Below are positions 1 through 32,360 of a stretch of 32,360 nt of DNA, in pieces. Within the stretch, counting starts at the first letter, position 1. Every line of letters begins with the position of its first letter. Source of the DNA: Bacteroidota bacterium (GTDB taxonomy: Bacteria; Bacteroidota; Bacteroidia; Bacteroidales; FEN-979); assembly GCA_026391715.1 (NCBI GenBank), contig JAPLDO010000149.1, forward strand, positions 1-32,360, in the 5' to 3' direction. Made by a program: the position numbers and the translations under genes. A model generated the notes under the pieces. The model did not search any database, was not told where the DNA came from, and worked only from the letters and a program-made list of their open reading frames with translations.

Positions 1-20
1 TCGTCCTTCGTCCTTCGTCC
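1..20. repeat. Heptanucleotide repeat, three near-complete TCGTCCT units
   Basis: The window opens with TCGTCCT units running in tandem to about base 20. The reverse complement, AGGACGA, is the same heptamer (GGACGAA/GGACGAG) that forms the long array inside dnaE at 11648-11759, but in the opposite orientation. The array is cut by the window edge, so its full length is unknown. It lies in non-coding DNA upstream of the cytochrome operon. Confidence 0.8.
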
Positions 21-239
21 ACGGAAGCGCCGCAATATTTTATCTGTATTTAAGAACGATAACAGATATTGCAATCGATATTTCAGGCAAAACCAGATAC
101 AAACATACACATAAAACCAAGGTAATACAATCATAATCGCATTTTCCCGAAAGGCTTTCTCCGAGTCGCAAGTAAATTTTTATTGTCTTGATATTCAACC
201 TCGCATGGTGGCAGGATTTTATTTCTTACATTCTTTGCG

Positions 240-292
240 TATATTTGTCCACGAATTAATAGTCATTCAGCAACAATCCGTGAATTAATAGT
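240..292 (+). promoter_or_regulatory. Putative promoter -7 element and direct repeat upstream of the cytochrome operon
   Basis: TATATTTG at 240-247 matches the Bacteroidota -7 consensus TAnnTTTG exactly; the -33 position holds only a T-run, so this half is weak. Just downstream, the 16-bp TCCACGAATTAATAGT at 248-263 recurs as TCCGTGAATTAATAGT at 277-292 (two differences), 29 bp apart, with the second copy ending against the start codons. If transcription starts near 254 the repeats sit at and after the start and could bind a regulator or affect translation. The rest of 21-239 shows no gene. Confidence 0.45.
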
Positions 293-295
293 GTG

Positions 296-1891
296 ATGAT
301 GAGTGTCAGGAAAGGAATATTTTTTTTAATAAGTCTTATCGGAAGCTTTACTTCTTTGGCACAAATTTCCCCCGGGGAATTGGCGAAGGTACATTCACAC
401 CTCGAAGGTTTAAGCAATTGTACCAAATGTCATATACTCGGTAAAAAGGTTTCAAATCAGAAATGCCTTGAATGTCATTCAGAAATTAAAGCAAAGATTG
501 ACGCCCGCAAGGGTTATCATGGTTCTGCCGAGGTAACGGGAAAGGAATGTGTGAAATGTCACAGCGACCATCATGGACTGAACTTTCAGATCATTCGTTT
601 TGAAAAAGAAAAGTTTAATCACGACCTGACAGGATTCAAATTGCAGGGCGCTCATGGCAAGAAAAAATGCGTTGATTGCCATAAGCCTGAGTTCATTTCA
701 GACCCGAAAATCAAAAAAAAGAAATTCACCTATCTTGGATTAAACCTGGGTTGCGCAATTTGTCACACCGACTATCACCAAAAAACTCTTTCGCAGGAAT
801 GTGGCAATTGCCACAATTTTGAAAAGTTCAAACCGGCTGGGAAATTCGATCATCAACTGGCAAAATTCAAGTTGGAGGGTAAGCATAAGGATGTTCCATG
901 CCTATCCTGTCACAAAGCGAGTACCAAAAACGGTCAGAAATTTCAGGAATTTACGGGAGTAAAATTTGATAACTGTACCGCATGTCATCAAGATAAACAC
1001 AACAATAAATTCGGGCAAAACTGTAAAGATTGTCATTCTGAACAATCGTTTACTCTTATCAAAGGCACACAAAATTTCGATCATGATAAAACCGATTTCA
1101 AACTTGAAGGAAAGCATAAGCAGGTAGTTTGTAAAACATGCCATAAAACCAAATTCACCAACGCTATGCAATACAGTAACTGCACCAATTGTCATGAGGA
1201 TTATCACCATAAACAGTTTGCAAAACAGGGCGTATCTCCTGACTGTTCCCAATGTCATACTGTCAATGGGTTTATCGGCTCTTTATATACAATTGATAAG
1301 CATAATGCATCGGTTTTTCCACTCAAAGGCGCTCATGTAGCTACGCCATGCTTTGCATGTCATAAAAAAACAGAAAAATGGAGCTTCAGAGAAATCGGCA
1401 AAAGGTGTATTGATTGTCATACCGATATTCACAAGCCGAATATCAACGAAAAGTACTATCCGCAATCTAATTGTGAAAGCTGCCATAATGAGAACCGATG
1501 GAGCATGATTACTTTTGATCATGGAAAAACTAACTTTCCACTCGTTGGCGCTCATTTGAAACGAACCTGCCGGGAGTGCCATTTTAAAAGCGAACCAGAT
1601 GGAACTGTACGCCATCATTTTTCCGGTTTGCCTGTAAACTGTTCCAACTGCCATAAGGATGTGCATAACCATCAATTTGAAAATAATGGAGCTACCGATT
1701 GTTCACTGTGCCATAATAATGATCTTTTTAAGCCTGCGTCGAAGTTCGATCACAACAAATCGAGGTTTCCACTGGATGGTAAACACAAAAATGTAGCATG
1801 TAATAAATGCCATAAACCGAATACGGATCAGAAATTAATTTACGTTTTGTATAAAACAAACAAAATCAAATGCGAAGACTGTCATCATTAA
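296..1891 (+). CDS. Periplasmic/secreted multiheme cytochrome c with 20 CXXCH motifs
   Basis: The protein has a Sec-type signal peptide (hydrophobic stretch FFLISLIGSF, likely cleavage after SLAQ) and then 20 CXXCH heme c motifs in about 505 residues, roughly one heme per 25 residues. A module recurs about six times: FDH-x(3)-FxLxGxH-x(4)-CxxCHK, where the extra histidines probably serve as second axial ligands. No lipobox or membrane anchor follows the signal peptide, so it is predicted to be soluble in the periplasm or held at the outer membrane by partners. Two ATG codons (296, 299) follow a GTG at 293; either ATG gives a good signal peptide. Its end overlaps the next cytochrome by 22 bp. 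This is clearly an electron-transfer protein; its redox partner and terminal acceptor cannot be read from sequence. Confidence 0.93.
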   Translation: MMSVRKGIFFLISLIGSFTSLAQISPGELAKVHSHLEGLSNCTKCHILGKKVSNQKCLECHSEIKAKIDARKGYHGSAEVTGKECVKCHSDHHGLNFQIIRFEKEKFNHDLTGFKLQGAHGKKKCVDCHKPEFISDPKIKKKKFTYLGLNLGCAICHTDYHQKTLSQECGNCHNFEKFKPAGKFDHQLAKFKLEGKHKDVPCLSCHKASTKNGQKFQEFTGVKFDNCTACHQDKHNNKFGQNCKDCHSEQSFTLIKGTQNFDHDKTDFKLEGKHKQVVCKTCHKTKFTNAMQYSNCTNCHEDYHHKQFAKQGVSPDCSQCHTVNGFIGSLYTIDKHNASVFPLKGAHVATPCFACHKKTEKWSFREIGKRCIDCHTDIHKPNINEKYYPQSNCESCHNENRWSMITFDHGKTNFPLVGAHLKRTCRECHFKSEPDGTVRHHFSGLPVNCSNCHKDVHNHQFENNGATDCSLCHNNDLFKPASKFDHNKSRFPLDGKHKNVACNKCHKPNTDQKLIYVLYKTNKIKCEDCHH

Positions 1892-4191
1892 TATTGTCGT
1901 TGCTGCTAACGACAATTTTATTTGCGCAAAAATCACCACATGGCGATAGTTTTACGCTAAGTTGCAAGGATTGCCATAACCCCGATGGTTGGAAAATTGA
2001 TATGAAAACATTGACATTCAACCATGGAACAACCAAATTTCCGCTTGTGGGTCAACACCAGGCAGTCACATGCCGGCAATGCCATACCTCTTTGAACTTC
2101 ACAAGCGCGGGGAAAGAGTGCGTTGACTGTCACACAGATATGCATAATCAAACGGTGGGACCGGATTGCGGCAGATGTCATACGACAATTTCATGGGTGG
2201 TTAATAATATCACTGAAATTCATCAGCGAAGCCGGTTTCCACTTTTAGGCGCGCATGTTACCGCCGATTGTTATAATTGCCATACCAATGCAACGTCAAA
2301 TCTGCTGCTTTTTGGTCCGCTTGGCGTGGAGTGTATTGATTGCCACCGGGCAAACTATGAAGCCACTACCAAGCCGAATCATGCAGCGGGAAATTTCTCA
2401 ACCAATTGCATTGATTGTCATACAATGAATGCTTTTTCATGGTCGGGCGCCGGTTTTAATCATGCCAATATTACCTCCGGATGTGTTGAATGTCATCTGA
2501 CTGATTATAATAATACGACAAGTCCAAATCATACACAAATTGGTTTTTCAACAAATTGTAAAGATTGCCATACCACCAACCCCGGATGGAAACCTGCCGA
2601 CTACCGTGAGCATGATTCCAAATCCTTTCCCATTTATTCTGGAAAACACGGTGGCGCCTGGAGCGCTTGCAGCGATTGCCACAGCAATCCATCAAGCTAT
2701 TCGCAGTACACCTGTATTGATTGCCATGACCACAACCAGTCGAAAATGGATAACGACCATAATGAAGTGGGCGGATATGCTTACAATAGCCCGGCCTGCT
2801 TTGCTTGTCACCCAACCGGTTCAAAAGAAGGGACTTTCAACCATAGCTCTTCTGCTTTTCCATTGACTGGGGCCCATATAACTACCGAGTGTCAAAAATG
2901 CCATATCACTGGATTTAAGGGAACTCCCTCTGCATGCTTCAGTTGTCATGCGCCGGATTATAATAAATCTGTAAACCCGAATCATGCCACCTTATTTTTA
3001 CCCACAGAATGTGGAACCTGCCACACGACCGTTCCTGATTGGAAACCGGCTACATTCGATATTCACAATAATTATTACATCCTGGCAGGGGCGCATGTTC
3101 CTATTGCAACTGATTGCAATACCTGCCATAATAGCAATTATATCAATTCGCCGAATACCTGCGTCGGTTGCCATGAAGTACAGTATAACCAGTCCACCAA
3201 GCCAAACCATATTACAGCCAATTTCCCGACAACCTGCGAAACGTGTCATTCAGAAGTGGCATGGGCGCCGGCAACATTTGATCACAACAATATTTATCCG
3301 CTGATTGGAGCTCATGCAGCTATTGCTCCTAATTGCGCTTCATGCCATATCAGCGGTTATGTAAACACACCAAACACCTGCGCCGGATGTCATATCGCAA
3401 AATATAACCAGTCAACCAATCCAAACCACATAACAGCCAATTTCCCTACAACCTGTGAAACATGCCATACGCCTGCTGCCTGGAGTCCTTCATCGTTTAA
3501 CCACAACACTATTTACCCACTTACAGGCGCACATGCAACTATTGCCGCCAATTGCTTCTCCTGTCACCAGGGAAATTATTCCAACACGCCAAATACATGC
3601 GTAGGATGTCATTTGCCGAATTTTAACGCTTCGGTCAATCCTAACCATGCCGCCATAAATATCCCAACCGATTGCGGGACTTGTCATACAACCAACCCGA
3701 ACTGGACTCCTGCCACTTTTCCTATTCATAATAATTATTATGTAATAGCCGGCGCGCATATTCCGGTAAGCTGCATAACCTGTCATAATGGTAATTACAA
3801 CAACTCAACGCCGAATACCTGCGTGGGCTGCCATTTAACAAATTACAATCAAACAACCAATCCATCGCATACAGCAGCTCTGTTTCCAACATCATGCGCT
3901 GATTGTCATACTCAATCTGCATGGGCCCCGGCAAACTGGGATCACGACAATCAGTATTTTCCGATATACTCTGGAAAGCACAATGGACATTGGAATACCT
4001 GCGCCGATTGCCATCCTAACCCTGGAAACTATGCAACATTCACCTGCACTACCTCCTGCCATCCTCAATCATCAATGAATAATAAACATCAGGGGGTTGT
4101 TGGATATTCCTATAATAGCGTTGCCTGCTTAAATTGTCATCCAAGAGGATCCGGCGATAAAATGATGATTAAAATTTTCAAAAATGAATAA
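1870..4191 (+). CDS. Multiheme cytochrome c with 30 heme motifs (29 CXXCH plus one CX3CH)
   Basis: 773 residues with a signal peptide (LSSLILSLLLTTILFAQ) and no lipobox. I count 29 CXXCH motifs plus one CX3CH (CTTSCH, residues 726-731). Residues about 355-700 are a tandem array of five modules of 70-75 residues, each with three heme motifs and the conserved elements YNxSxxPNH, PTxCxTCH, ATFxxHN and GAH. A different module of about 70 residues (FPIYSGKH...NCHP/ACHP) occurs near residue 250 and again at the C-terminus. The start overlaps the previous cytochrome by 22 bp and the end overlaps the beta-barrel gene by 8 bp, so the three are probably translated together. The likely role is a heme wire in the periplasm or across/outside the outer membrane; the substrate is unknown. 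Confidence 0.93.
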   Translation: MRRLSSLILSLLLTTILFAQKSPHGDSFTLSCKDCHNPDGWKIDMKTLTFNHGTTKFPLVGQHQAVTCRQCHTSLNFTSAGKECVDCHTDMHNQTVGPDCGRCHTTISWVVNNITEIHQRSRFPLLGAHVTADCYNCHTNATSNLLLFGPLGVECIDCHRANYEATTKPNHAAGNFSTNCIDCHTMNAFSWSGAGFNHANITSGCVECHLTDYNNTTSPNHTQIGFSTNCKDCHTTNPGWKPADYREHDSKSFPIYSGKHGGAWSACSDCHSNPSSYSQYTCIDCHDHNQSKMDNDHNEVGGYAYNSPACFACHPTGSKEGTFNHSSSAFPLTGAHITTECQKCHITGFKGTPSACFSCHAPDYNKSVNPNHATLFLPTECGTCHTTVPDWKPATFDIHNNYYILAGAHVPIATDCNTCHNSNYINSPNTCVGCHEVQYNQSTKPNHITANFPTTCETCHSEVAWAPATFDHNNIYPLIGAHAAIAPNCASCHISGYVNTPNTCAGCHIAKYNQSTNPNHITANFPTTCETCHTPAAWSPSSFNHNTIYPLTGAHATIAANCFSCHQGNYSNTPNTCVGCHLPNFNASVNPNHAAINIPTDCGTCHTTNPNWTPATFPIHNNYYVIAGAHIPVSCITCHNGNYNNSTPNTCVGCHLTNYNQTTNPSHTAALFPTSCADCHTQSAWAPANWDHDNQYFPIYSGKHNGHWNTCADCHPNPGNYATFTCTTSCHPQSSMNNKHQGVVGYSYNSVACLNCHPRGSGDKMMIKIFKNE

Positions 4192-5818
4192 GCCGCTCAA
4201 CATTATAATCATTCAGATCATTATAGTGTTATTCTGCGGATTAACTATTTATGCGCAGAATTCCATTGAATCGAGGGAAGGAAAAGTATCATATATCACC
4301 TCGCAGAATGTCTATATCAAATTTCAAGCCACTGAAGGCATTTCAATAGGAGATACACTTTTCGCTACAGAAAACGGTCAGTTAGTTGCGGCATTGATTG
4401 TAAAAAATATATCCTCGATTTCCTGTGTTTGTGTTCCGTCAGGTTCCAGAACCTTTACCGTTGGCGAATCGGTGATGGCAATAACAAAGGGTATAAAACC
4501 AGTTTCTAAATCAGATTCGGTCAGCCAAAATGAATTTACACCCACGAGCGGCGTATCAGACTCTGTGAAAACACAAAAGATTCAGCCAAAAAATCAAGTC
4601 CAGGATTTCGATGGAAATATCACAGTTGCCTCATATCTGAACTTTTCCAACTCCACAGCCAATTCACAGCGGATGCGCTATACGCTCGCTTTTAATGCCG
4701 ACAATATTGGAAACTCAAAATTATCGGCAGAAACATACATATCTTTTGTTCACAAGATCAACCAATGGAGCGAGATTCAGGAAGATGTTTTTAACGGACT
4801 TAAGATTTACAATCTTTCCATTAACTATAAGTTTAGCAAACATCATCAGGTTTGGTTCGGACGAAAAATTAATCCGAAAATTTCGAACGCAGGCGCAATT
4901 GACGGGCTTCAGTACGAATTTCAACTTAATTCGCTTTCAGTTGGTATTATCGGCGGAACAAGACCAGATTATAGAAATTATAGTTTTAATGCAAATCTGA
5001 CTCAGTTTGGCGGATATCTGGCACATGATCTGGCTGGAAAAAACGGCAATATGCAGACTACCCTTGCTTTTATGCAGCAAATGAACAACGGCGCCACCGA
5101 CCGACGGTTTGCTTACCTTCAACATGTGAATGCGCTGGTTAAAAATCTCTATTTCTTTGGCTCCGTAGAAGTTGATTTTTATAAGAAGACAATGAATACT
5201 GTGGACAGTACTTTTACGCAAGACAACTCGCCAAAGCTTTCAAATCTCTATCTTTCGCTGCGTTACAGACCTTTAAAAATGCTGTCGTTTACCCTGTCGT
5301 ATAGCGCCCGCCAGAATGTAATTTACTATGAAACCTATAAAGATATTGTGGCAACTCTGCTGGAGGCTGCCACAGTGCAAGGCTTGATATTTCAGATCAA
5401 TGTAAGACCAGGAAAAAACCTTTCTATCGGCATAAATACGAGTTACCGCGATAGTAAAAATGATCCAAAACCTACAAAAAGTTTGTATATATATCTCACG
5501 TTAGCCCGTATTCCAGGCATTGAAGCTTCCGGTACTTTATCGGCAACACTGCTTGAAACCGGGTATATGTCGGGAAAAATATACAGCGCCGGTTTATCGC
5601 GCGACCTGATAAACGGAAAACTCAATGCCGGTTTGGGTTACAGGTTTGTTGATTATAGTTTTTTCAGCGGTGAAAGCAGAATTTATCAGCATATTCCCGA
5701 ATTCAACCTTACCTGGAGGATTTTGAAAAAACTCTCCTGCTCGCTATTTTATGAAGGAACTTTTGATAAAACTTCAACCTTTAACCGGATTTACATTAAT
5801 TTTACGCAACGATTCTGA
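4184..5818 (+). CDS. Outer-membrane beta-barrel (porin-like) protein of the cytochrome cluster
   Basis: 544 residues. A signal peptide (IIIIQIIIVLFCGLTIYAQ) is followed at residues about 30-100 by a small beta-rich domain (GKVSYITSQNVYIKF, GISIGDTLFA, FTVGESVMAI) that resembles an SH3-like fold. After a polar linker (about 105-145) come alternating polar/hydrophobic strands rich in aromatic residues to the end, and the chain finishes with a terminal phenylalanine (INFTQRF), typical of outer-membrane barrels. There are no heme motifs. The start codon lies inside the end of the 30-heme cytochrome gene. By analogy with porin-cytochrome complexes (MtrB-type barrel plus multiheme cytochromes), it may hold a cytochrome in the outer membrane; similarity to MtrB itself is not visible, so the role is inferred from context. 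Confidence 0.75.
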   Translation: MNKPLNIIIIQIIIVLFCGLTIYAQNSIESREGKVSYITSQNVYIKFQATEGISIGDTLFATENGQLVAALIVKNISSISCVCVPSGSRTFTVGESVMAITKGIKPVSKSDSVSQNEFTPTSGVSDSVKTQKIQPKNQVQDFDGNITVASYLNFSNSTANSQRMRYTLAFNADNIGNSKLSAETYISFVHKINQWSEIQEDVFNGLKIYNLSINYKFSKHHQVWFGRKINPKISNAGAIDGLQYEFQLNSLSVGIIGGTRPDYRNYSFNANLTQFGGYLAHDLAGKNGNMQTTLAFMQQMNNGATDRRFAYLQHVNALVKNLYFFGSVEVDFYKKTMNTVDSTFTQDNSPKLSNLYLSLRYRPLKMLSFTLSYSARQNVIYYETYKDIVATLLEAATVQGLIFQINVRPGKNLSIGINTSYRDSKNDPKPTKSLYIYLTLARIPGIEASGTLSATLLETGYMSGKIYSAGLSRDLINGKLNAGLGYRFVDYSFFSGESRIYQHIPEFNLTWRILKKLSCSLFYEGTFDKTSTFNRIYINFTQRF

Positions 5819-5913
5819 GGCAGAAAAAGCTGCGCAAAAGGAACGCAGATAATTTAGGGTTGAATGATTTACACTGATTTTTTAAATAACCAAATTCAAA
5901 AAAAATCTTAAAA

Positions 5914-6642
5914 ATGAATAAAAGCCGATTGATCATTGTTGTAGTTTTAGCGCTACTTGCTATCTTGTTTTTTGTAACTACCTGTTACCGTGGCGGACAA
6001 AAGAATAAAATGGCAGACCTTCCTCCCGGAACCCACGGCGTTACGGTAAAGGAAGTCATACAGACATCCAATTACTCATATCTTAATGTTGAAGAGAATG
6101 ACAAGATGTTCTGGATTGCGGTAGTTAGTCGCCAGGCTAAACCCGGCGACGTGATATACTATACAAAAGCTTATGAGATGAATAATTTTGTCAGCAAGGA
6201 ACTAAAACGGACTTTCCCCTCGGTTTTATTTATTGAAGATCCAGTAGATAACCTGACCACAGATCAAAAGCCTGGTCAAAAACCTATGACTGCCCAGAAG
6301 CCTACGCTATCAAAATGGTCAGATGTTTCGGTTGTTACGCCAACCGGTGGAATCACGATTGGGGATTTGTACAAGAATCCAGGTAGTTATTCCGGAAAAC
6401 CAATTATTATCCGGGGCGTTGTGACAAAATCCAATTCCCAGATTATGGGTAAAAACTGGTTGCATATCCAGGATGGCACAAATTACGAAGGGAAATTTGA
6501 TTTGACAGTCACAACAATGGATAGCCTTATTGTAGGCAAAACAGCAACTTTCAAAGGAGTAATTACCTTAAATAAAGATTTTGGTTCCGGATATTTTTAT
6601 GACGTGATCATGGAAGAAGGCAGAACTTCTGATATTAAATAG
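5914..6642 (+). CDS. Membrane-anchored protein with two OB-fold-like domains (NrfJ-like)
   Basis: 242 residues. An N-terminal hydrophobic segment (LIIVVVLALLAILFFVTT) acts as a membrane anchor or signal; Cys24 follows it but the site lacks a good lipobox. Residues about 38-110 (HGVTVKEVIQTSNYSYLNV...MFWIAV...PGDVIYY) resemble the small OB-like domain found in cytochrome-associated NrfJ-type proteins. A TTDQKPGQKP linker leads to a second OB-like domain (about 150-235: GKPIIIRGVVTKSN, GKNWLHIQDGT, GKTATFKGVI). It follows the barrel gene by 95 bp on the same strand and probably belongs to the same operon. A role in assembly or heme/metal handling of the cytochromes is inferred from the family resemblance and position only. 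Confidence 0.65.
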   Translation: MNKSRLIIVVVLALLAILFFVTTCYRGGQKNKMADLPPGTHGVTVKEVIQTSNYSYLNVEENDKMFWIAVVSRQAKPGDVIYYTKAYEMNNFVSKELKRTFPSVLFIEDPVDNLTTDQKPGQKPMTAQKPTLSKWSDVSVVTPTGGITIGDLYKNPGSYSGKPIIIRGVVTKSNSQIMGKNWLHIQDGTNYEGKFDLTVTTMDSLIVGKTATFKGVITLNKDFGSGYFYDVIMEEGRTSDIK

Positions 6643-6678
6643 CGACTGTGAAATGCTATAAGAAGCTGTGATAAGGAG

Positions 6679-6710
6679 AGGTTTCTCATTTCTTAAAATG
6701 TGAAACCTTT
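6679..6710. terminator. Bidirectional hairpin terminator between convergent genes
   Basis: AGGTTTCTCATTT (6679-6691) and AAATGTGAAACCT (6696-6708) form a 13-bp stem with one mismatch and a 4-nt loop. It lies between the end of the plus-strand cytochrome operon (6642) and the end of the minus-strand nuclease-like gene (6748), where a shared terminator is expected. The T-run after the stem is short. Confidence 0.55.
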
Positions 6711-6747
6711 ATCAAACTAAACAATACCTTTAATATTTTACTTTGCT

Positions 6748-7377
6748 CTAAAATGCTTTTGGCATAAAACCAGGCTCATTTATAATTGACGCACTGTTCC
6801 CGGTAGCTCTGATAACAAATAAACCCTGTTTTTCAGCCATCCGGTCGCTGGAGCCATCGGCTGTAATATACGCCATGGCGCCATAAACAATCTTGTCGTG
6901 GTATTCTCGCATATAGGTTTTAGCTTTCCATAATTTTTCGGTAAAATCATCAACATCATCAGGTCTCAGTGTGGTTTTAACCTCAACTATAACAATCTCG
7001 GAGCGGTTTATGGCAACAATATCGTACTCAAAATTCTGTCCTTTATGATTTCCCTTAGCCCGTAGTAAAGTGCGTTCAACCCCGATGCCTTTTTCTTTCA
7101 GCAATTTAATTAAATCCCCTTCAACCAGCGATTCAACCAACTTGCCCCACTGGGATGTAAACAATTGGTCGAGCTTTCGTATTTTATTGTCAGTTTCTTT
7201 AAACTGTTTATCAGTTTCTTTAAACTGTTTATCAGTTTCCTGAAACTTCTCTGTAAGAATTCTGTCAGTCTCTTTTAATTGTCTGTCGGTTTCCTGAAAC
7301 ATCCTCCAAACCTGCTGAAAATCGAGTGGCTGGTTGTAAGGTACGGCGGGTTCTTCGGCTGTATTTTCGCTTTCCAT
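6748..7377 (-). CDS. Coiled-coil protein with PD-(D/E)XK nuclease-like domain
   Basis: 209 residues. Residues about 26-72 are heptad repeats (QETDKQF, KETDKQF, KETDNKI) that predict a coiled coil, partly encoded by a 21-bp tandem repeat. Residues about 75-205 form a compact alpha/beta domain with FEYDIVAI (Asp119) and IVIVEVKTT (Glu132, Lys134), the spacing of a PD-(D/E)XK nuclease core, as in the DUF3782-type proteins common in Bacteroidota and cyanobacteria. The phrase GQNFEYDIVAINRSEIVIVE also resembles archaeal Holliday junction resolvase-like and YraN-like folds. The gene has its own promoter (-7 TAACTTTG, 7404-7397). DNA cleavage is a family-level prediction; its biological role is unknown. 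Confidence 0.72.
   Translation of the reverse strand: MESENTAEEPAVPYNQPLDFQQVWRMFQETDRQLKETDRILTEKFQETDKQFKETDKQFKETDNKIRKLDQLFTSQWGKLVESLVEGDLIKLLKEKGIGVERTLLRAKGNHKGQNFEYDIVAINRSEIVIVEVKTTLRPDDVDDFTEKLWKAKTYMREYHDKIVYGAMAYITADGSSDRMAEKQGLFVIRATGNSASIINEPGFMPKAF
7191..7253. repeat. 21-bp tandem repeat encoding coiled-coil heptads
   Basis: Two identical 21-bp units (7191-7211 and 7212-7232, each starting CAGTTTCTTTAAACTG) are followed by a degenerate third unit (7233-7253). Each unit encodes exactly seven residues, one heptad (KQFKETD register) of the coiled coil in the nuclease-like protein. The identity of the first two units suggests recent duplication. Confidence 0.85.
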
Positions 7378-7396
7378 GGTTTGAATATTTAAAGTG

Positions 7397-7404
7397 CAAA
7401 GTTA
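7397..7404 (-). promoter_or_regulatory. Putative -7 element for the nuclease-like gene
   Basis: On the minus strand TAACTTTG matches the Bacteroidota -7 element TAnnTTTG exactly, 20 bases upstream of the ATG at 7377. A good -33 TTG element is not obvious at the usual spacing. The predicted leader is about 10-15 nt. Confidence 0.4.
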
Positions 7405-7514
7405 CAGCAAATTTGATGTCGAAAAGGAAACGGCTTAGGCAATAGTGTAAATAAAGGTTTCATATTTTTAATAGGAATCAAAACTAACTTCCAGATTATT
7501 AATAAGAAAGGTAT

Positions 7515-7721
7515 TTAGAAAAAAAAACTAAACCCGGCGCTTACAAAACCCCATGCAAGGCGGATAAAGAGCAATGTTTTACTTAGTAGTTTTAAACTGT
7601 CGAGGTACAAAAGCATTATCAGGAAAAGGAATACCGGAATAAGGCTGACTAAAACCAAATAATCATAGATTTCGCGGGTTTTATCAGTTACATTGGCAAC
7701 TGAGCTTATATTTCCGGGCAA
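7515..7721 (-). CDS. Possible small two-helix membrane protein
   Basis: A 68-residue reading frame with two hydrophobic stretches, YLVLVSLIPVFLFLIMLLYL (about 21-40) and TLLFIRLAWGFVSAGFSFFF at the C-terminus. Its ATG lies 38 bp inside the end of the upstream dipeptidase gene in another frame, so translation may be coupled. I do not recognise a family. The dipeptidase ends at a normal place for M19 enzymes, so this is not simply its frameshifted tail. It could be a chance frame; the clean two-helix pattern is the main support. Confidence 0.35.
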   Translation of the reverse strand: MPGNISSVANVTDKTREIYDYLVLVSLIPVFLFLIMLLYLDSLKLLSKTLLFIRLAWGFVSAGFSFFF

Positions 7722-8931
7722 TTTTATCGGTTTTTTTCATCACACGCATTAGATTTCCACCCCATATTTTTCGGATTTGATTTTCTGAATAGCCTCGTTT
7801 TACAAGTTCAAGGGTGATATTTCCCATTTCGCTAACATCAAAACAACCATCTACGCCGCCTCCGCCGTCAAAATCGGTTCCAATACCTACATGATTTACG
7901 CCAGCCACTTTGACAATATGATCAATATGGTCAACCACATCGGAAACGGTGGCGAGGATTTGTGGAAATTGATCATTGATAGCATACCACTCTTTTCTTG
8001 CCGCCTTCATCTCTTCATCCGTCAAACCCTCAAAGTCATGATATTTCTTACGAACCTCAGCTCTTACCGAATCTCGCGAAGGATTTGGAAGTGGCGTCTT
8101 TACATAATCGCTGAGGATACACATTTGCACAACGCCTCCGTTTCGGGCAATCTTTTTCAGTAATGTATCATTCAAATTCCGTTGATTGTTGCACAAAGCC
8201 TTTGCGCATGAATGTGATGCAATAACAGGCGCTTTTGTAAAAGAGAGAACAGCCTCCAGCGCCTTGTCCGAAATATGAGAAACGTCAACCATCATTCCTA
8301 CATGATTCATCTCCTGCACTACTTCATAGCCATAAGGGCTTAATCCGTTATATTCGACTGTGTCGGTTGAAGAATCGCATATATCATTGTTCTTTGTATG
8401 ACAAAGTGTGATGTACCTGGCTCCTCGTAAATAAAAAGTACTAATCAGCGACAAATCCTTACCTATAGCATAACCGTTTTCAACGCCAATGAAAACTGCG
8501 CTTCTGCCCTCTTTTTTAAAACGAATAGCATCGTTTGGCGAAACAGCCAATGCGGCTAACCTGTTATTCCGTTTAACTACCTCGTCAATGGTGTCAAACA
8601 ACAGCAATGCCTTCTGTTTTACCTTTTCGTAATTTTCGGGATTTCTTGGTCCCTGCGATACGAAAACTCCGAAAAAAGCTCCATCAAGACCCCCCTCTCT
8701 CATTCGCGGGAAATCAATCTTAGTGTATTCCCTCCTTGGATCATGACTTACCGACATGTCAAAACCTTTTTGAATCATCCGCAGGGGAGTGTCGGTATGA
8801 GAATCAATTGTAATTACAGCCCGGTGAATTTTTTGTGCGCGTGTTGTCGCCTGGGAAGAAGTTGTCTGTCCAGCAACTTTTGCTGAAAAACAAACAATTA
8901 CAAACAGAAATAGCGGAAATTTCTTCATCAT
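7684..8931 (-). CDS. Membrane dipeptidase (peptidase M19, renal dipeptidase family)
   Basis: About 415 residues from the preferred start. Conserved M19 zinc-site motifs appear in order: DSHTDTP (HxD ligands), FIGVENGYAIG (bridging Glu), MMVDVSHISD (His), VIASHSCAKAL (His) and GIGTDFDGGGG (Asp). The family hydrolyses dipeptides, including those with D-residues, at a binuclear zinc site. Methionines at 8931/8928 start a clear signal peptide (KKFPLFLFVIVCFSAKVAGQ), so export to the periplasm is likely; an in-frame ATG at 8997 would add 22 residues that spoil the signal and is disfavoured. The next gene downstream is the overlapping small membrane protein. Substrate preference cannot be deduced. 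Confidence 0.92.
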   Translation of the reverse strand: MMKKFPLFLFVIVCFSAKVAGQTTSSQATTRAQKIHRAVITIDSHTDTPLRMIQKGFDMSVSHDPRREYTKIDFPRMREGGLDGAFFGVFVSQGPRNPENYEKVKQKALLLFDTIDEVVKRNNRLAALAVSPNDAIRFKKEGRSAVFIGVENGYAIGKDLSLISTFYLRGARYITLCHTKNNDICDSSTDTVEYNGLSPYGYEVVQEMNHVGMMVDVSHISDKALEAVLSFTKAPVIASHSCAKALCNNQRNLNDTLLKKIARNGGVVQMCILSDYVKTPLPNPSRDSVRAEVRKKYHDFEGLTDEEMKAARKEWYAINDQFPQILATVSDVVDHIDHIVKVAGVNHVGIGTDFDGGGGVDGCFDVSEMGNITLELVKRGYSENQIRKIWGGNLMRVMKKTDKIARKYKLSCQCN

Positions 8932-9060
8932 GTAAATGTCGTCAAATCTGGCTTTAAAGGCATATTTAATCAATTTATCAACCATAATATATTCCACCTT
9001 GGTAAAACATTTTTCTAACTGAAAGCAAAGGATCTTTTACAAATTTGCAGGGGAGGAAGA

Positions 9061-9156
9061 TTAATGGCAAAAATAACAAAAAACCCGCCGGGTTGGTAGG
9101 TGAATAAGCCGGAATTCTTTCATTTTCTGGTTTATTTCTTTCAGATTTTCGTTCAT
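9061..9156 (-). other. Possible 31-codon leader ORF overlapping a terminator-like hairpin
   Basis: On the minus strand an ATG at 9156 opens 31 codons ending in TAA at 9061, beginning MNENLKEINQKMKEFRLIHL. Its 3' part overlaps a GC-rich hairpin (AACCCGCCGGGTT, 9082-9094) followed on that strand by TTTTTTGTTATTTTT, the pattern of an intrinsic terminator. The dipeptidase gene starts 130 bp further on in the same direction, so this may be an attenuating leader or a terminated small transcript. No known leader type is recognised. Confidence 0.25.
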
Positions 9157-9187
9157 TTTTTACTGAATTTTTTATCGGATATAAAAA

Positions 9188-9228
9188 AATGATTAAATTA
9201 TAGTCGAATAAATGATTAAATTATAATC
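9188..9228 (+). promoter_or_regulatory. Tandem 18-bp operator-like repeats upstream of dnaE
   Basis: AATGATTAAATTATAGTC (9188-9205) and AATGATTAAATTATAATC (9211-9228) match at 17 of 18 positions and repeat every 23 bp, about two helical turns. Each contains a dyad (GATTA-n5-TAATC in the second copy, one mismatch in the first). The second ends 13 bp before the dnaE start. This is a plausible binding site for a dimeric regulator; the protein is unknown. Confidence 0.45.
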
Positions 9229-9241
9229 AAAAGAAGAACTG

Positions 9242-12200
9242 ATGTATCTTAACTGTCACTCATATTACTCTCTGCGCTATGGAACTATCTCTGTGGAAAA
9301 TCTGGTTGAGGAAGCCGTAAAGGCGACACATCGCGTCACCACTTCCGGCGACGCCCCAACAGCAATGGCTCTCACCGACATTAACAACTCCACCGGCATC
9401 ATGGATTTTGTGGCGGCATGCAAAGAAAAATGCGTCAAACCAATAGCCGGTATTGAGTTCCGGATTGAAGATCGCCTGCTTTACACCGGTCTGGCGAAAA
9501 ACAACGAAGGCTTTCGCGAACTTAACGAATTTCTGAGCCGCCATAATTTAACCAATCAGCCATTGCCCGAAAGAGCGCCGGAGTTTGGAAATGTCTTCGT
9601 AATTTATCCCTTTTCATCATTTATGCATTCGTCTTCACGCGGTTTTGAATATCGAATATCTAACGATTTGCCTTTACCTGCCCGACCGACTCACCAACTT
9701 ACCAACTTACCAGCTTCCCATCTAATTGGCATCCGTCCCTCCGATCTCAACCCGCTCATTCTCTCCCGCCACCGCGACCTCATTTCCCGGATGGCTATTA
9801 TGGCGCCGATCACATTCAGAAATGAAAAGGAATATGAACTGCATCGCAATTTCCGGGCAGTAGCCCACAATGTGTTGCTGAGCCGGCTGGAACCCGGTCA
9901 GGTGGCGGCTCCCGATGAGATCATGAGTCCGGTTGATGAACTCATGGATACCTGCCATGATTTTCCGGAGATAATCCGAAATACGGAAAAGGTTATTGAA
10001 GAGTGTTCCATTAATTTCGATTTCAAAGCCTGCAAAAACAAGAAAACCTTCACCGGCGACCGCTACGACGATCTCATCCTTTTAGAAAAACTTGCTATGG
10101 ATGGACTTCAATACCGTTATGGGAAAGGGCGCGGCGAGGCTTTGCGAAGAATCAGGCATGAACTCAACATCATTGATAAGATGGGCTTTTCTGCCTATTT
10201 TCTTATCACCTGGGATATAATCCGCTATTCCATGTCGCGGGGCTTTTACCACGTAGGGCGGGGAAGCGGAGCCAACAGCATAGTGGCTTACTGCCTGCGC
10301 ATTACCGACGTTGATCCTATTGAACTCGACCTCTACTTCGAGCGCTTCATCAATCCCAAACGCACATCCCCGCCCGATTTCGACATTGACTACTCCTGGA
10401 AAGAGCGCGACGAAGTACTCGACTATATTTTCAAGCGCTATGGACATGAACACACTGCCCTGCTTGGCGCCATGTCAACCTTCCGCGACAAGTCCATCTA
10501 TCGCGAACTTGGCAAGGTGCATGGTTTGCCGAAAGGCGAGATTGACTCATTTTTGAAACATCCCGAAGAAGCAATTCACAGGAACCACATTATCGCCAGG
10601 ATCAATGAGCTCGGCGAAATGATGGCAGACTTTCCCAACCTGCGCAGCATTCATGCCGGCGGGGTGTTGATCTCCGAGGAGCCAATTACCTGCTACACTG
10701 CGCTCGATATGCCTCCGAAAGGTTTCCCGACCACGCAATTTGACATGTACGTTGCGGAAAATATCGGCTTCGAAAAACTCGACATTCTGAGCCAGCGGGG
10801 CATTGGCCATATCTACGAAACGGTGGAGATTGTGAAAAAAAACCGGGGTATTAACGTAGATGTTCACCAGGTGCAGGCATTCAAAGAGGATGAAAAGGTG
10901 AAGGAACAGTTGCGAAATGCGCGTACTATTGGTTGTTTCTACGTGGAAAGTCCTGCCATGCGCGGATTGCTGAAAAAACTGCACTGCGACAACTACCGTA
11001 TCCTGGTGGCAGCCAGTTCGATCATCCGCCCGGGGGTGGCGCGATCGGGGATGATGAAGGAATATATTTTCCGTTTTCATAATCCGGGCAGGTTTAAATA
11101 TTTGCACCCGGTGATGGAGGAGCAGTTGAAAGAGACTTTCGGGGTTATGGTTTACCAGGAGGATGTGCTGAAAATCTGTCACCATTTTGCAGGGCTCGAC
11201 CTTGCCGACTCCGATATTATCCGCCGTGCAATGAGTGGAAAATACCGGTCGAAGAAGGAGTTGCAGCGAATCATTGATAAGTTCTTTGAGAATTGCAGGA
11301 AATCCGGTTATCCCGAAGAGGTTACCAAAGAGGTGTGGCGACAGATTGAGTCGTTTGCCGGATACTCCTTTTCGAAAGCTCATTCTGCCTCTTATGCAGT
11401 GGAGAGTTACCAAAGCCTATACCTGAAGGCTCATTATCCGCTTGAATTTATTACCGGTGTGATCAACAACTTTGGAGGATTCTACTCTTCATGGGTTTAT
11501 TTCAACGAGGCAAAAGTTTCCGGAGCAAACCTGCATGTGCCATGCGTTAACAATAGTGAATATAAAACCAGTATCAGGGGAAATGATATTTACCTTGGAT
11601 TTATTCATCTGGCGAATTTGGAGGCAGGGGTGGGGAGGGGGATAAACGAGGGACGAGGGACGAGGGACGAGGGACGAGGGACGAGGGACGAGGGACGAGG
11701 GGCGAGGGACGAAGGACGAGGGACGAAGGACGAGGGACGAGGGACGAAGGACGAGGGACGACCTTACATTGGGCTGGAGGATTTTATTCAGAGGGTGTCA
11801 GTCGCACTGGATCAACTGATCATTCTAATCAGGGTGGGGGCGTTTCGATTTACCGGAAAGTCCAAAGCTTCGTTGCTTTGGGAAGCGCACATGTTGATTG
11901 GGAAAGGTAAGCGGTCGGGGCAAAATAATGAAATGGCGAAAACGCAAAATGGCGAAATCGAAAATTTATCGCTATTCCATACTCAGGCTAAAAAATATGA
12001 ATTGCCAACGCTTGAGCAAAATATTCTTGCAGATGTTTATGACGAAATTGAGTTGCTTGGATTCCCGGTTACAAATACCTGGTTCGACCTGCTGGAGACG
12101 AAATTCCGGGGCGATATTCTGGCGCATGAAATGTCGGAAAATGTCGGAAAAACCTTGCGGATGCTTGGACTGCTGGTGACAATCAAATATGTCAGGACAG

Positions 12201-12412
12201 TGAAGAAGGAGTGGATGCACTTCGGAACTTTCATTGATGTGAACGGGCATTTCTTCGATACCGTCCACTTTCCAAAGGCAGTTACCGACTATCCCTTTCG
12301 TGGCGACGGGGTTTACCTTATCAAAGGGAAGATTGTTGAGGAGTTCGGCTTCCCCGGCATGAATGTGGAAAAAATGGCGAAGATGCCGCTACAGGCAGAT
12401 CCAAGGGGATGA
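9242..12412 (+). CDS. dnaE: DNA polymerase III alpha subunit, short DnaE-type (possibly error-prone)
   Basis: 1056 residues, a C-family polymerase shorter than the usual replicative DnaE (about 1160 or more). The PHP domain starts with YLNCHSYYSLRYGT; the usual HxH pair is altered to NxH, so this domain may lack metal-dependent activity. The finger/palm motifs are intact: GRGSGANS (about 339), PPDFDIDY (Asp379, Asp381, Asp383) and FEKLDILS (Asp514). KAHSASYAVESY lies in the helix-hairpin-helix region. Two low-complexity insertions stand out: residues about 125-160 (octamer repeat DNA) and 803-840, where a GGACGAR array encodes EGRGTRD repeats. No dinB or imuB lies beside it. A second, SOS-type DnaE is likely by length and PHP sequence, but a sole replicative DnaE is not excluded. 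Confidence 0.88.
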   Translation: MYLNCHSYYSLRYGTISVENLVEEAVKATHRVTTSGDAPTAMALTDINNSTGIMDFVAACKEKCVKPIAGIEFRIEDRLLYTGLAKNNEGFRELNEFLSRHNLTNQPLPERAPEFGNVFVIYPFSSFMHSSSRGFEYRISNDLPLPARPTHQLTNLPASHLIGIRPSDLNPLILSRHRDLISRMAIMAPITFRNEKEYELHRNFRAVAHNVLLSRLEPGQVAAPDEIMSPVDELMDTCHDFPEIIRNTEKVIEECSINFDFKACKNKKTFTGDRYDDLILLEKLAMDGLQYRYGKGRGEALRRIRHELNIIDKMGFSAYFLITWDIIRYSMSRGFYHVGRGSGANSIVAYCLRITDVDPIELDLYFERFINPKRTSPPDFDIDYSWKERDEVLDYIFKRYGHEHTALLGAMSTFRDKSIYRELGKVHGLPKGEIDSFLKHPEEAIHRNHIIARINELGEMMADFPNLRSIHAGGVLISEEPITCYTALDMPPKGFPTTQFDMYVAENIGFEKLDILSQRGIGHIYETVEIVKKNRGINVDVHQVQAFKEDEKVKEQLRNARTIGCFYVESPAMRGLLKKLHCDNYRILVAASSIIRPGVARSGMMKEYIFRFHNPGRFKYLHPVMEEQLKETFGVMVYQEDVLKICHHFAGLDLADSDIIRRAMSGKYRSKKELQRIIDKFFENCRKSGYPEEVTKEVWRQIESFAGYSFSKAHSASYAVESYQSLYLKAHYPLEFITGVINNFGGFYSSWVYFNEAKVSGANLHVPCVNNSEYKTSIRGNDIYLGFIHLANLEAGVGRGINEGRGTRDEGRGTRDEGRGARDEGRGTKDEGRGTKDEGRPYIGLEDFIQRVSVALDQLIILIRVGAFRFTGKSKASLLWEAHMLIGKGKRSGQNNEMAKTQNGEIENLSLFHTQAKKYELPTLEQNILADVYDEIELLGFPVTNTWFDLLETKFRGDILAHEMSENVGKTLRMLGLLVTIKYVRTVKKEWMHFGTFIDVNGHFFDTVHFPKAVTDYPFRGDGVYLIKGKIVEEFGFPGMNVEKMAKMPLQADPRG
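9690..9716. repeat. TTACCAAC octamer repeats inside dnaE
   Basis: TCACCAAC, TTACCAAC and TTACCAGC follow one another in tandem in the PHP-domain coding region (encoding HQLTNLPA). The same octamer, also preceded by TTTACCTGC, occurs next to the parC stop codon at 16401-16420, so a short dispersed repeat appears to have been accommodated in the coding sequence. Confidence 0.6.
11648..11759. repeat. 16-copy heptanucleotide array (GAGGGAC/GAAGGAC) within dnaE
   Basis: Sixteen 7-bp units cover exactly 112 bp: twelve GAGGGAC, three GAAGGAC and one GAGGGGC. Three units (21 bp) encode seven residues (EGRGTRD), and no frame of the array contains a stop. Because the unit is not a multiple of three, gain or loss of one unit shifts the frame; stops occur soon after in both other frames (TGA at 11817, TAA at 11908). 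The GGG runs spaced by ACGA also fit a G-quadruplex pattern on the coding strand. Confidence 0.95.
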
Positions 12413-12461
12413 AAAATTAGCGGCGTTATATTCAAAACGGGATAAAACTGCGGGTTTAAAA

Positions 12462-12568
12462 AATTTCAAGTCTCAAAGTTCAAGTTCCAAATCTCAAAAG
12501 AAAAACGATAGATAGTAATGGTTAAATAAGCCATGAAAGCACGGATTTGGAATTTGAGACTTGAAATT
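12462..12568. terminator. Inverted repeat between convergent dnaE and aldehyde dehydrogenase genes
   Basis: The arm at 12462-12495 (containing TTTCAAGTCTCAAA and TTCCAAATC) is complementary to 12543-12568 (GGATTTGGAA, TTTGAGACTTGAAATT), with a 7-8 base bulge in the left arm. The 47-nt loop is long for an intrinsic terminator, so it may be a dispersed repeat in inverted copies as much as a terminator. The gap 12413-12605 shows no gene. Confidence 0.4.
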
Positions 12569-12605
12569 GGGAGCTTGGTATTTGCCATAAGTTGGAAATG
12601 GGGAA

Positions 12606-13982
12606 TCATTTAATCAGCATTTTCAACAACTTTATCTTCCCACCATAGGGAGCATATCTCACCGGAACATCCAGGAAATTTGCTTTCTTCAATATCGAAC
12701 GGGCATGTGAAAAAACTTCAAAGCTATATTTGCCGTGGTAGCTTCCGATACCGCTGTTGCCAACGCCGCCGAAGGGCAAGTGGTCGTTTGCGATGTGCAT
12801 CAGCACGTCGTTGATGCAGCCGCCACCCGATGTTGTTTTACGGAGTATCTCCTTCTGCTTGCGACAATCATTTGAAAAATAATAAAATGCCAGCGGTTTC
12901 GGACGGGCATTGACAAAAGAGATAACCTTTTCAAGATCATCAAATTCCATCACCGGTAAAATTGGACCGAAGATCTCTTCCTGCATTATGGCATCATCGG
13001 GTTTGACTGAGTCAATTATGGTTGGAGCGATATATTTTTGCTGGATATTAATTTCGCCGCCGGTGAAAATTTTTGCATCCCTCAGAAAAGCGGCAAGTCG
13101 TTCTGTTTTTGGAACGGTGGCGATACGAACATAATCCGGGCTGTTTTCAGGATTCCCGCCAAAATAATCCCTGATTTTCTGTTTCATCAGATTCAGCAAT
13201 TCTACCTTGATTTCTTTGTGTACAAACAGATAATCGGGCGCAATGCAGGTTTGTCCGGCATTGATGAATTTTCCCCAGACAATGCGACTTGCAGCAACTT
13301 TGAGGTTGGCGTCCTTATCCACTATGCAGGGACTTTTCCCGCCTAACTCCAGTGAAACCGGCGTCAGGTTTTTCGCGGCGGCTTCCATAACCACTTTGCC
13401 AACCAGCGGACTGCCGGTGAAGAAAATATAATCCCATTGCGCCTGCAACAGAGCCTGATTTGCAGCGCGTCCACCGCCAAAAAGCGTGATATATTCGGGT
13501 TTAAAAAACTCACGAATCATTTGTCCCATCACTTCGGATGTACGGGGAGTAAATTCCGAGGCTTTAAGCGTAACGCAATTCCCGGCGGAAATGGCGCCCA
13601 CCAGCGGGTTGATCAGCAACTGAAAAGGGTAATTCCAGGGGGCGATAATCAGAACGCGACCATAGGGTTCCTTATAAATTTTACTGGTTGACCAGAAATG
13701 GATCATCTGGTTGGTTGGAACGCATTTTGGTTTTGCCCATTTTCTCAGATGGCAGAGATGCGCGCCGATTTCGGTGAGCACAATCCCAATTTCAGTGGCA
13801 TAAGCTTCAAATTTCGATTTGTGAAGATCCGCCCAAAGCGCCTCGTACAACCGATCTTCATAAGCTATGATTGCCTTTTTCAATATTTTCAACTGTTCTA
13901 TCCGAAAATCAACGGATTTGGTTTGGTGGGAGTTGAAAAAATTCCGTTGCTGTTCAGCGCTTCGATTAACATCTTCTATCAT
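12606..13982 (-). CDS. Aldehyde dehydrogenase, class 3-like (NAD(P)+-dependent)
   Basis: 458 residues, the normal length of class 3 / fatty-aldehyde-type ALDHs, which are shorter than classes 1/2. Motifs: PWNYPF (Asn117), SLELGGKSP (Glu212), NAGQTCIAPDY (catalytic Cys246), QEEIFGPILPV and LPFGGVGNSGIGSYHGKYSF near the C-terminus. It oxidises an aldehyde to the acid; medium/long-chain or aromatic aldehydes are typical substrates of the class. There is no signal or membrane segment, so it is cytosolic. The SDR gene lies 138 bp upstream on the same strand, and the pair could act in sequence on an alcohol/aldehyde, but this is only suggested by position. Confidence 0.93.
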   Translation of the reverse strand: MIEDVNRSAEQQRNFFNSHQTKSVDFRIEQLKILKKAIIAYEDRLYEALWADLHKSKFEAYATEIGIVLTEIGAHLCHLRKWAKPKCVPTNQMIHFWSTSKIYKEPYGRVLIIAPWNYPFQLLINPLVGAISAGNCVTLKASEFTPRTSEVMGQMIREFFKPEYITLFGGGRAANQALLQAQWDYIFFTGSPLVGKVVMEAAAKNLTPVSLELGGKSPCIVDKDANLKVAASRIVWGKFINAGQTCIAPDYLFVHKEIKVELLNLMKQKIRDYFGGNPENSPDYVRIATVPKTERLAAFLRDAKIFTGGEINIQQKYIAPTIIDSVKPDDAIMQEEIFGPILPVMEFDDLEKVISFVNARPKPLAFYYFSNDCRKQKEILRKTTSGGGCINDVLMHIANDHLPFGGVGNSGIGSYHGKYSFEVFSHARSILKKANFLDVPVRYAPYGGKIKLLKMLIK

Positions 13983-14056
13983 AGTTTCGATATTTCAGGA
14001 TTTCATTTTTATAATTCCGCTCCTACAAAGCTTTGGTTTCAAAAATTCAACTTGTA

Positions 14057-14107
14057 TTTCTTCATTTCTTCTTACTTCTTTCTACTTTCTACTTTCTTCT
14101 TTTCTCT
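14057..14107. repeat. Pyrimidine-rich simple repeat (CTTTCTA-like)
   Basis: A 50-bp stretch of almost only C and T contains tandem heptamers CTTTCTA, CTTTCTA and CTTTCTT between the SDR end and the aldehyde dehydrogenase start. On the transcribed (minus) strand it is a purine tract. It belongs to the set of short tandem repeats scattered over the window. Confidence 0.7.
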
Positions 14108-14120
14108 GTTTTGCGCACAG

Positions 14121-14933
14121 CTACCTTCCTTTAAATCCATGCATTGACCGATAAACTCCAAACCATTTTCCAACAATCAGATCGAACAGGCGGACAGGAA
14201 TAATTCCGCGGGTAAATGGTATAAGTTGCACCATAAACGGCGCCCGGACAAAAAGCCGGTTATATTTTACAGCCCTTACTACTTTTGCGGCAAGCGCTTC
14301 GGGTTTCAGCAGCGGAATGAGCCAGTTTGTTGAAACGCCGGTAAACATTCCGGTATCAATATATGACGGATTTACCGTTGTGACGTGTACGCCGGTTTTG
14401 CCATTTTCGAGTTCGATTCGCATTGATTCCGACCATCCGGCAACAGCCCATTTGCTGGCGCAATAAACCGACATCTGCGGATTTGCCAGCATTCCGGCGG
14501 CTGAGGAGATATTCACAATATGTCCGAAGCCTTTTTTGATCATTTCAGGAAGGAACTCAAGGGTTACGTGCATCAGGGCATTGGTGTTAATATCCATGAT
14601 TTTATCCACATCGTGATGGGAAATTTCGCTGAACATCTTGTTTCCTGTGATGATTCCTGCATTGTTGATGAGGATATCAACCATGCCAACCTCCTGTTTA
14701 ACTTTTGCCGCCATTTCAATTACCAGTTGTGTATTGCCTACATCAACCAGGTACGGGTGAACGATAAAATGAAAGGCTCGAAGTTCGCGTGTTGTGGAGT
14801 CGAGTTTCTCTTTATTGACGTCCCAGATAATTAGTTTTGCCGCGCCATTCTGTAGGCACATGTCGCCCATCAGGCGTCCAATTCCGGATGCGCCTCCAGT
14901 GACGAGAACTATGGTGTCTTTGATTTTTGTCAT
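14121..14933 (-). CDS. Short-chain dehydrogenase/reductase (SDR)
   Basis: 270 residues with the classical SDR pattern: VTGGASGIG (cofactor loop, 11-19), Asp38 at the end of beta-2 (LIIWDVN, suggesting NAD(H) rather than NADP(H)), NNAG (90-93), Ser143/Ser144 (NISSAAG) and YCASK (Tyr157, Lys161). The SKWAVAGWSESMRIEL continuation and a hydrophobic C-terminal segment with basic residues resemble the RDH10/17-beta-HSD11-like branch acting on lipid or retinoid-like alcohols. It is upstream of the aldehyde dehydrogenase on the same strand. A perfect 18-bp palindrome lies 22 bp upstream of the ATG. Substrate unknown. Confidence 0.88.
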   Translation of the reverse strand: MTKIKDTIVLVTGGASGIGRLMGDMCLQNGAAKLIIWDVNKEKLDSTTRELRAFHFIVHPYLVDVGNTQLVIEMAAKVKQEVGMVDILINNAGIITGNKMFSEISHHDVDKIMDINTNALMHVTLEFLPEMIKKGFGHIVNISSAAGMLANPQMSVYCASKWAVAGWSESMRIELENGKTGVHVTTVNPSYIDTGMFTGVSTNWLIPLLKPEALAAKVVRAVKYNRLFVRAPFMVQLIPFTRGIIPVRLFDLIVGKWFGVYRSMHGFKGR

Positions 14934-14954
14934 GGTCTCTGAGAGTTTTAATTG

Positions 14955-14972
14955 AATTACAAATTTGTAATT
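14955..14972. promoter_or_regulatory. Perfect 18-bp palindrome upstream of the SDR gene
   Basis: AATTACAAATTTGTAATT is fully self-complementary and ends 22 bp before the SDR start codon (14933, minus strand). It is not part of the neighbouring hairpin element, whose other copies lack it. Position and symmetry suit an operator for a dimeric repressor; AT-richness makes chance occurrence possible. Confidence 0.35.
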
Positions 14973-15130
14973 TTGAGTCCACTTCGCAAAGTGGTTATAA
15001 TAATTAACATTTGGCTAAAGCCCGGTATATCAGCAATTTGAATTGCCACGACCTTAAGGTCGTGGCAATTGATAATCATTTTCATAGTTGGCTTTAGCCA
15101 AAAAATATTTCCTTTTAGGAGTAGGCTCAA
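14973..15130 (-). repeat. Dispersed multi-hairpin element, copy 1 (reverse orientation)
   Basis: Four hairpins lie in a row. Read on the minus strand they are: TGGCTTTAGCCA reversed at 15089-15100 (H1), a perfect 30-bp palindrome at 15041-15070 with half-site AATTGCCACGACCTT (H2), GGCTAAAGCC reversed at 15013-15022 (H3), and CCACTT/AAGTGG at 14979-14994 (H4). The same order occurs on the plus strand in copy 2 (19905-20040) and partly in copy 3 (23128-23192). It sits between the FprA end and the SDR start. Confidence 0.85.
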
Positions 15131-15133
15131 TTT

Positions 15134-16351
15134 TTAACTGGACGCCATTTTATCATTCAACATTCGCTCGCCGAATAATTTCCCATAAGCAACGCACTTC
15201 TGTGCTTCTTCATTGTGTGGAGTAAATTTAATCATTAATCCATCATCAATTACATTGAGTTTCAATTGCCGCATGGCTGAGGTTATAATTTTGGCAGCTT
15301 CGCCGCTCCAGCCGTAGGAACCAAATGCCGCTGCCAGTTTGTTTCGGTCGCGGATAGGATTAATCAAGGCAAATACCTGATAAACCGGCGTCAGGATATT
15401 CTGACTGAAGGTGGGACAACCCAGTATAATTGCCGACGACTTGATAATCTTCTGTTCAATTAATCCCATATCCATCTTTTCAATATCACACAGATCAACT
15501 TCGATATCGCCAGCCATTCGGATACCTTCGGCAATTTTTTCAGCAATAAGTCCGGTATTATGATAGGCAGAAACATATCCGAGGAAGACGCGGTTCGGTT
15601 GTTGGATGTTCAACGATTCAAGGGCTAACTGTTCAGATAAATTCACATATTTCTTCCAGTTTTTCCTTAGAATAGCGCCATGACCCGGACAAACGCAGGA
15701 TATTTCGAGTGGGCGGATTCGTTCGATTGCCTGAAGCATGAACCGGCTGTAAGGTTTCATGATTACATCGTAGTAATACCTGAATGCGTCATCAAAATCT
15801 CCGACAACATCGTCAAACATCCCTTCATGGCAATAATGTTCTCCGAAAATATCGCAGGTAAACAATAGTTTTTCCTCATCGAGGTACGTCATAATGGAAT
15901 CGGGCCAGTGAAGGTTTGCTGCGGCAATAAATCGTAGGGTTTTATTGCCAAGATCGAGTGTCTGCCCATCTTTCACTATCAAATGAGGAAACTCAAATCC
16001 AAGCAGGTCTTTAAGATAGCGAATGGCATTTCCGCTGCCGACAACTTTTGCGCGTGGCGCAATGTTGAGCAGATGCGCAACACATCCGGAATGGTCAGGT
16101 TCGGTATGGTTTACGATGATGTATTCGATTTCGGCGGGATTACAAACCTGCTTTAGTTTTGCGAACCAGACCTCCCAGAATTTCTCTTTCACGGTTTCGA
16201 CAATCGTTTTCCGATCGGCATTGATAAAATAGGAGTTATAGGTTGTGCCGTATTTGGTTTCCATCACAACGTCAAAGGTCACTATGTCGCGGTCGAGAAC
16301 GCCAATCCAACTTACATCTTCGGTTACTTTGTGTATTTTATTATCAATCAT
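15134..16351 (-). CDS. fprA: Flavodiiron protein (oxygen/nitric oxide reductase, FprA family)
   Basis: 405 residues from ATG 16351 (MIDNKIHKVTEDVSWIG), preferred over an in-frame start 11 codons upstream because the family begins here. The metallo-beta-lactamase-like N-terminal domain carries the diiron ligands NHTEPDHSG (His82, Glu84, Asp86, His87), the CDIFGEH aspartate and CPGHG histidine. The flavodoxin-like C-terminal domain (about 250-405) binds FMN (GCPTFSQN, AFGSYGWSGEAAK). Such proteins reduce O2 to water or NO to N2O and protect anaerobes in the cytoplasm. There is no fused rubredoxin domain, so an external donor is needed. The gene follows parC by 66 bp, so co-transcription is possible. 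Confidence 0.93.
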   Translation of the reverse strand: MIDNKIHKVTEDVSWIGVLDRDIVTFDVVMETKYGTTYNSYFINADRKTIVETVKEKFWEVWFAKLKQVCNPAEIEYIIVNHTEPDHSGCVAHLLNIAPRAKVVGSGNAIRYLKDLLGFEFPHLIVKDGQTLDLGNKTLRFIAAANLHWPDSIMTYLDEEKLLFTCDIFGEHYCHEGMFDDVVGDFDDAFRYYYDVIMKPYSRFMLQAIERIRPLEISCVCPGHGAILRKNWKKYVNLSEQLALESLNIQQPNRVFLGYVSAYHNTGLIAEKIAEGIRMAGDIEVDLCDIEKMDMGLIEQKIIKSSAIILGCPTFSQNILTPVYQVFALINPIRDRNKLAAAFGSYGWSGEAAKIITSAMRQLKLNVIDDGLMIKFTPHNEEAQKCVAYGKLFGERMLNDKMASS

Positions 16352-16390
16352 TACGCAATTTTTTAAAAATCCAGAAAATATCACAATATT

Positions 16391-16420
16391 TGGTTTACCT
16401 GCTTACCAACTTACCAACTA
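16391..16420. repeat. TTACCAAC octamer repeat at the parC stop codon
   Basis: TTTACCTGC is followed by CTTACCAACTTACCAAC, running up to and into the parC stop codon (TAG on the minus strand, 16420-16418). The same motif with the same TTTACCTGC prefix is found inside dnaE at about 9673-9716. Confidence 0.6.
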
Positions 16421-19216
16421 CAAAGGTAGTTCCATCTGTATCGCATCCCCTGGTTCCCCTGAATTGCCCGATGATTGTGAAGAGATGTCTTGTTTTTTTA
16501 TTCTGGGTCTCCTTTTCTTTGACGGATCTGACGGCACAGGAATGTCTTCCGCAGAATCTCCCGCGCTTGATGATATAAAAACAGGGGAACCGGACTCTAA
16601 TTCCTCAGGTTGATCATCATGCGTCGCCTCTGGAAACGTCTCTTCCAGAAGCGATGGTTCGATGATGTTTGCATCTTCGGGGAACTCTGTCGGATCAGTT
16701 TCAACGATCTTTTCAGGAAGTAATGGTTCAAGCCAGGCGATATTTTTCACGGCGTAGAGCGACAGTCGCTTTCCTTTGGCTTTATAACCCTTCACCCCGA
16801 TAAATTCATGCACGGTAATATCTTCCCGCTCATCTCCTTTGGTTTTTAATTTCATGTCGAAGTGAATCTGAATAATCGGAAACTGATCGAAAGAAAATAA
16901 TATCAGCTTATCTTTATCTTCGATAAACTCAACCTTTTTGTCGGTTATCTCGGCATGAAATCTTTTTATATAAAAATGTTTCGTCGTACTTTCCTGGTAA
17001 ACAACCGTATAAATGCGTTCGGGGTCATACTTCTGAATAACCATCATATCCTCCTCAAAATGGGTTGACAGATCGAAAGATGTCAGGCGGTAATGACCTG
17101 ATTTCATTAAGATAATGATTCTGTCTGCCCCGGAAAAATCGCCAAGCAGCAAGCCTCGCGCATCGGTATTCAACCGCTGAACGGTTTCATCGTACCAGAT
17201 ATTAAGCGAGCCGAGCGTTGAGATTCCCTCCTGTCGCTGTTCGATTTTCCTCACCGAAAACCTCGTTAGCGTATTTCCCATTGCATTGCGACCTTTAATA
17301 GCTACATCGGCGAAGTTGAAATCGAAGGAACTCTTTTTCATTCGCGGTTTTGGTTTTAATTCCACCCTGATCACTTCAGCTTCGCCATTCGGATTTGCAG
17401 TAAAATAGAGTACTTTCGATCCCGGAGTTCCCTTTGTAGCTAAATATTCCTTGTCGCGGGTAATCCCCAGAACGCTGAATCGCTTCACCATGATCTTCCC
17501 GTTTTTTCCATCTCTGAAGATCATGTTGTAAACCGTGCGGCTGTTGTTTTTATTGAAGATCGCGATATGGATAATATTTTTTCCGACAAAGATCTTGTTC
17601 ACCACCTTTACTACGATGTAGGTTCCGTCGTCGCGGAAAACAATTATATCGTCAATGTCGGAGCAATCACAAACAAATTCATCTTTTCGCAGACTGGTTC
17701 CGGCGAAGCCCTCTTCGCGGTTCACATACAATTTTTCATTAGCGGCGGCAACTTTGGCTGCTTCAATGGTGTCGAAATTGCGGATTTCGGTATGCCTGTC
17801 GCGGTTTTTACCATATTTTTTTCTAATCTGACGAAAATACTCAATGGCATAATCGGTAAGATGAGCAAGATGGTTTTCAACCTCATCCATTTCCAATCTA
17901 ACCGTAGCCATCATATCGTCGGCTTTTGCGGAATTGAAGCGGGAGATGCGTTCAATCGGAATTTTCCTGAGCCGTTGAATATCTTCCTCGGAAACCGGAC
18001 GGATCAACTGTGCGGTGAATGGTTCAAGTCCGGTGAAAATGGCGGTATCAATTTCCTCGGTGGTTTTACATTTCTTAATTCCTTCGTAAACTTCATTTTC
18101 GATGAATATCTTTTCCAGTGAAATGTTGTGCAACTGATCCATCAGTTCCCTTATCCGAATTTCCAGTTCCATCCTGAGGAGGTCAACGGTACGCTGGGTA
18201 TTGACTCTCAGTATTTCGGAAACGCCCATAAACCGCGGTCGTCCGTTTTCAATAACACAGGCATTTGGCGAAATTGACACCTCGCATTCGGTGAAGGCAT
18301 AAAGCGCGTCAATCGTAGTATCGGGTGAAACTCCAGGGTTAAGGTGAATGAGAATTTCGACTTCGGCGGCGGTATTATCGTCAATTTTGCGAATCTTGAT
18401 TTTACCTTTGTCATTGGCGGTAAGAATGGAGTCAATCAGCGATCCGGTGGTGGAGCCAAACGGAATCTCACGAATGACGAGTGTTTTCTTATCTTCCAAC
18501 ACTATTTTCGCCCGCAGCCGGATTTTGCCTCCCCGGAGGCCATCGTTGTAACGTGATACATCAACCATTCCACCGGTAAGGAAATCAGGATAAAGTTCAA
18601 ATTCTTTTTCCTGAAGGATTTTTATGGAAGCGTCAATAAGTTCGTTAAAGTTGTGCGGTAGAATTTTCGATGCAAGACCAACCGCAATCCCTTCAACACC
18701 CTGCGCGAGAAGTAACGGAAATTTTGCAGGCAGGGCAACCGGCTCTTTGTTCCTGCCGTCATACGAAGCTTGCCAGGTAGTTGTTTTCGGATTATAAAGT
18801 ACTTCGATGGCAAATTTCGATGGACGCGCCTCGATATACCTTGGGGCGGCGGCGCTGTCGCCGGTAAGGATATTTCCCCAGTTTCCCTGGCAATCTATCA
18901 GCAAATCCTTTTGTCCCAACTGCACCAAAGCATCGCCAATGGAGGCGTCTCCGTGAGGATGATACTTCATGGTATGCCCGATGATATTGGCAACCTTGTT
19001 GTATCTGCCGTCGTCCAGATCTCTCATGGCATGAAGAATCCTTCGCTGAACCGGCTTCAGTCCATCGGTAATCTCAGGAACCGCTCTTTCGAGAATAACA
19101 TAAGAAGCGTAATCGAGAAACCAGTTTTGATACATCTGGGCAAGATGCACCGTTTCCTTCAGTTTCCCCGATTCCAGTTCGGGATTTTCATCATAGATTG
19201 ACTCGTCGGTGGACAT
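16418..19216 (-). CDS. parC: DNA topoisomerase IV subunit A
   Basis: 932 residues of type IIA topoisomerase A subunit. The breakage-reunion domain begins with LKPVQRRILHAM and KYHPHGDASIGDAL, with the catalytic tyrosine in SAAAPRYIEAR (Tyr127). The PRYIEARPSKFA context fits Bacteroidota ParC rather than GyrA, and the GyrA-box QRRxGGKG is not seen. The C-terminal domain has repeated beta-blade-like segments, followed by an acidic, low-complexity tail (about 850-932). It decatenates and relaxes DNA with ParE, which is not adjacent. The isochorismatase-like gene ends 5 bp upstream of its start region, so the two form an operon. GyrA is the alternative. Confidence 0.9.
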   Translation of the reverse strand: MSTDESIYDENPELESGKLKETVHLAQMYQNWFLDYASYVILERAVPEITDGLKPVQRRILHAMRDLDDGRYNKVANIIGHTMKYHPHGDASIGDALVQLGQKDLLIDCQGNWGNILTGDSAAAPRYIEARPSKFAIEVLYNPKTTTWQASYDGRNKEPVALPAKFPLLLAQGVEGIAVGLASKILPHNFNELIDASIKILQEKEFELYPDFLTGGMVDVSRYNDGLRGGKIRLRAKIVLEDKKTLVIREIPFGSTTGSLIDSILTANDKGKIKIRKIDDNTAAEVEILIHLNPGVSPDTTIDALYAFTECEVSISPNACVIENGRPRFMGVSEILRVNTQRTVDLLRMELEIRIRELMDQLHNISLEKIFIENEVYEGIKKCKTTEEIDTAIFTGLEPFTAQLIRPVSEEDIQRLRKIPIERISRFNSAKADDMMATVRLEMDEVENHLAHLTDYAIEYFRQIRKKYGKNRDRHTEIRNFDTIEAAKVAAANEKLYVNREEGFAGTSLRKDEFVCDCSDIDDIIVFRDDGTYIVVKVVNKIFVGKNIIHIAIFNKNNSRTVYNMIFRDGKNGKIMVKRFSVLGITRDKEYLATKGTPGSKVLYFTANPNGEAEVIRVELKPKPRMKKSSFDFNFADVAIKGRNAMGNTLTRFSVRKIEQRQEGISTLGSLNIWYDETVQRLNTDARGLLLGDFSGADRIIILMKSGHYRLTSFDLSTHFEEDMMVIQKYDPERIYTVVYQESTTKHFYIKRFHAEITDKKVEFIEDKDKLILFSFDQFPIIQIHFDMKLKTKGDEREDITVHEFIGVKGYKAKGKRLSLYAVKNIAWLEPLLPEKIVETDPTEFPEDANIIEPSLLEETFPEATHDDQPEELESGSPVFISSSAGDSAEDIPVPSDPSKKRRPRIKKQDISSQSSGNSGEPGDAIQMELPL

Positions 19217-19221
19217 TATTC

Positions 19222-19764
19222 CTATTTAACCAATTTTGAAATCGCTTTAAATGTTTCCCCGCCGGAGCGCCTCAGCAGTTCAAATAATATGGCTTCATAA
19301 GTTGTAATAATCGCGCCTTCTTGTTGCATGCGGAGCAGGGCAATCTTCTTGTCGTTTTCCTTACGCGAGGAGATGCAATCCTCAACAACTATAGGATGAT
19401 ATCCGTGTTGTTTGAGATCAATCACCGTTTGAAGCACACACACATGGCTTTCGATCCCGCAAACAATAACGTTGTCCTTACCGGAATTGGCAAGTTCCAG
19501 CATAAATCGCGGTTCGTCGCAACAACTGAAGGAGGATTTCTCAATCCGGTTTATGCCTTCGATTGAACGGGCAATTTCAGGTACGGTTTGCCCCAGACCT
19601 TTGACATACTGTTCGGTTACGAAAATGGGAATTTCCAATGTTTTCAAACCTTCCAGCAGGATAGGCACAGTGCGTGAAAGTTTTTCATGTTCATGAATGG
19701 CGGGAAAAATCCGTTCCTGGAAATCAATTACCAGGCAGGCAACATTATTCGGGTTAATTCTCAT
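19222..19764 (-). CDS. Isochorismatase-like cysteine hydrolase
   Basis: 180 residues with the cysteine-hydrolase triad: Asp14 in ACLVIDFQERI, Lys76 in INRIEKSSFS, and Cys109 in VCGIESHVCVLQT with the preceding cis-peptide-type GIESH. Length and pattern match the small nicotinamidase/isochorismatase-like family; the actual substrate is unpredictable, and the nicotinamidase metal-binding motif is not seen. It is cytosolic. It is the first gene of an operon with parC (5-bp gap). A -7-like TATTTTTG lies about 68 bp upstream. Confidence 0.87.
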   Translation of the reverse strand: MRINPNNVACLVIDFQERIFPAIHEHEKLSRTVPILLEGLKTLEIPIFVTEQYVKGLGQTVPEIARSIEGINRIEKSSFSCCDEPRFMLELANSGKDNVIVCGIESHVCVLQTVIDLKQHGYHPIVVEDCISSRKENDKKIALLRMQQEGAIITTYEAILFELLRRSGGETFKAISKLVK

Positions 19765-19831
19765 AATCTATGGTTTACAAAAAAAATTCGGGGATAATTC
19801 AGGTGCGATATTTTAAATAGTCTCCTCATTG

Positions 19832-19839
19832 CAAAAATA
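19832..19839 (-). promoter_or_regulatory. Putative -7 element for the isochorismatase-parC operon
   Basis: TATTTTTG on the minus strand matches TAnnTTTG and would give a leader of about 60 nt before the start at 19764. No convincing -33 TTG is present at 19-21 bp spacing, so this is tentative. Confidence 0.35.
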
Positions 19840-19904
19840 GAGATTTCCGGTTGAATGGCTGGAGATTTGTTGACAAATTAAGAACCCGCTCCGAAATGGA
19901 AACA

Positions 19905-20040
19905 ATTTGGACTAAAGTCCAGTAACTATCTGTTTATCAATTGCCACGACCTTAAGGTCGTGGCAATTCAAGTTGCTGACATTCCGGGCTTTAGCCAAAT
20001 TTTGATTTTTATACCCACTTTTCGGAGTGGGCTCATAATT
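19905..20040 (+). repeat. Dispersed multi-hairpin element, copy 2
   Basis: Hairpins in order: GGACTAAAGTCC (19909-19920, H1), the perfect 30-bp palindrome (19939-19968, H2), GGCTTTAGCC (19987-19996, H3) and CCCACT-n6-AGTGGG (20014-20031, H4). It fills the gap between the MmeI-like gene's 3' end and the isochorismatase promoter region. On the minus strand H4 comes first after the MmeI-like stop and could help end that transcript. Confidence 0.9.
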
Positions 20041-20054
20041 GCAGGATAGTTTCC

Positions 20055-22832
20055 CTAATTCCGCTTTTTCGACGAGTTTTTTTCCTTCGCAAACAACCCC
20101 GCCGTATATTTTTCGTACAACTCAAACAGAAACTCAATCCGTTTAGTTTCATTCAGGAATGGCTGGGGGCGGTAACAAAGGTCAACAGCTTTGTCAAGTT
20201 CCTGGTGGGCTTTGACGAGATCGGGCGGCATAGTCAACGGGTCGTATAGATCGGCAAGGCTGCTTCCCGGAAAATTCAAACGGGTATACAACACCTTTTG
20301 GGCGGCGTCTTCAACGGTTTTCACCTGCTTTTCGGTGGGGGATTCGGGCCAGGGGAAGTTGTTGTAAACGATTCCAGAAGAATATTGAATATCACTTTTT
20401 AATCTACCTGAAACTGTTTTAATCCAAGCCATATTCATAATTGAACTCAAAACTCCAAAATGATAAAAAGTGGCATTCACAATTGTGTAGTTCTTGTTAC
20501 TTGTGATAATTTCTTTCGATATATATCCAACGGGTATGTATTTCCTTCGTTCTGAAGAAACCTCTGGAAATATTAAATAATCAGAATCTGGTTGTCGTAT
20601 TTCGCCAAATAGGTAAGGATATTCGGCGAGTTTATTTGTTGTTGGTCTATTACTCGCTAAGCGAGCCTTTCTAACTAATTCAAGCCTTTTTTGAAGTTGA
20701 GGTAATTTCCTTAAATCAGAAGGATCAGCCCCTTTTAGCCATAAACACCATCGGGTGGATCCATTTAAAAATTCGTGCGACCCAATGAATTCGCGAAATA
20801 AAATCAAAGATGATGGTTCTATTTTAAGAAAGGCATCCTTTTCAGCGGTTGTGAAGATTAAATGTCCACCATCATTTGGCATGTTACCAAATGCCATTTC
20901 TGGGACATTACAAATTGGTTTTCGCCGCTTGCTTATAAAATTATCCTTTCCTTCGACTAAATACGGATTGATGCTTTTTACAATCACTTCAAGAGGCTCT
21001 CCGGTAATATTTTCATATCCAAATAGTCGGTTTTCCTGAATCTGATGGTTTGTAAAACCAATTATAACTACATGCACTGCGGCTTTCCCACGAGCTTCAT
21101 TACTCCATTTAAAAGTTCGATGGGCAAAAAATATTTTCAAATGAAACCTTCGATTAAGAATTCTCCATAAAATTCCAACTTGTTCTCCTTGGCTGATTGA
21201 ATTTGTCGAAACAAATGCACATTTAGTTGATGAAGAATCGCTAATTGAAGTTAAATATTCTCCGGCTCTCAAATACCACGCTGTCACAAAATCTAAAATA
21301 CCAGTTCCTAAAATGCCATTAAAGACAAGCTCCATGTCATCTTTCTGATTTTTATTTTGATATTGTTTTCCTAAGAACGGCGGGTTCCCGAAAATATAAT
21401 CGAACCGTGCTGCGCCCTGTTCCCAGGGAATTGGTTCGATCAGGCTTTGCCAGTCAATGCGCAATGCATTGCCGCAAGTGATGTTCGGACTTTTGCGCAA
21501 TGGAAGCCGGAGGAAATACTGTCCGAACGCCTCGCTGACGAGCATGTTCATCTGGTGGTCCATCAGCCACAAAGCAACCTGGGCAATCTGGGAGGGGAAT
21601 TCTTCGATCTCAATGCCGTAAAAACGGTCAACATCGAGTTTTATCAGTTCGCCGACGTCAAACACCTGCTGTCCCTTCTGCAAAACCCTTATTATTTCAA
21701 GTTCCAGCAACCGTATTTCCCGGTAGGTAATGACCAGGAAATTCCCGCAACCGCACGCGGGATCCAGAAAACGCAGGGAAGCCAGTTTGTCGTGAAACCG
21801 GATTAGTTTATTCCGGTTGTCTTTAACTGAATGGAACTCTTTCCAAAGATCGTCGAGGAACAAAGGTTTGATCACCTTCATGATGTTCTTTTCGGAGGTG
21901 TAATGGGCGCCAAGGTTTCTTCGTTCCACCGGGTTCATCACACTTTGGAACAGGGAACCGAAGATTGCCGGTGATATTTTACCCCAGTTCAGCATGGTAC
22001 ATTCCATCAGGTTGTTGCGCATGGTTGTATCAAAGGAAGCCGGCGGAAGGGTCTCTTCAAACAACCTGCCGTTGATGTATGGAAAAGCCGCCAGGTCTTC
22101 ATCAAGGTTCCGCAACCGTTTATCCTTTGGCGTGTTCAGCACGTAGAACAACATGGAAAGATGCTGGGCAAGGTCGCTGCCGTCATCTTTGGTTTTGTTT
22201 ATCAGGTAATCGCGGAGCTGGTCACGCTCAAAAATACTGGTATCTTCGGCAAACAGGCAAAACAACAAACGGATAAGGTAAACCTCCAGAACGTGGCCCT
22301 CATAGCCCACAGCTTTAAGCCGGTCATGCAGCTTTCCCATCATTTCGGCTGCATGGATGTTGACCGGGTCCTGCTCGGTAAAAGTGTGTTTCTGGTATCC
22401 GGCTATGAACCCAAACTCCCTGATATTTTTGTACAGGTCGTTCAATTCAAATTCATGAACATTGCCATCATCATCCATGTCGTATAGCCTGAAACGGGCA
22501 AAATCGGAGACCAGGACATATTTTGGCAATTCAAAATCCTTTAGTCCGGGGAAGTATTCAAGAGCTTGTTTGTAAGCTTTATCGAGGTCTTTTCCCCTTG
22601 ATTTGTGTTCGACCAGGATCATCCCTTTCCAAAGCATCTCAATGTATCCGATTGATTCATCCAACCGCTTTACCGGCTTCTCAAAGCTCGCCACCTTTCG
22701 GCGGGAGATGCCAAACACATTGAAAAACTCATCCCAAAAGGTTTTAGCTTCGGCATCTTCGCCCGATACATTTTCCCAATCTTTATAAAACCGGATTGAA
22801 CGGTCTTTGATTTCGTTCCAGGATAGAGCCAT
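20055..22832 (-). CDS. MmeI-like type IIL restriction-modification enzyme (fused nuclease and adenine methyltransferase)
   Basis: 925 residues, close to MmeI (919). The N-terminal nuclease domain has GYIEMLWKGMILVEHKSRGK: Glu65-x9-Glu75-x-Lys77, matching the MmeI D-x9-ExK spacing but with Glu for the first Asp. A helical linker leads to a gamma-class N6-adenine methyltransferase: FLDPACGCGNFL (motif I, about 353) and FGNPPFLGKQY (motif IV NPPF, about 481). The C-terminal third (about 600-925) should hold the target-recognition domain and the DLYDPLTMPPDL... helical tail. Such enzymes methylate one strand of an asymmetric site and cut about 20 bp away. The gene is solitary, adjacent to tRNA-Arg, with a -7 element (TAGTTTTG) just upstream. 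Confidence 0.88.
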   Translation of the reverse strand: MALSWNEIKDRSIRFYKDWENVSGEDAEAKTFWDEFFNVFGISRRKVASFEKPVKRLDESIGYIEMLWKGMILVEHKSRGKDLDKAYKQALEYFPGLKDFELPKYVLVSDFARFRLYDMDDDGNVHEFELNDLYKNIREFGFIAGYQKHTFTEQDPVNIHAAEMMGKLHDRLKAVGYEGHVLEVYLIRLLFCLFAEDTSIFERDQLRDYLINKTKDDGSDLAQHLSMLFYVLNTPKDKRLRNLDEDLAAFPYINGRLFEETLPPASFDTTMRNNLMECTMLNWGKISPAIFGSLFQSVMNPVERRNLGAHYTSEKNIMKVIKPLFLDDLWKEFHSVKDNRNKLIRFHDKLASLRFLDPACGCGNFLVITYREIRLLELEIIRVLQKGQQVFDVGELIKLDVDRFYGIEIEEFPSQIAQVALWLMDHQMNMLVSEAFGQYFLRLPLRKSPNITCGNALRIDWQSLIEPIPWEQGAARFDYIFGNPPFLGKQYQNKNQKDDMELVFNGILGTGILDFVTAWYLRAGEYLTSISDSSSTKCAFVSTNSISQGEQVGILWRILNRRFHLKIFFAHRTFKWSNEARGKAAVHVVIIGFTNHQIQENRLFGYENITGEPLEVIVKSINPYLVEGKDNFISKRRKPICNVPEMAFGNMPNDGGHLIFTTAEKDAFLKIEPSSLILFREFIGSHEFLNGSTRWCLWLKGADPSDLRKLPQLQKRLELVRKARLASNRPTTNKLAEYPYLFGEIRQPDSDYLIFPEVSSERRKYIPVGYISKEIITSNKNYTIVNATFYHFGVLSSIMNMAWIKTVSGRLKSDIQYSSGIVYNNFPWPESPTEKQVKTVEDAAQKVLYTRLNFPGSSLADLYDPLTMPPDLVKAHQELDKAVDLCYRPQPFLNETKRIEFLFELYEKYTAGLFAKEKNSSKKRN

Positions 22833-22851
22833 AGCAAAGGGAATTTGTTAT

Positions 22852-22880
22852 CAAAACTAAACAATTATTTTTTACCTTTG
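22852..22880. promoter_or_regulatory. Divergent -7 elements for the MmeI-like gene and tRNA-Arg
   Basis: On the minus strand TAGTTTTG (22859-22852) lies 20 bp before the MmeI-like ATG. On the plus strand TACCTTTG (22873-22880) lies 21 bp before the tRNA. Both match TAnnTTTG exactly. A TTTG at 22844-22847 is 25 bp from the tRNA -7 element, slightly longer than usual. The two promoters share about 70 bp. Confidence 0.5.
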
Positions 22881-22901
22881 CCGCTGATAATAAACCAATG
22901 C

Positions 22902-22975
22902 GGTCCGGTAGCTCAGTTGGATAGAGCAGCAGCCTTCTAAGCTGCGGGTCGTGGGTTCGAATCCCGCCCGGATCA
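22902..22975 (+). tRNA. tRNA-Arg (anticodon UCU)
   Basis: 74 nt fold as a cloverleaf: acceptor GGTCCGG/CCGGATC (one G-U pair), D-arm GCTC...GAGC, anticodon stem GCAGC/GCTGC with loop CTTCTAA (anticodon TCT at 22936-22938, reading AGA/AGG), variable GGGTC, T-arm GTGGG-TTCGAAT-CCCGC, discriminator A. CCA is not encoded. A strong intrinsic terminator follows 15 bp later. Confidence 0.97.
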
Positions 22976-22990
22976 CTGCTTAAATATATA

Positions 22991-23027
22991 AAGCGTTATA
23001 ATTACAGAAATTATAACGCTTTTTCTT
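22991..23027 (+). terminator. Intrinsic terminator after tRNA-Arg
   Basis: AAGCGTTATAATT (22991-23003) pairs perfectly with AATTATAACGCTT (23009-23021) around a 5-nt loop, followed by TTTCTTTT. This is a classical rho-independent terminator for the plus-strand tRNA transcript. Confidence 0.9.
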
Positions 23028-23127
23028 TTGTAAAAACCCGAAGTTACACCCATTTTTATCCTTTGCCACTATAAAAAACGATGGCAGCCAGAAAAAGTAT
23101 GTATGAGTTCATTCTAAAAACAATTGA

Positions 23128-23192
23128 TTTTGGGCTAAAGCCCAGTAAGCGCTGATATTCAATTGCCACGACCATAAGGTCGTGGCAAATCA
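23128..23192 (+). repeat. Dispersed multi-hairpin element, copy 3 (3'-truncated)
   Basis: H1 is TGGGCTAAAGCCCA (23131-23144). H2 is the 30-bp near-palindrome at 23161-23190 with one change in the loop (CCATAAGG for CCTTAAGG) and one at the outer end. The CAAGTTGCT sequence following H2 matches copy 2, but H3 and H4 are missing. It lies between the tRNA terminator and the isocitrate dehydrogenase 3' end; the remainder of 23028-23253 holds nothing recognisable. Confidence 0.8.
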
Positions 23193-23253
23193 AGTTGCTT
23201 ATATAGTAACACTCTGGTTTGAAAACTGCTCTGGATTCTACCTGCTCCGGTAG

Positions 23254-24519
23254 TTACATATTGGCAATGATTTCAGTTCCAAATTCTGAACATTTTAATT
23301 TGGTAGCGCCTTCCATAAGTCGCTCGAAATCGTAGGTGACACGTTTTTTTGCTATGGCTCCTTCCAACCCTTTAACAATCAGATCGGCTGCTTCTTTCCA
23401 CCCCATGTATTCGAGCATCATTGCCCCTGAAAGAATGACAGATCCAGGATTTACCTGATCTTTTCCTGCATATTTTGGCGCGGTTCCATGAGTAGCTTCA
23501 AAAACTGCATGCCCGGTAACGTAATTGATATTGGCTCCGGGGGCTATTCCGATTCCGCCGACAATGGCTGCCAGCGCGTCAGAAATATAATCTCCGTTGA
23601 GGTTCAATGTGGCGATTATGGAATAGTCTGCCGGTCGCGTGAGGATTTGCTGTAGAAAGGCGTCGGCAATTACGTCTTTGATGATGAGCTTCCCGGCTGC
23701 TATTGCATTTTTTTGAGCTGTATCGGCTACGGTTTCGCCATCTTTGGCTTTGATTTTATCATACTGCGCCCAGGTAAACACGCTGTCGCCAAATTCACGT
23801 TCAGCAAGTTCATAGCCCCATTGTTTGAACTGTCCTTCGGTGAATTTCATGATATTTCCTTTATGGACAATTGTCACCGATGGTTTTTTGTGTTCAAGCG
23901 CATAACTTATGGCAGCCCTGACAAGCCTTTCCGTTCCTTCTTTGGAGACAGGCTTGATTCCGATAGAAGAAGATTCAGGAAAACGAATCTTTTTTACTCC
24001 CATTTCATTGATCAGGAATTTGATCATCTTTTCAACCTCCGGGGTTCCCTGCATCCATTCAATACCTGCGTAAATATCTTCGGAATTTTCTCGGAAGATT
24101 ACCATATCGGTGGTTTCCGGTCGCTTTACCGGAGATGGAACTCCTTTAAAGTAACGTACCGGGCGAAGGCAGGTATAGAGATCGAGGATTTGCCGCAGAG
24201 CAACATTTAAAGACCTTATTCCGCCGCCAACCGGGGTTGTAAGCGGTCCTTTTATTGCAACAAGGTATTCATTGATAATGTCGAGCGTTTCCTTTGGAAG
24301 CCATTCTCCGGTTTTCTCAAAGGCTTTTTCTCCGGCAAGAACCTCTTTCCAGATTATTTTCCGCCTGCCCGAATATGCTTTTTCAATAGCGGCGTCAAAT
24401 ACCTTTACGCTTGCATTCCAGATATCGGGTCCGGTTCCATCGCCTTCAATAAATGGTATTACCGGCTGATCGGGAACAATGAGTTTCCCGTTTACCAATG
24501 TGATCTTTTTTCCTGTCAT
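23254..24519 (-). CDS. icd: Isocitrate dehydrogenase (NADP+)
   Basis: 421 residues, the length of the E. coli-type homodimeric enzyme. Diagnostic motifs are [24 protein letters not shown] (substrate serine and arginines), [46 protein letters not shown] (metal aspartates) and [19 protein letters not shown], whose Lys-Tyr pair marks NADP+ specificity. It oxidatively decarboxylates isocitrate to 2-oxoglutarate in the cytosolic TCA cycle. Aconitase, the preceding step, starts 7 kb away on the other strand; a restriction-modification cassette lies directly upstream. The serine that IDH kinase/phosphatase modifies in E. coli is present, but this says nothing about such regulation here. Confidence 0.97.
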
Positions 24520-24683
24520 GGGTTTATAAAATTTGGTTAGTGAAATGAATTAACTTACAATCGTTTGATTTTATAGTTTATACGAAATATTCAACCTTTC
24601 AAGGCGCGTTTGCTTGCGCTCTCTTCTTGCTTGCGTTTGCATGTGTCCAGGCGTAAAGCAAAATTTGAGTGCAATAGCGCTGG

Positions 24684-25580
24684 CTATATGAATTTCCAAA
24701 TGTCTTCAATGAGTAGATTGTCGAATGTTTTTATATGATCTTTCAAAATATTTTCAGTCATCATTCTGGGTCTGATGTCACAATAATAAACTCCATCAAG
24801 CGGATTGAGTTTGACAGTGTATGCTTTGAAGTGTCCAGGAAGAAAAGTAGCGCTGATGCCATCTTCATTTAATCGCCTTGTATTTTTTCTTTGTACATCG
24901 TTGAGGAAAATAGCGATATGTGGAGTTGGCTTTTCTGTGAGTTTATTGTATAGGAATTTATCAATGAAAATTTTGTCAATGCGATCTTTACTTGATGTTT
25001 TTATGGAACCGATGACTTTTACTTCGTTATCTTTCTCAATAATCAAATCATGCTGATAACTCATAGTAAACTGTTCTTCGTCAGCGCCGATTATAGGAAC
25101 TTGTATAACACCGGCAGTGCAAGTAATTCCAATTTCACGAATGATTAATCGAATAAAATGTTCAAATAAATCACCATTTAATTTCCGTGCTTTGTTTGAT
25201 TGCCCGGCTGGTAAACCGTCTAATGCGGAGCCTACAGATTGCTGAATCGTATATGTTGCGCTATTGATAATTTGTCTTAACGATTCATCTTTCTTGTTGA
25301 TGGTTTTAATGGTCTGTAAAACTTTTGAAAACTCCTTTGAATATTTTGCAAAATTTTTTGCGTCATACATCAAGTTAGAGTTTATTGGTCTGGTGATTTG
25401 ATAATTGCCCTCTTTCTTGTATTGGTAAAAGCAATAGTGGTTTTCGTTCTGAGAAACTATTGTTGCCTGCAAATTGTCGCTTATGTAATTTAAATATTCA
25501 CCACTGAATGCAATGTATGCTTTCAAGTCAACAAAATTGTTTTTGTCTTTGGCTTTATTTACGAGTTGTTTTAAGTTCAT
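24684..25580 (-). CDS. Type II restriction endonuclease, PD-(D/E)XK-like
   Basis: 298 residues, last gene of a controller-methyltransferase-endonuclease operon; its start overlaps the methyltransferase end by 4 bp (ATGA-type junction). A nuclease core is suggested by SYQHDLIIEK (Asp178) followed by VIGSIKTSSKDR (Ser192-Ile-Lys194) on a predicted beta-strand, with an acidic helix residue (Glu140, DLFEHF) upstream. SxK in place of the usual (D/E)xK is a variant. The MjaI-type family is a possible match from memory of GSIKTS, but I am not sure. The gene is visibly AT-richer than icd and parC, fitting horizontal acquisition. Its recognition sequence cannot be deduced. Confidence 0.75.
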   Translation of the reverse strand: MNLKQLVNKAKDKNNFVDLKAYIAFSGEYLNYISDNLQATIVSQNENHYCFYQYKKEGNYQITRPINSNLMYDAKNFAKYSKEFSKVLQTIKTINKKDESLRQIINSATYTIQQSVGSALDGLPAGQSNKARKLNGDLFEHFIRLIIREIGITCTAGVIQVPIIGADEEQFTMSYQHDLIIEKDNEVKVIGSIKTSSKDRIDKIFIDKFLYNKLTEKPTPHIAIFLNDVQRKNTRRLNEDGISATFLPGHFKAYTVKLNPLDGVYYCDIRPRMMTENILKDHIKTFDNLLIEDIWKFI

Positions 25581-26563
25581 CTGATAGAGTTCCGTCTTTT
25601 CTGGTTGTCAAAATCATATTCTATCCACTTGTTAATGCTCCAATCTTCAACAAGTTCTATGCGATTCGCTGCCCAATCCAGGTATTCTGGCGATAAATCG
25701 CAAGCTAACCATTTACGTTGAAGCTGCTCAGAACAAACAGGCGTCGTACCCGAACCACAAAAAGGGTCAAGCACTTTGTCGCCAACGTTTGAAGAAGCTA
25801 AAATTATTTTGCGCAAAAGTTCTTCCGGTTTCTGTGTAGGGTGCGGAGTCTTTTCGTGCATACCATTGCAGGTTGTTGGCGCTTCAATAATATCTTGCGG
25901 GATTTCCAGTACATCTTTTGGTTTTGCTCCAAGTGGATTTGGCTCCCAAATATGATTTTTGTTTTTACCGTTTCCGTACTGACTTGTCTCTGCTTGCGGA
26001 TGACTTGGATATTTCAATGTATGTTCGCTGTATGGAAGACGGATTGAATCAATATTGAAAGTAAAATGCTTTGTCTTACGAAAATGCAAAATGCTTTCAT
26101 GGCTTCGACCCCAGTCGCTGCCTAAGTTTGCCTTATTTTTGTAATTCCAAATAATCCACCGGCAACCTTTAAAATATTTTGTTGCCGGATGTTTTAGGTC
26201 AGCTAGAATCTCGGAAAAACCGCAAATGAAAAGCGTTCCCGTTGGTTTCAAAACTCTGGCAGCTTGTTCAATCCATTGCATAGAAAATTTAATGTACTCT
26301 TCCTGGCTTTCAAAAGTGTCCCAATCAGCTTTCCTGATATTGTATGGCGGATCGGCAAAAATCAGATCAATACTCTCTGGGTTCAATGTTTTAAGCCACT
26401 CAATACTATTGCCTTGCCATAGTTGCCCGTGTGGATGCTGATAAAACAACCCAGGTTTTTCAGTTTCCGTTTGTGAAACCAAAGATAGTTGGCGTTCTCC
26501 TCTTAGTTGAACTTCGCCGAAGAATGTCGGAAGTTCTTTATTTCTCATTAATGTTTTACCCAT
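25577..26563 (-). CDS. Beta-class DNA methyltransferase (N6-adenine or N4-cytosine) of the type II system
   Basis: 328 residues with beta-class motif order: catalytic motif IV DPPYNIRKADWD (71-74) precedes the target-recognition region (about 150-235) and the SAM-binding HPTQKP (241-246) and LDPFCGSGTT (motif I, 266-274). DPPY rather than SPP(Y/W) favours N6-adenine methylation. The family protects host DNA from the partner endonuclease. It overlaps the controller gene by 8 bp upstream and the endonuclease gene by 4 bp downstream, so all three are read from one promoter. Met6 (26548) is an alternative start. The specific sequence methylated is not evident. Confidence 0.92.
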   Translation of the reverse strand: MGKTLMRNKELPTFFGEVQLRGERQLSLVSQTETEKPGLFYQHPHGQLWQGNSIEWLKTLNPESIDLIFADPPYNIRKADWDTFESQEEYIKFSMQWIEQAARVLKPTGTLFICGFSEILADLKHPATKYFKGCRWIIWNYKNKANLGSDWGRSHESILHFRKTKHFTFNIDSIRLPYSEHTLKYPSHPQAETSQYGNGKNKNHIWEPNPLGAKPKDVLEIPQDIIEAPTTCNGMHEKTPHPTQKPEELLRKIILASSNVGDKVLDPFCGSGTTPVCSEQLQRKWLACDLSPEYLDWAANRIELVEDWSINKWIEYDFDNQKRRNSIR

Positions 26564-26882
26564 TTCGTTGAGTTTTTAAGTAAGACACTTTTTGTTCTGC
26601 TGCTTTTAAAATTTCCAAATCAGCTTCTTCGTCTATAATTTTGTACGCGATTTGGTCGCTGAGAAATTCGTTTTGCAATTCTCTTTCGTCAACATTAAAA
26701 AAGCAGGCAACTTCTTTTATGAGTTGTTTTGTTGGCTGTCTTTCATTGCGTTCAATTTTTGCAAGTAAAGAAGGGTCAATTCCAAGATGAGATGCAACTT
26801 CTCTCAACGGCAATTCCACTTCGGTTCTCAGTGTTCTGAGATGCTCTCCAAAAGATATGAATTTTAGTTTTGATTTCGGCAT
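26556..26882 (-). CDS. Helix-turn-helix controller (C protein-like, XRE family)
   Basis: 108 residues. An XRE-type HTH occupies about 10-65: FGEHLRTLRTEVELPLREVA, SHLGIDPSLLAKIERNERQP, with the helix-turn-helix at LREVASHLGIDPSLLAKIE. The C-terminal 40 residues are a charged helix (DEEADLEILKAAEQKVSYLK). ATG at 26882 is preferred to the in-frame TTG at 26885. The gene heads the restriction operon and has two palindromic sites immediately upstream, the arrangement of controller proteins that time methyltransferase and endonuclease expression. It is somewhat longer than classic C proteins (about 80), so a more general XRE autoregulator is also possible. Confidence 0.88.
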   Translation of the reverse strand: MPKSKLKFISFGEHLRTLRTEVELPLREVASHLGIDPSLLAKIERNERQPTKQLIKEVACFFNVDERELQNEFLSDQIAYKIIDEEADLEILKAAEQKVSYLKTQRNG

Positions 26883-26885
26883 CAA

Positions 26886-26939
26886 GACAAATTTTGTCCA
26901 AATATATGAATATTATCATTTATGGACAAATAAAGTCCA
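26886..26939 (-). promoter_or_regulatory. Promoter and paired operators of the restriction-modification operon
   Basis: Two dyads flank the promoter: GACAAATTTTGTC (26886-26898, 13 bp, perfect arms) and TGGACAAATAAAGTCCA (26923-26939, TGGAC arms), both built on (T)GGAC...GTCC(A), centres 39 bp apart. On the minus strand the -33 TTTG (26930-26927) lies in the distal dyad, then 20 bp, then -7 TATATTTG (26906-26899) beside the proximal dyad. The ATG is 3 bp beyond the proximal dyad, so the mRNA leader would be only about 10 nt. Confidence 0.7.
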
Positions 26940-27099
26940 AAATAATTATCAACAAAGGATAAGAAATCATAATCATGTCATTCCTGCGAGATATTTAAGG
27001 ATCAGATAAATCGCCGAAATTTTTCTAAGCCCGAAGATCTGTAATGTATGGCAATCTGACCGAAGTAGATAAACTGTATTTACTCATAGAATTACGCAT

Positions 27100-30000
27100 C
27101 TAATTCAACTTTTTGATTAAGGCGCCCCAATTCCGGTCAACTTCAAAAAAGTGCTTCATGTAGTAATTCCCGAAAAGAAAATGAGCCCTGACTACTTCCA
27201 CTCCCTGTGCCGACATACTTGCAAAGAACTTTTCGATCATGCCCGATGCGATTCCTTTCCCCTGAAGCGCTGAAGTTACAACAATGCCGTCGAGCAGAAT
27301 ATTGTGATCTTCAATATAACGATAGGTGATGCCGCCTACAATCTTTTCGTGTTCATCGGTTAGTACATACTGATGGTCGTAATCGGAAATCTCTTTCGGA
27401 TATTTCTCGCGAAAGAAAAGCTGATAAAGTTGTCCCGTTTCACGAGCTTCCACAGGTTCTCTCAAAGTATAACGCTGTCCGGTTTTATCATGGAAAGTAA
27501 AGCGAACAACCACATGTTCCTGTTTATTTTCGCCAATTTTCAGAAAGTCTATCCCCATTTCTCCCTGAAGTCGCGGAAAAACCATTCGGCTAAATACCGA
27601 CTTCATTTCCGGATTTACAATTTCTGCCTGCAAATCGGAAAGCTCAGTCAATTGGATAGCCAAACCGCCTATCATATCTTTCATTTTTGAGAGGAGCTGG
27701 TCAAATGTCTTCTGGATTATAGTTCCGGTATCGGAAAAAAATGTATGCCGGTAAAAGAAATAGCGGGTTATTTCCGAATGTTGTTGCAATTTATAAAGTT
27801 CAAAAAGTTCCAGGATGGTGTGTTCTTTTGCAGCATTGGTGGTAAGCGGATTCATTCTGTACCACTCCTGATATTGATCAATCGCGCTGAAAAGCGCCAA
27901 CGGCAGATAGAATCTGTTCAATGTTCGTTCAAGGTACTCTTCAATATGTTCGTGCAGGTTAGTATCGTCAAAGCAATTCAGGTTGCGAAGATTGAGGTCA
28001 ATGTCTAATTGCTTCAGGAAAACAGTTGCCTTTTCTTTCCCAAGCGATTCAATGCAGGCGTCGAAAATCCAGAAGATTCTGAGTTGTTTGCGGCACCAGG
28101 GATAAACCGAAGCCGTGCGGCAATAAAAATCGCGGAGCATGGGTTCGATGAGCGACAAAGTATTTTTATATTCCGACCAGCCGGCGAGGGACAATATAAC
28201 TGCGCTATCGCGAAAATCCATTTCCGGAATAACAATATTTGCGGGCGAAATGGCGCCTGGAACAATCAACCGTCCGCTGTGTTCCCAGGCAGTAAATATA
28301 ACCGCGAATGATTTGATAAAGATTTTTTTCCAGGCATTATTTCTGATTAACCCCGAGGAGCGGTGAATTTCACTGAGTTCTCTGATTTTATCCCAGGCAG
28401 TGAGACCGTCAATATATTGGGTTGTAAGAACGCCGAGATTCGGGCGACTGCTTCCGAGCATCGGCGCAACTGCCGGTCCAAAAGGGAAGCCTGCAAGTGA
28501 AGCCAGCCAGTAAAATGTTTCGGGACGACCTTTGAAAGCAGTATCTTCGCTCATGACCATGTGTAAATCAAAATGTTTTCCCGATGTAGTGTTGATGGAA
28601 AGCCGGTAATGTTTAAATTCTTTAAAAGCAAGTAACCGCATTACCCAAATTCCTTTTTCAGGAACATCTTCAAGTCTGAAATTCCATTCATTGAAAGTAA
28701 GAATGACGCTTTCATTCAGAAAAGTTGATGAGCGGAAAATTTCAGTAATACTCAATTTTTCTGATTCTGAAATACCATTCTCAAAAACCAGTCTTGATTT
28801 CCATAATTTTAAAGGTTGTTTTGCTGTACTTGCTTCAATGCTTTTTTCAAAATAATTCGCAAGGTTGTAAAAATAACTTTCAGCCAATCCTGAAAGAAAT
28901 GGGTCTTGTTTGTGAAGTATCCATCTTGATAGTTCAGCCCTTACCGGCACATAAAACTCAAGATGAAGCCTGGCAAATTTGTGCAGCAAAGCCAGCACGT
29001 CGGCAAAGGCATTACGCTGTCTGATACCGGCAGGCCATTTCAGGTGGGTACGATACCAATATAGCCTTTGCTTTAGAGCATCCAGCCGGTGTTTGCCGAA
29101 ATTTCCCGAAGCGATTTTTTGAATTGACGCCTCATTTAAAAAGGTTAATCCCGACTCGATGAACGTCGGCATGGATTGGATATCTTCCGGGTTTGGCGCT
29201 TTCAGCAATATCAGCCGGTATGCCAAACATCTAATCTCCTCATCGGGATGAAAAGCTAATGCTTCAATTCTGTATCTGAGGGTAATGGCAAGCCGGGGAT
29301 CTGCCCCCGACAAAGAGCCGGTTAAATCTTCGAGCGCCTGCGATGCAACATTGAAATCGCCGAAAAAGGCTTTGAATAAAAGGTTGTTGATTTGAATTAA
29401 CTGCTGATTCCGGATTGAGTGGATTACCGGGAAATCATTTTCATCCATCCGCATAAACCGCACTATTCCTATTGATGGCGAGATATTTCCCAGTGGAACA
29501 TCCCAGCCCTCCTTAACCGGACAAAATGCAACAAGAGATGGATTTCCAATCCAGATTTTTGGTTGCCGGGTAAGTATTCCAAGGTCAATCTGATCGGAAG
29601 AAATCTGATATTTCATATTTCCGATCTGATAATTATCATCCTTGATTTTCCTGATGATCAGCGATGATTTGCTGATTTTATTGATAAGCGTATTCTGCTC
29701 ATATTTCAGGTCGGTTTCGAGAATGCCGAGATCCCTGAAAAACCATTTTGGAATGAGGATTGAAAACGATCCGGCAGAAATCAAGGCGACTTTGCTTTGA
29801 TAAAGCGTATCAATGATATCCTTAAAACTGTTTTCGATGGCTTTTCTGTTAAAAGAACCTTTGGGTGTTAGTTCGCCCTTTTCGGAGCTGAATTCCCGGT
29901 TGAGTACGGAAAAGTTAATGACACGTTCATAAGGTGCCACATCGGAATTGGCTGCCATTACAATCTGATGGAAGTATTCGTTCAGGTTTTCTTCATCGAG

Positions 30001-31689
30001 TGAAAGGAAAAGAGGGTCGTTGCGGTCGGGTACGATAAGCAGTACATTATAGGGACGATTATCGCCCACAAGGAACACGCTTTGAATTCCTGGGACGTTG
30101 TAGAATTTTTTTTCGATTGTTTGCGGAGCAACGGTTTGTCCGCGGTTGTTTTTATAGATATCTTTTACCCGGTCAATTATTTCAAAATACCCGTCGGGTG
30201 TAATTTTAAAAACATCCCCCGTTTTCATCCAATAATCCATATCCGGCGAAACCGGATATGGAATTATTTCGTCGGGACCTGCATTTTCAAGGTATCTTCC
30301 AATATAATGACCGCTTAGCTCAAGTTCAGATTCTGCGGTTAACCTGGTCATTATGCCGGGTAAAGGAATACCCACTGAAGAGTCTTTATATCCTCCCGGC
30401 GGCGTCATGGTGATTCCGCCTGTGGCTTCGGTCATTCCAAACCCGCTGTTCAGGTGAATTCCAAACTGATTGAAAAAACGAAAAACATTCGGATCAAGGT
30501 ATCCTGCAGCCGACAAACCCCAATGCAGGTTCGATCCCACAACATTTCTTACAGCCTCGCTCCTGAGTTCTTCGTTTTCAATCCCCTCGATAGTCTCCTG
30601 ACAACGGTCATAAAGATCCTGCCAACGCAAGGGGATACTGATAAAACCGGTAGGATTAACCTTGTGGAACAGCGACAAAAGCGTTTCCGACGAGGTATTT
30701 CCTGCGAAAATGTATGTTCCGCTCCAGAAAATCACACCGGTCATTTCGAGATACCTGCCAAAGGTGTGAAACAGGGGAAGATAGCAAAGAAAAGTCTCAT
30801 TGCCAACTTCTGGCAAAGCCGCCGCGCGGGCAAACCTTTTGGATATAATATTATATATAGAGAACGAAACGCCTTTTGGCAAACCGGCGCTTCCCGATGT
30901 AAACATGGTAGTGGCAACCTGGTTGTTCTGTTTTATTAGGTGTTGCCCAAGAAGCGTGTCAATGTAAGAACGTGTAAAATTTTTGCAAACCTCAACAAGG
31001 TAGGGAATACTTTGATTTTTTTGTGAAACAGGCTGAAGCGACAGAATGGAGAATTTCACTTTCGTTTTTTCCCTGACATTCAACAGCGCTGTAAGCCGAT
31101 CTTCATTATCTGCAAGTGCAATATTGATTTCAAGTTCATTAAAAATTGAAATTAGAATTTCCTGTTTGAAGTGCGGACTCAAAGGCGTATCAAAGATGTC
31201 GAACATCAGGCATGCCAGGTCGGCGCAGGCGCCTTCAAAGCAATTTTCGGTATAAATGGCAACTCTGGGCGAGGAACCTCCCTGCCGGTAAAACAGCGAT
31301 GCAATTTCACGAAGATGCCGGTATATCTGGTCATAAGTCCAATCAACTTCTATGGCTGATGACAAATCGCGGAACATCGTCTGATTTGGATGCTCAGCTA
31401 CGCGTTGTTCCATCATATCCCGGAGATTATAGTTGGTGGCATGAAGTATTTTAAAGACAACTTCTGTCCAGTTTTTCCTGACGTCACAATCTCCAAGAGC
31501 TATTAAAAAATCAGATTTCCGGGTTATGTCAAGAAACCGGAACAACGCTATCTTCGCAAGATTCTCTCTGCCATTCTGAAGGAGCGTCTGTCCGGCTTCC
31601 TCAAGTATCTTTAATGCAATTTCTGACTTGTTAATCCCGGATTTGGGCGAATTTTGCCATTCATCGAGAAGTAATTCAAGGTGTAACAT
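27100..31689 (-). CDS. Multidomain acyl-CoA ligase / kinase-like / GNAT acetyltransferase protein
   Basis: 1529 residues. Residues about 80-620 are an AMP-forming (ANL) ligase-like domain: MFTSGSAGLPKGVSFS (P-loop, about 262), NSGFGMTEATGG (about 417), MKTGDVFKITPDGYFEI with DRVKDIYKNNRGQ (about 490-515), most like long-chain acyl-CoA synthetases. About 680-1000 is helical and unassigned. About 1010-1190 resembles a kinase/phosphotransferase fold (hinge-like TTQYIDGLT; PGAISPANIVIP where HGDxxxxN would be), but catalytic residues are lost. The last 145 residues are a GNAT domain (GIVVTSALQGKGIASGMIEKF, acetyl-CoA loop QGKGIA). No membrane segment. It may activate an acyl group and transfer or sense it; the substrate is unknown. 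Divergent from aconitase. Confidence 0.82.
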   Translation of the reverse strand: MLHLELLLDEWQNSPKSGINKSEIALKILEEAGQTLLQNGRENLAKIALFRFLDITRKSDFLIALGDCDVRKNWTEVVFKILHATNYNLRDMMEQRVAEHPNQTMFRDLSSAIEVDWTYDQIYRHLREIASLFYRQGGSSPRVAIYTENCFEGACADLACLMFDIFDTPLSPHFKQEILISIFNELEINIALADNEDRLTALLNVREKTKVKFSILSLQPVSQKNQSIPYLVEVCKNFTRSYIDTLLGQHLIKQNNQVATTMFTSGSAGLPKGVSFSIYNIISKRFARAAALPEVGNETFLCYLPLFHTFGRYLEMTGVIFWSGTYIFAGNTSSETLLSLFHKVNPTGFISIPLRWQDLYDRCQETIEGIENEELRSEAVRNVVGSNLHWGLSAAGYLDPNVFRFFNQFGIHLNSGFGMTEATGGITMTPPGGYKDSSVGIPLPGIMTRLTAESELELSGHYIGRYLENAGPDEIIPYPVSPDMDYWMKTGDVFKITPDGYFEIIDRVKDIYKNNRGQTVAPQTIEKKFYNVPGIQSVFLVGDNRPYNVLLIVPDRNDPLFLSLDEENLNEYFHQIVMAANSDVAPYERVINFSVLNREFSSEKGELTPKGSFNRKAIENSFKDIIDTLYQSKVALISAGSFSILIPKWFFRDLGILETDLKYEQNTLINKISKSSLIIRKIKDDNYQIGNMKYQISSDQIDLGILTRQPKIWIGNPSLVAFCPVKEGWDVPLGNISPSIGIVRFMRMDENDFPVIHSIRNQQLIQINNLLFKAFFGDFNVASQALEDLTGSLSGADPRLAITLRYRIEALAFHPDEEIRCLAYRLILLKAPNPEDIQSMPTFIESGLTFLNEASIQKIASGNFGKHRLDALKQRLYWYRTHLKWPAGIRQRNAFADVLALLHKFARLHLEFYVPVRAELSRWILHKQDPFLSGLAESYFYNLANYFEKSIEASTAKQPLKLWKSRLVFENGISESEKLSITEIFRSSTFLNESVILTFNEWNFRLEDVPEKGIWVMRLLAFKEFKHYRLSINTTSGKHFDLHMVMSEDTAFKGRPETFYWLASLAGFPFGPAVAPMLGSSRPNLGVLTTQYIDGLTAWDKIRELSEIHRSSGLIRNNAWKKIFIKSFAVIFTAWEHSGRLIVPGAISPANIVIPEMDFRDSAVILSLAGWSEYKNTLSLIEPMLRDFYCRTASVYPWCRKQLRIFWIFDACIESLGKEKATVFLKQLDIDLNLRNLNCFDDTNLHEHIEEYLERTLNRFYLPLALFSAIDQYQEWYRMNPLTTNAAKEHTILELFELYKLQQHSEITRYFFYRHTFFSDTGTIIQKTFDQLLSKMKDMIGGLAIQLTELSDLQAEIVNPEMKSVFSRMVFPRLQGEMGIDFLKIGENKQEHVVVRFTFHDKTGQRYTLREPVEARETGQLYQLFFREKYPKEISDYDHQYVLTDEHEKIVGGITYRYIEDHNILLDGIVVTSALQGKGIASGMIEKFFASMSAQGVEVVRAHFLFGNYYMKHFFEVDRNWGALIKKLN

Positions 31690-31804
31690 ACGCTGAATAG
31701 TTATTAGTGTAAAATTTTTATAAAATTATAACGTTATTCTCGATAATCTTTATACTTTTAAACTTCTAATTTTTTATTTTGTTTGTTCTATTAACAATTA
31801 TGTT

Positions 31805-32360
31805 ATGTTGTTGAATATTAAATCAATAAGAAATACTTACGACAAACTGTCGCAGGGCGTTAATCATGCGCGCCGATTATTGAACAAACCCTTGACGCTT
31901 ACGGAAAAGATTCTTTATGGGCATTTGTTTGATTCAAACCCGTTGCAATCTCTAAGGCGTGGCGTTGATTATGTCAATTTTCAGCCCGACAGGGTTGCAA
32001 TGCAGGACGCAACCGCACAAATGGCTTTGCTTCAGTTTATGACTGCCGGAAGAGAAACTACGGCTGTTCCCGCCACAGTACATTGCGACCATCTGATTCA
32101 GGCGCAGCTAGGCGTAAAGAGCGATCTTGCCAATGCTTTGACGCAGAATAAGGAGGTGTATGATTTTCTGAAAACGGTTTCAGCGAAATATGGAATTGGT
32201 TTCTGGCAGCCTGGCGCGGGAATTATTCACCAGGTAATTTTCGAAAATTATGCCTTTCCGGGAGGAATGATGATAGGAACCGACTCGCATACTCCAAATG
32301 CCGGAGGACTTGGTATGGTGGCAATAGGCGTTGGCGGCGCCGATGCAGTTGATGTAATGT
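31805..32360 (+). CDS. acn: Aconitate hydratase, 5' part (runs off the window)
   Basis: 185 codons from ATG 31805 ([20 protein letters not shown]) to the window edge with no stop. The sequence matches the N-terminal third of mitochondrial-type aconitase: [70 protein letters not shown] and [10 protein letters not shown]. The three [4Fe-4S]-ligating cysteines lie further on, outside the window. It isomerises citrate to isocitrate in the TCA cycle, supplying the icd product encoded 7 kb away. The 115-bp AT-rich gap to the divergent ligase-GNAT gene should hold both promoters, but no exact TAnnTTTG match is seen there. An ATG at 31800 is out of frame. Confidence 0.95.

Follow-up and report, generated by a model that had tools for sequence, protein, structure and literature searches.

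Barrels combined with cytochromes across the outer membrane are described as MtrCAB, PioAB and MtoAB, and the gene set analysed here would work on the same plan. PCC3, described from Proteobacteria, consists of a porin, a large periplasmic cytochrome, a very large and variable outer cytochrome and an inner-membrane protein of ~300 aa (PMC5566968, PMC10734462; here and below, statements on papers cited by PMC number refer to the parts of them that were available). The median number of hemes is 21 in the periplasmic and 34 in the outer cytochrome, and in Gallionellaceae periplasmic counts of 21, 24 and 27 are given (PMC10734462). Low numbers of residues per heme, repeats and porins for which as many as 42 strands are predicted are also part of the PCC3 descriptions. 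The inner-membrane protein of PCC3 and PCC4, a di-heme b protein, has two WX3HX13H motifs and SGXXG as its signature (PMC5566968). In Burkholderiales S13, a porin found by OmbB-based models is preceded by two large cytochromes with 24 and 49 hemes, the larger of which varies as CxxCH domains are gained or lost (PMC7399161). PCC-like clusters in Bacteroidetes, in which a porin-like gene lies beside multiheme cytochromes, are described as being without known homologs (PMC6344600, PMC8258643). The anode-enriched 'Bacteroidetes_1' has six multiheme genes and one barrel, with matches shared with Ignavibacteriae (PMC8258643), and Ignavibacteria are reported to have Geobacter-like porins (PMC7399161, PMC6137239, PMC4245776).

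The window, i.e. the whole stretch of DNA analysed, is one complete contig (C15) of 32,360 bases from a Bacteroidota draft genome with 256 contigs and a completeness of 98.99%. It carries genes for two multiheme cytochromes (A and B), a barrel-like protein (C) and an accessory protein (D), which in relatives are joined by two further genes, X1 and X2. This cassette appears PCC3-like in plan, a likeness of gene plan and motifs taken from the PCC3 descriptions. An X1-type protein of ~300 aa with both WX3HX13H motifs and SGXXG is common to the two, as is a porin gene together with two cytochrome genes, whose products have predicted cell locations; the putative periplasmic cytochrome has 20 or 23 hemes here. 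Repeats and few residues per heme are further shared traits. The differences are an X2-type FAD/2[4Fe-4S] oxidoreductase, a standing member here but absent from the available PCC3 description, a barrel of ~545 aa and the phylum, which also separates the cassette from Burkholderiales S13. The initial annotation had stated that two large cytochromes with a barrel differ from known conduits. This holds against MtrCAB and the Geobacter conduits, but the plan of PCC3 is alike and in print, so that there is a precedent for a porin combined with a pair of very large cytochromes. Some of the distant members reported below may be the published Bacteroidetes clusters, which we know from descriptions only. 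Among the matches listed for the open-licence PMC literature, the available text contained no description of this gene set, and neither did that of PMC13374861. Likewise, no laboratory test of any cassette member and no full electron conduit described for Bacteroidota were found in the available parts of the literature searched.

Gene layout, the predicted barrel and protein D

Table 1 Features of the putative conduit genes in the window
Gene	Position	Strand	Product (predicted)	Features
A	299..1891	+	20-heme c-type cytochrome, predicted periplasm-spanning wire	20 CXXCH
B	1870..4191	+	30-heme c-type cytochrome, predicted outer-surface wire	29 CXXCH + 1 CX3CH
C	4184..5818	+	barrel-like outer-membrane protein, conserved N-terminal region	without Pfam family, C-terminal Phe
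D	5914..6642	+	lipoprotein- or anchor-like accessory protein	GW-like + OB-like halves

The genes A and B overlap at 1870-1891 and B and C at 4184-4191, in agreement with the initial annotation; possible starts of A are 293 (GTG) and 296 or 299 (both ATG). Inspection by eye revealed hydrophobic leaders without a lipobox at the start of A, B and C, as had also been noted before. The other open reading frames scanned in the window encode mostly ordinary housekeeping, metabolic and restriction-modification domains, and two are without a Pfam match.

C has no Pfam or NCBIfam family and no convincing match in the PDB. A comparison with the MtrB and PioB families had been proposed with the initial annotation: no family match was obtained for C or its 57 homologs, nor one among solved chains, and the 58 aligned members gave only scattered weak Pfam matches and no MtrB/PioB family at E 0.1. 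An SH3-like N-terminal domain, which had been assigned to C, could not be recovered from Pfam in C or in the aligned members. The terminal Phe is invariant in a 27-row alignment. Alternating hydrophobicity, an uncalibrated method to which we give no weight, gives 29, 24 or 20 amphipathic peaks depending on the threshold. C is predicted to fold as an outer-membrane barrel.

When GTDB contigs were scanned with the barrel alignment, 314 stretches with 294 relatives were obtained, and the best 80 of these relatives were kept; these are biased to close kin and partly repeat relatives from a set of 149 genomes described below. In 77 of the 79 testable loci (>500 bp upstream) among these best 80 of 294, a multiheme open reading frame adjoins the barrel gene; in the remaining two (L134, L144) B is present as well, but the barrel frame is over-extended. 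A B-type gene is likewise at the barrel in 29 of 31 regions of a distant set, the exceptions being a fragment of 94 aa (L191) and a barrel with two stops (L195). The identification of C as a generic porin was therefore rejected; relatives with such a porin and without cytochromes, which would have spoken against a conduit, were rarely seen, and the genomes with a barrel only carry fragments or a copy with stops.

Protein D had been annotated as an OB-fold protein. For this there is a weak match to tRNA_anti-like in 7 of 24 homologs (best E 9e-4), but the GW domain is commoner (20/24), although the GW match of D from the window itself stays below the Pfam threshold. A D homolog lies inside the fetched flank in 29 of the best 80 loci (of 294), and by eye many rows of the alignment have a Cys after the leader.

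Heme numbers of the two cytochromes

The motif count confirmed the heme numbers annotated before, and both are far above those of shuffled residues: 2000 shuffles of each protein gave on average 0.26 CXXCH for A and 0.35 for B, with a maximum of 3. The single CX3CH of B is CTTSCH. Multiheme c7/c3-type domains match both proteins above the Pfam cut-off, with Cytochrome_C7 in 7 stretches of A and 10 of B. A and B thus share the tandem triheme c7 heme domain, a likeness of the heme domain only and not of a GSU1996-type system. The best match of the A profile in the PDB is 3ov0, a 12-heme chain of a triheme-c7 polymer that we take to be GSU1996 (E 2.7e-8); it is followed by HmcA-type chains (E 0.0009-0.006) and by 6r2q_A (E 0.003), presumably MtrA although the file label differs. 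GSU1996 of Geobacter is a triheme-c7 chain like A, but it has 12 hemes, is a periplasmic monomer and comes without a barrel (PMC10138318).

The MtrC/MtrF domain PF22113 reaches 32.3 bits in A and 42.7 in B at a cut-off of 30; the matched stretches are short or span repeats, and repeats of the c7 type may match there too. A decaheme MtrA/DmsE-type cytochrome was rejected for A, which has 20 motifs and 49 bits with TIGR03508 against a cut-off of 192. The cytochromes of the Geobacter conduit OmbB-OmaB-OmcB have 8 and 12 hemes (PMC4245776), compared with 20 and 30 here. An assignment to MtrCAB, Geobacter Pcc, DmsE, HmcA or NrfB was dismissed, since features of these systems are missing or the matches lie below the cut-off; PF22113, slightly above its own, is the one result to the contrary. 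With the cytochrome models of NCBIfam, A and B both stay below the cut-off, and hence neither falls into a known soluble periplasmic family, the second finding that had been named as speaking against a conduit. The sub-threshold matches to the TIGR03508 (DmsE) and HmcA models could suggest that the multihemes supply electrons to a reductase in the periplasm or on the surface, with tetrathionate, nitrite, DMSO or the like as its soluble substrate. However, they are far below the curated cut-offs and no additional gene was seen to recur in the row from X1 to C, whose flanking genes are annotated in part; we regard such an enzyme system as very improbable.

Among the 70 non-edge A-type open reading frames of the best 80 loci (of 294), 64 have exactly 20 CXXCH. 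The exceptions are three with 23 motifs (L132, L147 and an extra copy in L099), the two halves of a split gene (8 and 11; L111) and a cytochrome of 932 aa with 19 (L113). In the distant set, 20 motifs are present in 23 of 26 single-frame copies, the others having 16, 19 and 23, and one more copy is split (5 + 14). In addition to the heme motifs, exactly 20 His outside CXXCH are 100% conserved in an alignment of 38 rows, made up of A of the window and 37 homologs out of 64 chosen by length. Bis-His ligation of all hemes would lead to this number. These residues suffice to saturate 20 hemes, which leaves no obvious open site in A and is a further point against an enzyme system. A is also the more basic of the two cytochromes: its pI is 8.9 in the window, and its homologs have 13.9% Lys/Arg and a mean pI of 8.2 (n=68). 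The title of the GSU1996 structure paper reportedly gives 12 nm for 12 hemes. If this holds for A, it would be ~20 nm long, about the width of one periplasm, and this would explain its near-constant length. As far as our searches reach, the constancy of 20 hemes together with 20 invariant additional His is new.

B is different. Its motif spacing of 15-25-33 repeats as a triheme unit of 73 residues, and in 80 non-edge copies from the best 80 of 294 loci the number of heme motifs ranges from 12 to 73. With CXXCH and CX3CH counted, it obeys 3n+1 in 72 of these 80 copies, or in 71 of 79 once a duplicate (L092) is removed, but in only 55 of 80 when CXXCH alone is counted. The exceptions are L073, L079, L115, L117, L135, L139 (two copies) and L145, and B of the window with its 30 hemes is a further one. 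The distant set, which had no role in deriving the rule, follows it in 30 of 34 copies (29 of 34 with CXXCH alone). The rule for up to 73 hemes is likewise new within the reach of our searches. B has a pI of 6.5 in the window; its homologs have 3.9% Lys/Arg and a pI of 6.0 (n=87), and T, S, N, G, A and P make up 46% of their residues, a composition that resembles the one published for extracellular PCC3 cytochromes (PMC5566968). A surface anchor was not recognisable in B. Tandem DNA repeats were not found in B of the window; one array of 225 bp is present in L095.

Is the function of these cytochromes that of a charge store? A and B would then act as capacitors or buffer the redox state, and the barrel would be incidental or structural. 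A capacitor role has indeed been proposed for GSU1996 and PCC3 cytochromes (PMC10138318, PMC10734462), and a 12-heme chain of this kind is the best PDB match of A. Against this stand the rarity of barrels without cytochromes and the heme numbers, since an A held at 20 hemes beside a variable B would suit a span better than a store; we consider a mere store improbable.

The complete cassette, its spread and the window's own genome

In relatives the order of genes is X1-X2-A-B-C (+D), with X1 (~289 aa) and X2 (~445 aa) ahead of A. Among the best 80 of 294 loci, X2 is directly upstream of 62 of 64 A genes with >1.6 kb of flank and X1 upstream of 56 of 58 with >2.7 kb. The misses are the same two in both cases, namely L134 and, in L099, the additional gene of A type. 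In L134, X1 precedes a single frame of 960 aa that contains both X2 (67.5% over 431 aa) and A (54% over 523 aa), either a natural X2-A fusion or the result of a lost stop. X1 has WX3HX13H twice and SGXXG in the copies from L034 and Emticicia, with the residues invariant in 28 rows; Pfam gives weak matches of mixed kind for it, among them DUF4405 in 12 of 28 (best E 6e-4). X2 contains a Fer4 dicluster and Pyr_redox_3, is nearest to YpdA and thioredoxin reductases and is, judged by these domains, a 2[4Fe-4S]-FAD oxidoreductase of the NAD(P) type. By eye, its N terminus has a hydrophobic stretch followed by basic residues.

With the own genome counted, the barrel is present in 37 of 149 (35 regions were read), and its absence from the other 112 argues that the system is dispensable. 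An independent profile search found X1 in 35 of the 149. Both occur in 34 genomes, again with the own one, the barrel only in 3, X1 only in 1 and neither in 111. The barrel-only genomes hold fragments (G017 of the same genus, G026 of the same family) or a copy with stops (G111), and the X1-only genome (G039) is 69% complete. A Fisher p of 6e-29 for barrel and X1 is inflated by kinship and adds no weight to these counts. Pairwise distances correlate with 0.935 for A and C, 0.909 for A and X1 and 0.926 for C and X1 (87 loci with all three). Counts and correlations are uncorrected for relatedness throughout. By their record titles, the best 80 of 294 belong to Bacteroidales, Marinilabiliales or just Bacteroidetes, apart from L128 and L134, whose labels are odd, and they include the cultured isolates Prolixibacter denitrificans, Mariniphaga sediminis, Draconibacterium aestuarii and D. 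mangrovi.

Among 395 evenly drawn Bacteroidota genomes, 35 have the barrel (own included), 33 of them outside the class of the window. From 29 of the 34 non-own barrel genomes, 31 regions were taken as the distant set. B-type cytochromes lie at the barrel in 29 of these regions, and A is found in 27, X1 in 26 and X2 in 27. X2 is upstream of A in 14 and beyond the barrel in 13, and was not seen in 4; in one region (L193) B and C stand alone, with neither A nor X1 nor X2 next to them.

On plasmid pEMTOL02 of Emticicia oligotrophica DSM 17448, a CcsA-type cytochrome-assembly gene, X1, X2, A, B, C and D stand in one row, with 23 heme motifs in A, 40 in B and a GW domain in D. In the barrel tree this copy groups with that of a genome from the class of the window but from another order (L177). 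The plasmid copy points to a trait that may pass from one order to another. A search for PCC3 sequences on plasmids, with 6 of 49 matches opened, gave only the Emticicia cassette and proteobacterial modules in which relatives of X1 (E 2e-6 to 1e-4) lie between genes for a 2Fe-2S reductase and a 7-heme cytochrome. These modules differ from the cassette: no barrel is annotated nearby, the reductase is of another kind and the Trp of the first WX3H is missing. As far as the searches reach, the X2-containing cassette and its linkage throughout the phylum are new, and so are the frame that joins X2 and A and the presence of a complete copy on a plasmid.

In the window's own genome X1 and X2 are not beside A but on another contig (C242), where a glycoside-hydrolase-like gene is next beyond X2. 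This X2 is 74% identical to that of L034, whereas X1 was matched in two frames with stops. With X1 frame-broken and X1-X2 elsewhere, the conduit may use another inner-membrane donor here or be decaying. If the system were being lost, A to D would be its remnants, and the fragmentary barrels in the same genus and family would be in line with this. However, A to D are full-length, the heme motifs of A and B are intact and the break in X1 is possibly an assembly error in a 256-contig draft, which makes a relic a rather unlikely explanation.

Predicted electron path

Taken together, gene linkage, co-occurrence and motifs make it likely that A to D specify the outer part of an electron conduit through the whole envelope, in which the periplasmic wire is fixed and the outer one can be extended. 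The initial interpretation as outer-membrane conduit genes is supported, and the attempts to refute it by way of a generic porin or a known soluble family came out mostly in its favour. NAD(P)H or another cytoplasmic donor would reduce X2, a putatively membrane-anchored FAD and 2[4Fe-4S] oxidoreductase, from which electrons would pass to X1 and cross the inner membrane via two predicted b hemes. A, the predicted bis-His 20-heme wire of near-fixed length, would bridge the periplasm and hand them on to B through the outer membrane, where A or B would enter the barrel C. B would finally release them to the outside, its length being set by the number of triheme units. The barrel fold, the placement of A and B, the path, its direction and the acceptor are predictions of this model, and its likeliest use would be anaerobic electron disposal to humics, metal oxides or partner cells.

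The sequence does not decide the direction; the outward one is favoured by likely anoxic habitats, a reading of record labels. The flow could also be inward, with Fe(II), metallic iron or partner cells as electron source and NAD(P)H as product via X1-X2; inward flow is what the models for PCC3 in Fe(II) oxidisers assume (PMC5566968, PMC10734462). Prolixibacter denitrificans DSM 27267, described as iron-corroding, has the cassette (L141), but nitrite has been named as the causal factor of Prolixibacter corrosion (PMC8368055), and the labels of many relatives suggest anoxic lakes, where electron disposal would be the commoner need. Uptake therefore seems to us clearly the less probable direction.

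Starting from the outward conduit, it is tempting to speculate further, and we do so with some reserve, that the cassette is a mobile 'cable kit': electrons would enter via an NAD(P)H flavoprotein and b hemes (X2-X1) and bypass the quinone pool, the width of the periplasm would fix the length of the 20-heme wire, the outer wire would grow in modules of three hemes, and the whole would be inherited as a unit across branches of Bacteroidota and could be carried complete on a plasmid. If so, a B with 73 hemes would reach some 70 nm, given the 12 nm for 12 hemes of GSU1996. Bacteroidota are abundant anaerobic degraders, and since isolates of Prolixibacter, Mariniphaga, Draconibacterium and Emticicia have the cassette, their respiration with extracellular partners is open to direct tests in this phylum. 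With an inner wire fixed at 20 hemes and an outer wire quantised in modules, natural variants can answer the question of how the length of such wires is determined.

Additional cytochrome and barrel genes

In several regions (L093, L095, L099, L101, L102, L135, L138 and L179) a second gene for a B-type cytochrome, with 13-37 heme-binding motifs, is found directly or closely 3' of the gene for the barrel-like protein C; L095 has three B-type copies with 73, 34 and 13 motifs. In genome G406 the gene of one barrel homolog is interrupted by two TAG codons, and no cytochrome genes adjoin it (L195 and L196, contig C26); the genome additionally has a second cassette (X1-X2-A-B-C), which is complete and has a 10-heme B. 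In the accessory protein D, the sole invariant histidine sits in NW(V/I/L/A)H(I/L)QD (alignment A5), and it is conceivable, albeit only a guess, that it has a role in heme handling.

A single X2-A reading frame and plasmid-borne modules

In region L134, and also in L052 (G006), the oxidoreductase X2 and the 20-heme cytochrome A form one reading frame of 960 aa, which is either a natural fusion or the result of a lost stop codon. The barrels of L134 and L128 were placed within Bacteroidales in the barrel tree and G006 was assigned to the window's own genus, but the record titles read Alphaproteobacteria and Chlorobiota; these records are probably mislabelled.

The Emticicia oligotrophica plasmid pEMTOL02 carries a complete cassette, accompanied by a CcsA-type cytochrome-assembly gene; on the other side lies a group of Rieske, YceI and beta-barrel genes. 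A three-gene module of 2Fe-2S reductase, X1-like membrane protein and 7-heme cytochrome recurs on plasmids of Alteromonas, Qipengyuania, Bradyrhizobium BTAi1, Methylophaga and Acetobacter (L152-L156). In Alteromonas the genes beside it are those of a NiFe hydrogenase, and in some of the others they are metal-related.

The window's own genome

The window also carries restriction-modification genes. Further multiheme genes on contigs C103, C175 and C19 possibly belong to other respiratory complexes. X1, the predicted inner-membrane protein, and X2 are encoded on contig C242, next to a glycoside-hydrolase-like gene and apart from the contig of A-D; the operon is split. X1 is broken across frames with stops, and the cassette operon of this genome is possibly decaying.

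Coordinates of the features (G000 is the window's own genome)
Feature	Location	Strand
D	window 5914-6642	+
MmeI-type restriction-methylation enzyme	window 20055-22832	-
Separate DNA methylase and HTH gene	window 25577-26885	
Broken X1	L070:8637-9429 (G000:C242)	
Multiheme ORFs, 11, 8, 5 and 4 motifs	G000:C19 (L214)	
Multiheme ORFs, 7 and 6 motifs	G000:C175 (L213)	
Multiheme ORF, 5 motifs	G000:C103 (L212)	
X2-A frame	L134:5852-8734	
pEMTOL02 cassette region	L151, NC_018749.1:71299-92141
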